From contig NZ_JABJVV010000003.1 in NCBI RefSeq assembly GCF_013155545.1, forward strand, positions 62,001 through 126,000: DNA of 64,000 bases. Reading direction: 5' to 3'. The notes beneath the pieces were generated by a model. That model saw nothing but the letters and a program-made list of their open reading frames with translations. It ran no database searches and was not told the origin of the DNA. The stretch comes from Caenimonas soli. Its GTDB lineage: Bacteria > Pseudomonadota > Gammaproteobacteria > Burkholderiales > Burkholderiaceae_C. The stretch's first letter is position 1. Each line of letters begins with the position of its first letter. Shown piece by piece: positions 1 to 64,000 of the stretch. The position numbers and the translations under genes are program-made.

Positions 1-459
1 GAGACCGACGAGCGGATGATGATCCGGCTGGCCGCGCTGGCCTTCAACGCGCACCGGGTGCAGACCGACTGCGGCGGCGATGCCACGCTGGCCTTCGGCG
101 CCGGCCTGTCGAACCCGGACGATCCCGACGTCTCGCTGCGCGACTTCACCGGGCAGACCCGCCTGTGGATCGAGGTCGGCCAGCCCGAGGACAAGCCCAT
201 CGCCAAGGCCTGCAGCAAGGCCGATCAGGTTTGCGTGTATTGCTTTCACCATGCGGCCGAAGTGTGGTGGCGCGGCATCGAGAACAAGCTCACCCGCCTG
301 AACAACCTGAGTGTTTTTCGCGTGCCCACCCAAGCCTCGCAGGCCCTGGCAGCGCTGGCCCAACGCAGCATGCAACTGCAGGCCACGGTGCAGGAAGGAA
401 CGCTGATGCTCAGCGACGGTTCAGGCACCGTGGACCTCGAGCCGCTGCGCTGGAAGTGA
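1..459 (+). CDS. yaeQ: YaeQ family protein (5' end cut by window edge)
   Basis: The reading frame is open from base 1 and encodes the last 152 residues of a YaeQ-family protein, which is usually about 180 residues, so roughly 30 N-terminal residues are missing. Conserved family stretches are visible, including TDERMMIRLAALAFNAH and LWIEVGQPEDKPIAKAC. Known YaeQ structures have a fold related to PD-(D/E)XK nucleases, but the biochemical role is not settled. The first in-frame ATG inside the window (base 16) is internal. The stop is TGA at 457-459. The next gene is convergent and ends 22 bases away, with no recognisable terminator between them. Confidence 0.9.
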   Translation, partial: ETDERMMIRLAALAFNAHRVQTDCGGDATLAFGAGLSNPDDPDVSLRDFTGQTRLWIEVGQPEDKPIAKACSKADQVCVYCFHHAAEVWWRGIENKLTRLNNLSVFRVPTQASQALAALAQRSMQLQATVQEGTLMLSDGSGTVDLEPLRWK

Positions 460-481
460 GCACCCGGCGCTCAAGCTCTTT

Positions 482-784
482 TCAAAGTGGCATCGGCCTG
501 GCGCAGTTCCAGCATTGCTCAAAGCCGCCTTCGACCATCTCGCCGCACAGGCACAACCAGCGCCGCTGCGGCAGGTTCGTCAGCTCCTGCAGCACGCTTC
601 GGGCCTGGGCTTCCTGCTCGTCGTGGATCAACCAGACTTCCGGCAGGCACTGGTCGGGAGGCAGCTCGCCCGCCGCCGCGCCCAGGAAATAGCGCTGCAT
701 GGAGGCTTCGATGCCGGCATGCCGCAGCGCATCGACCCAGAGCGCGGCGATCGCGATGTTGGGCGCCTGGGTCAGTCGCAGCAT
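482..784 (-). CDS. DUF2007-type small protein with C-terminal zinc ribbon
   Basis: This 100-residue protein starts with MLRLTQAPNIAIAALWVDAL, matching the DUF2007 (putative signal transducing protein) fold. It ends in a four-cysteine tail (CLC and, 13 residues on, CWNC) that should bind zinc. The start codon overlaps the stop of the upstream DUF1289 gene as ATGA, so the two are translationally coupled. The true function is unknown. The start was chosen for this overlap and the domain boundary; longer frames run into the upstream gene. Confidence 0.8.
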   Translation of the reverse strand: MLRLTQAPNIAIAALWVDALRHAGIEASMQRYFLGAAAGELPPDQCLPEVWLIHDEQEAQARSVLQELTNLPQRRWLCLCGEMVEGGFEQCWNCARPMPL

Positions 785-1227
785 CAGCGTTTTTTTTCGT
801 CGGGTGCGGGCTGCGGCGCCGGGCCTTCGACGGCCCGCTCTGAATACTTGTTGAAGCGCCAGGCGTCGCCGTGCAAGGTGATGCGGCGCCAGGTCTGGCG
901 CTTTTCGGCGGGCGTCATCTCGGGCCAGCGCTGCACCTCCTCGAAGCTGCGCCCGCAACCCTTGCACATCTCGTCGCCCTGGCTGGTGGAACAGATCGCA
1001 ATGCACGGCGTGTCGGGCGTGGTGTCGTACCAGGCTTTCCAGGCCGCATAGGCCGCCGGCGGGAAGCCCTTTTCGTCCGCCTCATCCTCGTGATAGAAGA
1101 TCATGAGGGCATAGACCTCGGCGAGCGCGCGCAACTCGGGCGCCAGCGTCACTCCGTCCGGGGAAGGCTTTTTTTCCCGCCAGAAGTTGATGGCGGCTTC
1201 GACGTCGGTGATGTGGATTCCGGCCAT
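784..1227 (-). CDS. DUF3717 plus DUF1289 domain protein
   Basis: This 147-residue protein has two parts. The N-terminus (MAGIHITDVEAAINFWREKK, residues 1-70) matches DUF3717, a domain largely confined to Burkholderiales. The C-terminal half (about residues 75-130) is a DUF1289 module with paired cysteines (CIAICS, then CKGCGRSFEEV) that probably bind metal. The start at 1227 was chosen because the conserved domain begins there, although the frame stays open upstream. It ends in an ATGA overlap with the DUF2007 gene. No function is established. Confidence 0.8.
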   Translation of the reverse strand: MAGIHITDVEAAINFWREKKPSPDGVTLAPELRALAEVYALMIFYHEDEADEKGFPPAAYAAWKAWYDTTPDTPCIAICSTSQGDEMCKGCGRSFEEVQRWPEMTPAEKRQTWRRITLHGDAWRFNKYSERAVEGPAPQPAPDEKKR

Positions 1228-1320
1228 GTAAGGAGCAGCAAGGGGAGGGCATGATAGCGCGTACGGCCCGGCCGGGCGGTGCCGGCCTGCCGCGGTTGAG
1301 CCGGTGCTATGCTGCCGGCC

Positions 1321-1677
1321 ATGCTCAAACTCCTTGCCAAATGGCTGCTCAGCGCCTCGGCGCTGCTCTTCGTCGCCTACGTGTACAGCGGTGTCGAGGT
1401 CAAGAGTTTCGCGGCGGCGATGATCGCGGCGTTCATCATCGGGCTGCTCAACACGGTGGTGCGGCCGATCCTGGTGGTGCTGACGCTGCCGGTCACCGTG
1501 GTCACGCTGGGGCTGTTCCTTTTCATCATCAACGCCTTGATGTTCTGGGCCGCGGCCGGCGTGCTGGACGGCTTTCATGTGCGCGGCTTCGTCGCCGCAC
1601 TGGTCGGCTCGCTGATCTATTCGCTGATCGGGCTGGTGATCGAGTCAGCGCTCGAGGGCCTGTTCGCGAAGAAGTGA
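1321..1677 (+). CDS. Phage-holin-like family 4 membrane protein
   Basis: This protein of about 118 residues is almost entirely hydrophobic, with four predicted membrane segments (about residues 5-25, 30-50, 53-78 and 88-110), as in the YvlD/'phage holin family 4_2' group. Despite the name, chromosomal members are not part of phages; their role is unknown. ATG at 1321 was preferred, but an ATG at 1309 is also in frame. The 3' end overlaps the convergent M48 protease gene by 33 bases. Confidence 0.8.
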   Translation: MLKLLAKWLLSASALLFVAYVYSGVEVKSFAAAMIAAFIIGLLNTVVRPILVVLTLPVTVVTLGLFLFIINALMFWAAAGVLDGFHVRGFVAALVGSLIYSLIGLVIESALEGLFAKK

Positions 1678-3177
1678 TTCCACCTGCCTGGCGCGGGTGT
1701 CGATGATGGATGCTTCGATGTGGTCGCTGGTGCCCGGGCCGGCCTTGCGCGCCAAATCCTGCGCCGCCTTGAACCGGTCCATGGCCGCCTGGTAGTCCAG
1801 ATGCGCCACCTGCGCCTCGGCTTCGGCGCGGATGGCCCGCAGCGCCTGACCTTGCGCCGTGTAGGCCGCCGCCAGCAGCTGCCAGGCCTGGGCATCGCGC
1901 GGATGGAGCGCCACCCATGTCTGCAAGCGCTGCGCCGCATCCGCAGCCCGGCCGCTGGCGGTACGCGCCTGCGACGACAGGATCAACTCGGGACGTGCCG
2001 TCGAGGACGTGTCGGCCAGGGCGGCTGCGCGCGCCGTATCGCCGGCCGCCAACGTGAGTTCGGCGGCGAGCAATGCCGACAAGCGCGCCGCCTTCGCATC
2101 GCCCGCGGCCAGATCGGCGAGCCTGCTCGCGAACTTGCTCGCCCCCGCGGCATCGCGCAGCTTGGCGCTTGCCAGCGCCGCGGCGTACAGGGCGCCGGCC
2201 TGGCGCGCCCGGCCCGTGCCGGCCTGCACGGCCTGCGCTTCCGTGACGTAGCCGCGCAGCGCATCGACCCCGGGATTGGACAGGACCCGAGCACGCCCCG
2301 CCATCATGGCGTGCACGAGATCCGGCGCGGCTGCCGCCCCGGGACGCGCCGCCAGCTGCTGGCGCGCCTGCATGTCGGCGATGCGCTCGGTGTTCATCGG
2401 ATGGGTGCGCAGGTAGGGGAAGTTGCCGTTGTCGTTCAGCCGCGCGGCCTGCTGCAGCTTGTCGAACATGCTGACGAAGCCCTGGGCCTCGAAGCCGGCC
2501 TGGGTCATCACGCCAAAACCGATCCGATCGGCCTCGCGCTCCATGTCGCGCGAGAAATTGAGCTGGTTCTGCATGGCCAGGGCCTGCCCGCCCACGACGA
2601 CCGCGTTGCCGGCGTCCGGGCTCTTGCTGGCGGCCAGGGCGCCCAGGATCATGGCGCCTATGACCCAGGGCGTCTGGCGGCTTTGCTGGGTCATCAGGCG
2701 CGAGATATGGCGCTGGGTCACGTGGCTGAGTTCGTGCGCCAGCACCGAAGCCAATTCGTCGCGCGTGGCCGTCGCATTGATCAGGCCCAGGTGCAGGCCC
2801 AGCCAGCCGCCCGGCAGGGCAAAGGCATTGATGCTGCGATCCTTGCCCAGCAGCACCTGCCAGGCGAAGCGCTGGTCGAGTTCCGCCGTGAGTTCACCGC
2901 GCGTGCGGGCGGCGGCCAGCAGCCGCTGCCAGATGTCCTGCACGTATTCGTCCAGGACGGGATCGTCGATGTAGTCCGGATCGCGGTACAGCTCGCGCGC
3001 GATGCGTTCGCCCAGCTTGCGCTCGGTGCCCGCGTTCATTTCGCTGGTGTCGCCGAGGGTGGGAAGTTGAGCTTGGCTGGGCGCCACGGCGCCCGCCGCC
3101 ATCGCCAGGCAAAGCACTGCCGCCGCGGCACGCCGTAAGCGCGCTGGAAGTTTGCGATGCGGCGGCGAATACTTCAT
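1645..3177 (-). CDS. M48 family metalloprotease with TPR-like tail (BepA/YfgC type)
   Basis: This 510-residue periplasmic zinc protease begins with a signal peptide (about residues 1-37, ending SQAQ). The zinc motif HELSH is at residues 148-152 and the third ligand is the glutamate in SRDMEREAD. The C-terminal half is alanine-rich helical repeats, as in BepA/YfgC, which take part in outer-membrane protein quality control. The start overlaps the stop of the upstream TfpX-type gene as ATGA, so the two are probably one transcript. Longer in-frame starts lie inside that gene and lack the signal peptide. Confidence 0.9.
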   Translation of the reverse strand: MKYSPPHRKLPARLRRAAAAVLCLAMAAGAVAPSQAQLPTLGDTSEMNAGTERKLGERIARELYRDPDYIDDPVLDEYVQDIWQRLLAAARTRGELTAELDQRFAWQVLLGKDRSINAFALPGGWLGLHLGLINATATRDELASVLAHELSHVTQRHISRLMTQQSRQTPWVIGAMILGALAASKSPDAGNAVVVGGQALAMQNQLNFSRDMEREADRIGFGVMTQAGFEAQGFVSMFDKLQQAARLNDNGNFPYLRTHPMNTERIADMQARQQLAARPGAAAAPDLVHAMMAGRARVLSNPGVDALRGYVTEAQAVQAGTGRARQAGALYAAALASAKLRDAAGASKFASRLADLAAGDAKAARLSALLAAELTLAAGDTARAAALADTSSTARPELILSSQARTASGRAADAAQRLQTWVALHPRDAQAWQLLAAAYTAQGQALRAIRAEAEAQVAHLDYQAAMDRFKAAQDLARKAGPGTSDHIEASIIDTRARQVESLLREQALER

Positions 3178-3935
3178 CAGAACGAATCCAGGTGCATGAA
3201 CGCTACCACGTCGGCGGTGGCGGGATCGACGAAGGCAGTCCAGAAGTCCTTGCGCCCAACCAGCGGCAAGTACGCCATGGCCTCCGCCTTGCGCCCGGCC
3301 TTTTGCAGTACCGCATCCACGCTCGCGGCCTGCGCGGGGAACCGCGTCTTGAGCTGGCTCACCGGCTTGGCGGCCTTCAGCACTTCCGCTTTCGCGCTCG
3401 GGTAGGGTTGCCACAAGTCAGGGCGAGCCGCGAGCTCGACGCCCCCGAGCGCCGCCATCGTGGCCTCGGCGTGTTCCGCGGCGTTCTTGAATGGCCGTAC
3501 CGCCAGAAGCGTCGGGCCGGCCAGCGGCATGGCCTGGACGTTCGCCGGCTTCTTGGCGAGCAATCCTTCGTCCACGTCGATGGCATGAACCACGCGGAAC
3601 CGGTCGAACTCGAACACCAGGTGTACGGGCCGGGCAACGGACACCGTCCACATCCCGTAGCCCAGCGCCGCGAGCTGGATGGCCACCACCATGGCGAGAT
3701 CCATCCGCAGTTCGCGCCACGGCTTGCGCCGGTCGAAGATGGCCAGGGTGATGAGCGGCCCGAGGATCACGTCCACGCTCACCACCAGGAGAAAGAGTTC
3801 GCGCCCGCCCGAAATCTCCCGGTAGGGATAGGGGTACCACAATCCAAAAACCAAGAGCCCCGCCGCGCCCGCGATCAGGGCACTCAGGCCGAAGTGAATC
3901 CCCGCCGCCCGTGCTCGTTCCGTCCAGTTGATCAT
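3177..3935 (-). CDS. TfpX/TfpZ-type type IV pilin accessory membrane protein
   Basis: This protein of about 252 residues has several membrane segments in its first 120 residues (HFGLSALIAGAAGLLVFGLW, then LFLLVVSVDVILGPLITL, then LAMVVAIQLAALGYGMWT). A soluble region follows. The motif SVDVILGPLITLAIFD is typical of the TfpX/TfpZ (FimB-like) family that assists type IV pilin assembly. Start MINWTERAR is preferred because a GGAG lies upstream; ATGs at 3953 and 3962 are alternatives. It is coupled to the M48 gene. The pilin genes lie 4 kb away, so it may serve them. Confidence 0.8.
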   Translation of the reverse strand: MINWTERARAAGIHFGLSALIAGAAGLLVFGLWYPYPYREISGGRELFLLVVSVDVILGPLITLAIFDRRKPWRELRMDLAMVVAIQLAALGYGMWTVSVARPVHLVFEFDRFRVVHAIDVDEGLLAKKPANVQAMPLAGPTLLAVRPFKNAAEHAEATMAALGGVELAARPDLWQPYPSAKAEVLKAAKPVSQLKTRFPAQAASVDAVLQKAGRKAEAMAYLPLVGRKDFWTAFVDPATADVVAFMHLDSF

Positions 3936-4010
3936 GCTCGTATGATGCTCCATGGTTAACATCGGCTGCCCTCGGCTTTGTGACGGCCCTGATTCTATTT
4001 TTTTCGAGCC

Positions 4011-4502
4011 ATGAGTCTACTCACCCATTTCGATCCACAAGGTCAAGCTCACATGGTGGATGTAGCCGGCAAGAAGCCGACCCACCGGATCGCGATCGCG
4101 CGCGGCCGTATCGAGATGCAACCATCCACCCTGGCCTTGATCGCAAGCGGCACGGCCAGCAAGGGTGATGTGCTGGGGATCGCGAGGATTGCGGCAATTC
4201 AGGGGGCCAAGAAAACGAGCGACCTGATTCCCCTGTGCCACCCGCTTCCCATCACCCGGATTGTCATTGACTTCGAAACCCACGCTGCCGGCCAGGACTC
4301 CCCGTCTTGTTTCGTCAGCTGCACCGCCCGCGTGGAAACGGTAGGACCGACGGGTGTGGAGATGGAGGCCCTCACCGCAGTGCAGGTCGGCCTGCTGACC
4401 ATCTACGACATGTGCAAGGCCGTGGACCGCGGCATGGTCATCACCGCAGTGAGCCTGCTCGAGAAGCATGGAGGCCGCAGCGGCAGCTACGTTGCGCCCT
4501 GA
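4011..4502 (+). CDS. moaC: Cyclic pyranopterin monophosphate synthase MoaC
   Basis: This 163-residue protein has the length and motifs of MoaC, which converts 3',8-cyclo-7,8-dihydro-GTP to cyclic pyranopterin monophosphate in molybdenum cofactor synthesis. Diagnostic stretches are [16 protein letters not shown] (residues about 70-85), [10 protein letters not shown] and the catalytic-site sequence [11 protein letters not shown]. It stands alone between two minus-strand groups, with its own short upstream region. No other moa gene is in the window. Confidence 0.97.
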
Positions 4503-4506
4503 GGCG

Positions 4507-5994
4507 TCACGGGGACAGTTTCAGCGGCAGGCGATTTTTTTCGGTCCAGGCGGCGAAATCGCTCGGATACGCGGCGCGGTACCGTGCGGCGTGCCATAGC
4601 GCTTCTTCGTATTTCTGCGTCATCGTCAAAGCCTCGATCAACACTTCGATGACGCGCTGTTCGGGCGAAAAATGCAGCAGGTCGCGCGCGAGATTGACCA
4701 TATGCGGAGCATTCGCTGGAGTCAGCGGCGTGACGCTCAGCTCGGCAAACAGCACCTGGCTGCGGAAAAGCCATGAACCTTGCAATTTCGCGAGGGTGTC
4801 GTCGCGATAGTAGGCGCTGCGCTCCTCGTAGGGACGATAGATCTGGCCCACGCGGGAGTAGTCCCACAAGGCGTAAAGCACGCAGGCGGCGACCAGGGCG
4901 GCGGCGGGCAGCCGAACGGCCATTGCGGCCCGTATGGCCGAATCGCTCCTAAGCGGCAACAGGAACAACACCGCAAGCCCCGCCGCGATCTGGAACGGGC
5001 CATACCACAGGGGGTACTCGACCATGCTGTGCAGCAGGATGACGACCAGGATCATCCAGGCGAGTTGATGTTCCGGTTGCGTGGCCCGCCACGGCGCCGC
5101 GGCCACGGCTGCCCAGAAGAGACCGCCGCAGATGATGGCCGCAAGAGGGATTCCCAGTTCGACGGCCAGGTGCAAGGGCAGGTTGTGCGCGTTGTCCAGA
5201 AGTGCGCAAAAGCGCTCCCCCGGATAAAGCGTGGCGTAGTGCGCGTAGTCCAATTCCCCCCACCCCCAACCCAGCCAGGGTTTTTGAGCGATGAGGTGCA
5301 GCACGTTGCTCCAGAGGGCTCGCCGGCTCCAGCATCCCTCCTGCTGCGCCATGCGGGAGAACGCGTTCCCTGCGGCGATACCAAGGAAGCGCTCTAGCAA
5401 GATGGGCAGCACGACGGCGGCCAGCACGTACGCCACGAGGCCGAACAAAGCCGTCTTGAAAAGCCGGAGCTGGTGAGGCCCTTTCCAGGCGCCCGCCAAC
5501 ACCACCAACAGCAGGAGCTGGATGAATCCAACGCGAGAGATCGAGGCGGCGTTGCCGGCCACCAAGAGGACCAGGCCGAGATAGGACGCCGCGAGCGTGT
5601 ACTTTCCCGAGACCCCACGCATCCAGCGATCTCGCAGCCACCACAGCAGGGCTGCCACGCCGATATTGGTCAGGCTGGCGAAGTGATTGCGCTGGCGTAA
5701 GTTCGCGAAAGCCTCGCCCGGTTCCGCCACACTCATCCAGGGGCTGAAATAGTGGGCCAAGCCAAAGTATTGGCACAGGCCGATCACGCTGCTGAGGAGA
5801 GCGGCGCCGAGCCAGCCCAGCACAGCGGGCTTGACCCACCCCGGTTGAAAGCAGGCGATAAGGACGGCACAGCACAGCCAGCTCACCAGTAACGGCGCGG
5901 TCTGGGTGCTGGGCCCCGGGACGAAAGGATTAAGAGCCGGGAGCGCGATCGCGACGGCTGCGAGCAGCGCAAACCCGGGTTGGCGAAGAAGCAC
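4507..5994 (-). CDS. Wzy/PglL-type O-oligosaccharyltransferase, copy 2
   Basis: This 495-residue inner-membrane protein has about ten membrane segments and a large periplasmic loop with the motifs QKPWLGWGWGEL, DNAHNLPLHL and LLHSMVEYPLWYG. These match the Wzy_C/PglL ligase family that moves lipid-linked glycans onto pilins or O-antigen. The start is GTG at 5994, preceded by AGGGG at good spacing. It follows the first ligase by only 9 bases and shares its architecture, so the pair looks like an old duplication. The natural acceptors may be the pilins just upstream. Confidence 0.85.
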   Translation of the reverse strand: MLLRQPGFALLAAVAIALPALNPFVPGPSTQTAPLLVSWLCCAVLIACFQPGWVKPAVLGWLGAALLSSVIGLCQYFGLAHYFSPWMSVAEPGEAFANLRQRNHFASLTNIGVAALLWWLRDRWMRGVSGKYTLAASYLGLVLLVAGNAASISRVGFIQLLLLVVLAGAWKGPHQLRLFKTALFGLVAYVLAAVVLPILLERFLGIAAGNAFSRMAQQEGCWSRRALWSNVLHLIAQKPWLGWGWGELDYAHYATLYPGERFCALLDNAHNLPLHLAVELGIPLAAIICGGLFWAAVAAAPWRATQPEHQLAWMILVVILLHSMVEYPLWYGPFQIAAGLAVLFLLPLRSDSAIRAAMAVRLPAAALVAACVLYALWDYSRVGQIYRPYEERSAYYRDDTLAKLQGSWLFRSQVLFAELSVTPLTPANAPHMVNLARDLLHFSPEQRVIEVLIEALTMTQKYEEALWHAARYRAAYPSDFAAWTEKNRLPLKLSP

Positions 5995-6003
5995 AGGAAG
6001 CCC

Positions 6004-7785
6004 CTATTTGCCCAGCTGCGGCCATGGGCCCAACCTGGCTTGCCTCAGATCGGCGCATGCGCTGTTTTCCACCGTCGTGGGCCAGCGAATGTTCGCCAGT
6101 TGGGGCTGTTGCTTCCGGAAAGTCTGCATTTCCGAGATCAGCCGCCGGCGACCTTCCGTCGGCAGCACGATCATTGCCTTGGACATCCAGCAGCGAGCCT
6201 CAGCGGTGTGGCCGTTCAATGCAAGCAGGCGAATGAGCCTCGACATATTGGGGTAGGTGATCCAATGGGCGGTGACGTCGCGGGCCTGCTCCAGCGCTTG
6301 CGCTGACTGGCCCGCGGCGGGCTCCGTCAATCCGAACGCGAGCATCGACCGAAGTTGCGTCAAGACGATCACATCCGGTGGAGTCGGGGGAACGGGACTC
6401 CAGATCCGCGCCAGCTTCATGCGCACATCCACAGTGGAAGCCTCGGCCTCGAAGTAATCGTAGATGATCAGCGCCAGAAGCAGCGTCACGGCACCCAATA
6501 GCACCAACGCCGCATGGCGCGCGCCACGGCTCGCGGCGCCGAGATGCCAGATCTTCAACTCCGCAGATAGCGCGCCGGCGACAAGTCCCGCCGGCAAGAG
6601 GAAGTAGCCGTATTGCAGGGGAAGCTCGAGCATGGCGTGCAGCATCACGACGACCAATACCAGGAACAGCAGTACCTGGGCCGGCTCGCGAATGCGCCGT
6701 TGCGCCGTCCAAGCCCAGGCCAGCAGAGCCGCGGTGACAGCCAAGCCGGCCGGAAAGCCCGACCAGATGATGAGGTCCAGCGGAAGATTGTGCGCATGGG
6801 CAAACAGGACCGGAAAATCCGGGTGGTTTTCCGCGACGGCCAGATGTGCGGAGAGTACCTCGTTCCAGCCATAGCCGAGCCAGGGTCGCTGCGCAGCAGC
6901 ATCGAGCAGCATCCCCCAAACGGCAGGCCGCATTTCGCCCATGGTCCGCGTGGCAATCGATGTGGGGTCCGCCAGGAGCAAAGCTATGCTGGCCCAGTGA
7001 ATCGCCAGCAGCAGCAAGAAATAAATTGGGATCAAGGCCGATACGTAAACAGCGGCTTGGCGCTGCGGCAAAAGGGCCCGCCACCACCACGCGGCGGCCA
7101 CGATGGCGCACAGGCCAAGAAATCCCGTGCGCGACTGCGTGAAGGCCAGACCGAGCACGAGAAAAGCGGCGACGGCGAAGGCGAACGCGGGCCTGACATG
7201 GCGCTGGTAGGCGCTCCAGCCGCAAGCCAGTAATCCCCACAGCAGCAGGGTTGCCAACTGGTTGGGTTGGCCCAGGTTGGCGTAAGGCCGGCTTTGGGCG
7301 AGCCCGAAAACCCAGATGTCGAAGAAGTCGGCCTCGCTGGTCATCCCGAGCCATTGATAGATCTGAAGTCCCACGGACACCAGCGATGCGGCAAGGAAAG
7401 CGCCAAAAAGAATGTTGCCCATCCGGATCGGCCGCCAGGCCTGCCATTGCCGGCCGACGACCAGGGCGATCAGGAAACCAAGAAGGTAGGCGGTTGACAG
7501 CCAGGCTTGGCCGGCAAAGGGCAGGAGGCCCAGATGGAAATGGGCGAACGGCAGCACCGCGGCCAGTGCAACCAGCAGATCCAGGCCGGTTATCGCGAGC
7601 TTGCCGGTGTTCAGCAGCACTACGCAGCCTATGACTGCCAGCACGGCAGCCATCCAGGCATCCGAATGAAATTGGAGCCAGGGCTGGGTATGGTTGGGCA
7701 AAAGCCAGGCTGTGGCTATCAGCAGGGTGGCAAAGGCACACCACACCGGGGCAAGGGACTTGTCTTTGAAGTTAAGAAGCGTCAT
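6004..7785 (-). CDS. Wzy/PglL-type O-oligosaccharyltransferase, copy 1
   Basis: This protein of about 593 residues has roughly twelve membrane segments. The periplasmic loop carries QRPWLGYGWNEV and HAHNLPLDLIIWSG, followed by MLHAMLELPLQYG, the signature of PglL-type protein O-glycosylation ligases. A soluble C-terminal region (about residues 440-593) resembles Wzy_C_2. The start MTLLNFKDKS at 7785 was chosen because upstream codons run through the pilin terminator. It sits directly downstream of two pilin genes, which supports a role in pilin glycosylation. Confidence 0.85.
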   Translation of the reverse strand: MTLLNFKDKSLAPVWCAFATLLIATAWLLPNHTQPWLQFHSDAWMAAVLAVIGCVVLLNTGKLAITGLDLLVALAAVLPFAHFHLGLLPFAGQAWLSTAYLLGFLIALVVGRQWQAWRPIRMGNILFGAFLAASLVSVGLQIYQWLGMTSEADFFDIWVFGLAQSRPYANLGQPNQLATLLLWGLLACGWSAYQRHVRPAFAFAVAAFLVLGLAFTQSRTGFLGLCAIVAAAWWWRALLPQRQAAVYVSALIPIYFLLLLAIHWASIALLLADPTSIATRTMGEMRPAVWGMLLDAAAQRPWLGYGWNEVLSAHLAVAENHPDFPVLFAHAHNLPLDLIIWSGFPAGLAVTAALLAWAWTAQRRIREPAQVLLFLVLVVVMLHAMLELPLQYGYFLLPAGLVAGALSAELKIWHLGAASRGARHAALVLLGAVTLLLALIIYDYFEAEASTVDVRMKLARIWSPVPPTPPDVIVLTQLRSMLAFGLTEPAAGQSAQALEQARDVTAHWITYPNMSRLIRLLALNGHTAEARCWMSKAMIVLPTEGRRRLISEMQTFRKQQPQLANIRWPTTVENSACADLRQARLGPWPQLGK

Positions 7786-7802
7786 CCGAGGACCGGGGTG
7801 AG

Positions 7803-7837
7803 AAAAAAACAAAAAGGGCCCGGCAAACCGGGCCCTT
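7803..7837 (-). terminator. Rho-independent terminator of pilin gene 1
   Basis: A perfect 10-bp stem (7814-7823 with 7828-7837), rich in G and C, encloses a 4-base loop. On the minus strand it is followed by a T-rich tail running to 7803. It lies 19 bases past the pilin stop and separates the pilin from the ligase genes. Confidence 0.92.
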
Positions 7838-7855
7838 GTCACAAACGGATCGTGA

Positions 7856-8353
7856 TCAGGTCGTCTTGCACGAACCCGGCAGGTACTTGGCGGGCATCGG
7901 CTCGGTAGCCGCGGGGCCGCACTTCCATTCGGTGATGGTCTTCTGGCCGTCGGCGGTACCGTCCGCAGCAGCAGCGCCGATGTAGGGCTTCAGCGAAATG
8001 GCGCGGGCGCTGGAAGTGATGCTGCCGCCCAGGGCGCCTTCGCTGCCCGTGATGGTGATCACGCCGTTGGCGTCGGAACCGCCGGAAGCGACCATCTTGG
8101 TCGGCGTGATCGTGCAGGTGCCGGGCAGAATTGAGGCGATGTTCGCAGTGGTCGCGTTGGTATACGCATCCGTGATGGCCGTGCGGCAGGTCGACGCCGC
8201 CAGGACGACTTCGGACACGCGAGCGCGCACCGTGTAGTCTTGATAAGCGGGCAGCGCAACGGCGGCCAGAATACCGATGATCGCAACCACGATCATCAAT
8301 TCGATCAGGGTGAAACCCTTTTGCACTTGGCGCTTGATAGTTTGCAGCTTCAT
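7856..8353 (-). CDS. Type IV pilin, copy 1 (PilA-like)
   Basis: This 165-residue type IVa prepilin has a 13-residue leader ending in KG, cleaved before F14, then [12 protein letters not shown] with the conserved glutamate E18 (E5 of the mature pilin). The C-terminus has a cysteine pair ([10 protein letters not shown]...GSC) forming the usual D-region disulfide. It differs from copy 2 at about nine residues. GGAGG precedes the start. It has its own sigma-54 promoter and terminator. Confidence 0.95.
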
Positions 8354-8395
8354 GGAACCTCCGGGAGTTAATTAGGAAAGAAGCTCAGCTGTAAC

Positions 8396-8410
8396 GCAAC
8401 TGCTGTGCCA
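8396..8410 (-). promoter_or_regulatory. Sigma-54 promoter of pilin gene 1
   Basis: The minus strand reads TGGCACAGCAGTTGC, an exact match to the -24/-12 consensus TGGCAC-N5-TTGC. It lies 43 bases upstream of the pilin ATG, with transcription expected to start about 12 bases past the -12 GC. In many bacteria pilA is transcribed by sigma-54 with the activator PilR; pilR is not in this window. Confidence 0.9.
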
Positions 8411-8490
8411 GGGCTCTTTGCGCTTCTAAAGTATTCGTTTCGCTCTATTTGCTGCACAGCAACGTAGCAAAAAATGGTTGCGCTCTCGGC

Positions 8491-8510
8491 GCGCGACATT
8501 TTTGTCGCGC
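8491..8510. promoter_or_regulatory. Palindrome upstream of pilin 1 promoter (candidate activator site)
   Basis: GCGCGACA and TGTCGCGC form a perfect 8-bp dyad around TTTT, about 80-100 bases upstream of the sigma-54 promoter. A partial copy, with the first arm intact and a similar flank (TAAAGTCT, CTTGAGC), sits at 9210-9246 upstream of pilin 2. The position suits a PilR-type enhancer-binding protein; that is inference. Confidence 0.5.
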
Positions 8511-8533
8511 ACTAAAGTCTTCTTGAGCACCAC

Positions 8534-8562
8534 AACAAAAGGGCCCGGCAAGCCGGGCCCTT
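8534..8562 (-). terminator. Rho-independent terminator of pilin gene 2
   Basis: A perfect 10-bp stem (8539-8548 with 8553-8562) with a CAAG loop is nearly identical to the terminator of copy 1. The following T tract on the minus strand is shorter, so some read-through is possible. Confidence 0.82.
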
Positions 8563-8579
8563 GTCACAACGGATTGTGA

Positions 8580-9077
8580 TCAGGTCGTCTTGCACGAACC
8601 CGGCAGGTACTTCGTCGGCATCGGCTCTGTGGCTGCGGGGCCGCACTTCCACTCGGTGATGGTCTTCTGGCCGTCGGCGGTACCGTCCGCAGCGGTACCG
8701 TTGATGTACGGCTTCAGCGAGATGGCGCGGGCGCTGGAGGTGATGCTGCCGCCCAGGGCGCCTTCGCTGCCCGTGATGGTGATCACGCCGTTGGCGTCGG
8801 AGCTGCCGGAAGCAACCATCTTGGTCGGCGTGATGGTGCAGGTACCGGGCAGGATGGAAGCAATGTTGGTGGAGGTCGCGTTGGTATACGCATCGGTGAT
8901 GGTCGTGCGGCAGGTGGATGCCGCCAGGATGACTTCGGATACGCGCGCACGCACCGTGTAGTCCTGGTAAGCGGGCAGCGCAACGGCCGCCAGAATACCG
9001 ATGATCGCGACCACGATCATCAATTCGATCAGGGTGAAACCCTTTTGCACTTGACGCTTGATTGTTTGCAGCTTCAT
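8580..9077 (-). CDS. Type IV pilin, copy 2 (PilA-like)
   Basis: This 165-residue prepilin has the same leader, cleavage site (after G13) and N-terminal helix as copy 1. It differs at about nine positions, several of them changes to threonine, serine or asparagine (for example STN for TAN, and ING for IGA). Such surface changes could alter O-glycosylation or antigenicity. It is the first of the pair downstream of the ATPase gene and has its own sigma-54 promoter. AACCTCC on the plus strand gives a strong GGAGG ribosome site. Confidence 0.95.
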
Positions 9078-9112
9078 GGAAACCTCCTGTTGAGAAGAAG
9101 CTCAGCAATATG

Positions 9113-9127
9113 GCAAACGCTGTGCCA
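9113..9127 (-). promoter_or_regulatory. Sigma-54 promoter of pilin gene 2
   Basis: The minus strand reads TGGCACAGCGTTTGC, an exact TGGCAC-N5-TTGC match. It lies 36 bases upstream of the start codon. Its position and flanks resemble the promoter of pilin 1, so the duplication carried the whole promoter. Confidence 0.9.
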
Positions 9128-9246
9128 AATCCATTATGAGCGGCAAAGTATTACTTTATCAGGGTTTGCCGTGCGCGAAGCTTGCAAAAATCGGCCGCGG
9201 CGGCTGTTGGCGCGACATTTTTGTTACACAGTAAAGTCTACTTGAG

Positions 9247-11655
9247 CTACTTGATGCAGACCGATCGCACCTGCTTCAAGTCGGTCAGCCCCAGCATGAT
9301 CTTTTCCATGCCGTCCATCTTCAGGGTGCGCATGCCGGTTTCGACCGAGGCCGAGAAAAGCTCGGCCACCCGGGCCCGCTCCTGGATCAGCCGCTTGATG
9401 TGGTCGTCGGCGATCAGCAGTTCATGCAGGCCGATCCGGCCCTTGTAGCCAGTCTTGTTGCACTTGACGCAGCCCACGGCCTTGTAGAACTTCAGCCGTC
9501 CGTCCTGGCCATAGGCCTTGACCCAGCTGTCGTAGAGCTTCTTGGCCTCGCCGGCGTAATCGGATTTCCAGGCCGACGAATGGCGCAGCTCTTCGGCGTA
9601 TTCCGCGACGAACAGCTTGACCTCGTCGACGTCCGGCGCGTACTCCTCCTTGCAGTCGCACAGTTTTTTCGCCAGGCGCTGCGCGAGGATGCCGAGCAGC
9701 GCGTCGGCGAAGTTGAACGGGTCCATGCCCATGTCCAGCAGCCGGGTGATCGACTCGGGCGCGGAGTTCGTGTGCAGGGTGGAGAACACGAGGTGGCCGG
9801 TGAGCGAAGCCTCCACGCCCATCGAGACGGTCTCCTTGTCCCGCGATTCGCCGACCATGATGATGTCGGGATCGGCGCGCAGGAACGCCCGCATGATCAG
9901 GGCGAAGTCGATCCCCGCCTTCCGGTTGATCTGGACCTGGCGCAAACCCTTTTGCGTGATTTCGACCGGGTCTTCGGCGGTCCAGATCTTGGTGTCGGGT
10001 GTGTTCAGGAACTTCAGGATCGAGTGCAGCGTGGTGGTCTTGCCCGAACCGGTGGGGCCGCACACGTAGAACAGGCCGTAAGGCTTGCTCACGGTCTTTT
10101 CCAGGCGCTCCTTGTTGTGCGGCGTCAGCCCGAGCTTTTCCAGCGGGATGGGCTCGCCCGCCGCCAGGATACGCATCACCACGTCTTCGACCCCGCCGGC
10201 CGAGGGGATGGTGGCCACCCGCAACTCGATGTCCAGCGGACCGAACTTCTTGAACTTGATCTTGCCGTCCTGCGGCTTGCGCTTCTCGGAGATGTCCAGG
10301 TCGCACATGATCTTCAACCGGGTCACCATGGCCTGGCGGAAATGCGAAGGGACTTCGACATACGGCTGCAGCGTGCCGTCGATGCGGAACCGGATACCGG
10401 TCTTGGCCTTGCCGGGCAAGGGCTCGATGTGGATGTCCGAGACCTTCTGGTTGTAGGCGTCGATGATGACCTTGTTGACGAACTTCACCAGTTCGTTGTC
10501 GGCGGCGGCGGACTCCAGCCCCGTGTCGTCACCGCCCTCGTCGTCCATTGGCGCGCTCAGGTCGGCCAGCAGCTCGTCGATCGATGCGCCGTCCTCGGCG
10601 CCGTACAACTGGGCCAGCGTTTCCTCGAATTCGGTCTGGGTCGTCACCCGGTAGGAGAACTTGGCAAAGCGCGGGAACACCTGGGGCACGATGCGCGATC
10701 CGCGCACGGCTTCCGGGTCCATGCACATGACCACCAGGCCCTCGGGCGATTCTTCCAGCGGAAGCCAGCCCTGTTCCTCGACGAAGTCGCGCTTGAGCGG
10801 GCCTTGCAGTGCCTCCATCCGTATGCGGCCTGCGTCGAAAGGCTCGTACGGCACGCCGAAGAACTTGGCGAGCGACGGCCCGATCTGCGACGGGCGAATC
10901 TGGAAGCTCGCCATGAGCATGTGCTCGACCGGCTTTGCTTCCTCGCGGGCTTGCTGGATGCACAGCTGGAGTTCGTCGGCGGTCATCACGCCGGCCGCAA
11001 TCAGGCCATCGTATTTGGTCGCCCTGACCCGCTGGCCGTCGTCGGCCCGCTGCATGCGTTGCCGGATCGCCGTGGCCAGCGTCCTGCACAACTGGGTGGC
11101 GCCCTCGACCTCGAGCTCGCCGAAAGGCTGGTCGCTCTTGTTGTTGATGACCTGCAGCACGCCGTGCAGGTTGTGACCGTCCAGGATAGGCAGCACCATC
11201 ATCTGTTTGGTGCGGTAGCCGGAGCGCTTGTCCACTTCCTTCAGGAAGCTCAGGGTGGGGTGGATTCGCTTGAGCGCCTCGTCGTCGTAGACGTCGGCGA
11301 TGTTGATCAGCTGCTTGCTGTAGGCCGCGTAGCCCGCGATGCTCTGGGCGCTGATGGGAAGCTTGAGGTCCTTGCTGGTGTTGAGGCCGGTCTTGACCTT
11401 CGACACGATGGACGTGCGGTCTTCGTTGATGGCATAGAGCGTGAGCCGGTCGGCGTTGAACAGCTTGCAGATGTCCTGGCTGGCCTCCAGCATGATCTGG
11501 TCGATGTTCTCGGTCTCGTGGATCCGGGTGCTGACCTGCTGCAGCTGGCGGTAGAACAGGGCCTCGAACGAGACGCCCCGCTTTTCCGGGGGCAATTGCT
11601 GCGAATCGAAGAAGGCCTGCTCGCTGTCCCTTTCGGGCCTGAGCACCGCACTCAT
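9247..11655 (-). CDS. GAF-domain GspE/PulE/PilB-type ATPase
   Basis: This 802-residue protein has a GAF sensory domain (about residues 30-195), a GspE/MshE-type N-terminal domain (about 215-370) and a secretion ATPase domain (about 400-800). The ATPase domain has Walker A GPTGSGKTT near residue 531, the Walker B region DPDIIMVGESRD and a zinc site made of LCDC and CVKCNKTGYKGR. Such ATPases power pilus extension or type II secretion. The added GAF domain suggests direct control by a small ligand, possibly a cyclic nucleotide made by the neighbours. GGAG precedes the ATG. It lies just upstream of the pilins. Confidence 0.9.
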   Translation of the reverse strand: MSAVLRPERDSEQAFFDSQQLPPEKRGVSFEALFYRQLQQVSTRIHETENIDQIMLEASQDICKLFNADRLTLYAINEDRTSIVSKVKTGLNTSKDLKLPISAQSIAGYAAYSKQLINIADVYDDEALKRIHPTLSFLKEVDKRSGYRTKQMMVLPILDGHNLHGVLQVINNKSDQPFGELEVEGATQLCRTLATAIRQRMQRADDGQRVRATKYDGLIAAGVMTADELQLCIQQAREEAKPVEHMLMASFQIRPSQIGPSLAKFFGVPYEPFDAGRIRMEALQGPLKRDFVEEQGWLPLEESPEGLVVMCMDPEAVRGSRIVPQVFPRFAKFSYRVTTQTEFEETLAQLYGAEDGASIDELLADLSAPMDDEGGDDTGLESAAADNELVKFVNKVIIDAYNQKVSDIHIEPLPGKAKTGIRFRIDGTLQPYVEVPSHFRQAMVTRLKIMCDLDISEKRKPQDGKIKFKKFGPLDIELRVATIPSAGGVEDVVMRILAAGEPIPLEKLGLTPHNKERLEKTVSKPYGLFYVCGPTGSGKTTTLHSILKFLNTPDTKIWTAEDPVEITQKGLRQVQINRKAGIDFALIMRAFLRADPDIIMVGESRDKETVSMGVEASLTGHLVFSTLHTNSAPESITRLLDMGMDPFNFADALLGILAQRLAKKLCDCKEEYAPDVDEVKLFVAEYAEELRHSSAWKSDYAGEAKKLYDSWVKAYGQDGRLKFYKAVGCVKCNKTGYKGRIGLHELLIADDHIKRLIQERARVAELFSASVETGMRTLKMDGMEKIMLGLTDLKQVRSVCIK

Positions 11656-11714
11656 TGGGAGAACTCCGCGCTGCGCGCTGCGGTATTCGCCTTGGGAACG
11701 GCCCGGCGGCTCAT
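11652..11714 (-). CDS. Possible 20-codon leader ORF coupled to the ATPase gene
   Basis: An ATG preceded by AGGGG at 6-base spacing opens a 20-codon frame (MSRRAVPKANTAARSAEFSQ). Its TGA overlaps the ATPase start as ATGA. It fills almost the whole gap between the phosphodiesterase stop and the ATPase. The ATPase has its own GGAG, so this may be chance. Confidence 0.3.
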   Translation of the reverse strand: MSRRAVPKANTAARSAEFSQ

Positions 11715-11724
11715 GCGCCGCCCC

Positions 11725-12516
11725 TCATAGCTCGAACTCCTGGCCCGCGCGCAGCCACCGGATGTCGTGGGCGACGTTCGGGCCGAACGGCTGCGTCTGG
11801 TCGAACTTCTGGATCTCGGTCATGATCAGCTCGGTTTCGGCCGGCTTGGTGTGGGTGATGAAGATGGGAAAGGATTTTCCCTTGTCGATGCAATCCAGCT
11901 CCTCGGCCAGCGCATGGGGCGACAAGTGCAGGCTGCGCTTGGCCAGATCCTTTTCGCGGTTGCTGAAGGCGGTTTCGATCACCAGCGCCGCCACGTTCAG
12001 CTGGTTGATGCGCCGCCAGAAGGCCGGATTGCGCTCGGTGTCCCCGGTGAATACCCAGCAGCCCTTGCCCGAGGTCACGGCGTAGCCCACGGCGGGCACG
12101 GTGTGGACCGCTGGCAGGACTTCGATCAGCTTGCCGGCGATGTCCAGCGTCTGGCCGACCTGGATTTCATGAAAGCTGATGAAGGGCGCTTCGGGCGTGG
12201 GGATGCGACTGAAGTCCGGCCAGATCACGTTGTTGAAGACATGCGCCTTCAGGGCCGCGATGGTGCCGGGCAGCGCATAGACCTTGACCGGCTTGGTCAG
12301 CTGCGAGGCGATGGCGTCGATCATCAGCGGCAAGGCGGCCACGTGGTCCAGGTGCGAATGCGTCAACAGCACATGGCCGATGGCCTTCATCTCGGGCAGC
12401 GTCAGGTCGCCCACGCCGGTGCCGGCGTCGACCAGCACGTCCCCGTCGATCAGGAACGACGTGGTTCGACAGTCCTTCGCGATCGCTCCGGAACAGCCCA
12501 GCACGCGCACCTTCAT
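11725..12516 (-). CDS. MBL-fold 3',5'-cyclic-nucleotide phosphodiesterase
   Basis: This 263-residue protein has the metallo-beta-lactamase metal motif THSHLDH (H53, H55, D57, H58) and later ligands in FTGDTE and FITHTKP. The overall pattern (MKVRVLGCSGAIAKDCRTTSFLID) is that of cyclic nucleotide phosphodiesterases of the class II/MBL type. The start is 9 bases past the stop of the CHASE2 adenylate cyclase gene, so synthesis and breakdown of the same messenger are probably encoded together. The substrate is inferred, not shown. Confidence 0.85.
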   Translation of the reverse strand: MKVRVLGCSGAIAKDCRTTSFLIDGDVLVDAGTGVGDLTLPEMKAIGHVLLTHSHLDHVAALPLMIDAIASQLTKPVKVYALPGTIAALKAHVFNNVIWPDFSRIPTPEAPFISFHEIQVGQTLDIAGKLIEVLPAVHTVPAVGYAVTSGKGCWVFTGDTERNPAFWRRINQLNVAALVIETAFSNREKDLAKRSLHLSPHALAEELDCIDKGKSFPIFITHTKPAETELIMTEIQKFDQTQPFGPNVAHDIRWLRAGQEFEL

Positions 12517-12525
12517 CAGGATCCC

Positions 12526-14772
12526 TTACTTTGTTTCGAAATTGGTTGCGCCGTCCCACCCCGGGTCGAAAGGGAGCAACCTCATCGAGGCTACACGCTC
12601 TGAATACAATTCGTAAAGGTATTTTTTGGCATTCATGCGCTGCAGATTCAGCATCAGCACGTCGCATTGCTCCCAGTCCTGGGCCCGGTAGGCCTTCAGG
12701 AAGGCGGCCCAGGTCTTGAGTTCGTCCTGGGAAGCCTTCTCCAGCCGGTTGGCGGGTGCCACCGGCCAGAAGATGGCCACAGCCTGCTCCTTGCCCTTGA
12801 CCCGGACCCGGTCCAGTTCCTGCCAGGCAAATTCGGGCGCCAGCTTGCGGGTGCTCTCGCTGACCACGATGTCCACGCCGTAGATCTTGGACAGGCCTTC
12901 CAGGCGCGAACCCAGGTTGACCGAGTCACCGATCACCGTATAGGCGCGCCGGATGTCCGAGCCCATGTCGCCCACGCACATGGTGCCGGTGTTCAGGCCG
13001 ATGCCGATGCCGATCTCGGGGATGCCCTGGGCCCGGTGTTCGTCGTTGATCTTGCGCACGGCGCCGGCCATCTCCATCGCCGTTTTCACGGCCATGTGCG
13101 CGTGGTTGGGAATGTCCACGGGCGCGCCCCAGAAGGCCATGACGCAATCGCCCATGTACTTGTCGATGGTGCCCTTGTTGGCACGAATCAGGTCCGTCAG
13201 GCGGCTGAACACGAAATTCAGCAGTTCCTGCAGCTTGGTCGGCTCCATCTGTTCCGACATCTTGGTGAAGCCCCGCATATCGCAGAACATCACGGTGAGC
13301 TCCTTGCTCGCGGCCTTCATGCTGTAGCTGGCGGCGTCCTTGACCATCTCGTCCACCAGCTCCGGCGGCACGTAGGTGCCGAACAGGTTGGCCAGCTCGC
13401 GCTTGCCCCGGCTTTCCACGAAGTAGCCGTAACTCATGTTCAGGGCGAATGCGGTCAATGCCATGACGAGGGCAGCTGCCAGCGGCATGACCAGCCCGGC
13501 CCCCAGGTAGAGGAAGAAATTCAGCGCCACCACGGCCGCGATGACGACCAGGCTGAGCAAGACTGCACGCGGCGCGGACAGCAGCGGCAAGGCGAATGCC
13601 AGGGTCAGCCCGGCCAGCGCCAGTATCGCGACGTCGTAGCCGAGGGCATAGTCAGGCTTCACCGCGATGCGGTCGTCCATCAAGCCGGAGATCAGGTTGG
13701 CGTGGGTTTCCACCCCTGCGTAGGCCTCGCCTACCGGCGTGACCCGGATGTCCAGCAGGCCGGGCGCCGTGGTCCCGACCAGCACGATCTTGCCCTTCAG
13801 GCTTTCCGGCGCCAGCCGCTTGGCCAATACATCGGCTGCCGACACATAGCGGTACGAGCCGCCGCTCACCCCGCCCGGGCCGCGAAAAGGCACCAGCGTG
13901 GTCACCCAGTCGGCCACCGGCACCGACAACCTCTTGTCACCCTGGCGCAGCTGGATGCCGTCCAGGCCGTGGTATCGGGACAGGAAGCGCTCGGGCGGGA
14001 ATTGCGGCTCCACGGACGGCATGCCCGTCAGCGCCCGGAACATCGCCAGCGCCAGCGACTCGTAGTACTGATCCTTGTATTCGGCCAGCAGCGGCACCGA
14101 GCGCACCACCCCGTCCGGGTCCACGATCGAATTGAAGAAGCCGCCCAGCGGCGCAGCCTTGGCGAGCTGCTCGATGTTGGAGCCGTAACTGTTCCAGCTG
14201 GTGAATCGGATGGGCCGTCCGCGCAGGTTTTCCTTTTGCATCACCGGCTCGGGCAGCAGGCCGGAGGTGCGGCCGTCCTTGTCGTTGGTCAGGTAGTAAC
14301 CCATGACCACGGGGCGCTTTTGCAGCGACCTGGCGAACGCGGCGTCGTAGTCGAGGCTGGCCTGCAGCTGGCCGAGTTTCTCGGTGAAGCCGGGCTGGTC
14401 CTTCAGTTCCGCCTGGGCCAGTTGGCGCAGGCGCTTGAGGCCCGAGCTGTCATCGGGCTCGGCGAAAACGATGTCGAAACCGACCAGGGCGATCTTCTGC
14501 CGGTCGAACAGCTCGTCGACCAGTTCGGCCATCCGGTTGCGCCCCCAGGGCCAGCGTCCGACCTCGGCCAGGCTCTTTTCGTCGAGGTCCACGATGACGA
14601 TGCGCTCGTCCATCGTCCGGGGCATCGTCGCCCGCAGACGCGCGTCGTAGATGATGTCGTCCAGTCGCTGCAGCACCCCGATGGGCAGCACTCCGCTGGC
14701 ATGCAGCAGGGCAAACAGCACGGGGATCAGCGTGACCGCGATGCGGGACCAATGTTTCAGCAGCAAGCCCAT
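12526..14772 (-). CDS. CHASE2-domain class III adenylate cyclase
   Basis: This 748-residue protein has an N-terminal membrane anchor and an extracytoplasmic CHASE2 sensor (about residues 30-340). Three membrane helices follow (about 370-450), then a class III cyclase domain (about 480-660). Metal-binding aspartates are in VMFCDMRGF (near D498) and KYMGDCVMAF, and the transition-state residues are in GDSVNLGSR. The K and T positions (DKYMGD, AYTVIGD) favour ATP over GTP. It follows the FHA gene and precedes the phosphodiesterase gene. Confidence 0.9.
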   Translation of the reverse strand: MGLLLKHWSRIAVTLIPVLFALLHASGVLPIGVLQRLDDIIYDARLRATMPRTMDERIVIVDLDEKSLAEVGRWPWGRNRMAELVDELFDRQKIALVGFDIVFAEPDDSSGLKRLRQLAQAELKDQPGFTEKLGQLQASLDYDAAFARSLQKRPVVMGYYLTNDKDGRTSGLLPEPVMQKENLRGRPIRFTSWNSYGSNIEQLAKAAPLGGFFNSIVDPDGVVRSVPLLAEYKDQYYESLALAMFRALTGMPSVEPQFPPERFLSRYHGLDGIQLRQGDKRLSVPVADWVTTLVPFRGPGGVSGGSYRYVSAADVLAKRLAPESLKGKIVLVGTTAPGLLDIRVTPVGEAYAGVETHANLISGLMDDRIAVKPDYALGYDVAILALAGLTLAFALPLLSAPRAVLLSLVVIAAVVALNFFLYLGAGLVMPLAAALVMALTAFALNMSYGYFVESRGKRELANLFGTYVPPELVDEMVKDAASYSMKAASKELTVMFCDMRGFTKMSEQMEPTKLQELLNFVFSRLTDLIRANKGTIDKYMGDCVMAFWGAPVDIPNHAHMAVKTAMEMAGAVRKINDEHRAQGIPEIGIGIGLNTGTMCVGDMGSDIRRAYTVIGDSVNLGSRLEGLSKIYGVDIVVSESTRKLAPEFAWQELDRVRVKGKEQAVAIFWPVAPANRLEKASQDELKTWAAFLKAYRAQDWEQCDVLMLNLQRMNAKKYLYELYSERVASMRLLPFDPGWDGATNFETK

Positions 14773-14800
14773 AAGGGGCTGGAACCTCGCTTATCGTGAT

Positions 14801-14820
14801 CCCGGCGCGTGCGCGCCGGG
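14801..14820. repeat. Inverted repeat between FHA and cyclase genes
   Basis: Two 9-base arms (CCCGGCGCG and CGCGCCGGG) flank TG in the 52-base gap. There is no following T tract in either direction, so it is not a standard terminator. It could stabilise or process the operon mRNA, or bind a protein. Confidence 0.5.
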
Positions 14821-14824
14821 ACAA

Positions 14825-15487
14825 TCAGGCCTGGACAAACTGCATCTGCGTGCCGGCCAGCTCGAGAAGGTCGCCGTTCTTCAAGGTCACCGGCTCGGCG
14901 CTGATGGCCGCGCCGTTGAGGGTTGGCTTGTTGCCGCCTTCGACATGCGCCACCACGAAGCCGTGGGGCCGCTTGGTGATCGCCGCCACGGCGACGCCGG
15001 GCTTGCCGATGGTGGTCACGACTTTGACCAGCGGCACCTCGCGCCCGGCAGCCGCGCCGGACAGCACCTTGATGGTGGCTTTGACGCCCGCCAGGTCGAC
15101 GGCGGCCGTCGGCGCCGCTCCCGCGTCGGCGCGGGCGGGCGGCGGGGGCATGACGGCCCCGGCCTTGAGGATCATGGTCTTTTCGAAGGTCGGACCGGCG
15201 ACCTCGTTGATGTACTTGATCTTGTACTTGCCGATTTCGACCGTGTCGCTGTTCTGCAACAGCTGCTTCTTCACGGCCTTGCCATTGACGTAGGTGCCGT
15301 TGGTGCTATTGAGGTCCTCAAGGTAGACCTCGTTGCCGGTCATTTGGAGGACGGCGTGTTCTCCGCTGACGGCAAGGTTGTCGATCACGATGTCGTTGTA
15401 GGGCCGGCGACCCAACGTCGTACGGTCCTTGGTCAACTGCACTTCCTTGATGACGACACCGTCGATCGAAACGATCATTTTCGGCAT
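14825..15487 (-). CDS. FHA-domain protein (one canonical and one degenerate FHA)
   Basis: This 220-residue cytoplasmic protein has a canonical FHA domain (residues 1-93) with the phosphothreonine-binding residues in TTLGRRPYNDI, SGEH and NSTNGTYVNG. A second FHA-like fold (about 130-218) has lost the usual arginine and serine. The linker between them contains FEKTMILKAG (T104), closely matching FEKTAVIRPG near the C-terminus of the kinase two genes upstream. FHA proteins read Ser/Thr kinase signals, so it is probably the effector of that kinase. AGGAG precedes the start. Confidence 0.9.
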   Translation of the reverse strand: MPKMIVSIDGVVIKEVQLTKDRTTLGRRPYNDIVIDNLAVSGEHAVLQMTGNEVYLEDLNSTNGTYVNGKAVKKQLLQNSDTVEIGKYKIKYINEVAGPTFEKTMILKAGAVMPPPPARADAGAAPTAAVDLAGVKATIKVLSGAAAGREVPLVKVVTTIGKPGVAVAAITKRPHGFVVAHVEGGNKPTLNGAAISAEPVTLKNGDLLELAGTQMQFVQA

Positions 15488-15537
15488 GGTCGGCTCCTGT
15501 CTGTATAACTCATTATCTGGAAACTAATACCAAAGAC

Positions 15538-16344
15538 TCATCCCAGCCATCTGGACAACAAGCCGCGCTTTTTCGAATCCGTGCTGACCTGGGCCAACAA
15601 CACCGAGATGTTGTCGCGGCCTCCGTTGGCGTTGGCGGCGTCTATCAGCTGCGCCGCTTTCTGCTCCAGTGGCACGTCGCCGCCCAGAATCTTCGCGATG
15701 CCATCATCATCCACCATGTCCGACAGGCCGTCGGAGCACATCATGTAGATATCGCCCGGTTCGACCCTGTGTTCGTTGACTTCCAACAACACCGCGTCCT
15801 CGACACCCAGCGCCCGCGTCACCAGGTTCTTGTTGCTGGAGGTGGCCGCCTGCTCCGGCGTGATCAGCCCCGCGTCCAGCTGCTCCTGCAGCAGGGAATG
15901 GTCCTTGGTGATCTGGGCGAGATCGCCCGCGCGCAGGCGATAGCAGCGCGAATCGCCAATATGTCCCAGCATGAGCCGCTCGTCCTGGAACACCCCCAGC
16001 ACCAGCGTCGTTCCCATCCCGCTGTACTGCGGGTTGGAGTTGGCGGCGTTGAAGATGGAGCGGTTGGCATTGTCCACGCAGATTTCCATCGCGCGGCGCA
16101 CCTCGCGGGCGTTCGCATGACGGCCGGCCTGCGACAACCAGCGGCCCAACTCGGACTTGATGAAGGTCGTGGCCATGCCGCTGGCGATTTCGCCCGCGTT
16201 ATAGCCACCCATGCCGTCGGCCAGGACTCCCAGGCGGGTCGCCTCGTCCAAGGCGATCGAATCCTCGTTGTTCTCGCGCGCGAGACCCGGGTCGGTGCGT
16301 GTGCAAAACTCGTAGTTCATAAGTGCCGGGTCAAGCTTCCACAT
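15538..16344 (-). CDS. PP2C-type Ser/Thr protein phosphatase
   Basis: This protein of about 268 residues has PP2C metal-site motifs: ENNEDS, VLADGMGGYNAGE, GHIGDSRCYRL, CSDGLSDMV and GGRDNIS. It should remove phosphate from serine and threonine and so oppose the adjacent CHASE2 kinase. The ATG at 16344 overlaps the end of the kinase gene by 14 bases. A second start, MNYEF at 16320, is equally plausible because the domain begins there. Confidence 0.92.
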   Translation of the reverse strand: MWKLDPALMNYEFCTRTDPGLARENNEDSIALDEATRLGVLADGMGGYNAGEIASGMATTFIKSELGRWLSQAGRHANAREVRRAMEICVDNANRSIFNAANSNPQYSGMGTTLVLGVFQDERLMLGHIGDSRCYRLRAGDLAQITKDHSLLQEQLDAGLITPEQAATSSNKNLVTRALGVEDAVLLEVNEHRVEPGDIYMMCSDGLSDMVDDDGIAKILGGDVPLEQKAAQLIDAANANGGRDNISVLLAQVSTDSKKRGLLSRWLG

Positions 16345-19078
16345 CGGTTCCGCCCCCAGATGCAGGGGAGCCAGGCGCCCCCGGCCTGATCACCGCGGTT
16401 TTTTCGAAGACGCCGGTGTCGCCGCCCGCGCTTTGTTGGGTCGCATCATAGCCGGGCGAAGCAGCCGCAGGCATCGCAGCGGCGGCCACAGTCGCCTCGA
16501 ACGATGCGCCAGCCTTCGGCACCGCAGCCGGGGCCACCGCCGTCTGCGTGGGCGCCACGCCCGACAGCTCGCCGAGGACCGAGCGCAGGTCGGCCGCGAA
16601 CTGGTCACCATTTTGATAGCGGGTTTCCGAACGCTTGGAAAGCGAAAGCGCCACCACGTTGGCCAGGCGCTCGGAGATGTCCTTGCGAATGACGCGGATG
16701 TCCGGGGCCTCTTCCTGGGCGATCTTGTACATCAGCTCGGCCATCGAGTCGCCGCGGAAAGGCAGCACGCCCGTCAACATCTGGAACAGCATAACGCCCA
16801 GCGAATAGAGGTCCGAGCGCCCGTCGACTTTCTTGCCGGCGATCTGTTCGGGCGACATGAAGCTGGGCGTGCCCAGCACCAGCCCGGTCTTGGTCTTGCT
16901 CGAGTCGGTGATGCGCGCGATGCCGAAGTCGGTCACCTTGACGGTATCGCTGTCGAGCTCGTACATGATGTTGGCCGGCTTGATGTCCCGGTGCACCACG
17001 TTCTGGCGGTGGGCGTAGGCGAGCGCCTCGGCGACGCGCGCCACGATGGACAGCACCTTGGGCATGGGCAGCAGCTGGCCGTCCTTGCAGAAGGCCACCA
17101 GGTCCTTGCCCTTGAGGAATTCCATCGCGATGTAGGCCAGGTCGTGCTCCTCGCCGGCATCGAAGATGGTCACGATGTTCTGGTGCTGCAGCCGGCCGGC
17201 GGTCTCGGCTTCGCGGAAGAACCGCTCGCGCGCATCGGTCAGTTCCTCGCCTTCGAACTCCTGCGACAGCGCCATCGTCTTGATCGCCACCACGCGGCCG
17301 ATCTTGGGATCCTTGCCGAGATAGACCACGCCCATCGCACCCTTGCCCAGTTCCTTTTCGACCTGGTAGCGGCCCAGCATGGGTTTTTCGACGGCGCCGC
17401 CATCCAGCAGCATGGTCCCGCCGGGGTGGGCACCGCCGCCGCCGAGGATGACGGTTTCCGACAGGTTCTTGGCGCGATTGAGCTTGGACTGCAGGTCCTT
17501 GAAGTCCTTGTTCCAGGCGGCCATGTGCTCGTACACCGCCTGCGCCTTGTTGAACTGGCGCTTGCGCTCGAAATCCAGCGCCAGGTTGTACATGTTGTCC
17601 ATGATCGCATCGCTCATGGGCACGCGGCGGAAGCGGTCGAAGGCCGCATCCAGCTGGCCCTGCCCCTGCAATGCCAGGCCCATCATGCGGTTGGTTTCGG
17701 CCGACTCGTCGTCGGACTTGAGCTTGCCGGCCTCGGTGACCAGGAAGCGCTTGGTCGTCAGCGCCAGGTGGCCGATCACCAGCAGCGCCGCGGGCAACAC
17801 GAATTTCAGCCAGACCGAGGCGCTGGAGAGCAGCACGAACTCGCTGCCGATCAGCAGGGCGAAAAGTCCCAGCGTGACGGCAGCGCCCATGCCGGCCGAC
17901 AGCCGCGGAAGCAGCGCAATCAGGTAGGCCGCCACCAGCAGGAACACGGCCAACCCGGCCCAGCCGCCCCAGGCCGGCTGCACGATGAAGTGCTCGCCCA
18001 GGATGCTGGAGGTGATATGCGCCATCATCTCGGCGGGCGACAGGCCGGCATAGCCGGGCACGGCGAAGGTGGTGCCTACGCCGTTGGCCGTGGCGCCGAT
18101 GAGGACGATCTTGTCGGTGTACTTGGCGGCCGGTATCTTGCCGCTCAGGACGTCGTAGAACGAATCGACGGCGAAGGCCGGCTTGCCGTCCTTGCCCTTG
18201 TAGAACTGCGGCAGCATGCGGGCCATGTCGTCGGTCTTGACGCGCAGCTTGCCGATCTGTACCGACTCGCCGTCATTCAACTTGATGTCGCCCGGGCCCA
18301 GGTTCAGGCTGCGCGCCGCCGCCAGCAGCGCCATCGAGGGCACGGCCTTGCCGTAATAGTTGACCAGGAGCGGGTCGTCGCGCACCGAGCCGTCCACGTC
18401 ATGAAGCTGGTTCAGGTGGCCGACGCCGCCGGCCGCGTTGCCCAGCAGCTCGAACGGATACTGGCCGCGCACCGCCGGCATCGAGAAGCCGTTTTTCTCG
18501 TCCACTGCGCTTTTAAGAACATACGCCGGCAACGGCCGGTCGGCCTTGCCCTGCGGCTCACCCAGTTCGTAGATCGAGGGCAGCAGCACGTTGCCCGCGC
18601 GCGCCATGCTGGCGGCCAGCTTGGCATCGGTGTCCAGGGTCTGTTCGGCCTCGGCGATCACCTTGCCCAGTTGCTCGGCCGAGCCGCCCTGGCCCTCCGT
18701 CACCGGCCCCAGGGCTTCCTTGATCTTGCGGATGAAGACCAGGCCACGATCGGTCTGGGGCTCGAAGAAGAACGTGGTGTGAACGATGGTCTTGGCCTTG
18801 GCCGCCGACAACTGGTCGATCAGTTGCGCATGCACGTCGCGCGGCCAGGGCCAGCGCCCGATGTTGGCGATGCTCTGGTCGTCGATGGCAATGACGGCGA
18901 TCCGGTCGGACGGCTGGCGCCCGCTGCTGGTGCTGCCGAAGTCATAAAAGCGGCGCTCCAGCGTGCCGATGAGGTCCGTCGCCTGATTCAGGATGACGAC
19001 GGTCATCACGATCAGTACAGCGACGAACCAATCCGCGCGCCAGAACTGGCCACGTTTTGCCGATGAAGATGTGCTCAC
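16331..19078 (-). CDS. CHASE2-domain transmembrane Ser/Thr protein kinase
   Basis: This 915-residue protein has an N-terminal membrane helix, an extracytoplasmic CHASE2 domain (about 40-350), further membrane helices (about 370-450), a short helical TPR-like region (about 470-540) and a eukaryote-like kinase domain (about 562-830). The kinase has LGKGAMGVVYLG, VAIKTM, HRDIKPANI (D698) and DFGIA. The low-complexity tail ends with FEKTAVIRPG (T894), and SETVIL (T542) precedes the kinase domain; both are candidate phosphoacceptors. The start is GTG with GAGGGGCGGGG upstream. It heads the signalling operon. Confidence 0.93.
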   Translation of the reverse strand: MSTSSSAKRGQFWRADWFVAVLIVMTVVILNQATDLIGTLERRFYDFGSTSSGRQPSDRIAVIAIDDQSIANIGRWPWPRDVHAQLIDQLSAAKAKTIVHTTFFFEPQTDRGLVFIRKIKEALGPVTEGQGGSAEQLGKVIAEAEQTLDTDAKLAASMARAGNVLLPSIYELGEPQGKADRPLPAYVLKSAVDEKNGFSMPAVRGQYPFELLGNAAGGVGHLNQLHDVDGSVRDDPLLVNYYGKAVPSMALLAAARSLNLGPGDIKLNDGESVQIGKLRVKTDDMARMLPQFYKGKDGKPAFAVDSFYDVLSGKIPAAKYTDKIVLIGATANGVGTTFAVPGYAGLSPAEMMAHITSSILGEHFIVQPAWGGWAGLAVFLLVAAYLIALLPRLSAGMGAAVTLGLFALLIGSEFVLLSSASVWLKFVLPAALLVIGHLALTTKRFLVTEAGKLKSDDESAETNRMMGLALQGQGQLDAAFDRFRRVPMSDAIMDNMYNLALDFERKRQFNKAQAVYEHMAAWNKDFKDLQSKLNRAKNLSETVILGGGGAHPGGTMLLDGGAVEKPMLGRYQVEKELGKGAMGVVYLGKDPKIGRVVAIKTMALSQEFEGEELTDARERFFREAETAGRLQHQNIVTIFDAGEEHDLAYIAMEFLKGKDLVAFCKDGQLLPMPKVLSIVARVAEALAYAHRQNVVHRDIKPANIMYELDSDTVKVTDFGIARITDSSKTKTGLVLGTPSFMSPEQIAGKKVDGRSDLYSLGVMLFQMLTGVLPFRGDSMAELMYKIAQEEAPDIRVIRKDISERLANVVALSLSKRSETRYQNGDQFAADLRSVLGELSGVAPTQTAVAPAAVPKAGASFEATVAAAAMPAAASPGYDATQQSAGGDTGVFEKTAVIRPGAPGSPASGGGTDVEA

Positions 19079-19108
19079 TGCCCCGCCCCTCGTCCAGAGA
19101 ACCGTTCA

Positions 19109-19130
19109 ATGCTGTGATTTTGCACAGCAT
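19109..19130. promoter_or_regulatory. Dyad upstream of the kinase operon
   Basis: ATGCTGTG and CACAGCAT form a perfect 8-bp dyad around ATTTTG, 31-52 bases upstream of the kinase GTG. The core TGTG-N6-CACA is two bases too short for a standard CRP site. It may be an operator of the signalling operon; the regulator is unknown. The rest of the 179-base gap shows nothing else certain. Confidence 0.4.
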
Positions 19131-19257
19131 CCGTGCCCGCCAAGCCTAGGAAAAGGGTTGCAGGCCTTCTAGCTGGACGTTAACAGAGGCCAATCGCCCG
19201 GACAAGGGACTTTGTCACGGGCGGACTACATTTTGTTGCAATTAAGGGAGTGCGGCC

Positions 19258-19962
19258 TCAAGCGGATTCGGGAGCCGCGGGGCGGCGCGCCTGGACGACT
19301 TTGGCGATCAGCAGGACCAGCAGGGCCCCTGCGGCCGCGGCGGCGTACTCCCAGGCCTTGGCATCCGGCAAGTAGGCCTTGACGGCGGGGTCGGTGTACA
19401 TCATTTGCCCGGCGATCCATCCCAGCAGCATCGCACCCAGGGTGATGATGATCGGGAAACGGTCCATCAGCTTCAGGACGATCTGGCTGCCCGCCACGAT
19501 GATGGGAATGCTCACCAGCAAGCCGAAGATCACCAGCGGCAACTGGTGCTTGCCGGCGCTCTCGGCGGCGCCCGCGATGGCCAGCACGTTGTCCACGCTC
19601 ATCACCAGGTCGGCCACGATCACCGTCTTGACTGCGCCCCACAGCTTGTCGCTGGTGTTGATGTTGGCGTGGCCCTCGTCCTCGTGCGGTACCAGCAGCT
19701 TCACACCGATCCAGATCAGCAGCAGCCCGCCCACGACTTTCAGGTAGGGAACCGCCAGCAGGGCCAGCGCGAATGCGATCAGGATCACCCGCAGCACGAT
19801 GGCCCCGGCCGTGCCATAGATGATGCCCAGCTTGCGCTGCTTTTTCGGCAGGCCGCGGCATGCCAGCGCGATCACGACGGCGTTGTCGCCACCCAGCAGG
19901 ATGTCGATCAGGATGATCTGGCCGACGGCGATCCAGAAAGAGGCTGCGAGGAAGTCTTCCAT
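19258..19962 (-). CDS. TerC/YjbE-family integral membrane protein
   Basis: This 234-residue protein has seven predicted membrane segments and the TerC motifs LIDILLGGDNAVVIALA and VADLVMSVDNVLAIAGA, with paired acidic residues inside the membrane. Members of this family export manganese or metallate secreted enzymes; the 'tellurium resistance' label is historical. It is short, like YjbE/YkoY. It lies downstream of the sucCD terminator and is probably transcribed on its own. No manganese riboswitch was recognised upstream. Confidence 0.88.
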   Translation of the reverse strand: MEDFLAASFWIAVGQIILIDILLGGDNAVVIALACRGLPKKQRKLGIIYGTAGAIVLRVILIAFALALLAVPYLKVVGGLLLIWIGVKLLVPHEDEGHANINTSDKLWGAVKTVIVADLVMSVDNVLAIAGAAESAGKHQLPLVIFGLLVSIPIIVAGSQIVLKLMDRFPIIITLGAMLLGWIAGQMMYTDPAVKAYLPDAKAWEYAAAAAGALLVLLIAKVVQARRPAAPESA

Positions 19963-19990
19963 GCTGTAGCGTTCGTGGCGACGATTGAAG

Positions 19991-20023
19991 CAAAAGGCCG
20001 ATTGTCCCTCAGGACAACCGGCC
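19991..20023 (-). terminator. Rho-independent terminator of sucCD
   Basis: A 12-bp stem (19996-20007 with 20012-20023, one position a G-U pair in the RNA) with a 4-base loop is followed on the minus strand by TTTTG. It lies about 30 bases past the sucD stop. Confidence 0.85.
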
Positions 20024-20053
20024 CGCTGTTGTGGGTAACCGCAACAATCCGCG

Positions 20054-20947
20054 CTAGAGCTGCGCCTTCAGGAGCTTGGCCAGTTCCGAGAAATTGCGCG
20101 TCACCTTGAAACCGCACTCTTCCATGATGGCGAGCTTGGCTTCGGCCGTGTCGGCGCCGCCGGAGATCAGCGCGCCGGCATGGCCCATGCGCTTGCCGGG
20201 GGGCGCCGTGACGCCGGCGATGAAGCCGACCACGGGCTTTTTCATGTTGGCCTTGCACCAGCGCGCCGCGTCCGCCTCGTCCGGGCCGCCGATCTCGCCG
20301 ATCATGATGACGGCGTCGGTCTCCGGATCGTCGTTGAACGCCTGCATCACGTCGATGTGCTTCAGGCCGTTGATCGGGTCGCCGCCGATGCCCACGGCGC
20401 TGGACTGGCCCAGGCCGATCTCGGTCAGCTGGGCAACCGCTTCATAGGTCAGCGTGCCGGAACGCGACACCACGCCGATGCGGCCCTTGCGGTGGATATG
20501 GCCGGGCATGATGCCGATCTTGATCTCGTCGGGCGTGATGAGGCCGGGGCAGTTGGGGCCCAGCAGCAGCGTCTTCTTGCCGCCCTTGGCTTCCTTGGCC
20601 TTCATCTTGTTGCGCACTTCCAGCATGTCCTTGACCGGGATGCCTTCGGTGATGCAGATCGCCATGTCCAGGTCGGCCTCGACGGCTTCCCAGATCGCGG
20701 CTGCGGCGCCGGCCGGCGGGACATAGATCACCGACACGGTGGCGCCGGTCTGCTTGGCGGCTTCCTTGACCGAGCCGAAGATCGGGATGCTGAAGATCGA
20801 CTCGCCGGCCTTCTTCGGGTTCACGCCCGCCACGTAGGCGGCCTTGCCGTTGGCGTATTCCTGGCATTTCTCGGTGTGGAACTGGCCGGTCTTGCCAGTG
20901 ATGCCCTGGGTGATGACCTTGGTGTCTTTGTTGATGTAGATCGACAT
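20054..20947 (-). CDS. sucD: Succinyl-CoA synthetase alpha subunit
   Basis: This 297-residue subunit of the TCA-cycle succinyl-CoA synthetase binds CoA through its N-terminal Rossmann domain ([12 protein letters not shown]) and carries the phosphohistidine loop [10 protein letters not shown] near the C-terminus. GPNCPGLI and SRSGTLTYE are family signatures. It follows sucC by 50 bases on the same strand, the usual operon, and a terminator follows it. Confidence 0.98.
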
Positions 20948-20997
20948 ATTTGATTCCTAGTCAGTTGGGGACAGAGCTAAAGATCTGTCCCGCAAGG

Positions 20998-22161
<1,164 letters not shown>

Positions 22162-22224
22162 GAGGGGTCTCTCGAGGAACGGGTGGGGTGGTGCCCAACG
22201 ACGGGGCCGCGGCTTTGGCGAGCC

Positions 22225-22241
22225 GGCTGCAAAAAGCAGCC
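22225..22241. repeat. Short inverted repeat in the sucC/argC intergenic region
   Basis: GGCTGC and GCAGCC flank AAAAA between the divergent sucC and argC genes. It is too short and too far from any stop to be a clear terminator. It could be part of a promoter or an operator. Confidence 0.3.
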
Positions 22242-22319
22242 TGCAACTGTATCATGCTGCAATGCACCAATCCCCTCGCCTCGCTTACAGTGGCGTACGT
22301 GGATTCCACAGGAAAAAAG

Positions 22320-23240
22320 ATGCCCAAAGTCTTTATTGACGGCGAGGCCGGCACCACCGGCCTGCAGATTCGGGAACGGCTCGAGAAGATGCCGCAGATC
22401 GAGCTCGTGAGCATTGCGCCCGAGCTGCGCAAGGACGCGGCCGCCAAGCGGGATCTGATGGCTGGCGTGGACCTGGTCATCCTGTGCCTGCACGACGATG
22501 CGGCGCGGGAATCGGTGGCCGTCGTCGACGGGATCGAAAAGGCCAACGGCCGCGGGCCCCGCATCATCGATGCGTCGACCGCCCACCGCACCGCCGAAGG
22601 CTGGGTCTTCGGCTTTCCAGAGCTCGCCAAGGGCCAACGCGAGGCCGTGGCCAAAGCCCGGCGGGTCAGCAACCCCGGCTGCTATTCGACCGGCGCCATC
22701 GCGCTGATCCGCCCCCTGGTGGACGCCGGGCTGATTCCGCGCGACTTTCCCCTGGCGCTGCCGTCGATCAGCGGCTACTCGGGTGGCGGCCGCAGCATGA
22801 TCGAAGCGTACGAAAAAGGCGAGGCCCCGGCCCACGAGGTCTATGCCCTGGGCCTGAAGCACAAGCACCTGCCCGAGATCGTCAAGTACACCGGCCTCAC
22901 GCGCCGGCCGATCTTCATTCCCGCCGTGGGCAATTTCAAGCAGGGCATGCTGGTGCAGTTGCCGCTGCACCTGGACACGCTGCCGGGCCAACCCAAGGCA
23001 GCCGATCTGCACGACGCGCTGGCCAAGCATTACGCCGGCAGCGAGTGGGTGACGGTGGAAGCGCCGACCGAGGGCGGCAAGATCGACCCGCTGGCGCTCA
23101 ACGACACCAACAAGATGGAATTGCGCGTGTATGCCAACGAGGAATACCGCCAGGCCGTGCTGATCGCCCGGTTGGACAACCTGGGCAAGGGCGCCAGCGG
23201 CGCCGCCGTGCAGAACCTCAAGTTGATGCTGGGGCTCTAG
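22320..23240 (+). CDS. argC: N-acetyl-gamma-glutamyl-phosphate reductase (type 2)
   Basis: This 306-residue enzyme of arginine synthesis reduces N-acetylglutamyl phosphate to the semialdehyde using NADPH. It is the shorter type 2 form, with N-terminal [12 protein letters not shown] and the catalytic-cysteine motif [10 protein letters not shown]. The ATG at 22320 follows AGGAAAAAAG; an in-frame extension to 22188 lacks family similarity. It is transcribed away from sucC and is convergent with recX, with only 3 bases between the stops. Confidence 0.96.
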
Positions 23241-23243
23241 GCC

Positions 23244-23696
23244 TTAGGCTTCTTCGCGCGCCGGGGAGAGCACCCGGCGGATCACTTCTCCGTCGAAACC
23301 CCGGGCCACCAGAAAGCGCGCCTGCTTGCCACGCTCTGCCGCGTCGGCGGGCGGCGCGTCGAACCTGCGGCGCCACACTTCCAGTGCACGCGTGACTTCC
23401 GTCGACTTGAGCCCGGCCACCGCCTGGGCCACCAGCTCGGCATCCAGGCCCTTGGCCTGCAACTCCTGGCGGATGCGCATCGCGCCCAGCTTGGCGCCGC
23501 GCCGGTGCACCACCGAATCGGCCACCCGCTGGTGGTCGATGAAGCCCTTGGCCTGCAGCTCGTCCAGCACCCGGCTGAGCTGGCCGGGCTCTTCCTCGTG
23601 CGGCGCCAGCTTGCGCTCCAGCTCAGCGCGCGAATGCTCGCGGCCGCTGAGCAGGCGCAGGGCCCGCCCCTTGAGGGAGAGCTGGGGCCCCCGCAT
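23244..23696 (-). CDS. recX: RecA regulatory protein RecX
   Basis: This 150-residue helical protein has the RecX repeats: RALRLLSGREHSRAELERKL at the N-terminus, then KGFIDHQRVADSVVHRR and a C-terminal FLVARGFDGEVIRRVL. RecX caps RecA filaments and inhibits their activity. Its start lies 2 bases past the recA stop, the usual recA-recX operon. Confidence 0.95.
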   Translation of the reverse strand: MRGPQLSLKGRALRLLSGREHSRAELERKLAPHEEEPGQLSRVLDELQAKGFIDHQRVADSVVHRRGAKLGAMRIRQELQAKGLDAELVAQAVAGLKSTEVTRALEVWRRRFDAPPADAAERGKQARFLVARGFDGEVIRRVLSPAREEA

Positions 23697-23698
23697 GG

Positions 23699-24754
<1,056 letters not shown>

Positions 24755-24817
24755 GTGAGAAATCTCCTTGTGATTCAACAGGTTGGCTTGTCTTTATCCA
24801 GTGTTCTTATCTACAGG

Positions 24818-24833
24818 CTGGATGCTTGACCAG
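24818..24833. promoter_or_regulatory. Probable LexA (SOS) box of recA, variant form
   Basis: CTGG-N8-CCAG upstream of recA aligns closely with the E. coli recA box (CTGT-N8-ACAG, including the inner AGCAT). The outermost variable bases are changed symmetrically. A second, weaker match (CTGT-N8-ACAC on the minus strand) lies just downstream, at about 24801-24816. Confidence 0.5.
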
Positions 24834-24899
24834 TACTGTAACGTGCAGCCTTGAAAGAAGTAAACGAGATTTTTCGTCAGTTTGCCTTACGATCTCCAA

Positions 24900-25385
24900 A
24901 TGATCGAATCTGCTTCTGCGCACGACGGCTGGCGCCTGACGCATCTGGGCCGCTTGCTGGGCCATGCAGTGCGCCGCTTCGACGAGAGGGTGCTCAGCCT
25001 GATGGCGCACAACATCGAGGTGCCGCTGGCCCTGTCCAACCTGGCCGCCCGCTCTCAGGTCAGTGCCGCCCACATCCACATCACCCGCCACCTGGCGCTG
25101 GAGGGCTCGCGTCTCACCGACCTGGCGCAGCGCGCCGGCATGAGCAAGCAGGCCATGGGCGACCTGGTCGACCAGTGCGAAGCCTGGGGGCTGGTGGTGC
25201 GCGAACCCGACCCGCATGACACGCGCGCCCGGCTGGTGCGTTTCACGCCCACCGGCCTGGCCTGGCTGCAGGCGTTCAAGGAAGCCGTGGTCCAGGCCGA
25301 AGCCGAGTTCCGCAGCGAAGTCGGCGCCGACGTGGCCACCGTGGTAACACTGGGGCTGGAGGCCTACGCCGGCGATCGAGGCTAG
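24900..25385 (+). CDS. MarR-family transcriptional regulator
   Basis: This 161-residue protein has the winged-helix fold of MarR, with recognition region GSRLTDLAQRAGMSKQAMGDLV and wing DPHDTRARLVRFTPTG. Such dimers usually repress transport or catabolic genes and release DNA on binding a small aromatic ligand. It is divergent from recA, sharing a 145-base region, and is followed by a two-component pair in the same direction. Its target is unknown. Confidence 0.9.
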   Translation: MIESASAHDGWRLTHLGRLLGHAVRRFDERVLSLMAHNIEVPLALSNLAARSQVSAAHIHITRHLALEGSRLTDLAQRAGMSKQAMGDLVDQCEAWGLVVREPDPHDTRARLVRFTPTGLAWLQAFKEAVVQAEAEFRSEVGADVATVVTLGLEAYAGDRG

Positions 25386-25472
25386 CCCAGCCGTCGCTGC
25401 CCACGAGGCGAACCTCGGTATGTCCGCCGCCACCGGCGAGCCTAAAATGAGTTGAAACAAGAGGAGACAGCG

Positions 25473-26147
25473 ATGCGGATTCTCATTGCAGAAGACGACC
25501 AGGTGCTGGCCGACGGGCTGCTGCGCACCTTGCGCGCCTCCGGCGCCGCGGTGGACCATGTGGCCAGCGGCACCGAAGCCGACGCCGCCCTCATGACGAA
25601 CAACGAATTCGACCTCCTGATCCTGGATCTGGGGCTGCCCAAGATGCATGGCCTGGAAGTGCTGCGCAAGCTGCGCGGGCGCGGCTCCTCTTTGCCGGTG
25701 CTGATCCTCACCGCCGCCGACGCCATCGAGGAGCGGGTCAAGGGACTGGACTACGGCGCCGACGACTACATGGCCAAGCCCTTCAGCCTGCAGGAACTCG
25801 AGGCGCGGGTGCGCGCGCTGACGCGCCGCGGCATGGGCGGCACCAGCAGCACGATCAAGCATGGCCCGCTGGTGTACGACCAGGCCGGCCGCGTGGCCAC
25901 CATCGACGGCAAGATGATCGAGCTGTCCGCGCGCGAGCTGGGCCTGCTGGAAGTGCTTCTGCAGCGCGCCGGCCGCCTGGTGAGCAAGGACCAGCTGGTG
26001 GAGCGCCTGTGCGAATGGGGCGAAGAGGTGAGCAATAACGCGATCGAGGTCTACATCCACCGCCTGCGCAAGAAGATCGAGAAGGGTCCGATCCGCATCG
26101 CCACGGTACGCGGCCTGGGGTACTGCCTTGAGAAAATCCCAGGGTAG
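25473..26147 (+). CDS. OmpR/TctD-type response regulator
   Basis: This 224-residue regulator has a receiver domain (residues 1-118) with acidic residues EDD at 9-11, the phosphoacceptor in LLILDLGLP and the lysine of GADDYMAKPF. A winged-helix DNA-binding domain (about 128-222) follows. GAGGAG precedes the ATG. It resembles TctD/QseB regulators, which often control tricarboxylate transport. The partner kinase begins 3 bases after its stop. Confidence 0.92.
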   Translation: MRILIAEDDQVLADGLLRTLRASGAAVDHVASGTEADAALMTNNEFDLLILDLGLPKMHGLEVLRKLRGRGSSLPVLILTAADAIEERVKGLDYGADDYMAKPFSLQELEARVRALTRRGMGGTSSTIKHGPLVYDQAGRVATIDGKMIELSARELGLLEVLLQRAGRLVSKDQLVERLCEWGEEVSNNAIEVYIHRLRKKIEKGPIRIATVRGLGYCLEKIPG

Positions 26148-26150
26148 CCC

Positions 26151-27635
26151 TTGAAGATCTTCCAGCGTGAGCAGCGCTCGCTGTTCGGCGAGATCCTGGA
26201 CTGGATGCTCACGCCCCTGCTGCTGCTGTGGCCGGTCAGCCTGGCGCTGACCTGGCTGGTCGCCCAGAACATCGCCGGCAAGCCCTTCGACCGCGCGCTC
26301 GAATACAACGTGCAGGTCCTGGCGCAGCTGGTCACGGTGCAGAACGATCGGGTCGCGTTCAACCTGCCGCAGCCGGCGCGCGAGATCCTGCGCGCCGACG
26401 ATTCGGACCTGGTGTACTACCAGGTGCTGGGACCGAACAGCGAATTCCTCAGCGGCGAGCGGGACTTCCCGCATCCGCCCGATGACGAGCTCCCGCGCGT
26501 GGGCGAGGTGCGGCTGCGCGATGACGAGATGCGCGGGCTGGACGTGCGCGTGGCCTACACCTGGGTCAAGCTCGACCTGCCGGGGGCGCAGCCATCGCTG
26601 GTGCAGGTGGCCGAAACCCGCGAGAAGCGCTCGGTGCTGGCCACCGAAATCATCAAGGGCGTGATGCTGCCGCAGTTCGTGATCCTGCCGCTGGCCGTGC
26701 TGCTGGTCTGGCTGGCGCTGGTGCGCGGCATCAAGCCGCTGTCGCAGCTGGAAGAGCGCATCCGCGCGCGCAAGCCCGACGACCTGAGTCCGCTGGACGA
26801 CAAGACGGTGCCGCTGGAAGTGGCGCCGCTGGTGTCGTCGGTCAACGACCTGCTGACGCGCCTGAAGGATTCGATCGCGACGCAAAAACGCTTCCTGGCG
26901 GACGCCGCGCACCAGCTCAAGACACCGCTGGCGGGCCTGCGCATGCAGGCCGACCTGGCGCAGCGCGAAGCCTTCAACGCCGAGGAGCTGAAGCAGTCGC
27001 TCAAGCAGATCGGCCGCTCCAGCATCCGGGCCACCCACACCGTGAACCAGCTGCTGGCCCTGGCCCGCGCCGAAAGCAGCGGCCAGACCATCGCTCCCCA
27101 GCCCTGCGACCTGGCCCAGCTGACCATGGAAGCGGTGCAGGACTCGGTGCCGCGCAGCATGGACAAGCACATCGACCTGGGCTACGACGGCGCCCAGCCC
27201 GGCACACCGGGCGTTCAGCTGGAAGGCAATCCCACCTTGCTCAAGGAAATGATCCGCAACCTGCTGGACAACGCGATCAACTACACCCCTTCCAGCAGCG
27301 AGCATCCCGGCGTCATCACGGCACGGGTGCTGGCCGATCCGTTCGGCCATGTGCTGGTGCTGCAGGTGGAGGATTCGGGGCCCGGCATCCCCGAGGGCGA
27401 ACGGGAGCTGGTGTTCCAGCCCTTCTACCGGGCGCTGGGGACGAACGTGGACGGCTCCGGCCTGGGCCTGCCCATCGTGCTGGAGATTGCGAACCAGCAC
27501 AACGCCGACATCAAGCTCGAGGACAGCCATCCGGGCCGCGTGCCGCCCGGCACGCGGGTCACCGTGCGCTTCGTGTTGAACGAGCAGGCGGCGGCCGACT
27601 ACGCCGCCGCGCAGGCTCAGGCAGCGGCCTTGTAG
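26151..27635 (+). CDS. TctE-type sensor histidine kinase
   Basis: This 494-residue kinase has two membrane helices (about residues 20-38 and 168-190) enclosing a TctE-type sensor domain. A HAMP-like linker, the phosphoacceptor histidine in DAAHQLKTPLAGL and an ATPase domain (NLLDNAINYTP, DSGPGIP, GLGLPIV) follow. The start is TTG, preceded by AGGG. The last 19 bases overlap the convergent GST gene. The pair may control one of the orphan Bug receptors elsewhere in the genome. Confidence 0.92.
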   Translation: MKIFQREQRSLFGEILDWMLTPLLLLWPVSLALTWLVAQNIAGKPFDRALEYNVQVLAQLVTVQNDRVAFNLPQPAREILRADDSDLVYYQVLGPNSEFLSGERDFPHPPDDELPRVGEVRLRDDEMRGLDVRVAYTWVKLDLPGAQPSLVQVAETREKRSVLATEIIKGVMLPQFVILPLAVLLVWLALVRGIKPLSQLEERIRARKPDDLSPLDDKTVPLEVAPLVSSVNDLLTRLKDSIATQKRFLADAAHQLKTPLAGLRMQADLAQREAFNAEELKQSLKQIGRSSIRATHTVNQLLALARAESSGQTIAPQPCDLAQLTMEAVQDSVPRSMDKHIDLGYDGAQPGTPGVQLEGNPTLLKEMIRNLLDNAINYTPSSSEHPGVITARVLADPFGHVLVLQVEDSGPGIPEGERELVFQPFYRALGTNVDGSGLGLPIVLEIANQHNADIKLEDSHPGRVPPGTRVTVRFVLNEQAAADYAAAQAQAAAL

Positions 27636-28279
27636 ACGTTCAGCTGCAGGCGCTCGCGCTCGATCGCCCGGGCCACCGGCGGCAGCAGGGCGATGCGCTG
27701 CACCAGCGCCCACAGGCTGGCATAGCCCTGCGGGTCGTGCCCGGCGAAGCCGCCCCAGCGCAGCAAGGTCAGCGCATAGGCATCGAGCGGGCCGAAGTGC
27801 TCGCCCCCCAGGTAGGGCTTGCCCTCGTCCGCCGCCTTGCGGGCCATCGCGTCGATCTCGCCCAGCATCGGCCCGTACAGCGCGGCGTTGAAGGCCTTGA
27901 CCTCGGCCTGGGCCTCGGGCGTGCCGGCGAACTTGTGCGGCATGAACACGTGCGTGAAGGTCGTATGGACGGTGTTGTTCATCCAGGCCAGGGTTTCCAG
28001 CGCGCGCGTGCGCGCCATCGGCTCGCGCGGCAGGAAGTTGCACTGCGGAAAGCGGTCGTCGAGCCGATTGACGATGGCCACGATCTGGGTGATCACTTCG
28101 TCGCCGTCCACCAGCACCGGCACCTGGCTGCGTGGGTTGATGGCCTTGTATTCGGGCGTGTAGTTCTCGCCCTTGTGCAGCTTGACCAGCACCGGCTCGA
28201 ACGGCTCGCCCGCGGTTTCCAGCAGCGTGTGCGGCACGAATGAGCAGGCGCCGGGGGCGAAATACAGCTTCAGGGGCAT
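27617..28279 (-). CDS. Glutathione S-transferase family protein
   Basis: This 220-residue protein has a thioredoxin-like N-terminal domain (LYFAPGACSFVPHTLLETAG; serine or cysteine near residue 12-13 could activate glutathione) with NPRSQVPVLVDGD as the cis-proline region. A helical C-terminal domain follows (about 90-220). It resembles bacterial beta-class GSTs. Its substrate is unknown. It is followed on the same strand by nothing coupled, and its 3' end overlaps the sensor kinase gene. Confidence 0.9.
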   Translation of the reverse strand: MPLKLYFAPGACSFVPHTLLETAGEPFEPVLVKLHKGENYTPEYKAINPRSQVPVLVDGDEVITQIVAIVNRLDDRFPQCNFLPREPMARTRALETLAWMNNTVHTTFTHVFMPHKFAGTPEAQAEVKAFNAALYGPMLGEIDAMARKAADEGKPYLGGEHFGPLDAYALTLLRWGGFAGHDPQGYASLWALVQRIALLPPVARAIERERLQLNVYKAAA

Positions 28280-28297
28280 CGCGATTTCCTTCAGGAT

Positions 28298-28957
28298 TCA
28301 GCGGCAGGGCCGCAGGTTCTTGCCGCCCAGGACCGGCCTCAGATCTTCCAGCCGCGGCCGCAGGCCGTCGTCGACGGCCGGCAGCTTGAGCAGCTGGCCG
28401 CGCACTTCCGGCCGCTCCTGCACCACCTTGGCTGTGCGCACGCCGCGCTCGGCCAAGGCCTCCAGCTGCTGCGCGGCGGCCGCCTGGGTGGCGAAGCCGC
28501 CCAGCGACAGGCCCGGCTCGAGCGAAGGATTGGAAAGGGTCTCGAAGGAGATGCCGATCTGGCGCAGCTCGCCCTTCTTGCGGGCGACGTTCTCCGCGGT
28601 CAGGTACTTGCCCATGTAGACGATCCAGCGCGCCGGCTCGACGGAGGGCTCCAGGCCCCAGGAGCCGGCCGGCCACGCCCCCAGCGCCTGGCGCAGGCTG
28701 GCGAGCTGCGCCTCGTCGAACACCCCGGCCTGCAGGCACTCGGCAGGCTTTCCGTTGCTGCCTGCGCCGTTCGCCTCGAGCCGCCTGGCCTCCTCGGCCG
28801 GCAACACGGTGAGTGTCTGCGGCTTGATCTGCTGGGCCAGCCTATGCGGCTCGGATTGCTGCGCCGGCGCAAAGCCCCATGGCGCCAGCAGCCTTTGCGA
28901 CCAGGCGAAATAGGCGGCGTTGGCGAACAGCAGGATCAAGAGCGCGAGTCGCAGCAT
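28298..28957 (-). CDS. SPOR-domain membrane protein
   Basis: This 219-residue protein has an N-terminal membrane anchor (MLRLALLILLFANAAYFAW) and two short repeats typical of SPOR domains, the first in CLQAGVFDEAQLASLRQAL and the second in LSLGGFATQAAAAQQLEAL. SPOR domains bind denuded peptidoglycan at the division septum. It starts 4 bases after the birA stop, so the two genes form an operon. Between these domains are no catalytic motifs. Confidence 0.82.
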   Translation of the reverse strand: MLRLALLILLFANAAYFAWSQRLLAPWGFAPAQQSEPHRLAQQIKPQTLTVLPAEEARRLEANGAGSNGKPAECLQAGVFDEAQLASLRQALGAWPAGSWGLEPSVEPARWIVYMGKYLTAENVARKKGELRQIGISFETLSNPSLEPGLSLGGFATQAAAAQQLEALAERGVRTAKVVQERPEVRGQLLKLPAVDDGLRPRLEDLRPVLGGKNLRPCR

Positions 28958-28961
28958 TGAC

Positions 28962-29723
28962 TCAGGCGGCGGGCCGCACGCTCACTTCGGAACTGGTGAC
29001 GGTACTCATGCCGGCCGCAGTATGCACCAGCAAGGCCCCGCCCTCGCTGATGCCGTGGGCCGTGCCCTGGGTGCCGTCGCTGAGGATGACGGCGCGGTCG
29101 CGCAGTGCGTCACGGGCGTCGAAGCGGGCCTGGAACGGTGCGAAGCCCAGGGCCTCGAAGGCCTGCACCGCCTGCACCAGCGGAACCGCGATGCGCAGCA
29201 GCGTCTCGCCGGCTTGCGCCTCGGGCAGCACTTCGCGCACCCAGGCCGGGGCGGTGGAGAGCCCGGTGGCCTGCGGCGCGGCGATATTGATTCCGACGCC
29301 GATCACGGCGTAGCGCCGCGCCTCGCGGCCTTCGCCGGAACTCGCGGTTTCGATCAGGATGCCCGCCAGCTTGCGATCGGCCAGCCACAGGTCGTTGGGC
29401 CACTTGAGCTGGATGCGCGGATGCAGGCTTTCGGCCAGGCTCACCCCCACGGCCAGCGACAGGCCCGACCAGTCGGCCGGCGCCAGCGGCAGCCCCAAGG
29501 AAAATGTCAGCGAATCGCCGGCGCCGCTGCGCCAGCCGCGCCCCAGCCGGCCGCGGCCCGCCGTCTGCTGCTCAGCCACCAGCAGGACCGGCTCCATGCG
29601 CCCGGCCCGGGCCCGGCGCATGAGCTCGGTATTGCTGGAGTCGATTTCGGGCAGTATCTCGACCGTGAAGCCCGGCAGAAGAGGGGACACCCCCTCCCAG
29701 ACAGCTTCGGCCGGCCAGTTCAC
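28962..29723 (-). CDS. birA: Biotin-[acetyl-CoA-carboxylase] ligase BirA (no DNA-binding domain)
   Basis: This 253-residue monofunctional ligase attaches biotin to the carboxylase carrier protein. It has SSNTELMRRA, the biotinyl-AMP loop TAGRGRLGRGW and KWPNDLWLADRKLAGIL, plus a C-terminal capping domain. The N-terminal repressor domain of E. coli BirA is missing, as is common. The start is GTG at 29723; frames open further upstream run through the SET gene's 3' end. It is transcribed with the SPOR gene. Confidence 0.93.
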   Translation of the reverse strand: MNWPAEAVWEGVSPLLPGFTVEILPEIDSSNTELMRRARAGRMEPVLLVAEQQTAGRGRLGRGWRSGAGDSLTFSLGLPLAPADWSGLSLAVGVSLAESLHPRIQLKWPNDLWLADRKLAGILIETASSGEGREARRYAVIGVGINIAAPQATGLSTAPAWVREVLPEAQAGETLLRIAVPLVQAVQAFEALGFAPFQARFDARDALRDRAVILSDGTQGTAHGISEGGALLVHTAAGMSTVTSSEVSVRPAA

Positions 29724-29727
29724 TGGG

Positions 29728-30261
29728 TTACTTCCGTTGCCTGCGCTTGGGCGCCAGCAGGGTGCCGCGGCACAGCTTGGCGCCGCACCAGCAGGGATAC
29801 TCGGCCTTGAGTTTCTTGGTGTACGGCTCATCGATGATGAGGCCGTAGTCGTAGTTGAGCTCTTCGCCCGGCTTGATATTGCGCAGGGCCTTGATGAAGA
29901 CCCGGCCTTCCTCTTCGTCGGCCTCGCAATTCGGGTCGCAGGAGTGGTTGATCCAGCGCGAGGAATTGCCGCCGACCTTCGCGTCGATCACCCGCTCTTC
30001 GTCGACATGAAAATAAAAGGTATGGTTCGGGTCCTTGGGGTCGTGCGGATGGCGGCGCAGGGCCTCCTTCCAGTTGATCACCTCGCCCACATATTCAATG
30101 ATGGTTTCGCCTTCGGCAATCCTCTGCACCGCGAATACCCCCTTGCCGTGGACACCGGAGCGGCGGACCTGGATGCGCCGGGAAGGATTCGCCTGGGCGC
30201 CGGACTTCGCCATGATTTCCCCGGGGGAGGGGTCCGCGCCATTCACTGCTTTTTCTGCCAT
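29728..30261 (-). CDS. SET-domain protein lysine methyltransferase
   Basis: This 177-residue protein is a compact SET domain with GVHGKGVFAVQRIAEGE, the S-adenosylmethionine and substrate-site motif NSSRWINHSCDPNC, GEELNYDYGL and the post-SET cysteines (CWCGAKLCRG). It should methylate lysines on a protein substrate, but that substrate is unknown. A start at 30213 (MAKSGAQ) has a better ribosome site (GGGGA). The gene is divergent from topB, whose product has a lysine/alanine-rich histone-like linker. Confidence 0.9.
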   Translation of the reverse strand: MAEKAVNGADPSPGEIMAKSGAQANPSRRIQVRRSGVHGKGVFAVQRIAEGETIIEYVGEVINWKEALRRHPHDPKDPNHTFYFHVDEERVIDAKVGGNSSRWINHSCDPNCEADEEEGRVFIKALRNIKPGEELNYDYGLIIDEPYTKKLKAEYPCWCGAKLCRGTLLAPKRRQRK

Positions 30262-30284
30262 CGCCAAAAACTCTGTTAATTTGA

Positions 30285-30327
30285 ATATGCACACGTGCGC
30301 GTGCGTGCGTGCGCGTATACGCGCGCG
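30285..30327. other. 43-bp perfectly alternating purine-pyrimidine tract (Z-DNA-prone)
   Basis: Every base from 30285 to 30327 alternates purine and pyrimidine, mostly CG, CA/TG and TA steps, with a central palindrome around GCGTATACGC. Such tracts are the best known former of left-handed Z-DNA under negative supercoiling. It lies in the SET/topB intergenic region, 24 bases from the SET start and 73 bases from the topB start. Confidence 0.85.
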
Positions 30328-30399
30328 AGAAGCGACGATTGTAAGGATGCCGCGGCCCCATTTGACCGATGGCCCCGGAATAAGGATAGAAGAGTCAGC

Positions 30400-33351
<2,952 letters not shown>

Positions 33352-33357
33352 CGCGCC

Positions 33358-33738
33358 ATGCCTTCGCTGGAAACACTGGAACGCTTCATCGCCCGCGTTG
33401 AACAGAACGCGCATGTCGAAGCCATCCAGGAGTTCTACACCGAGGACGCCTCGATGCAGGAGAACATGGCACGGCCGCGCAAGGGCCGCGACACGCTCGT
33501 CGCCCATGAAGCCGCCGCGCTGGCGCGTTCGTCGTCCGTCCGCTCGACCTGTGTGCGACCGGCGTTCCTGAACGGCGACCATGTCGTCGTCCGCTGGATC
33601 TTCGAGTTCGCCTGGAAGGACGGCGGCGTCGGCCGCATCGAAGAGTTGGCGCATCAGCGCTGGGAAGGCGAGCGGATCGCACAGGAGCAGTTCTTCTACG
33701 ACCCCAAGCAGTTCGCGCCCAGCAAGCCCGCCGGCTGA
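33358..33738 (+). CDS. SnoaL-like/NTF2-fold protein
   Basis: This 126-residue protein has the pattern of the SnoaL_2/NTF2-like fold: an N-terminal helix (ETLERFIARVEQNAHVEAIQEFY), YTEDASMQEN, and strands around VVVRWIFEF and ELAHQRWEGERIAQEQFFYD. The fold is used by isomerases, hydrolases and ligand carriers, and nothing here fixes a reaction. It starts 6 bases past the topB stop, so it may ride on the topB transcript. Confidence 0.85.
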   Translation: MPSLETLERFIARVEQNAHVEAIQEFYTEDASMQENMARPRKGRDTLVAHEAAALARSSSVRSTCVRPAFLNGDHVVVRWIFEFAWKDGGVGRIEELAHQRWEGERIAQEQFFYDPKQFAPSKPAG

Positions 33739-33746
33739 CTGTCGAC

Positions 33747-33761
33747 GCGGGCTTGACCCGC
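33747..33761. repeat. Short palindromic repeat, intergenic copy
   Basis: GCGGG and CCCGC flank CTTGA. The core matches the longer palindrome inside the amidase gene at 58716-58736 (loop TCAAG on the other strand). This looks like a decayed member of a widespread REP-like repeat. Confidence 0.5.
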
Positions 33762-33809
33762 AATCCATCGCCAGAGCATCATTCGGTTCCCATCCCCAAG
33801 GAGCACCGC

Positions 33810-34370
33810 ATGAGCAAGACTCTGATCGCCGCCGCCCTGATGGGCACCGCCACCCTGGCCCAAGCCGCCAGCTTCGCCCTGTCCAGCCCCGACATCAAGG
33901 CCAACGCCCTGATCGACAAGAAGTTCGAGTTCAATGGCTTCGGCTGCTCGGGCGAGAACAAGTCGCCGGCCCTGAAGTGGAGCGACGCGCCCAAGGACAC
34001 CAAGAGCTTCGCCGTGACGGTGTACGACCCCGACGCGCCAACCGGGTCCGGTTGGTGGCACTGGTTCGTGATCAACATCCCCGCCACAGTGACCGAGCTG
34101 AAGCCCGACGCCGGCAACGTGAGCGGCGCCAACTTGCCGCAGGGAGCCAAGCATGTACGCATCGACTACGGCGTCGCCGGCTGGGGCGGCGTCTGCCCGC
34201 CGGAAGGCGACAAGCCGCACCGCTACATCTTCACCGTGCATGCACTCAAGACCGACAAGCTGGACATCCCCCCCGATGCGACGGCGGCACTGGCGGGATT
34301 CATGGTCAATGCGAATTCGATCGGGAAAGCGAGTTTCACGGCGAAGTATGGAAGGCCGAAGGCGAAGTAA
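33810..34370 (+). CDS. YbhB/YbcL-type PEBP protein with signal peptide
   Basis: This 186-residue protein starts with an exported signal (MSKTLIAAALMGTATLAQA, cleaved near residue 19) and continues with a phosphatidylethanolamine-binding-protein fold. Typical stretches are NKSPALKW, YDPDAPTGSGWWHW, GVCPPEGDKPHRYIFTVHAL and the final lysine-rich tail. The bacterial relatives are periplasmic or cytoplasmic, of uncertain role. AAGGAG precedes the start. A putative methyltransferase gene begins 5 bases later. Confidence 0.9.
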   Translation: MSKTLIAAALMGTATLAQAASFALSSPDIKANALIDKKFEFNGFGCSGENKSPALKWSDAPKDTKSFAVTVYDPDAPTGSGWWHWFVINIPATVTELKPDAGNVSGANLPQGAKHVRIDYGVAGWGGVCPPEGDKPHRYIFTVHALKTDKLDIPPDATAALAGFMVNANSIGKASFTAKYGRPKAK

Positions 34371-34375
34371 CGGTC

Positions 34376-35179
34376 ATGGCGACATCGCCGGTATCGGATA
34401 CCTGGGAGCAAGGTGATCCCTACGAGCAGTACGTAGGCCGCTGGAGTCGGCAGGTCGCGCCGCGGTTTCTTTCATGGTTGAACGTTCCGCCCCACCTGCG
34501 CTGGCTGGATGTCGGATGCGGCACTGGAGCGCTCAGCGCGGCGATCCTGGAGGACTGTTCCCCGCTGTCTGTGGCGGGTGTCGAGCCTTCGGAAGGTTTC
34601 CTGCAGAAAGCCAAGGACCAGTTGGCCGGCCGGGTATTGCTTCGCCGCGGCACCGCAGAGCAGATCCCGCTCGAGGACGGCGTGATGGACGTGGTCGTTT
34701 CTGGGCTGGTGCTGAACTTTGTTCCCGATGGACGCGCCGCCCTGCGCGAAATGGCGCGCGTCGCAGCGCCCCGGGGCACGATCGCGGCCTACGTCTGGGA
34801 CTATTCGGGAAAGATGGAACTGATGCGCCACTTCTGGGATGCGGCCATCGAGATCGATCCTGCCGCAGCGAAAGCGGACGAAGGCGCGCGCTTTCCGCTG
34901 TGCCGGCCCGACGCACTGGAAGAGCTTTTCGCCAGTGCAGGCCTGAGCGGCACTGAAGTGACGAGCATCGACATCACGACCCCATTCGCGAGCTTCGACG
35001 AGTACTGGCGGCCATTTCTCGGTGGCCAGGGACCGGCGCCTGCATACGCCATGGCACTCGATGAAAAAGCGCGGGTGGATTTGCGCGATCGGATAAGGGC
35101 ACGCCTTCCGCTGCGGTCGGACGGCTCCCTCTCGTTGATCGCGCGGTCCTGGGCCGTGCGCGCAGCCGTCCCCGGCTGA
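34376..35179 (+). CDS. Class I SAM-dependent methyltransferase
   Basis: This 267-residue enzyme has a class I methyltransferase fold with motif I LDVGCGTGALS (about residues 44-54), an acidic strand (VAGVEPSE), and DVVVSGLVLNFVPD, then GTIAAYVWDYSGKM. The set resembles type 11/25 methyltransferases, which act on small molecules. The start MATSPVSDTW lies just past the PEBP stop. The substrate is unknown. Confidence 0.88.
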   Translation: MATSPVSDTWEQGDPYEQYVGRWSRQVAPRFLSWLNVPPHLRWLDVGCGTGALSAAILEDCSPLSVAGVEPSEGFLQKAKDQLAGRVLLRRGTAEQIPLEDGVMDVVVSGLVLNFVPDGRAALREMARVAAPRGTIAAYVWDYSGKMELMRHFWDAAIEIDPAAAKADEGARFPLCRPDALEELFASAGLSGTEVTSIDITTPFASFDEYWRPFLGGQGPAPAYAMALDEKARVDLRDRIRARLPLRSDGSLSLIARSWAVRAAVPG

Positions 35180-35209
35180 CTCGCGCGGGACGTGCCCAGC
35201 TGAACAGCC

Positions 35210-35470
35210 TCAGTGGCGGAATTCCCGCGCCCAGTCGCGCATCTCCACCATTGCAAGATCAAAATAGCCGTTGGCTACTTTTCTCAATTCCTTCGACCTT
35301 GTCTGATCTGCGGCCGATGGGCCCAAGCCGTCCCTTTCGATCATTTCCATCGAAGCCGCGAACACGGCTCTTTCCGCCGCAAAAGCAGTCTGGTCGGCTC
35401 GGCGCCATTTTTGAAAGTAGTCCATCTCGGTTTCGGGGCGCAGGTGCGCATCACTGAGTCTGTGCTTCAC
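35210..35470 (-). CDS. Hypothetical 86-residue protein
   Basis: The product is charged and mostly helical (MDYFQKWRRADQTAFAAERAVFAASMEMIERDG) with no motif I recognise. It has no signal peptide or membrane segment. The local base composition is somewhat lower in GC than the neighbours. Its codon choice and lack of an overlapping gene favour a real gene, but the ribosome site is weak and M16 is an alternative start. Confidence 0.5.
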   Translation of the reverse strand: MKHRLSDAHLRPETEMDYFQKWRRADQTAFAAERAVFAASMEMIERDGLGPSAADQTRSKELRKVANGYFDLAMVEMRDWAREFRH

Positions 35471-35529
35471 AGCTCACATGTATGTAGGACACGGGCCTGC
35501 AAGTGCAACCGCTTCTCGCCCGTAACCCG

Positions 35530-36441
35530 CTATATGCGCAGGCGCGCTCGCTTCACCTCGGCGCGCAGCAGATCCTCGAACTTCGCCGCGGCAGGTGAAG
35601 CGCTGCGGTCGCCGCGGCGGCAGATGCCGATGCGGCGCATCGGGGCGGGGCGCTGCAGGCGCTTCCAGGCCAGTCCGGCCATGTTGACATCGCCGAGCAC
35701 CATCGCCGGGATGAAGGTCACGCCGAAGCCGGCGCGGACCATGCTCAGGGCGGTGAACATGTTGGCCACCTCGTAGTCGGCCTCGCGGGTGATGTGATTG
35801 GCCGCCAGGGCCGTCGCAATCTGCTCATGGGTGCTGGAGTCGCGCACCAGCATCACCAGCGATTCATCCTTGAGGGCAGACCAGCGAAGGACCGCAACGT
35901 CGGCCTTCGGATCGGTGCGGCTCATGACGGCGACGAGCTCGTCATCGAACAGATGCTCGAAATGCAGCCCGCTGGCGGCACTGCTGTGGGCGCACACGGC
36001 GAAATCCACCTCGCCCTGAGCGACCCGCTCCAGCAGCGGGCCGTTGTAATCCTCGCGCATGCTCACCTTGACGCCGGGAAAGCTCTTGCGCAACTCGCCC
36101 AGTGCCCGCGTCACCACGCCCACCGCCAGCGACGCCAGCGTGCCGACGGTGATATGGCCATGCTCCACACGGGCAATCGCGCGGGCTTCTTCGCAAGCGT
36201 CGTCGATGGCGACCACGCCCCGCTTCATCTTGGCATGCAGGATCACCCCCGCCTCGGTCAAGGCGATGCGCCGGGTGGTGCGGTCGAAAAGGCGCACACC
36301 CAGGGCCGCTTCCAGTTCACGCACCAGCTGGGAAAAGGCCGACTGCGTGATGTGCAGGGCTTCCGCGGCCCGGCTGAACGAAAGCAGCTCGCCAGCAAGC
36401 AGGAATCCTTCGATCTGTCGAAGCGTGACGTTGTTTTTCAT
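35530..36441 (-). CDS. LysR-family transcriptional regulator
   Basis: This 303-residue regulator has the LysR winged-helix domain (VTLRQIEGFLLAGELLSFSRAAEALHI...QSAFSQLVRELE, residues 4-62) and a periplasmic-binding-like effector domain. It is divergent from a Bug receptor and a TfdA-like dioxygenase and probably controls them in response to their substrate. The shared 127-base intergenic region contains a dyad of the expected type. Confidence 0.93.
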   Translation of the reverse strand: MKNNVTLRQIEGFLLAGELLSFSRAAEALHITQSAFSQLVRELEAALGVRLFDRTTRRIALTEAGVILHAKMKRGVVAIDDACEEARAIARVEHGHITVGTLASLAVGVVTRALGELRKSFPGVKVSMREDYNGPLLERVAQGEVDFAVCAHSSAASGLHFEHLFDDELVAVMSRTDPKADVAVLRWSALKDESLVMLVRDSSTHEQIATALAANHITREADYEVANMFTALSMVRAGFGVTFIPAMVLGDVNMAGLAWKRLQRPAPMRRIGICRRGDRSASPAAAKFEDLLRAEVKRARLRI

Positions 36442-36481
36442 CGCGCATCGATTATGCGGCCAGGCTACTCAATCGACAAGC

Positions 36482-36500
36482 ATAAAGCGATTGTTCTTAT
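36482..36500. promoter_or_regulatory. Dyad between lysR and the Bug gene (candidate LysR site)
   Basis: ATAA and TTAT flank an 11-base spacer, in the size range of LysR-type operators. It lies 69-87 bases upstream of the Bug start and about 40 bases upstream of the divergent lysR start. Confidence 0.4.
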
Positions 36501-36568
36501 CGTTAGCCGCTGCTTCAATAGCGTACGTCGGCGACCGCCGCCTTTGAAAAACGCCTCAGGAGACCCTG

Positions 36569-37534
36569 ATGAACTCATCGATTCGCAAAGCATTGCTGGT
36601 GGTGGCCGCCCTGTTCGCCGTCACGGCCCAGGCGGCTTACCCGGACAAGCCCATCCGTATCATCGTGCCCTACCCGCCCGGCGGCACCACCGACCTGCTC
36701 ACCCGCCTGATCGGCCAGAAGCTCTCGGACAGCCTGAAGCAGCCGGTCGTGGTCGACAACCGCGCCGGCGGCGCGGCCATGATCGGCAGCGACCTGGCCG
36801 CCAAGAGCGCGCCTGACGGGTACACGCTGCTGTCGACCGGCGCCGGCCCGCACGTGATCAACGTCAGCCTGTTCCCGAAAATCCCCTACGACCCGGTCCG
36901 CGATTTCGCACCGGTGACCTTGATGTCCATCAACCCGCTGCTGATGGTGGTCCCCGCTTCGGCGCCGTTCAATACCGCGCAGGAATTCGTGGCCTGGGCG
37001 CGCGACAACAAATCCAAGGCCAACTACTGTTCCATCGGGCTGGGCTCGCCCTCGCATCTGGCGGCGGAGTTGTTCAAGTCGATGGCCGGCGTCGAGATGA
37101 CCCACATACCTTATGTCGGCAGCGGACCGGCTCTCACGGCCACCATCGGCGGCGTGTGCTCGGTCCTGTTCGACAGCGTCCTGTCCGCCGGCCCCCACGT
37201 CAAGTCGGGCAAGCTCAAGGTACTGGCCACGGGCAACAAGGAGCGCCTGGCCTCCTGGCCGAACGTGCCGACGCTGGTCGAGAGCGGGCTGCCCGCCTTC
37301 GAAGCCTTTACCTGGGGCGCCTTGCTGGCCCCGGCCGGCACCCCGCCGGACATCGTCTCCAGGCTGCAGGTCGAGATGGCCAGGATATTCGCGATGCCCG
37401 ACGTGCGCCAGAAGATCGAAGACATGGGCGCCCTGCCCGGTGGCGGAACGTCGGCGGAACTGGATACCTTCACACGCGCCGAAATACGCAAGTGGGCGAA
37501 GGTCATCAAGGACGGCAACATCAAGGCCGAATGA
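36569..37534 (+). CDS. Bug/TctC-family solute receptor
   Basis: This 321-residue periplasmic protein has a signal peptide (about residues 1-22, ending AQAA) and Bug-family motifs YPDKPIRIIVPYPPGGTTD, VDNRAGG and AALLLSTGAGPH-like glycine loops. Bug proteins bind carboxylates or amides for tripartite tricarboxylate transporters. No tctA or tctB is adjacent, as is usual for orphan Bug genes. AGGAG precedes the start. The dioxygenase downstream may act on the imported compound. Confidence 0.92.
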   Translation: MNSSIRKALLVVAALFAVTAQAAYPDKPIRIIVPYPPGGTTDLLTRLIGQKLSDSLKQPVVVDNRAGGAAMIGSDLAAKSAPDGYTLLSTGAGPHVINVSLFPKIPYDPVRDFAPVTLMSINPLLMVVPASAPFNTAQEFVAWARDNKSKANYCSIGLGSPSHLAAELFKSMAGVEMTHIPYVGSGPALTATIGGVCSVLFDSVLSAGPHVKSGKLKVLATGNKERLASWPNVPTLVESGLPAFEAFTWGALLAPAGTPPDIVSRLQVEMARIFAMPDVRQKIEDMGALPGGGTSAELDTFTRAEIRKWAKVIKDGNIKAE

Positions 37535-37576
37535 CGGCCGGGTACGGCTGCGGCATCGAACAAGGAATCTCCATCC

Positions 37577-38452
37577 ATGGCACTCAAATTCACCCAGCTG
37601 CACCCCTTCTTTGTCGGGGAGGCCAGCGAGATCGACCTGCGCACCGCGGACGCCGCGGCGCTGGAACAGATCCGGCGCGGAATGGACCAGTACGGCGTGC
37701 TGGTGTTTCGCAACCAGTCGTTCACGGACGACGAACAGCTCGCTTTCGCGGAACGCTTCGACGGCACGCTTCATGCCAAGACTTCCACGGCGGTGCTCGA
37801 AAAGAACCGGTTCGGCAACGAGGCGCTGTCGGACATCTCCAACGTCGGCAAGGACGGCGAACTGCTGGCCGCCAGCGACAGGCGCCGCATGAGTTCATTG
37901 GCCAACCGGCTCTGGCACACCGACGCTTCGTTCGTGGATCCGGCAGGCCGGTACTCGATGTTGTCGGCACGCGTGGTTCCGCCGGTGCACGCCGACACCG
38001 AGTTCGCGGACATGCGCACCGCCTATGACGAGCTGGACGACGAAACCAAGGCGGTCATCGAGGACCTGCGAGTGCACCATTCCATCGCCTACTCCCGCGA
38101 AGTGCTGGGCTTCGAGTTCGCACCGGGGGAAAGGGAGCTTCTCAAGGGCGCCGTCCATCCGCTGGTGCGCAAGATCCCGGGGATCGAGCGCCGCTCGCTC
38201 TACCTGGCGTCGCACGCACAGCACATCGTCGACTGGCCGGTGCCGGAAGCACGGCTGTTGCTGCGGGACCTGACCGAGCACGCCACCCAGCCCCGCTTCG
38301 TCTACAGCCATGAATGGAAGGTCGGCGATTTCGTGATCTGGGACAACCGCACGACCATGCACCGGGCCACGCCTTTCGACGACAAGAAATACCGGCGCGA
38401 GCTGCGGCGCACGACCACGCTCGACATCGACAGGTTGGCCGTCAGCGCCTAG
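37577..38452 (+). CDS. TfdA/TauD-family Fe(II)/2-oxoglutarate dioxygenase
   Basis: This 291-residue enzyme carries the facial triad H114 and D116 (LWHTDASF) and H262 (WDNRTTMHRATPF), with an arginine-rich C-terminus (RRELRRTTTLDID) for 2-oxoglutarate. The family cleaves ether, sulfonate or N-alkyl groups, including 2,4-D by TfdA. It follows the Bug gene by 42 bases and is probably co-regulated by the LysR. The physiological substrate is not identified. Confidence 0.92.
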   Translation: MALKFTQLHPFFVGEASEIDLRTADAAALEQIRRGMDQYGVLVFRNQSFTDDEQLAFAERFDGTLHAKTSTAVLEKNRFGNEALSDISNVGKDGELLAASDRRRMSSLANRLWHTDASFVDPAGRYSMLSARVVPPVHADTEFADMRTAYDELDDETKAVIEDLRVHHSIAYSREVLGFEFAPGERELLKGAVHPLVRKIPGIERRSLYLASHAQHIVDWPVPEARLLLRDLTEHATQPRFVYSHEWKVGDFVIWDNRTTMHRATPFDDKKYRRELRRTTTLDIDRLAVSA

Positions 38453-38465
38453 GGCGCAGAGGACT

Positions 38466-39839
38466 TCACGCCCGCCGCAAGTGCCAGGCCCTGGGCCGCG
38501 TGAAGGCCTGGATGCCGTACTTCGACAGTGTCAGGCCCACGCCCGAATCGCCGAAGCCGCTCCAGGGCAGACGCGGGCTGACCCGGTCGCAGCAGTTCCA
38601 GTACAGGCTGCCGGCGTTGACGCGGTCCAGCACGGCATGCGCACGCTCCCCGTTGGGCGTGTAGACGCCGGCCGTGAGGCCGTAGCGGCTGTCGTTCATG
38701 AGGCGCACTGCCTCCTCGTCGCCCGCGACCTTCTGGATGCCGATGATGGGGCCGAAGCTCTCTTCCTTCATCAGCTCCATGCCGTGATTCACATTGCTGA
38801 AGACCGTGGGCGGATACCAGTTGCCGGGACCGGGCAGCCGCTGCCCGCCGGTGTGCAGCTTGGCGCCCTTGGCCTTGGCGTCGGCGACCTGCGCGTCCAA
38901 CACGTCCAGTTGCGGCGCGCGCGTGATGGCGCCGATGTAGCTGTCCTCGCTCATCGGGTCGCCCGCCTTGAAGCCCTTGACCTCCTGCACGAACGCGGTG
39001 ACGAAGGCGTCGTGGATCTTCTCGTGCACGTAGATGCGCTCGACCGAACAGCAGCTCTGGCCGGTGTTGTACATCGCGCCGTCGGCCAATGACGCCGCGG
39101 CGATCTGGGGATCCGCGTCGTCGCAGACGTAAGTCGGGTCCTTGCCGCCCAGCTCCAGCTGCAGCTTGATGAAGCGCGAGCCCACCGCCTGCGCGATGCG
39201 CGCGCCGGTCGCGTAGGAGCCGGTGAAGAACAGGCCGTCGATGTCCTGCTCGAGCAGCGCGGCGCCGACCGCGCCCGTTCCTACCAGCGGCACGAACACG
39301 TCCTGCGGCACCCCGGCCTGGTGCAGCAGCCGGGCGATCTCCAGCCCGGTGAGCGTCGCGTACTCGGACGGCTTGTAGAGCACGGCGTTGCCCGCCAGCA
39401 GCGCCGGCACGACCACGTTGCAGCCGACGAACCAGGGGTAGTTCCAGGCCGAGATGTTGCCCACCACGCCCAGCGGCACATGCTCGATCCGCTCTTTCAT
39501 GCCGCCTTCGTCGAACACGGTCTCGGTGGCGATGGCCCTGTCCACTTCAGCCAGGAAGAAATCGATGCGTCCGAGCAATCCGTTGAGCTCGTTGCGCGAC
39601 ATCTTGATGGGCTTGCCGGTTTCCCGCGTCATCGTCACGGCCAGCGACTCCAGGTCGCGCACCACGCCTGCGCGGAAATGCGTGATGCAGGCCTTGCGTT
39701 CCGACAAGGGTCGCGCCGCCCACGCCGGTTGCGCGGCACGCGCCTGGCGCGCCTTGGCCGCGACAGAAGCCGCACCGTCGGCCGGAACCTCGGCGATCTT
39801 CTCGCCGTTGGCCGGGTTGTGGATGGCGAGTTGGCTCAT
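38466..39839 (-). CDS. Aldehyde dehydrogenase of the gamma-glutamyl catabolic operon
   Basis: This 457-residue NAD(P)-dependent enzyme has the catalytic glutamate in LELGGKDP and the nucleophile cysteine in NTGQSCCSVER. NISAWNYPWF and the C-terminal GFGDSGVGL complete the fold. Its ATG overlaps the stop of the upstream amidohydrolase gene as ATGA, making it the last gene of the five-gene operon. It would oxidise the aldehyde made by the iron dehydrogenase to an acid. PuuC of E. coli plays the analogous role for putrescine. Confidence 0.9.
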   Translation of the reverse strand: MSQLAIHNPANGEKIAEVPADGAASVAAKARQARAAQPAWAARPLSERKACITHFRAGVVRDLESLAVTMTRETGKPIKMSRNELNGLLGRIDFFLAEVDRAIATETVFDEGGMKERIEHVPLGVVGNISAWNYPWFVGCNVVVPALLAGNAVLYKPSEYATLTGLEIARLLHQAGVPQDVFVPLVGTGAVGAALLEQDIDGLFFTGSYATGARIAQAVGSRFIKLQLELGGKDPTYVCDDADPQIAAASLADGAMYNTGQSCCSVERIYVHEKIHDAFVTAFVQEVKGFKAGDPMSEDSYIGAITRAPQLDVLDAQVADAKAKGAKLHTGGQRLPGPGNWYPPTVFSNVNHGMELMKEESFGPIIGIQKVAGDEEAVRLMNDSRYGLTAGVYTPNGERAHAVLDRVNAGSLYWNCCDRVSPRLPWSGFGDSGVGLTLSKYGIQAFTRPRAWHLRRA

Positions 39840-40636
39840 GGGGTTCGCTTTGCCTGCTTCACGGCCGCGGCGGCCGAAAGGAAGTCGTCGAGCAGCGCGG
39901 CGTCGTCGATGGTGTCGGAGCCTTGCTGATGGAATTCGGGATGCCACTGCACGGCCGCCAGGTACGGCTTGTGCGCGTCGCTGCGCCGGATCGCCTCGAT
40001 CAATCCATCCTCGTTGCTGGTCGCTTCGACCTCGAAGCCGGGCGCCAGGTCCTTGATGGCCTGGTGATGGATGCTGTTGACCTTGACCTTGCCGCCAGCG
40101 GGGTACAGCGTGCCCAGCCGCGAATCCGGTTTGATTTCGACGGTATGAAAGTTGAGGTCGTAGGTCGAGGCGTCGCGATGCTGCAAGGCCTGCGGCAGCT
40201 GGGTCGCAATGTCCTGGTACAGCGTGCCGCCATAGGCGACGTTCAACAGCTGCAGTCCACGGCAAACGCCGAACACCGGCTTGCCGTGCCGCTCGAAGGC
40301 CGCGACCAGGTCCATCTCGTATTCGTCGCGAATCTTGTCGCCGGCCCATTTCTCCTGCAGCGGCTGCTCGCCGTAACTCAGCGGCGAAACGTCTGCCCCA
40401 CCGTGCAGCACCAGGCCATCGAGCCATTGCGCGTAATGGTCCAGCGTGACGTCGCCGCGCTGCGTCGCGCCCGTCGGGCTGGGGATCATCACCGCCAGCG
40501 CACCGGTGGACATGACCCAGTGCGCGATCGACTGTTCGACGTACTGCAGGGTCTTGCCGGTGAATAGAGGTCGTGCCGGATCGGCGTGCATGAAGCAGGC
40601 CGAGATACCGATCTTCAAGCGGGCAGCGCTGTTCAT
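39836..40636 (-). CDS. Gamma-glutamyl hydrolase, class I glutamine amidotransferase-like (PuuD type)
   Basis: This 266-residue enzyme has the nucleophile cysteine in FGVCRGLQLLNV and the His-Glu pair in QWHPEF. HGGADVSPLSYGE is the family's substrate loop. PuuD removes the gamma-glutamyl group from gamma-Glu-GABA. GAGG lies 7 bases before the ATG. It is the fourth gene of the operon and should release the free acid product of the ALDH. Confidence 0.9.
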   Translation of the reverse strand: MNSAARLKIGISACFMHADPARPLFTGKTLQYVEQSIAHWVMSTGALAVMIPSPTGATQRGDVTLDHYAQWLDGLVLHGGADVSPLSYGEQPLQEKWAGDKIRDEYEMDLVAAFERHGKPVFGVCRGLQLLNVAYGGTLYQDIATQLPQALQHRDASTYDLNFHTVEIKPDSRLGTLYPAGGKVKVNSIHHQAIKDLAPGFEVEATSNEDGLIEAIRRSDAHKPYLAAVQWHPEFHQQGSDTIDDAALLDDFLSAAAAVKQAKRTP

Positions 40637-40646
40637 CCCCATACCT

Positions 40647-41780
40647 CTACATCGCTTCTTCGAACAGCCGCCGGAAATCCGCCGCCGTGCAGGGCCGGGG
40701 ATTGGTCTGGTGGCAGATGTCGGCCACCGCGATCTCCACCAGCCGCGGGATCTGCTCGCGCTTGACGCCGTGCTCCTCCAGTTTTCCCGAGATGCCGGCG
40801 CGGTACTTGAGCGCGCGCAGCCAGGGCACGAACTCCTCGCCGCCGCCCGACACCTTGCAGACATGGGCCAGCTCGTCGAACTTCTCCGGCGCGGCCTCCC
40901 AGTTCCACGCCAGCACGGTGTCGATCATGAGTGCGTTGGCCAGGCCATGGTGCAGGTCGCACACCGCCCCCAGCGCATGGGCGCAGGAATGAACCGCACC
41001 CAGGTCCTTCTGGAAGGCGATGGCGCCCATCATCGAGGCCATCATCATGTCGCCGCGCGCCTGCAGGTTGGACGGCTCGCTCACCGCGGTGAGCAATGCC
41101 CGGGCGGCGATGCGCGTTCCTTCCAAGGCGATGCCGTCGCACAGCGGGTGGTAGGCCGGCGACAGGTAGCTCTCGATGTTGTGGGTCAGTGCGTCCATGC
41201 CGGTTGCCGCTGTGACGTGCGGCGGCAGGCCGAGGGTGAGCTCCGGATCGGCGAACACGATCTTGGCCAGCACCTTGGGGCTGAAGACGATGCGCTTCAG
41301 GTGCGTGTCGTCTTCGCTGATCACGGCGGAGCGGCCGACTTCGGAACCGGTGCCCGCGGTCGTGGGCAGCGCGACGAAATACGGCAGCTCGCGCTCGATG
41401 GCCCGCACCCGGGGATGGTCCCAGGCGTACTCGATGATGTGGCCCTCGTGCGTGGCGGCGATGCCGACCACCTTGGCCACGTCCAGTGCAGCGCCACCGC
41501 CGAAGCCGATGACGCAGTCGGCGCGATGGGCCTTGAAGGCGGCCGCGCCCTCCATGGCCTGGCTGGCGGTGGGGTTGCCGAACACTCCGGCGAACACCGC
41601 CGCCTCCAGGCCGGCGAGATGGCTCTTGAATTCGGCCAGCACGGGCAAGGCGCCGAGGGCCCTGTCGGTGACGATCAGCGGACGCTTCAATCCCTGCGCC
41701 AGCAGATGCTGCGCCACCTCCCGGCGCGCGCCGGGGCCGAAGCGGATGGCGGTGGGAAACGAGAAACCGGTGATGCTCAT
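40647..41780 (-). CDS. Iron-containing alcohol dehydrogenase
   Basis: This 377-residue group III dehydrogenase has the nucleotide-binding loop FGGGAALDVAK and PTTAGTGSE. The iron ligands are spread over GMDALTHNIESYL, HSCAHALGA and HHGLANA. It would convert a gamma-glutamylated amino alcohol to the aldehyde. The start overlaps the GNAT stop as ATGA, and 10 bases separate its stop from the next ATG. Confidence 0.9.
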   Translation of the reverse strand: MSITGFSFPTAIRFGPGARREVAQHLLAQGLKRPLIVTDRALGALPVLAEFKSHLAGLEAAVFAGVFGNPTASQAMEGAAAFKAHRADCVIGFGGGAALDVAKVVGIAATHEGHIIEYAWDHPRVRAIERELPYFVALPTTAGTGSEVGRSAVISEDDTHLKRIVFSPKVLAKIVFADPELTLGLPPHVTAATGMDALTHNIESYLSPAYHPLCDGIALEGTRIAARALLTAVSEPSNLQARGDMMMASMMGAIAFQKDLGAVHSCAHALGAVCDLHHGLANALMIDTVLAWNWEAAPEKFDELAHVCKVSGGGEEFVPWLRALKYRAGISGKLEEHGVKREQIPRLVEIAVADICHQTNPRPCTAADFRRLFEEAM

Positions 41781-42279
41781 GATGGGGGCAGTTCCAGGTA
41801 CATGTGATTCTTGGGATAGGCGTGGCCGTCGACCTTGATCGCGCGCGGCTCGATGCCGAACGAGCGGAAGCCGCTGCGCTGGTACAGGCGCAGGGCGGCG
41901 CTGTCGCCTTCGGTCACCGTCAGCACCAGCAATTCCAGGCGCGAGGCCCGGGCATCGTCGATCAAGGCTTTCATCAAGGCGCCGCCCATGCCGCGGCCGG
42001 TCTGCTCGTGCGCCACGTACATGCCGACGACCTTGGCCTTGTGGCGATTCTTGGCCCGGGTTTCGCACTCGAGGCCGACCATGCCGCACAGCTCGTCGCC
42101 CTCGAAAGCACCCCAGAACCTGTTGTGATGGCTGCCCAGTCTTTTCTCGGAAGCCTCGAGCGGCAGCTTTTCATCTTCTTCATAACTGGAGGTGAACGCC
42201 TGCGGCAACTCCCACAGCGCGCGCAACCGCAGCGTGCGGTAGCCGGGTGCGTCGTCGGGGGACAAGCGGCGGATGTTCA

Positions 42280-42280
<1 letters not shown>
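41777..42280 (-). CDS. GNAT-family N-acetyltransferase
   Basis: This 167-residue protein begins MNIRRLSPDDAPGYRTLRL and has the acetyl-CoA loop QTGRGMGGALM, followed by LTVTEGDSAALRLYQRSGF. GNAT enzymes acetylate amines. The start overlaps the glutamine synthetase-like stop as TGATG. Inside an amine catabolic operon it may modify a competing substrate or an intermediate; this is not certain. Confidence 0.9.
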
Positions 42281-43650
<1,370 letters not shown>

Positions 43651-43685
43651 GTTGCGCTTCTCCTTTTGAGCAGCCTACGCGAAAA

Positions 43686-43707
43686 GTTTCAGCTCGTGTG
43701 GTGAAAC
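43686..43707. promoter_or_regulatory. Dyad upstream of the gamma-glutamyl operon
   Basis: GTTTCA and TGAAAC flank a 10-base spacer, 36-57 bases upstream of the GS-like start and between it and the divergent EamA gene. It is a good candidate operator; no regulator gene is adjacent. Confidence 0.4.
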
Positions 43708-43763
43708 CGTGCTCTCTAGCCGAGACATACTCCGCACACCATGGCTCCCGCGCCCCTCATCGC

Positions 43764-44609
43764 ATGACACTGACCTGGATGGTCGCCGCCGCCGTGCTGC
43801 TGGGCGCCCTGTTGCACGCGAGCTGGAACGCGGTCATCAAGGCCAGTCCGGACCAGGAGCTGGACACAGCCGTGATGCACGGCACCGGCGCGCTCATAGC
43901 ACTCCCCGCGGCGCTGGCGGTAGGCGGGCCCCCGGCCGAGGCCTGGCCGTACATCCTGGCCTCGGTGGCCATCCACGTCGGCTACTTCATCACCCTGGCG
44001 GGCGCCTTGCGCCATGGCGACCTGGGCCTGGCTTATCCGCTGATGCGTGGCACGGCGCCCTTGCTGGTGGCACTCGCAGCCAGCCTGGCGCTGGGCGAAA
44101 CGCTGAGCTCCTGGGCCTGGGCCGGAGTGCTGGGCGTATGCGCGGGCGTCACCGCGATGGGCCTCTCGCGCGAGGCGCTCGCACAGCCCAAGGCCGTGGG
44201 CTTCGCGCTGGCCAACGCGGCGATCATCGCCCTGTACACGGTGGTCGATGCACTGGGCGTGCGGGCAAGCGGCAATCCTCTGCAGTACGTGCTGGCGCTG
44301 TTTGCCTTGAGCGGGTGGCCGTTTGCACTGCTGGTACTAGCCCGGCGTGGGCGGAGCGTTGCCTGGCCCTATGCGCGAGCGCGCTGGCCCTTTGCGATGG
44401 GCGGGGCGCTCGCCTCCAAAGGCTCTTACGGCTTGGCCCTGTGGGCCATGACGCAAGCGCCCGTGGCTACCGTGGCGGCATTGCGCGAAACCTCGGTGCT
44501 GTTCGCGGTTCTGCTCGGCACCTGGTTCCTGAAGGAAGCCTTCAACCTGCGGCGCGCAGTCGGCACGGCCGTGATCGTGGCCGGCGTCTTGGCCTTGCGG
44601 ATGGGCTAG
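43764..44609 (+). CDS. EamA/DMT-family transporter
   Basis: This 281-residue protein has ten predicted membrane segments as two EamA repeats (about residues 5-135 and 145-278). The pattern is that of the drug/metabolite transporter superfamily, which moves amino acids, metabolites or drugs. ATG at 43764 (MTLTWMVAAAVLLG) was chosen because the upstream extension lacks hydrophobic sequence. It is divergent from the gamma-glutamyl operon and may import or export its substrate. Confidence 0.88.
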   Translation: MTLTWMVAAAVLLGALLHASWNAVIKASPDQELDTAVMHGTGALIALPAALAVGGPPAEAWPYILASVAIHVGYFITLAGALRHGDLGLAYPLMRGTAPLLVALAASLALGETLSSWAWAGVLGVCAGVTAMGLSREALAQPKAVGFALANAAIIALYTVVDALGVRASGNPLQYVLALFALSGWPFALLVLARRGRSVAWPYARARWPFAMGGALASKGSYGLALWAMTQAPVATVAALRETSVLFAVLLGTWFLKEAFNLRRAVGTAVIVAGVLALRMG

Positions 44610-44611
44610 CT

Positions 44612-44818
44612 TTAGCCGGCCCTGTCTTCGGGCGGGGGCGGGCCGTAGCCCTCCCATGACGGCTCGTCGCCATGGCTGGCGGCGGTGATGTGACTTTCCG
44701 AGAGGTCGTTCAGGCGTCGCTGCAACAGTTTGCGCTGCAAGGGACGGCCCAGCTCTTTGGTGTAGTAGGCCACCTCGAATTCTTCACGAGGTGGTTTTCG
44801 CTCTTTTTCCGGTGCCAT
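44612..44818 (-). CDS. Hypothetical 68-residue charged protein
   Basis: The product is hydrophilic, with a basic middle (KELGRPLQRKLLQRRLNDL) and a proline-rich tail (GYGPPPPEDRAG). No domain is recognised, and there is no membrane segment. The stop is 2 bases from the EamA stop, so the pair is convergent. A hairpin-prone sequence lies within the coding region (about 44770-44794). Confidence 0.5.
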   Translation of the reverse strand: MAPEKERKPPREEFEVAYYTKELGRPLQRKLLQRRLNDLSESHITAASHGDEPSWEGYGPPPPEDRAG

Positions 44819-44957
44819 GCGCCCAGGATAGCGAGCAAGTACTCACGTGGTGTAGGACAACACCTTGGGCGACCTTCGGACAAGAACCACCGGCTGAGCC
44901 ACAGCCTGCTTGGCTGGCTTAACATGCTTCTTCGTTTTTCCCGCCAAGGAGATCACG

Positions 44958-47009
44958 ATGCCCACACCCGCCGAGATCGCCGCGCTACGCACCCTGGCCC
45001 TGGTGGGCCCGGCGACGGCGGGCAAGACCAGCCTGGTCGAGGCCCTGCTGTGGAAAGCTGGAGCGCTGGGTGCGCCGGGCAGCGTCGAGCGTGGCTCCAC
45101 CGTGAGCGACCACGATCCGCTGGAACGCCGGGCCCAGCGTTCGCTCAACTCCTCACTGGTCCATTTCAAGCACGGCGGCATCCAGGCCCATCTGATCGAC
45201 ACCCCCGGCGCGCCTGACTTTCTCGGCCAATCCCTGCCGGCACTGGAGGCGGTGGAAACCGCGGCCGTGGTGATCAGCGCGACCACCGGTGTCGAGCCGA
45301 TGGCCGTACGGATGATGCAGTGGGCGGCGCAGCGCGAGCGCGACCGGATCATCATCGTCAACAAGATCGATGCCCAGGGCGTCAACCTGCAAGCGCTGGT
45401 GGGACAGATCCAGGCCGCGTTCGGCCGCGAGTGCCTGCCGCTGAACCTGCCGGCGCAGCGCGGGGCGCGCGTGGTGGATTGCTTCTTCAACATGACGCAG
45501 GACGGCGGCGAAACCGATTTCTCCTCGGTGGCGCAGGCGCACCGCGCCTTGGTGGAGCAGGTGGTGGAGGTCGACGCCGCCTTCGTCGAGCGCTACTTGA
45601 ACGATGGCGACGTGGACCCCCAGGAACTGCACGCTCCGCTGGAGCAGGCTTTGCGGGAAGGGCACCTGATCCCGATCTGCTTTGTCTCCGCGCGCACCGG
45701 CGCCGGCGTGCCCGAGCTCCTGGACGTGATCGCGCGCCTGCTGCCCGATCCGACGGAAAGCAACCCGCCCAAGTTCCTCAAGGGCGAGGGCGCCGAGGCC
45801 CAGCCCCTGCGCGCCGAGCCCGATCCCAGCCGCCATGTGCTGGCCCATGTCTTCAAGATCGCGCAGGACCCTTATGTCGGCAAGATGGGCGTGCTGCGGG
45901 TGCACCAGGGAACCCTGACGGCGGGCAGCCAGCTCTATGTGGGCGATGCGCGCCGCCCTTTCAAGGTGGGCCATCTGTTCACGCTGCAGGGCAAGGACTT
46001 CGCCGAGGTGTCGCGGGCCTTGCCGGGCGACCTGTGCGCCATCGCCAAGGTGGAAGAACTGCACTTCGACGCCGTGCTGCACGACTCGCCCGATGACGAC
46101 CGCGTGCACCTGGCGCCGCTGGATTTTCCGGTGCCGGTGCACGGCTTGGCGATCGAGCCCAAGCGCCGCGGCGACGAGCAGCGGCTGCACGACATCCTGC
46201 AAAAGCTGGTCAGCGAGGACCCCTGCCTGCGCCTGGAGCATGTGGCCGCCACCAACGAGAGCGTGGTCTACGGCCTGGGCGAGTTGCACCTGCGAACCTT
46301 GCTGGACCGGCTGACCGAGGTGCACCGCTGCGAGGTGAACACGCGCCCGCCGCGCATCGCCTACCGCGAGACCATCACGGCGCCGGCCGAGGGCCACCAC
46401 CGCCACAAGAAGCAGACCGGGGGCGCCGGCCAGTTCGGCGAGGTGTTCCTGCGGGTGGAGCCGCTGCCGCGCGGCGCCGGCTTCGAGTTCGTCGACCAGG
46501 TCAAGGGCGGGGCGATCCCCTACAACTTCATGCCGGCCGTGGAGAAGGGTGTGCGCCAGGCGCTGGAGGCGGGTGTGGTCGCCGGCTATCCGGTCGTCGA
46601 CCTGCGCGTCATCGTCTACGACGGCAAGCACCACAGCGTGGACAGCAAGGAGATCGCCTTCATCACGGCGGGGCGCAAGGCGCTGGTGGCGGCGGTGCAG
46701 GCGGCGCGGCCCAGCGTGCTGGAACCCATCGTCAACGTGGAGATCGCGGCGCCGGAGCAGAACATCGGCGACATCACCGGCGACCTGGCCTCACGGCGCG
46801 GCCAGGTCAGCGGCACCGCCGCGGCGCCCAACGGCCTGGCGGTGCTGGCGCAGGCGCCGTTGTCGGAACTGGCGGCCTACCAGTCGCGCCTGAATGCGCT
46901 GACCGGCGGCCAGGGCCGCTACACCCTGGCCTTCAGCCATTACGAGCAGGTGCCGCCGTCGGTGCAGGCGCAGCTGGCGTCGCAATACCGGGTCAAGGAC
47001 GAAGGCTGA
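44958..47009 (+). CDS. EF-G-like translation GTPase paralogue
   Basis: This 683-residue protein has the EF-G domain order: G domain, domain II, III (LEHVAATNESVVYGLGELHL), IV (KKQTGGAGQFGEVFL) and V. P-loop GPATAGKT is at 17-24 and NKID is present. The switch I sequence RGITI is absent, and the catalytic histidine of DTPGH is alanine (DTPGAPDF, A85). It matches the FusA2-type EF-G-like group, whose role is unsettled; these proteins are probably slow GTPases. AAGGAG precedes the start. Confidence 0.92.
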   Translation: MPTPAEIAALRTLALVGPATAGKTSLVEALLWKAGALGAPGSVERGSTVSDHDPLERRAQRSLNSSLVHFKHGGIQAHLIDTPGAPDFLGQSLPALEAVETAAVVISATTGVEPMAVRMMQWAAQRERDRIIIVNKIDAQGVNLQALVGQIQAAFGRECLPLNLPAQRGARVVDCFFNMTQDGGETDFSSVAQAHRALVEQVVEVDAAFVERYLNDGDVDPQELHAPLEQALREGHLIPICFVSARTGAGVPELLDVIARLLPDPTESNPPKFLKGEGAEAQPLRAEPDPSRHVLAHVFKIAQDPYVGKMGVLRVHQGTLTAGSQLYVGDARRPFKVGHLFTLQGKDFAEVSRALPGDLCAIAKVEELHFDAVLHDSPDDDRVHLAPLDFPVPVHGLAIEPKRRGDEQRLHDILQKLVSEDPCLRLEHVAATNESVVYGLGELHLRTLLDRLTEVHRCEVNTRPPRIAYRETITAPAEGHHRHKKQTGGAGQFGEVFLRVEPLPRGAGFEFVDQVKGGAIPYNFMPAVEKGVRQALEAGVVAGYPVVDLRVIVYDGKHHSVDSKEIAFITAGRKALVAAVQAARPSVLEPIVNVEIAAPEQNIGDITGDLASRRGQVSGTAAAPNGLAVLAQAPLSELAAYQSRLNALTGGQGRYTLAFSHYEQVPPSVQAQLASQYRVKDEG

Positions 47010-48311
47010 TCAGGCCGCCAGCGCCAGCGGGCGCACGGTGGAACTGCGCGGGCGCAGGCACAGGCGCTCGAAAGCCAGGGCCGAGGCCAGCGCTTCCTGC
47101 CCGCCACGCTGCGCCGCTTCCAGCAAGGTCAGGTCGATCACGTCCCGCTGCGCGTGGCTGCCGCCAAAGCGGCTGGCGCGGCTGCGGATGGCGCGCAGCA
47201 GCTGCGCACTGCGCGCGAAGTCGCGCGCCGCGAACGCCCGGATGGCCTGGGCCACCGGCAAGCCGACCTCGCGGGTGAACACGGCGTTGTCGTCGTCGCG
47301 CTGCAGCGCCTCGCGTTGCGCTTCCAGCATGGCCTGCTGTTCGGCGTCGCGACCCGCGCCTGCATAGGCCATCATCGCGTGCATGTCGTTGAAGGCGTAG
47401 AGGCCCGGCACCAGCACGGCATGCCAGCGCTCGGCCAGGGGCTGCCAGCGGTCACCGACATCGACGCCGCGCAGTTGCAGCCGCCACAGCATGGCACTCG
47501 CATCGAGCATGTCCAGCACCACGCTGGAGCCTGGGCCACCGATGGATTGGTCGTACAGCCGCAGCACTTCCTCGGTCTGGCCGACCTCGAGGTGGAACAA
47601 CGCCAGGTGCCACCAGTTGTGAACGGCCAGGAAGCTGCCGTTGGACCACACGGCCGAGTTCGGCTGCAACCACTCGATGCCGGCCTCGGGCTGGTTCTTC
47701 ATTTCCTGGACATGCGCCACCGAGTGCCACGCCCAGCTGTCGCGCGGTTCGAGCTCAACGGCGCGGCGGCCCTGCTTCTCGGCAGCGTCGTAGTCCCCGG
47801 TTTCTTCCAGGCCGAAGGCGTACATGCCCAGCACGGCGTGAAAGCCATAGCTGCCGTGCTGCCAGGCCGGCAGCGCCCGGGCCATGCGGTCGCGCAGCAT
47901 GCGCGAATCGCCGGTGAAGAAGTCGATCTGGTGGCCGGCCTGCAAGGCCAGCAGATCCCGCGGCTCATCCAGGCTGAGATCTTCCAGCGTGCGGCCGGCC
48001 TCGTACCAGTGGCCGTGCGCCAGCAGCGTTGCGGCCTCCAGATGGCGTCGCTCGCGCGCATTGGCGGGCAGGCGGCGGGCCATGTCGCAAGCTTCGCGCG
48101 CTACCGCCAAGCCTGCGGGCTCCGTGCCCAGCAGGTAGAGCCAGGCCTTGAACAGCCAGGCCATGGTCATCTCGGGGCTGGCGGCGATAGCCTGCTCGAC
48201 GGCAGCCGCCGGATCGCCGATGAAACATTTGAACTCGTCCTGCGCCTGGTTGTAGGCGCGCAGGCCGGCGTCGTTGGCGCCGGACAATGTGAGGCCCAGG
48301 TGGTCTTTCAT
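47010..48311 (-). CDS. TTC38-type tetratricopeptide protein
   Basis: This 433-residue protein is almost wholly helical TPR-like sequence, with FKAWLYLLGTE, HYEAGRTLEDLSLDEPRD-like helices, HAVLGMYAFGLEETGDYD and a conserved HNWWHLALFHLEVG. It resembles the TTC38 family, whose function is unknown. The stop codon abuts the EF-G-like stop. It is divergent from the AraC regulator, which may control it. Confidence 0.85.
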   Translation of the reverse strand: MKDHLGLTLSGANDAGLRAYNQAQDEFKCFIGDPAAAVEQAIAASPEMTMAWLFKAWLYLLGTEPAGLAVAREACDMARRLPANARERRHLEAATLLAHGHWYEAGRTLEDLSLDEPRDLLALQAGHQIDFFTGDSRMLRDRMARALPAWQHGSYGFHAVLGMYAFGLEETGDYDAAEKQGRRAVELEPRDSWAWHSVAHVQEMKNQPEAGIEWLQPNSAVWSNGSFLAVHNWWHLALFHLEVGQTEEVLRLYDQSIGGPGSSVVLDMLDASAMLWRLQLRGVDVGDRWQPLAERWHAVLVPGLYAFNDMHAMMAYAGAGRDAEQQAMLEAQREALQRDDDNAVFTREVGLPVAQAIRAFAARDFARSAQLLRAIRSRASRFGGSHAQRDVIDLTLLEAAQRGGQEALASALAFERLCLRPRSSTVRPLALAA

Positions 48312-48392
48312 TTCGGTCGTCCTTTGCAGAAGATGGATGAATCGGGGTGCGGGGAGATGAGTGTGAAATGGATGCAGCGCCTAAACTAAGGT

Positions 48393-48421
48393 CATTCCTG
48401 CAACATACCGGCCATTCCTGC
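48393..48421. promoter_or_regulatory. Two direct repeats upstream of the AraC gene
   Basis: CATTCCTGC occurs at 48393-48401 and 48413-48421, exactly 20 bases apart, so two copies sit on the same face of the helix. The wider match is GG(T/C)CATTCCTGC(A/C)A. AraC-type regulators bind such repeats. The second copy ends 2 bases from the AraC ATG, which suggests autoregulation; the divergent TPR gene is also a candidate target. Confidence 0.6.
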
Positions 48422-48423
48422 CA

Positions 48424-49512
48424 ATGCGCCACTCGGCTGAGCCCATCACTGTCGCGCTCCTGGGCCTCCCGGACGCCAGCGCGGCGACGCTGTACGGGTT
48501 CTACGACGCGCTCGCCAGCGTGCGGCGGGACTGGACCATGCTGCATGGCGGCGTGCCTGCCGACTCGCCGTTCCGCCCCCTGGTCGTGAGTCCGGATGGC
48601 AAACCCTTCGAGGCCGCGAACGGTGTGTGGATCACGCCCGAAGCCAGCTTCGCGCAATGCTCCCATCCCGAGGTGGTCGTCGTCGGCGACGTGATGGTGC
48701 CGCCGGGGACCGACGTGGGCGATCGGTTCGATTCTGCGGTGCAGTGGCTGCTGGCCAGCTACACGGGTGGCGCGCTGTTGGCATCCGCCTGTTCCGGCGC
48801 CGTGATCCTGGCGCGCACGGGGCTGCTGGATGGGCTCGACGCGACCTCGCACTGGGCTTATTGCGAGCACCTGCGGCGCGAGCATCCGCGCACGCGCTGG
48901 CACCCCGAGCGCGGGCTCGTCACTGCTGCGGACGGCCGCATCCTCATGGCCGGCAGCGGCGTTTCCTGGCATCTGCTGGTGCTGGCCCTGGTGGCGCGCT
49001 TCGCCGGACCCGAAGAGGCGATGCACGTCGCACGCATCAACCTGATGGACCTGAGCAGCGCCAGCCCGATCGCCTACGCCTCGCTCACCCACGGCAACCA
49101 AGCCGCCGATCCTGCGATCGCGCGCTGCCAGGAATGGGCTTCCGCGAACTACATGCGCGAGGCCCCGGTCGCGCACATGGTGACGCTGTCGCAGCTGCCC
49201 GAGCGCAGCTTCAAGCGCCGCTTCGCGCAGGCCACCGGCATGTCGCCGTTGGAATACGTGCACCACGTGCGACTGGAGGAGGCCAAGCAGCTGCTGGAAT
49301 CAGGCGACACGCCGGTCGAGGCGGTGGCCTTCGACGTGGGCTACAGCGACAGCAGCTTTTTCAGCCGCCTGTTCCGGCGCAAGGTGGGCATGACGCCCGC
49401 ACAGTACCGGCAGCGCTTCGGCAAACTCGCGCGCGAGCTGCAGGGGCTGGCCGGAGATGCCGGGGCTCAGCCGGGCCGGCGCGTCGAATCAGCTGCCGTG
49501 GCGCCGAGGTAG
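48424..49512 (+). CDS. GlxA-family AraC regulator (DJ-1/PfpI plus HTH)
   Basis: This 362-residue regulator has an N-terminal DJ-1/PfpI-like domain (about residues 8-190, with ASACSGAVILART) and a C-terminal AraC HTH pair (about 225-330, with PLEYVHHVRLEEAKQLLE and FDVGYSDSSFFSRLFRRK). GlxA regulators often control amine or betaine catabolism. The last 46 bases overlap the convergent aminotransferase gene. Confidence 0.93.
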   Translation: MRHSAEPITVALLGLPDASAATLYGFYDALASVRRDWTMLHGGVPADSPFRPLVVSPDGKPFEAANGVWITPEASFAQCSHPEVVVVGDVMVPPGTDVGDRFDSAVQWLLASYTGGALLASACSGAVILARTGLLDGLDATSHWAYCEHLRREHPRTRWHPERGLVTAADGRILMAGSGVSWHLLVLALVARFAGPEEAMHVARINLMDLSSASPIAYASLTHGNQAADPAIARCQEWASANYMREAPVAHMVTLSQLPERSFKRRFAQATGMSPLEYVHHVRLEEAKQLLESGDTPVEAVAFDVGYSDSSFFSRLFRRKVGMTPAQYRQRFGKLARELQGLAGDAGAQPGRRVESAAVAPR

Positions 49513-50684
49513 TCCATCGCCGCCGCAGTGCCGCTTTCGCGCAGCCGCACCCCGGCCAGCTTCAATCCCATCTCGCAGCCCGCGAGCGCGGCCATCAGCG
49601 TCAGGTCATTGCAGTCGCCCAGGTGGCCGATGCGGAACATCTTGCCCTTCACCTTGCCCAAGCCCGCGCCCAGCGACATGTTGAAGTTCTTGTAGATGAG
49701 CTGGCGCACCGCGTCGGCGTCCACGCCTGCGGGCATCATCACGCCGGTCAGCACCGGCGAGTAGACGGCCGGATCGGCGCACTGGATTTCCAGCCCCCAG
49801 GCCCGCACGGCGCGGCGGCAGGCCTCGCCCAATCGGTCGTGGCGGGCGAACACCTGCGGCAGGCCTTCTTCCATCAGCATGTCGATGGACTCGGCCAATG
49901 CGTACAGCAGGTTGGTGTTGGGCGTGTAGGGCCAGTAACCGGTCTGGTTCATCTCCACGATCTCGTCCCATTCCCAGAACGACTTGGGCAGCTTGGAGTT
50001 CTTGCTCGCTTCCAGTGCCCGCGGCGAGAGTGCGTTGAAGCTGATGCCGGGCGGCAGCATCAAGCCCTTTTGCGAACCGCTCACGGTGACGTCCACGCCC
50101 CATTCGTCGTGGCGGTAGTCGGCCGAGGCCAGGCCGGAGATCGTGTCGACGATCAGCAAGGCCGGGTGGCGGGCCGCATCGATGGCGCGCCGCACGCCGG
50201 CGATGTCGGAAGTGACACCGGTGGATGTTTCGTTGTGGACCACGCAGACGGCCTTGATCGAATGCTGCGCGTCGGCCCTCAGCCGCTCCTCGATCATGTC
50301 GGCCTGCACGCCGCGGCGCCAGCCCTCGGTGCCGGGCAAGCCCAGGAACTCGGGCTGCAGGCCCAGGCGCAGCGCCATCTTCTGCCACAGCGTGGCGAAA
50401 TGGCCGGTCTCGAACATCAGCACATGGTCGCACGCGCTCAGGGTGTTGACCAGCGCGGCCTCCCAGGCGCCGGTGCCGGACGCCGGGTAAATCACGACCG
50501 GATGCTCGGTCTTGAAGATGCCCCGAATGCCGCTGAGGACCCGGCGACCCAGCGCCCCGAACTCCGGCCCCCGGTGGTCGATGGTGGGATAGCTCATGGC
50601 GCGCAGCAGGCGGTCGGGCACCGGGCTGGGGCCGGGAATCTGCAGGAAATGTCGGCCGGCGGGATGGAAGTTCAGGCTCTGCAT
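49467..50684 (-). CDS. Class V aminotransferase (serine/alanine-glyoxylate type)
   Basis: This 405-residue PLP enzyme has the lysine K206 in SGSQKGLMLP, GTGAWEAALVNTL for the cofactor phosphate, and PGPSPVPDRLLRAM at the N-terminus. It resembles alanine- or serine-glyoxylate transaminases. AAGGAG precedes the MQSLNF start. It lies downstream of the GntR gene, with 180 bases between them that hold two repeated sites. Confidence 0.9.
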   Translation of the reverse strand: MQSLNFHPAGRHFLQIPGPSPVPDRLLRAMSYPTIDHRGPEFGALGRRVLSGIRGIFKTEHPVVIYPASGTGAWEAALVNTLSACDHVLMFETGHFATLWQKMALRLGLQPEFLGLPGTEGWRRGVQADMIEERLRADAQHSIKAVCVVHNETSTGVTSDIAGVRRAIDAARHPALLIVDTISGLASADYRHDEWGVDVTVSGSQKGLMLPPGISFNALSPRALEASKNSKLPKSFWEWDEIVEMNQTGYWPYTPNTNLLYALAESIDMLMEEGLPQVFARHDRLGEACRRAVRAWGLEIQCADPAVYSPVLTGVMMPAGVDADAVRQLIYKNFNMSLGAGLGKVKGKMFRIGHLGDCNDLTLMAALAGCEMGLKLAGVRLRESGTAAAMDYLGATAADSTRRPG

Positions 50685-50700
50685 GGAAACGCTCCTTGGT

Positions 50701-50790
50701 TTTGTATGCAATATCCGAGACTGTAGGCACACTATCCTCAGAGGTAAATACGCTCTGCGGCTGAAGTTGCCGGAACATTTGTATGCATAA
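50701..50790. promoter_or_regulatory. Pair of TTTGTATGCA repeats upstream of the aminotransferase
   Basis: TTTGTATGCA occurs at 50701-50710 and 50778-50787. The second is embedded in the palindrome TATGCATA. The form resembles operators of FCD-type GntR regulators. The adjacent GntR is the likely binder. The rest of the 180-base gap is otherwise featureless. Confidence 0.45.
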
Positions 50791-50864
50791 TTAGCGGCAG
50801 GGCGCGCGAACGAGCCCGCCCGCTCGCTTACACGTGCGGGTACCCGGGTCCCTGCGCAGGGGGT

Positions 50865-51617
50865 TCAGCCCTTGAAGATGGCCTCGAGGTCCACGTCGCC
50901 GTTGGTGTTGTCGAGCTTGAGGCTGCTCTCGATGTGATCGAGGTGGTCCAGCATCAGCTTTTCGGCCCGCGCCCGGTCGCGCTTGGCGACCGCGTCGATG
51001 ATGAGCTGATGCTCGTCATTGCGGCAGCTGCTGGCCGTCGGTGCGTCGTAGAGGAAGATGGTCAGGCAGGTCAGCATGCACAGCTCGCGCATGCTGCGCG
51101 CCAGCGCCGAGTTGCCGGCCAGTTCCGCGGCCAGGGTGTGGAACTCGCCGGAGAGCCGGATCACGGCGCGCTTGTCGTTGCGCCGGCGCGCGTCGGCCTC
51201 CAGTTCCTGGTGCTGGCGCAGCCGCGCGATCTTCTCCGGCGTGTGGGTATCGATCAGCCGCCGCAGCACCGCCGGCTCGATCAGTCGGCGCGCCTCGAAC
51301 ACGTCGCGCGCCTGCTCGATCGAGGGCTTGGCGATGAAGGCGCCGCGCTGCGGATAGAGCTCGACGATCTGCTCGTGGGCCAGGCGCGCCAGCACCTCGC
51401 GCACGCGCGCCCGGCTGACGCCGAAGATGTCCGCCAGCTTTTCCTCGCCCAGCTTGGTGCCGGGCTGCAGGCGATGCTCGAGGATGGCGACGTAGATCCG
51501 CTCGTAGATCTCGTCGACGGTGTTCTCGCGCTCGATGCGGGTGGCGGCGGGCTTGCGCGCGGTGGCGGGCATGGTGTCGGAGTGGCTATGGGAATGGCTG
51601 TGGGAGGGCGCCTGCAT
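50865..51617 (-). CDS. GntR-family regulator, FCD subfamily
   Basis: This protein of about 250 residues has an N-terminal winged helix (PGTKLGEEKLADIFGVSRARVREVLARL) and an all-helical FCD effector domain (with ARRLIEPAVLRRLI and LSGEFHTLAAELAGN). The extended start gives an unusual HSHSHSHS repeat; MPATARKP at 51572 is an equally likely start. It is likely to sense a dicarboxylate or amide and to control the surrounding catabolic genes. Confidence 0.9.
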   Translation of the reverse strand: MQAPSHSHSHSHSDTMPATARKPAATRIERENTVDEIYERIYVAILEHRLQPGTKLGEEKLADIFGVSRARVREVLARLAHEQIVELYPQRGAFIAKPSIEQARDVFEARRLIEPAVLRRLIDTHTPEKIARLRQHQELEADARRRNDKRAVIRLSGEFHTLAAELAGNSALARSMRELCMLTCLTIFLYDAPTASSCRNDEHQLIIDAVAKRDRARAEKLMLDHLDHIESSLKLDNTNGDVDLEAIFKG

Positions 51618-51646
51618 TCTATCGAGCGCGCCGGGCCGTGCGGGGG

Positions 51647-52372
51647 TCAGCGCCACTGGAACAACTCCCCCCAGCCCGTCACCTGCTCGGTGGGCACACC
51701 GGCGATGCGCAGCAGGCCCCACACCGTGGTGCTCACGGTGTCCAGCAGCGGAATGGCCAGTTCGCGCTCGACCTGCTGCGCCATGGCAGCGGCGCGCAGG
51801 TTGGTGCAGAACGTGGTGATGGCTTGGGGCTTGTGCTCCGCCACCTCGCGCATCAACGCCAGCAGGTTTTGCGGATCGACCTGGGCGAAATCGTGGTTGA
51901 CGCGGATGCCCAGGTGGCGCTCGGCGACCACGTCGATTCCAAGCGCGCGGTAGTTGGCAACGATGCGGGCCTGCACGTCGTCGGTGTACGGCGTGACGAA
52001 GGCCAGGCGCTTGACGCCGTGCAGCGCGAGCAGCTCATTGAGCGCCAGCACCGCCGTGGTGGCCGGGATTCCGGTGCGTTCGCGGATGCGCTCGCACAGC
52101 CGCAAGTCGGCATCGAACCCCAGCCAGCCGGACGAGGTACCGCTCCAGCCGATCGCATCGACCTTGGCGTCGGCCAGCAGTTCGGCCGCCGCCAGGATCT
52201 TGCTGTCGTCGAACTGGCCCAGCGCCCGGTCGTCCAGGGCGATCTCGGTGACCTTGAAGCGCGAGAAATGGACGCTCGCACCCGGCAGGCCGCCGACCAG
52301 CGCGCTGGTCAGCGGCTCCAGCGCGGTATTGGACGAAGGTGTCAGCACACCCAGGCGGACAGGTCGGGACAT
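51647..52372 (-). CDS. Asp/Glu racemase superfamily, maleate isomerase/AMDase-like
   Basis: This 241-residue protein begins MSRPVRLGVLTPSSNTALEP, the pattern of maleate isomerases. Those enzymes use two cysteines. Here the first position is a serine/glycine stretch (WSGTSSG, about 76-82) and only the second (TTFCTN, C189) remains, as in arylmalonate decarboxylase. The reaction is therefore uncertain; decarboxylation or one-base isomerisation is possible. It is divergent from the hydantoinase operon. Confidence 0.82.
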   Translation of the reverse strand: MSRPVRLGVLTPSSNTALEPLTSALVGGLPGASVHFSRFKVTEIALDDRALGQFDDSKILAAAELLADAKVDAIGWSGTSSGWLGFDADLRLCERIRERTGIPATTAVLALNELLALHGVKRLAFVTPYTDDVQARIVANYRALGIDVVAERHLGIRVNHDFAQVDPQNLLALMREVAEHKPQAITTFCTNLRAAAMAQQVERELAIPLLDTVSTTVWGLLRIAGVPTEQVTGWGELFQWR

Positions 52373-52694
52373 TCAGGACGCTCCAGAGGAAAAAGGTCGG
52401 AACAGGCCTCCAGTATGAGGGAAGGCCGGCAACCCGATTAACGAAGATTTGGATGAAACTGTCAACATCAGTGTAAACACTAACTGAATCCTTTTGTTCT
52501 TGGCCGATCATTCATCACCGAAGTAACCCACCGCTATCCGGGCTCACATGGCCTGGATTTTGCGATCCGCCAAGGAAAGATGACCGCCATGCTCCTCGCG
52601 CACCAAAACAACGCCGATGGCGTTTTGTCAACAATACTGTCTGCATTGATTATGGGCAGAGCCGGCACCGACGTGGTGCAGATGGGTTCCGGCC
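52373..52694. promoter_or_regulatory. 322-base intergenic region upstream of the hydantoinase operon
   Basis: No gene was seen. It is less GC-rich than its surroundings and holds two short dyads. One is AGTGT-N2-ACACT at 52470-52481. The other is TTGT-CA-ACAA at 52625-52634, about 60 bases before hydA, similar to FCD-type GntR operators. Promoters for both divergent transcripts should lie here. Confidence 0.4.
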
Positions 52695-54107
52695 ATGGCC
52701 TTTGACCTGCTCATCCGCAACGCCCGTGTCGCCACCGCCAGCGACACCTTCGACTGCGACATCGGCATCCGTGGCGGTCGCATCGCCCAGCTGGGCAGCG
52801 GTCTGGAGGGCGGAGCCCGCGAGATCGATGCCGCCGGCCGCGTCGTCACCCCGGGCGGCGTCGACGCGCATTGCCATCTCGATCAGCCGATGGAAGGACC
52901 GGCGCGCATGGCCGATAACTTCGACAGCGGCACCCGCTCCGCCGCCTGCGGCGGGACCACCACCGTCATTCCCTTCGCGGCCCAGGCCAAGGGCCAGTCG
53001 CTGCGGGCCGCCGTGCAGGACTATCACGGCCGCGCCGAAGGCCGGGCCCATGTGGACTACGCCTTCCACCTGATCGTGAGCGACCCCACGCCCCAGGTGC
53101 TGGAAGAGGAACTGCCGGCGCTGATCGCCGAGGGCTACACCTCGTTCAAGGTCTACATGACCTACGACGACCTCAAGCTGGACGACGGTCAGATGCTCGA
53201 CGTGTTCGACGTCGCGCGCCGCCACGGCGCGCTGGCGATGGTCCATGCGGAAAACGCCGACTGCATCGAGTGGCTGACCAAGCGCCTGGAGGCCCTCGGC
53301 CGCACCGCCCCGCGCTTTCACGCCCATTCCCGGCCGATGCTGGTGGAGCGCGAGGCCACGCACCGGGCCATCGCCCTGTCGCAACTGGTGGACGTGCCGA
53401 TCCTGATCGTTCACGTCTCCGGCAAGGAAGCGATCGAGCAGATCCGCTGGGCCCGCGCCCAGGGCCTCACCATCTTCGCCGAGACCTGCCCGCAATACCT
53501 CTTTCTCACGGCCGAGGACCTCGGCATCGACGACAGCTACCAGGGCGCACGCTGCATCTGCAGCCCGCCGCCGCGCGACAAGGCCAACCAGGAACTGATC
53601 TGGAACGGCTTGAACGACGGGCTGTTCACGGTCTTCTCCTCGGATCATGCGCCCTTCAACTACGACGATCCCGCCGGCAAGAAGCCTGGCGGCGCGGAAG
53701 TGCCGTTCCGCCACATCCCCAACGGCATCGCGGGGCTGGAAACCCGGCTGCCGCTGCTGTACTCCGAAGGCGTGCTGGCCGGCCGCATGACCATCAATCG
53801 CTTCGTCGAGCTCACGGCCACCAATCCGGCCAAGGCCTACGGCCTGCATCCGCGCAAGGGAACCATCGCCATCGGCAGCGACGCCGACCTGGTGATCTGG
53901 GATGAGCGCGAAGTGACCATCCGCAATTCGCAGCTGCACCACGCCGTGGACTACACGCCCTACGAAGGCATGCACCTGAAGGCCTGGCCCGGCCTCACGC
54001 TCAGCCGCGGTGAAGTCGTATGGGATGGCAAGAGCCTGCAAAGCCGCGCCGGCCGCGGCCGCTTCCTGCCCTGCGGCACGCCCTCCATCGCGCCACGCCG
54101 CAGCTGA
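52695..54107 (+). CDS. hydA: Dihydropyrimidinase/D-hydantoinase
   Basis: This 470-residue cyclic amidohydrolase has GGVDAHCHLDQPM, the carbamylated lysine region SFKVYMTYD, HAENAD, VHVSGKEA and SSDHAPFNYDD for the two-metal centre. It opens cyclic amides such as dihydropyrimidines or hydantoins. A racemase-like gene follows after 9 bases. There is no adjacent beta-ureidopropionase; the amidase downstream might fill that role. The start codon is ATG with weak ribosome sequence. Confidence 0.93.
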   Translation: MAFDLLIRNARVATASDTFDCDIGIRGGRIAQLGSGLEGGAREIDAAGRVVTPGGVDAHCHLDQPMEGPARMADNFDSGTRSAACGGTTTVIPFAAQAKGQSLRAAVQDYHGRAEGRAHVDYAFHLIVSDPTPQVLEEELPALIAEGYTSFKVYMTYDDLKLDDGQMLDVFDVARRHGALAMVHAENADCIEWLTKRLEALGRTAPRFHAHSRPMLVEREATHRAIALSQLVDVPILIVHVSGKEAIEQIRWARAQGLTIFAETCPQYLFLTAEDLGIDDSYQGARCICSPPPRDKANQELIWNGLNDGLFTVFSSDHAPFNYDDPAGKKPGGAEVPFRHIPNGIAGLETRLPLLYSEGVLAGRMTINRFVELTATNPAKAYGLHPRKGTIAIGSDADLVIWDEREVTIRNSQLHHAVDYTPYEGMHLKAWPGLTLSRGEVVWDGKSLQSRAGRGRFLPCGTPSIAPRRS

Positions 54108-54116
54108 AGGACCGAC

Positions 54117-54869
54117 ATGCGCATCCTGCTGATCAACCCCAACATCTCCGAGAGCGTGAGCGAGCTCATACGCATGGAGGCCCAGCGCAGCGCCGCGCCA
54201 GGCACCGAGCTCACGGTGCTCACGGCGCCGTTCGGCGTGGCCTACATCGAAACGCGATTGGAAGCCTTGATCGGCGCTTATGCGGCAGCCGGGCTGGCCG
54301 CCGAGCACGGCCCGCAACATGACGCCGTGATCGTCGCCGCCTTCGGCGACCCGGGCCTGGCCGGCATTCGCGAGCTCTTGCCGGTGCCGGTGCTGGGCCT
54401 GACGGAATCGGCGCTGGCCAGCGCCTGCCTGCTGGGCCACCGCTTTTCCATCATCGCGATTTCGCAGCGCATCCAGGCCTGGTACCGCGAGGTGGTGCAA
54501 GCCAACGGCCTGGCCGGGCGGCTGGCCAGCATCCGCGCGCTCGACCAGCCACTGGCCGACATAGGTGCCGTGCAGCAGGATCACAGCACGCGCCTGCAGG
54601 CGCTGTGCGAGCGCGCCGTCGATGAAGACGGCGCCGACGTGATCATCCTGGCCGGCGCGCCGCTGGCCGGCCTGGCCCGCGGCCTGCGCGGCCGCCTTCC
54701 GGTCCCCGTGGTGGACGGCGTCTCCAGCGCCGTCTGCCATGCCCAAAGCCTCGTCACCCTGCAGCCCGGCTGCGCACGCAAAGGCAGCTTCGCGCCGCCA
54801 CCCGTCAAGGCCAACAGGGGCCTGTCCGAGCCGCTGGCGCGCGCGTTGGCTGCGGCACCTGACCACTGA
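54117..54869 (+). CDS. Hydantoin-racemase-like protein lacking both catalytic cysteines
   Basis: This 250-residue protein begins MRILLINPNISESVSELI and has VAAFGDPGL and LAGAPLAGL at the two catalytic positions of hydantoin racemase. In that family these are CFGDPG and GCAG-type sequences; here both cysteines are alanine (A75 and A181). It should not use the two-cysteine mechanism and may have another reaction or be regulatory. It is the second gene of the operon. Confidence 0.85.
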   Translation: MRILLINPNISESVSELIRMEAQRSAAPGTELTVLTAPFGVAYIETRLEALIGAYAAAGLAAEHGPQHDAVIVAAFGDPGLAGIRELLPVPVLGLTESALASACLLGHRFSIIAISQRIQAWYREVVQANGLAGRLASIRALDQPLADIGAVQQDHSTRLQALCERAVDEDGADVIILAGAPLAGLARGLRGRLPVPVVDGVSSAVCHAQSLVTLQPGCARKGSFAPPPVKANRGLSEPLARALAAAPDH

Positions 54870-54918
54870 TTTCCCCCTGTCGTTCCCGCCACCTCCCTCA
54901 CTACAAGGAGCCTCCCGC

Positions 54919-55977
54919 ATGAAAACCCTTCTCAACCCCTCCGGCCTGCTGGCCTGCGCGGCGCTCGCCTGCGCGCTGCTGGCCGCACCTGCCCAGGCGC
55001 AGGAGCGCCTGAAATTCAAGGCGATCGGCCAGCCGCTGGCGACCGGCCTGATCCAGAAGAACAAGGAGCAGCCGTTCTTCGAGAATTTCGCGGCCCGCAC
55101 CGGCCTGCCTATCGATGTCGACTACAAGCCGATCGACACCCTGGGCCTCAAGGACACCGAGCAGCTGCGCGTGATGAAGGCCGGCCTGTTCGACATCGTC
55201 TCGCTGCGCGTGTCGCAGAATTCGCGCGACGAGCCCACGCTGCTGGGCCTGGACCTGGTTGGCGCCAGCCCCGACTACGCCACCGGCCGCAAGGTCGCCA
55301 AGGCCTACTTCGACACCGTCGACGCCCGGCTGCAGCAGCAGTTCGGCGTCAAGCTGCTGGGCGTCTGGCCCTTCGGCCCGCAGATCCTGTTCTGCAAGAA
55401 GCCGATCGCCAAGCTCGCTGACATCAAGGGCATGAAGGTACGGGTCTATGACCAGAACCTGGCCAAGTTCATCGAAATGGTCGGCGGCACGCCGGTGCCG
55501 GTGTCCTTCGCCGACACGCACCAGTCGCTGTCGCTGGGCGTCGTCGATTGCGCGATCACCGGCCCGAGCTCGGCCAACTCCGCCGGCTGGCCTGAGGTGA
55601 CGACCCACCAGTTGCCGCTGGGCTTCCAAATGGCGCTGAACGGCTACGCGATCTCCATGAAATCCTGGAACCAGCTCAAGCCCGACCAGCAAGCCAAGCT
55701 GAAGACCGCTTTCGACAAGCTCACTGACGAAATCTGGACCTACTCCGAAGAGCTGTTCCAGGACGCGCTGAATTGCAACACCGGCAAGGATCCGTGCACC
55801 ACTGGCAAGAAGTTCAAGCTGACGCCCGTGGCCGTGACGGCCGGCGACGGTGACCTGATCCGCAGCGCCGTGACGAAAGTATCGCTGCCGGTCTGGGCCG
55901 AGGTCTGCGACAAGTCCAACCCCGGCTGCTCGCAAAAGTGGCAAGCCACCGTCGGCCCGGCGCTGGGGCAGAAATGA
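54919..55977 (+). CDS. TRAP transporter solute-binding protein (DctP family)
   Basis: This 352-residue periplasmic protein has a signal peptide (about residues 1-28, ending AQAQ) and DctP-like motifs ADIKGMKVRVYD and VPVSFADTHQSLSLGVVDCAI. It binds a carboxylate or amide ligand. AAGGAG precedes the start. Its stop overlaps the DctQ start as ATGA. It belongs to the hydantoinase operon and may import the substrate. A C-terminal cysteine-rich stretch (CNTGKDPC, CDKSNPGC) could form disulfides. Confidence 0.93.
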   Translation: MKTLLNPSGLLACAALACALLAAPAQAQERLKFKAIGQPLATGLIQKNKEQPFFENFAARTGLPIDVDYKPIDTLGLKDTEQLRVMKAGLFDIVSLRVSQNSRDEPTLLGLDLVGASPDYATGRKVAKAYFDTVDARLQQQFGVKLLGVWPFGPQILFCKKPIAKLADIKGMKVRVYDQNLAKFIEMVGGTPVPVSFADTHQSLSLGVVDCAITGPSSANSAGWPEVTTHQLPLGFQMALNGYAISMKSWNQLKPDQQAKLKTAFDKLTDEIWTYSEELFQDALNCNTGKDPCTTGKKFKLTPVAVTAGDGDLIRSAVTKVSLPVWAEVCDKSNPGCSQKWQATVGPALGQK

Positions 55978-56633
55978 ACGCCGCCGCCCGACAAGCCGAC
56001 GTCCTTTCGCCGCCCTCCGGTCGGGCGGCGACGTCGAGCAAACAAGTCTCCATGAAAGACCGCATCGAGAACGCGCTGGCCACGGTGTTCGGCCTGATCT
56101 TTCTGGGCCTGGCCACGGTGGTGACGATAGAAACCGCGGCGCGCAAGCTGTTCAACGTCTCGCTGCAAGGCGCCGACGAATTGGGCGGCTATGCGCTGGC
56201 CGTGGGCTCCACCATTGCTTTCAGCCTGGCGCTGATGGGACGCAACCATATCCGCGTCGACGTGTTCCACGAGAAGTTCTCGCGCCGGGCGCAGGCCTGG
56301 CTGAACTGGGTGTCCATCGTATCGCTGGCCGTGTTCGCGATCTTCATCGCCTACGTGGCATTCAAGGTCCTGGGCGACACCCTGCAGTACCGCAGCACGG
56401 CGCAGACGCCCTGGGCGACGCCGCTGATCTGGCCGCAGAGCGTGTGGTATGCCGGCCTGGTGATCTTCGCCCTGCTGGCCACCGGCTATGCGGCGCGAGC
56501 CAGCGCCCTGTTGTTCGGCGGACGTATCGACACGCTGAACCACGACTTCCATCCCAAGAGCGCCAAGGAAGAACTGAAGGAAGAGCTCGACGACTTGGCC
56601 GTGCGCCAGGCGAGCGAAGGAGCCAAGCCATGA
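55974..56633 (+). CDS. TRAP transporter small membrane subunit (DctQ)
   Basis: This 219-residue protein has four membrane segments (about residues 35-60, 70-90, 105-130 and 145-165) with the DctQ pattern LQGADELGGYALAVGSTIAFSLA. It joins the receptor signal to DctM. The start and stop overlap the flanking genes (ATGA on both sides), so the three transporter genes are translated in sequence. A charged C-terminal tail follows. Confidence 0.92.
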   Translation: MNAAARQADVLSPPSGRAATSSKQVSMKDRIENALATVFGLIFLGLATVVTIETAARKLFNVSLQGADELGGYALAVGSTIAFSLALMGRNHIRVDVFHEKFSRRAQAWLNWVSIVSLAVFAIFIAYVAFKVLGDTLQYRSTAQTPWATPLIWPQSVWYAGLVIFALLATGYAARASALLFGGRIDTLNHDFHPKSAKEELKEELDDLAVRQASEGAKP

Positions 56634-57922
56634 ACGTGATGATAATTTCATTCGCCTTCGTGGCGATGCTGGGGATGATGCTGGTCGGCATGCCGATCGC
56701 CGTGTCGATGGCGGTGGTCGGCATCGTGGGCGGCATTGCAGCCTACGGCGTGCCCTTCATGGACTCGATCGCGCCGGTGATCTGGGGCGTGCAGAACGAG
56801 GCCCTGCTCACCTCCATCCCGCTGTTCGTGCTGCTGGGCGAGCTGCTGCTGCGATCGGGCATCGCCGACCGCATGTACATCGCGCTGTCGGCCTGGCTGG
56901 GACGCCTGCCCGGCGGCCTGCTGCACACCAACATCGGCAGTTGCGCGCTGTTCGCCGCGACCTCCGGGTCGTCGGTGGCGACAGCGGCGACCGTCGGCAC
57001 GGTGGCCCTGCCATCGCTGATGAAGCGCGGCTACCCGATGCGCGCCTCGCTGGGCTCGCTGGCGGCCGGCGGCACGCTGGGCATCCTGATCCCGCCCAGC
57101 GTGAACATGATCGTGTACGGGTCGCTGACCAACAACTCGATCGGCAAGCTGTTCATCGCCGGCATCATCCCGGGCCTGCTGCTCACCGGCTGCTTCATGC
57201 TGTGGATCCTGATCTCCAGCCTGGCCAGCGGCAACGCCATCCGCGAACCCATGGTGCCGCTGCCCGAGCGCATCCGCTCGCTGGTGCACCTGATTCCTCC
57301 GCTAGTGGTGTTCGGCATCGTGATGGGCAGCCTGTACTTCGGCATCGCCACCGCCGCCGAGAGCGCCGCCCTGGGCGTGATCGCGGCCCTGGGTTTCACC
57401 TGGCATTCGGGCAAGCTCAATCGCGAACTGCTGCGCACCTGTTTCATCTCCACGGCGCGCGTCAGCGGCATGATCCTCTTGATCATCGCGGCGGCTTTCA
57501 TCCTGAACCTCACCATCAGCCTGACCGGCGTGGCCGAGGCGATGACCAAATGGGTGGCGGGACTGGGCCTGTCGGCCACCGGGCTGATCCTGGCGCTGAT
57601 CGTGTTCTACCTGATCCTGGGCATGTTCATGGACGTGCTCTCGATGCAAGTGGCCACCATCCCGATCACCTACCCCATCGCCATTGCCCTGGGCGTGGAC
57701 CCGATCTGGTTCGGCATCTTCATCGTGCTGATGTGCGAGCTGGGGCTGATCACGCCACCGGTGGGCATGAACCTGTTCGTGGTGCACGGCATCCGGCCGG
57801 ACAACGGAGGTATCGAGGACGCGATCTGGGGCGCGCTGCCTTATGCGGTCATCATGATCCTGTTCACCCTGCTGATCATGATGGTGCCTCAGCTGGTGAC
57901 CTGGTTGCCGGCGCACATGTGA
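56630..57922 (+). CDS. TRAP transporter large membrane subunit (DctM)
   Basis: This 430-residue protein has about 12 membrane segments and DctM signatures TSGSSVATAATVGTVALPSL and GTLGILIPPSVNMIVYG, then GLITPPVGMNLFVV. It forms the sodium-coupled substrate channel. The start at 56630 overlaps the DctQ stop. The stop overlaps the amidase start as TGATG. Confidence 0.93.
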   Translation: MNVMIISFAFVAMLGMMLVGMPIAVSMAVVGIVGGIAAYGVPFMDSIAPVIWGVQNEALLTSIPLFVLLGELLLRSGIADRMYIALSAWLGRLPGGLLHTNIGSCALFAATSGSSVATAATVGTVALPSLMKRGYPMRASLGSLAAGGTLGILIPPSVNMIVYGSLTNNSIGKLFIAGIIPGLLLTGCFMLWILISSLASGNAIREPMVPLPERIRSLVHLIPPLVVFGIVMGSLYFGIATAAESAALGVIAALGFTWHSGKLNRELLRTCFISTARVSGMILLIIAAAFILNLTISLTGVAEAMTKWVAGLGLSATGLILALIVFYLILGMFMDVLSMQVATIPITYPIAIALGVDPIWFGIFIVLMCELGLITPPVGMNLFVVHGIRPDNGGIEDAIWGALPYAVIMILFTLLIMMVPQLVTWLPAHM

Positions 57923-59376
57923 TGGAAAGGCCTCACAGCATGAGCGAAGACCTGTGGCGGCTGCCCGCCACCGAATTGCAGCGGCGCTACCGCGAGCGCA
58001 GCCTGACGCCGCTGGCAGTGGCGCAGGCTTGCCTGGGGCGGCTGGAGGCGGTAAATCCCAAGATCAACGCCGTTATCGCCCGGCGCGATCCGGCGTTCAT
58101 CGAGGAAGCCACGGCATCGGCCCAGCGCCATGCGCAGGGCCGGCCGCTGTCCGCGCTCGACGGCATTCCGCTGACAGTGAAGGACAGCCTGTTCACCGCC
58201 GACCAGCCCACCACCTGGGGCACGCCGGGCCTGCGCGATGACCGGTGCGGCCACGACGAGCTGGCGGTCGGCCGGGCGCGGGCGGCGGGCGCGCTGATCA
58301 TCGGCAAGACCAACGTGCCCGAATTCGCGCTGGAGGGCTACACGGCCAATCCGCTGTTCGGCGTCACGCGCAATCCCTGGGACCCGGCGCTCACGCCCGG
58401 CGGCTCCAGCGGCGGCGCCGTGGCCGCGGTCGCCAGCGGCATCGCGCCGCTGGCGATCGGGCAGGACGGCGGTGGCTCGATCCGACGGCCAGCCGCGCAC
58501 ACGGGCTTGGTAGGCCTCAAGCCATCGCTGAGTGCCGTGCCGCGCGAGCACGTGTTGCCCAGCCTGCTGCTGGACTTCGAAGTGATAGGTCCGCTGGCGC
58601 GCACGGTGGCGGATGCCCGGCTGCTGTTCGACGTCATGCGCGGCCCGTCGTCCGTGGACCGGTCGTCGATGGCGGCCGCCTATGCAAATGCCTCCATAGT
58701 GGCGCGCGAAGATGGATCCCGGGTCAAGCCCGGGATGACAACGCCGCTGCGCATTCTTTACGTCGAACGCTTCGGCACTGCCCCGCTGGATCCGCAGGTC
58801 GCGCACAGCGTGGGCCAGGCCGTGCAACAACTCGCCGCGCTGGGCCACCATGTCGACAGTGGCGCGCTGCCGCTGAATCTGGATTTCTATGGCGAGGCCT
58901 GGCCGCAAATCGGCCAGATCGGTCTCGCCCACCTGTTCCAACGGCATCCGCAGTGGGCAGCGCAGGCATCGCAGAAGTACCGCGACATGGCCGAACAGGG
59001 CCGCGGATTGCCGGCCGCACGGCTCTGGCAGATCATGGAACATGTGAGGCAATTGCGGCGCGATACCACGGCACTGTTCGAGAAGATCGATGTCATCGTG
59101 ATGCCCTCGGTCGCCGCGTTGCCCTGGGCCGCCGAAGCGGCCTACCCGACCCACATCGACGGACACGAAGTCGGCCCGCGTGGCCACGCTGTCTACACCG
59201 GCTGGGTCAACGCGGCCGGGCTGCCGGGGCTGGCCCTGCCTTGCGCGCCTTCGCGCGAGGGCCTGCCCATCGGCATGCAACTGATCGGCGCCTACGGGGC
59301 CGACGATCAACTCCTAGACCTCGGCGCTGCCTACGAGGCCGCCCATCCCTGGGCCGGCCGCTGGCCCACCCTTTGA
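57922..59376 (+). CDS. Amidase signature family protein
   Basis: This 484-residue amidase has the Ser-cis-Ser-Lys triad K87, S162 and S186 (VKDS, GGSSGG, QDGGGSIRRP). It hydrolyses amides of unknown acyl chain and may open a product of the upstream enzyme. A short palindrome at 58716-58736 is read in frame as GSRVKPGM, an insertion near residues 265-274. ATG at 57922 overlaps the DctM stop; MSEDLW at 57940 is an alternative start. Confidence 0.9.
   Translation: MERPHSMSEDLWRLPATELQRRYRERSLTPLAVAQACLGRLEAVNPKINAVIARRDPAFIEEATASAQRHAQGRPLSALDGIPLTVKDSLFTADQPTTWGTPGLRDDRCGHDELAVGRARAAGALIIGKTNVPEFALEGYTANPLFGVTRNPWDPALTPGGSSGGAVAAVASGIAPLAIGQDGGGSIRRPAAHTGLVGLKPSLSAVPREHVLPSLLLDFEVIGPLARTVADARLLFDVMRGPSSVDRSSMAAAYANASIVAREDGSRVKPGMTTPLRILYVERFGTAPLDPQVAHSVGQAVQQLAALGHHVDSGALPLNLDFYGEAWPQIGQIGLAHLFQRHPQWAAQASQKYRDMAEQGRGLPAARLWQIMEHVRQLRRDTTALFEKIDVIVMPSVAALPWAAEAAYPTHIDGHEVGPRGHAVYTGWVNAAGLPGLALPCAPSREGLPIGMQLIGAYGADDQLLDLGAAYEAAHPWAGRWPTL
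58716..58736. repeat. Palindromic repeat inserted inside the amidase gene
   Basis: ATCCCGGG and CCCGGGAT flank TCAAG. On the minus strand this reads as the proteobacterial repeat translated HPGLDPGS. It keeps the amidase frame open, adding about ten residues. A decayed copy sits at 33747-33761. Confidence 0.8.
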
Positions 59377-59413
59377 ACCGAAACACCCAACGACCATCCA
59401 ACGGAGACATCTC

Positions 59414-60391
59414 ATGCAACGTCGTCATTTCATCCAGGCTGCGGGACTCGCAGCGACCACCTTCGCCGTGCCCACGCTGCGCGCCCAATCCTGGCCCAGC
59501 GGACCGATCCGCATCGTTGTCGGCTTTCCGCCCGGCGGCGGCGCCGACGCGCTGGCCCGCGTCGTCGGCCAGAAGCTGGGCGATTTGTGGAAGCAGCCGG
59601 TGGTGATCGAGAACAAGGCCGGCGCCTCCGGCACGCTGGCCGCCGAATACGTGGCCCAGCAGGCCAGCGACGGCACCACCCTGCTGCTGACCACCATCAA
59701 CAGCCACGCGCTGGCCCCCGCCGTGCTGCCCAAGCTGCGCTATCACCCGGAACGCGACTTCGTTCCCGTCGCGCTGCTGGGCCTCACGCCCAACCTGCTG
59801 ATTGCCGGCGCCATGCAGCCGGCCAAGACGGTGCAGGAAGTGGTGGCCCTGTGCAAGGCGCAGCCGGGCAAGGTCACCTTCGGCTCCGCCGGTCCCGGCA
59901 CCGCCCAGCATTTCGCGCTCGAGCTGTTCAAGCTGCGCGCCAAGGTCGACGCGTTGCATGTGCCGTACAAGGGCAGCGGCCCGCTGCTCACCGACCTCGT
60001 CGGCGGACAGATCCAGTACAGCTTCGAAACCATGACCGCCGCCACGCCCCATGTGAAAAGCGGCCGGGTGATCGCCGTCGCCCAGACCCGCGCCAAGCGC
60101 GTCACGGCCTATCCGAACGTGCCCACGATGCAGGAGCAAGGTTTCGCCGGCTTCGAGACCTTCAACTGGTACGGCATCTCCGGTCCCGGCAAACTGCCCG
60201 CGCCGATCGCCGCGAAGATGAACAAGGACATCAACGCCGTGCTGACGCTGGCCGACGTGCGCGAGAAGTTCGAAGCTTTCGGCGTCGAGGACGGCGGCGG
60301 CTCGTCCGAGAAGTTCGCCGAGCTGGTCCGCTCCGAAATCGCCAAATGGGCGAAGGTGGCCAAGGAAGCCAACGTCCGCGTGGACGGCTGA
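59414..60391 (+). CDS. Bug/TctC-family solute receptor
   Basis: This 325-residue periplasmic receptor starts with a Tat-like signal (MQRRHFIQAAGLAATTFAVP) and then SGPIRIVVGFPPGGGADAL and VIENKAGASG. It belongs to the same family as the receptor at 36569 but is clearly diverged. No tctAB is near. It lies 37 bases past the amidase stop, so it may be in the same transcript. Confidence 0.92.
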   Translation: MQRRHFIQAAGLAATTFAVPTLRAQSWPSGPIRIVVGFPPGGGADALARVVGQKLGDLWKQPVVIENKAGASGTLAAEYVAQQASDGTTLLLTTINSHALAPAVLPKLRYHPERDFVPVALLGLTPNLLIAGAMQPAKTVQEVVALCKAQPGKVTFGSAGPGTAQHFALELFKLRAKVDALHVPYKGSGPLLTDLVGGQIQYSFETMTAATPHVKSGRVIAVAQTRAKRVTAYPNVPTMQEQGFAGFETFNWYGISGPGKLPAPIAAKMNKDINAVLTLADVREKFEAFGVEDGGGSSEKFAELVRSEIAKWAKVAKEANVRVDG

Positions 60392-60394
60392 GCG

Positions 60395-61165
60395 ATGGGG
60401 CAAGCCCACCAGATCGAGGTAACGCAGGCCCTGGTCCAGGCCCGGCAACAGCGCCGGGCCTGTGACGCCTCCACCTTCATCGACGCCCTGCGCGACGCGG
60501 CCGATGCCTACGCCGTGCAAGGCCTGGTCGCCCAGGCGCTGCACGGTCCCGACGCGGCCTTTCCCCGTTACTGGAAATCCGGCGGTCCGTCGCGCGAGGC
60601 CACGGCCACCCACGCGCCGCTGCCGGCCGAGGGCGTCTGGCCCAGCCCCGCCGATGCGCGGCGCTGGCCCTGCAACATCCGCCTGATCGAAGTCGAGATC
60701 GCCCTGCGGCTCGGCCGCGACGTCACGCCGCTCAAGGCTGCCGAGGTCACGCCAGACGCGGCGCGCTCGCTGGTCGATGCGATGACGGTGTCTATTGAAC
60801 TGGTCGACTCGCGCTGGCTGCAAGGCGTGCAGGCGCCGGCGCTGCTGAAGCTCGCCGATCTGCAATCGCATGGCGCCTTGGTGCTGGGCGAATGGATTCC
60901 TTTCGCGGCGCGGGACTGGGCAGCGCAAGCGGTGGCCGTGCACATCGGCGCCGGCTCACCCGTGACATTCAAGGGCAGCCAATCGATGGGCGATCCGGCC
61001 TGGGTGCTGCCGGCGTGGTTGCGCCACGCCACGCGCGATGGTCACGCGGCGCCGCGCGGAACGGTGGTCACGACGGGCACCTGGTGCGGGATGCTGCCGG
61101 CCCATGCCGGCGACCTCGTGACGGCCCGCTTCGAGGCCATCGGCGAGGCCTCGCTCCAGCTCTAG
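60395..61165 (+). CDS. FAH-family hydratase (2-keto-4-pentenoate hydratase-like)
   Basis: This 256-residue protein has the FAH-type metal motif NIRLIEVEIALRLGRDV (E-x-E) and PLLKLADLQSHGALVLG-like strands and GTWCGMLPAHAGD. The family hydrates or decarboxylates alkyl 2-oxo acids. It begins 3 bases after the Bug stop. The 3' end overlaps the convergent ProQ gene by 4 bases. Its precise reaction is unknown. Confidence 0.85.
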   Translation: MGQAHQIEVTQALVQARQQRRACDASTFIDALRDAADAYAVQGLVAQALHGPDAAFPRYWKSGGPSREATATHAPLPAEGVWPSPADARRWPCNIRLIEVEIALRLGRDVTPLKAAEVTPDAARSLVDAMTVSIELVDSRWLQGVQAPALLKLADLQSHGALVLGEWIPFAARDWAAQAVAVHIGAGSPVTFKGSQSMGDPAWVLPAWLRHATRDGHAAPRGTVVTTGTWCGMLPAHAGDLVTARFEAIGEASLQL

Positions 61166-61800
61166 CCCAGGCTGAGCCGGACCGTGGCCGGGTCCATGCC
61201 GTACATCTCGGCGAACTCCTCGACGCTGCGGCCGCTGGCCTCGTAGGCGCGCCGCAGCGCCTCGCGTTTGGCCGCCTCCTCGCCGATCTGCGCGAAGGCT
61301 TCGCCCAAGGCGGAAACCGACAGCTCGTCCTGCGCGTGGACGCGCGCCATATAGTCCTCGCGTCCCAGGCCGCTGGCCTGGATGGCCTCGACCAGGCGCG
61401 ACCGCAACCACGGCCGGAGGTCCTCCTTGGAACGGGCCTGGCGCCGGCGGAACACTTCCATGATGGCGTGATGCACATGCTCGGGCGCGACATCTTCCAC
61501 CGGCAAGCCGTTCAGGTCGTGGCGCTTGTTGCCGGCGGCAACGCTTTCGAGGTAACGGGTGGAACGGGCGTGAACGCCCAGCGCGACCTTCAGATCTTCC
61601 TTCTTGAACTCATCAGGGTGCAGCGCCAGCAATTCCTGGAACACACCCAGCTTCAAGGGCAGGAAACGCGCCCCGAACATCTTGGGATAAAGCTGGAACA
61701 GGCGCTCCAGCACCTGATGCGCGGGCCGCTGCGCCCGGGGCGCCTTGGGCTTGGGTTTCTGCGGTGCGGATGGGACGGATTCGGAAACGGTATCGGACAT
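61162..61800 (-). CDS. ProQ/FinO-family RNA chaperone
   Basis: This 212-residue protein has a ProQ/FinO domain (about residues 25-140) with VLERLFQLYPKMFG, RFLPLKLGVFQELLALHPDE and LKVALGVHARSTRYLESVA. A helical tail follows. FinO-type proteins bind structured ends of sRNAs and mRNAs. The start MSDTVSES was preferred to a longer frame because the domain begins about 25 residues later. It is divergent from the FKBP gene, with 40 bases between starts. Confidence 0.92.
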   Translation of the reverse strand: MSDTVSESVPSAPQKPKPKAPRAQRPAHQVLERLFQLYPKMFGARFLPLKLGVFQELLALHPDEFKKEDLKVALGVHARSTRYLESVAAGNKRHDLNGLPVEDVAPEHVHHAIMEVFRRRQARSKEDLRPWLRSRLVEAIQASGLGREDYMARVHAQDELSVSALGEAFAQIGEEAAKREALRRAYEASGRSVEEFAEMYGMDPATVRLSLG

Positions 61801-61840
61801 GCCCCAGACTGTACGCACTTTTCCCGGGCAAAATCGAGCC

Positions 61841-62317
61841 ATGAAAATCGAAAAAGACACCGTGGTGACCCTGCGCTACAAGGTCGCCGACGCCAACGGC
61901 AAACTCATCGAGGAAAGCAAGGACCCGATGGTCTACCTCCATGGGGGTTACGAGAACACCCTGCCCAAGATCGAGGCCGCGCTGGAGGGGCGCGAGTCCG
62001 GCTTCGAAGTGACGCTGCAGCTCAAGCCCGAAGACGCGTTCGGCGTGCGCGACGAATCGCTGGTGCGCACCATCCCCAAGAAGGAATTCCCGCCCGGCGT
62101 GAAGGTCGGCGGCCAGCTGGAGGGCCACACCGACGAGGGCCATCCGCATGTCTTCCACGTGATGAAGATCAAGGGCGACACCGTGCATCTCGACGGCAAC
62201 CATCCGCTGGCGGGCAAGGAGCTGCGCTTCGCCATCAAGGTGACGGGTGTGCGCGCGGCCAGCGAGGAAGAGATCGCGCATCGCCACGTGCATGGCGCGC
62301 ACGGGCATCACCACTGA
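61841..62317 (+). CDS. FKBP-type peptidyl-prolyl isomerase (SlyD-like)
   Basis: This 158-residue isomerase has the SlyD pattern: TVVTLRYKVADANGKLIEES, LHGGYENTLPKIEAALEG, an insert-in-flap domain (about 70-125) and the closing strand RFAIKVTGVRAA. The tail is histidine-rich (HRHVHGAHGHHH) and could bind nickel or other metal, as in SlyD. AAAATCGAGCC precedes the start without a strong ribosome site. Confidence 0.92.
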   Translation: MKIEKDTVVTLRYKVADANGKLIEESKDPMVYLHGGYENTLPKIEAALEGRESGFEVTLQLKPEDAFGVRDESLVRTIPKKEFPPGVKVGGQLEGHTDEGHPHVFHVMKIKGDTVHLDGNHPLAGKELRFAIKVTGVRAASEEEIAHRHVHGAHGHHH

Positions 62318-62358
62318 GGCCGGGCGGCGATTGTCCTGCGCATAGGCCGGTGCGTCCC

Positions 62359-62386
62359 GCCCGCCGGCCTTTAGGGCCGGGCGGGC
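62359..62386. terminator. GC-rich hairpin downstream of the FKBP gene
   Basis: A stem of 7 plus 4 base pairs with one bulge and a 5-base loop lies 41 bases past the FKBP stop. No T tract follows, so it is a weak or factor-dependent terminator at best. Confidence 0.35.
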
Positions 62387-62431
62387 GACCCCATATCAAG
62401 GGATCGTCCCTTTTTGAACAGGAGCACCCCG

Positions 62432-63454
62432 ATGCCGAGCAGTCCCGTCCTCCAGATCAAGCCCCTGGGCTTTCCCTGGGAAACCGCAGATCCCTTCCTG
62501 TTCTGCGCCTACCACGACGATGCCTATCCCAAGGGCAACGGCCAGATGGCCCCTGCCGCATCGCTGGCCGGCCGGGAGATCGGCCAGGACTTCAGCCGCA
62601 AGGACGGCTGGAGCATGTACCACGGCGATACGGTGCCCGGCTTTCCGGGCCATCCACACCGCGGCTTCGAAACCGTGACGGTGGTGCGCAAGGGCCTGAT
62701 CGACCATTCCGACTCGCTGGGTGCCGCGGCGCGCTTCGGCCAGGGCGACGCGCAATGGCTCACTGCCGGCGGCGGCGTGGTGCATTCCGAAATGTTCCCG
62801 CTGCTGGAGACCGACAAGGACAACCCGCTGGAGCTGTTCCAGATCTGGCTGAACCTGCCCGCGCGCAACAAGATGGTGCCCGCGCACTTCACCATGTTCT
62901 GGGGCAAGGACATTCCGCGACTGGTGGCCCAGGATGAGGCCGGACGGGAAACCGAGATTTCGACCGTTGCCGGCCCGCTGGCGGGCGCCGGGCAGCCGTT
63001 GCCGCCGCCGCCCGATTCCTGGGCCGCGCAGCCGGATGCCGACGTCGCCATCTGGACCGTCCGCATGGCGCCGGGCGCGCGCTGGACGCTGCCGCCGGCC
63101 AAGGGCGATGGCACCAGGCGCAATCTCTACTTCTTCAAGGGCGACGCCGTGACCGTCGGCGGCCAGCGGGTGACCGGCCCTTCGGCGATCGAGATCCAGG
63201 CCGATGTGCCGGCGGAGCTCGTCAACGGCGATGCGCAGGCGGAGTTCCTGCTGCTGCAGGGCCGCCCGATCGGCGAGCCGGTGGCCCAGTACGGCCCGTT
63301 CGTGATGAACACGCAGGCCGAGATCATGCAGGCCATGCAGGACTACCGGCGCACCCAGTTCGGCGGGTGGCCCTGGCCCGACAGCGCACCGGTTCACGGG
63401 CTGGACACGCCGCGGTTTGCGCGGCATCCGGATGGGCGCGAGGAAAAGCCATGA
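62432..63454 (+). CDS. Pirin family protein
   Basis: This 340-residue bicupin has the pirin motifs GHPHRGFETVTVV and LTAGGGVVHSEMF, which hold the metal ligands (histidines and glutamate). A C-terminal cupin follows with WTVRMAPGARWTLPPA. It is longer than typical pirins (about 230-300). Some pirins act as quercetinases or regulators. AGGAG precedes the start. The stop overlaps the next gene as ATGA. Confidence 0.9.
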   Translation: MPSSPVLQIKPLGFPWETADPFLFCAYHDDAYPKGNGQMAPAASLAGREIGQDFSRKDGWSMYHGDTVPGFPGHPHRGFETVTVVRKGLIDHSDSLGAAARFGQGDAQWLTAGGGVVHSEMFPLLETDKDNPLELFQIWLNLPARNKMVPAHFTMFWGKDIPRLVAQDEAGRETEISTVAGPLAGAGQPLPPPPDSWAAQPDADVAIWTVRMAPGARWTLPPAKGDGTRRNLYFFKGDAVTVGGQRVTGPSAIEIQADVPAELVNGDAQAEFLLLQGRPIGEPVAQYGPFVMNTQAEIMQAMQDYRRTQFGGWPWPDSAPVHGLDTPRFARHPDGREEKP

Positions 63455-64000
63455 AATTCAAGATGGCCCCGAACTCGCTGTTCGCGGTGCTGCTGCGGTC
63501 GCCGTGGTGGATCAGCATGCTCATCGTCGCCGCGTTCGTGACGGCGGCCTTCGCGCTGTTGCCGGAACAGTACCGCGTGCTCGGGGCCATGGGCGCGGTG
63601 CCGTTTGCCGTCGTCGGCCTGGTCGCCCTGTGGCAGCAGCTGCGGCGACCCAGTGCCCGGCGGTCCGAGGAAATACTCGGGGCCGTGGGCACCATGAACT
63701 GGCCGGAATTCTCCGCCCTGCTGGAGGAAGGCTTCACCCAACAGGGCTATCGCGTGGAACGCATGCAGGGAGTGGCCGACTTTGCGCTCACGCGCGAAGG
63801 TGCGACCACGCTCGTCGCCGCGCGGCGCTGGAAGGCGGCGCGGCACGGCGAGGAGGCCTTGCAGGCGCTGCGCGATGCGGCGCAGACGCGCGGCGCCAGC
63901 AACTGCCTGTATGTGGCGCTGGGGGACCTCAGCGCCCAGGCGCAGGCTTTTGCCAAGCGCCACCAGATCCAGCTGATGCAGGGCCCGGCCCTGGCGCTCC
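63451..64000 (+). CDS. Membrane-anchored Mrr-like restriction endonuclease fold protein (3' end cut)
   Basis: The frame is open from ATG at 63451 to the window edge (183 residues seen). Two membrane segments (about residues 18-38 and 47-64) are followed by a cytoplasmic Mrr-like region: NWPEFSALLEEGFTQQGYRVERMQ, ADFALTREGATTLVAARRWK and an alpha-helical part. Active PD-(D/E)XK enzymes here have a Q/E-x-K pair; this has AARRWK, so catalysis is doubtful. It overlaps the pirin stop as ATGA. Confidence 0.8.
   Translation, partial: MKFKMAPNSLFAVLLRSPWWISMLIVAAFVTAAFALLPEQYRVLGAMGAVPFAVVGLVALWQQLRRPSARRSEEILGAVGTMNWPEFSALLEEGFTQQGYRVERMQGVADFALTREGATTLVAARRWKAARHGEEALQALRDAAQTRGASNCLYVALGDLSAQAQAFAKRHQIQLMQGPALAL

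Follow-up and report, generated by a model that had tools for sequence, protein, structure and literature searches.

The six-gene run described here is an old, modular control set surrounding an unusual pilus extension motor, a GAF-domain ATPase of the PilB/GspE type (hereafter GAF-ATPase) that, judging from genome comparisons, is very probably an extension motor of type IVa pili. Our overall reading, to which we give slightly better than even chances, is that the cluster combines an extension motor of its own clade, which coexists with or replaces PilB, with two membrane-sensed control modules. The first-pass annotation of the window (i.e., the whole 64,000-nucleotide stretch of DNA analyzed) had proposed six adjacent minus-strand genes separated by small gaps, and this layout was confirmed: the genes for a CHASE2 kinase, a PP2C phosphatase, an FHA protein, a CHASE2 cyclase, an MBL-fold protein and the GAF-ATPase occupy positions 9247-19078, with gaps of no more than 69 bases and with the Pfam domains listed in Table 1. 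The kinase and PP2C genes overlap by 14 bases and the remaining gaps along the run are 50, 52, 9, and 69 bases, an arrangement that suits one operon. The motifs sought in the kinase, PP2C, cyclase and MBL proteins were all found in the window proteins, including VAIK, HRDIKPAN and DFG of the kinase; among relatives, the motif patterns missed rows (e.g., TGDT of the MBL protein, 17/55; third cyclase motif, 17/50). A tRNA call within the window is probably false, as no Rfam family was reported for it.

Table 1. Coordinates of the features of the GAF-ATPase cluster and the adjoining pilin genes in the window.
Feature	Position	Strand	Basis
CHASE2 Ser/Thr kinase, 915 aa	16331..19078	-	Pfam CHASE2 3.7e-50, Pkinase 2.1e-54
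Kinase domains: CHASE2, residues 25-383; kinase domain, residues 571-820	within 16331..19078	-	Pfam
Kinase Thr542, SETVIL just before kinase domain, putative docking phosphosite	17453..17455	-	SETVI/ML in 35 of 43 kinases
Kinase Thr894, FEKT in C-terminal tail, putative docking phosphosite	16397..16399	-	FEKT-like tail in 17 of 43 kinases
PP2C phosphatase, Stp1 type, 268 aa	15538..16344	-	Pfam PP2C; NCBIfam NF033484 248.1 bits, cut-off 230
FHA protein, 220 aa: canonical FHA1, linker, degenerate FHA-like repeat	14825..15487	-	Pfam FHA 3.8e-24
FEKTM linker motif, FHA residues 101-105 (Thr104, 15176-15178), putative kinase target	15173..15187	-	inference
CHASE2 class III nucleotide cyclase, 748 aa	12526..14772	-	Pfam CHASE2 9.9e-56, Guanylate_cyc 3.1e-26
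MBL-fold putative class II cyclic-nucleotide phosphodiesterase, 263 aa	11725..12516	-	Pfam Lactamase_B_2 1.1e-15, PDEase_II 1.5e-13
GAF-ATPase, 802 aa: GAF, MshEN-like N-domain, PilB/GspE-type motor core	9247..11655	-	Pfam GAF+MshEN+T2SSE
GAF domain of ATPase, residues 51-197	11065..11505	-	Pfam GAF 2.2e-11
Motor core (T2SSE), ATPase residues 385-796	9268..10503	-	Pfam 1.5e-112
Sigma54-like site TGGCACAGCGTTTGC before pilin 1	9113..9127	-	exact match TGGCAC-N5-TTGC
Type IV pilin 1, 165 aa	8580..9077	-	GFTLIE pilin N-terminus
Terminator-like hairpin behind pilin 1	8539-8562		
Sigma54-like site TGGCACAGCAGTTGC before pilin 2	8396..8410	-	exact match TGGCAC-N5-TTGC
Type IV pilin 2, 165 aa, near-copy of pilin 1	7856..8353	-	TIGR02532 39.4 bits, cut-off 16.3
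Terminator-like hairpin behind pilin 2	7814-7837		

Walker A, Asp box and Walker B were present in all 76 ATPase relatives compared, and the strict His-box pattern in 52 of them. The GAF-ATPase scored below the cut-offs of the PilB (TIGR02538, 460.9 bits vs. 675.65), TfpB (NF053534, 385.8 vs. 850) and GspE (TIGR02533, 433.7 vs. 630.25) families, and it formed its own clade apart from all three in a quick tree, in which long branches call for caution. Based on the cut-offs and the tree, its identity as a canonical PilB, TfpB or GspE was rejected. The window genome encodes separate PilB, TfpB, and GspE proteins; its canonical PilB gene sits directly before pilC, and the GAF-ATPase gene lies outside the pilBCD operon.

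A profile of the GAF and N-domains, searched at E 1e-30, gave matches in 153 of the 399 genomes covered for the order and in 41 of the 398 covered for the phylum. For comparisons of PilO and PilB, 40 of the 153 positive genomes of the order were chosen by list order and completeness, and 40 of the 246 that were absent from the profile's positive list served as negatives (10 from the same family as the window genome and 30 taken by order of handle, passing over one incomplete genome). PilO was found in 40/40 genomes with the GAF-ATPase vs. 30/40 without it (Fisher 0.001). Canonical PilB exceeded its cut-off in 21/40 genomes with the GAF-ATPase (14/25 plus 6/14 plus the window genome) vs. 29/30 of the PilO-bearing genomes without it (Fisher 3.3e-5), i.e., PilB fell below the cut-off in 19/40 vs. 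1/30. Counted by family code, PilB was lacking throughout 10 of 23 positive families, present in 12 and mixed in 1, while 1 of 19 negative families lacked it (family-level p = 0.006). The one exception, which speaks against the pattern, is the PilO-bearing negative genome G078; it has neither PilB nor the GAF-ATPase and shares its genus code with G122, which carries the GAF-ATPase.

All 19 PilB-less genomes with the GAF-ATPase retained pilC and pilD. No PilB-like gene preceded pilC in 16 of them (in one, G144, 0.7 kb only was visible); a pilB remnant was found before pilC in G095, and in G066 and G111 this position was taken by a GAF-less ATPase with a core that groups inside the GAF-ATPase clade. 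In the controls, pilB was directly before pilC in 5 of 6 genomes and near pilC on the other strand in the sixth (G074). A profile search at E 1e-60 of G045, whose genome is a single contig, returned the GAF-ATPase and one other PilB/GspE-type match, the gene for the latter belonging to a cluster that has an F protein and a secretin of its own. It should be noted that some genomes might have a diverged PilB that scores under the cut-off and is mistaken for a missing one; the 633-bit match of G099, for instance, does not lie before pilC. The strongest indication that the GAF-ATPase can drive type IVa pili comes from the surroundings of pilC in the PilB-less genomes, together with G045. Thus, the protein that had been annotated as a PilB/GspE-type extension ATPase behaves as a type IVa pilus motor in genome comparisons, and it probably coexists with PilB or can replace PilB as the extension motor.

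The pilins had been described as following directly. They do start 169 bases past the ATPase stop; each has, however, its own sigma54-like site, and among 63 relatives a same-strand pilin signature was found in the 1 kb after the ATPase in 29, a count that rises to 35 when 2.5 kb are allowed. Because of these sites and the terminator-like hairpins behind them, the pilins are probably transcribed separately from the six-gene run. The pattern TGGCAC-N5-TTGC occurs in the 64 kb at these two sites only, where 0.34 were expected, and 5 of 100 shuffles contained at least two. A sigma54-like site before a pilin was found in 8/34 relatives vs. 0/78 control stretches and is thus not general. The modest pilin linkage, as well as the presence of PilB, TfpB and GspE in the window genome, would suit an ATPase that serves a secretion or pseudopilus system and merely lies near pilins, which we nevertheless consider very unlikely, given that PilB is missing almost only where the GAF-ATPase is present and that in two genomes the place of pilB is taken by an ATPase core from this clade.

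The gene set around the motor was compared in 80 named loci, which are the best 80 of at least 587 confirmed stretches, so that close relatives are over-represented among them; 58 of these were resolved at both ends, the other 22, which were cut by contig ends, were left out, and gene presence was scored by tblastn at E 1e-8 with the window proteins as queries. Among these best 80 of at least 587 loci the gene order was sucC-sucD-TerC-kinase-PP2C-FHA-cyclase-MBL-ATPase, and the closest among the matches listed was a Ramlibacter MAG (L066, 92% over the ATPase), so that the window probably derives from a member of the Comamonadaceae near Ramlibacter. All six genes were kept in 33 of the 58 resolved loci from this best-80 set; the partial sets among the same 58 were PP2C-FHA-ATPase (11), kinase-PP2C-FHA-ATPase (7), PP2C-FHA-MBL-ATPase (3), and others (4). 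By gene, again in the 58 resolved loci of the best 80 of at least 587, FHA was present in 58, PP2C in 56, the kinase in 42, MBL in 37, and the cyclase in 35, and the association of FHA with the ATPase (58/58) is the tightest link in that set. The kinase was absent from 16 of these 58 loci, in which the ATPase was kept, and the cyclase and MBL genes were both present in 33, both absent in 19, and alone in 2 (cyclase) or 4 (MBL). Given that the kinase and cAMP genes were lost separately, the cluster divides into two modules (kinase-PP2C-FHA and cyclase-MBL) that are arranged around a single motor.

The gene set is thus not scattered in relatives, and a chance neighborhood was rejected, as the gene order recurs. 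Of the joint pilus-control system that had been proposed, the conserved cluster around a motor holds, while the separate losses show that it is no indivisible unit. The six-gene order also recurs across the bacterial order, with losses and additions: 11 wider loci contained MBL (9), FHA and PP2C (7 each), the cyclase (4), the kinase (3), and a GAF-HD gene (7), and MBL adjoined the ATPase in 9 of the 11, 5 of these without a neighboring cyclase. In more distant loci, all three that were scanned had a cNMP_binding+rhodanese gene between MBL and ATPase, as well as a GAF+HD gene 3' of the ATPase; the former gene is in keeping with a cAMP module at the motor.

Among PDB entries, CyaB2 (1YKD) matches the GAF domain best (E 2.2e-26). 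In CyaB2, cAMP is contacted by Arg291, Thr293, Ile308, Asp356, and Asn359 (PMC4411481), which map to R70, T72, V87, D142, and S145 of the ATPase. Thus, the equivalents of Arg291, Thr293, and Asp356 are kept, and R70, T72, and D142 were found in all rows with letters at these positions (48 with cyclase, 24 without, 3-4 unknown) after rows L064, L069, L075, L081, and L087 had been dropped from the alignment; L087, a divergent ATPase outside this count, has lost the Arg and the Thr though a cyclase is present. In a wider set, in which some genomes occur twice and rows L132 and L158 were misread or cut, the Arg was found in 35/35 readable rows and the Thr in 30/35, with Ser in the rest. Read by eye, 1 of the 12 GAF domains of the window genome has the Arg/Thr/Asp contacts. 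The GAF-ATPase differs from CyaB2 in having a single GAF domain fused to a motor, Ser or Thr at the position of N359, and an incomplete NKFDE motif, of which N, K, and F are mostly kept; in place of D and E the window ATPase has E and V.

The window cyclase carries the motifs FCDMRGF, IDKYMGD, and YTVIGDSVN, and its predicted specificity is for adenylate, which we take to follow from the Lys/Thr pair. The MBL protein scored 51.0 bits against PDEase_II (PF02112, cut-off 23.7) and 28.4 bits against the NCBIfam cyclic nucleotide-degrading phosphodiesterase NF041851 (below its cut-off of 400); its sole PDB match at E 1e-6 was yeast PDE1 (4ojv, 4.9e-8, 60 residues), and a THxHxDH-type motif was found in 55/55 MBL proteins. 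In agreement with the earlier assignment, the MBL protein is nearest to class II cyclic-nucleotide phosphodiesterases and is a putative phosphodiesterase. As for the MshEN-like part of the ATPase, the signature of c-di-GMP-binding MshEN domains is presumably the R-L-G of a 24-residue motif; in GAF-ATPases this R-L-G is replaced by a KYDG-like sequence, in which Y215 and D216 are nearly invariant. With the binding motif lost, c-di-GMP was rejected as a ligand of this part.

We weighed cAMP against other ligands of the GAF domain. Where the cyclase has been lost, the GAF pocket has not decayed, the 24 cyclase-less rows being equally conserved, which means either that the neighboring cyclase is not the sole possible source of cAMP or that cAMP is not the ligand. 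The latter would hold if the GAF domain of this pilus motor bound another ligand or merely dimerized, and the cyclase and phosphodiesterase formed a separate cAMP circuit (e.g., for transcription) that neighbors the motor by history. Although this explanation accords with the unchanged pocket, the incomplete NKFDE motif and the separate cNMP-binding protein of distant loci, a possible cAMP receptor, we regard it as unlikely: the adenine-contacting Arg and Thr are kept together with the Asp, CyaB2 is the best PDB match, and MBL stays next to the ATPase in most wider loci, five of them without a neighboring cyclase. Moreover, a class III cyclase was found elsewhere in 22 of the 23 genomes whose locus lacks one, and in five of these 22 it is a CHASE2 cyclase whose catalytic identity to the window cyclase is 51-55%. 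Similarly, each of 10 genomes of the G045 genus has at least one class III cyclase, and G045 and G333 keep MBL beside the ATPase. Thus, the proposed role of the GAF domain as a nucleotide reader holds in that the domain is of the cAMP-binding CyaB2 type by sequence, is weakened by the pocket that stays intact where the cyclase is gone, and leaves cAMP, in our estimation, a reasonably probable ligand.

The FHA protein was previously described as a double-FHA protein. Pfam reports one FHA domain; the second, judged by reading the sequence, is a degenerate repeat resembling FHA, and the family conserves it well. The phosphothreonine-pocket residues of FHA1 (R27, S41, G42, H44, and N63) were invariant in 43/43 aligned proteins, including those of kinase-less loci; FHA1 and PP2C persist where the kinase is absent, and there another kinase or another role is needed. 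On the kinase side, SETVI/ML before the kinase domain was found in 35 of the 43 kinases examined, the window kinase included, and a strict [FY][ED][KRQ]T motif in the tail in 17 of 43, or 11 of the 21 with tails of at least 40 aa.

The FEKTM motif of the FHA linker follows the kinase. After four short FHA pieces had been dropped, it was found in 42 of the 43 kinase-bearing loci, among them the window, vs. 3 of 16 without the kinase (Fisher 1.8e-9, uncorrected for kinship). The exceptions were L034, which has the kinase and lacks FEKTM, and L031, L037, and L050, which have FEKTM and lack the kinase at the locus; elsewhere in their genomes, L031 has a kinase that is 44% identical, and L037 and L050 have kinases that are only about 32% identical. 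On the tree the kinase trait needs 7 changes, 5 of them forced by starred branches, and in 200 pairings FEKTM followed the kinase in 2-4 of 5 pairs and never went the opposite way, with a sign test that was not significant (p 0.125-0.5). When the 594 columns conserved among loci with the kinase (FHA, 87; PP2C, 94; ATPase, 413) were ranked by their association with kinase loss, the top three were T104, M105, and K103 of FHA and the fourth was G56 of PP2C (4.4e-6). The association of G56 with the kinase speaks against singling out FEKTM, as does S247 of PP2C, which tracks the cyclase more strongly (8.0e-8) than T104 of FHA does (8.0e-7); clustering on the tree accounts for part of all these column p values. 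The Thr of FEKTM is likely a phosphosite, and it is fairly likely that a kinase-FHA switch would act via Thr104.

A kinase-linked phosphosite in the ATPase itself was rejected, as the best of the 413 ATPase columns reached p 6e-5 and is a Lys. The kinase-linked signal behind the proposed phosphorylation output lies in the Thr motif of the FHA linker, with none in the ATPase columns. This lack of a strongly tracking ATPase column, the 16 of 58 resolved loci (best 80 of at least 587) in which the kinase was lost and the ATPase stays, and the similar FHA pathways that serve type VI secretion in other bacteria (PMC3953482) are all compatible with a kinase, PP2C, and FHA protein that act elsewhere, i.e., on pilin genes, glycosylation, or another envelope machine, the Thr-phosphorylation pathway being here by chance. 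That possibility we hold to be improbable, and less probable still than a different GAF ligand, because FHA lies beside the ATPase in 58/58 of these resolved loci and in 7 of the 11 wider ones.

We propose that the target of the kinase pathway is the pilus motor, through the following steps. The CHASE2 kinase would autophosphorylate Thr residues beside its own kinase domain, FHA1 would dock on these phosphorylated sites, and the kinase would then phosphorylate Thr104 of the FHA linker. Phosphorylated Thr104 may fold back into FHA1 and alter the partners of the FHA protein, most likely the ATPase, and PP2C would reset the switch. In parallel, the CHASE2 cyclase would produce cAMP, which the MBL protein would degrade close to the motor, and the GAF domain would read cAMP and gate the ATPase hexamer; in relatives without a neighboring cyclase, a different cyclase in the cell would supply the cAMP. 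Whether phosphorylation and cAMP both act on the GAF-ATPase we judge to be evenly balanced. The most far-reaching version, in which a new lineage of type IVa motors displaced PilB in several families, is cAMP-gated via its GAF domain, and has its recruitment set by a phospho-switched FHA protein, is possible, with chances somewhat short of even.

The proposed docking between kinase and FHA follows a logic found in PknG and in DgcB of Bdellovibrio. Autophosphorylated Thr sites outside the kinase domain of PknG recruit the FHA substrate GarA/OdhI (PMC8546545), and the FHA domain of DgcB binds its own tail (PMC6733907). Similar to PknG and GarA/OdhI (PMC8546545), the window kinase has Thr sites beside its kinase domain and the window FHA protein has a Thr outside the FHA fold. 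In contrast to GarA/OdhI, the Thr motif of the window protein is FEKTM in the linker instead of an N-terminal ETTS, the kinase is a membrane CHASE2 protein, and the proposed target is a pilus motor. In the PpkA-PppA-Fha pathway of type VI secretion, a Ser/Thr kinase, a PP2C, and an FHA protein likewise steer an envelope machine (PMC3953482), whereas the window genes adjoin a pilus motor.

The GAF-ATPase resembles PilB (TIGR02538) in its motor core fold, in its Walker A, Asp box, and Walker B, and in its apparent role beside PilC, PilD, and PilO; it differs from PilB in its extra GAF domain, separate clade, and sub-cut-off score, and the pilB position before pilC is taken only by its GAF-less kin, in G066 and G111. 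PilB and TfpB have been reported as two extension motors in Acinetobacter (PMC11656802). Like TfpB of Acinetobacter baylyi (PMC11656802), the GAF-ATPase would be an additional extension ATPase, of separate phylogenetic origin, in a genome that also has PilB; unlike it, the GAF-ATPase scores below the TfpB cut-off, and the window genome holds a separate TfpB. With MshE and PilB that have a c-di-GMP-binding MshEN domain, it would share the direct action of a nucleotide messenger on the extension motor, although it is KYDG-like at R-L-G and has a GAF domain added.

No paper on the six-gene cluster was found in the open-access literature, and GAF has 0 occurrences in the searched passages of the review PMC11656802, where c-di-GMP is described as binding extension ATPases directly and cAMP as acting on transcription through Vfr (PMC11656802). 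The motor role of the GAF-ATPase is well supported by comparison, and the cAMP and phosphorylation inputs are well-motivated proposals drawn from sequence. That it apparently replaces PilB explains the many genomes of this kind in which pilC and pilD are present but pilB is not. If the proposed inputs are true, cAMP and phosphorylation would act directly on the motor, beyond the c-di-GMP binding and cAMP-driven transcription covered by those passages of the review (PMC11656802), and the GAF-ATPase would be the first extension motor to act as a cAMP receptor and, at once, to be a client of a pathway headed by a Ser/Thr kinase.

Besides the GAF-ATPase, the genome of Caenimonas soli encodes PilB, GspE and TfpB, the last of which scored 890.3 bits against a cut-off of 850 and lies near a KaiC-like gene (locus L091). 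In other genomes, the pilB position directly before pilC was found to be occupied by an ATPase without GAF domain, the core of which falls in the GAF-ATPase clade (L179 of genome G066 and L185 of G111), or to hold a pilB gene reduced to its last third in a genome that has a GAF-ATPase (L183 of G095).

The exact sigma54-type sequence occurs only twice in the whole window, once for each of the near-identical pilin genes, and a similar site was found in 8 of the 34 relatives. The two large membrane proteins are possibly pilin glycosylation enzymes. The tRNA call is probably false, because Rfam assigned no family at that place.

Features in the window and their surroundings
Feature	Position	Location	Match or source
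Large membrane protein, first of two	4507-5994	downstream of the pilins	weak, IctB/O-antigen-ligase type model
Large membrane protein, second of two	6004-7842	downstream of the pilins	
Sigma54-type site, TGGCAC-N5-TTGC	8396-8410	in front of one pilin gene	exact
Sigma54-type site, TGGCAC-N5-TTGC	9113-9127	in front of the other pilin gene	exact
tRNA call, anticodon tta	62335-62423		ARAGORN

Further genes accompany the GAF-ATPase in other loci. An additional cNMP_binding+rhodanese gene stands between the MBL gene and the ATPase gene in L072, L075 and L079, and a GAF+HD gene follows the ATPase gene in L075, L079 and L088. The locus L139, from a different class within the phylum, contains a GAF-ATPase relative (about 42%) that has both a GAF-HD gene and a CHASE2 cyclase nearby, which suggests a deep association.
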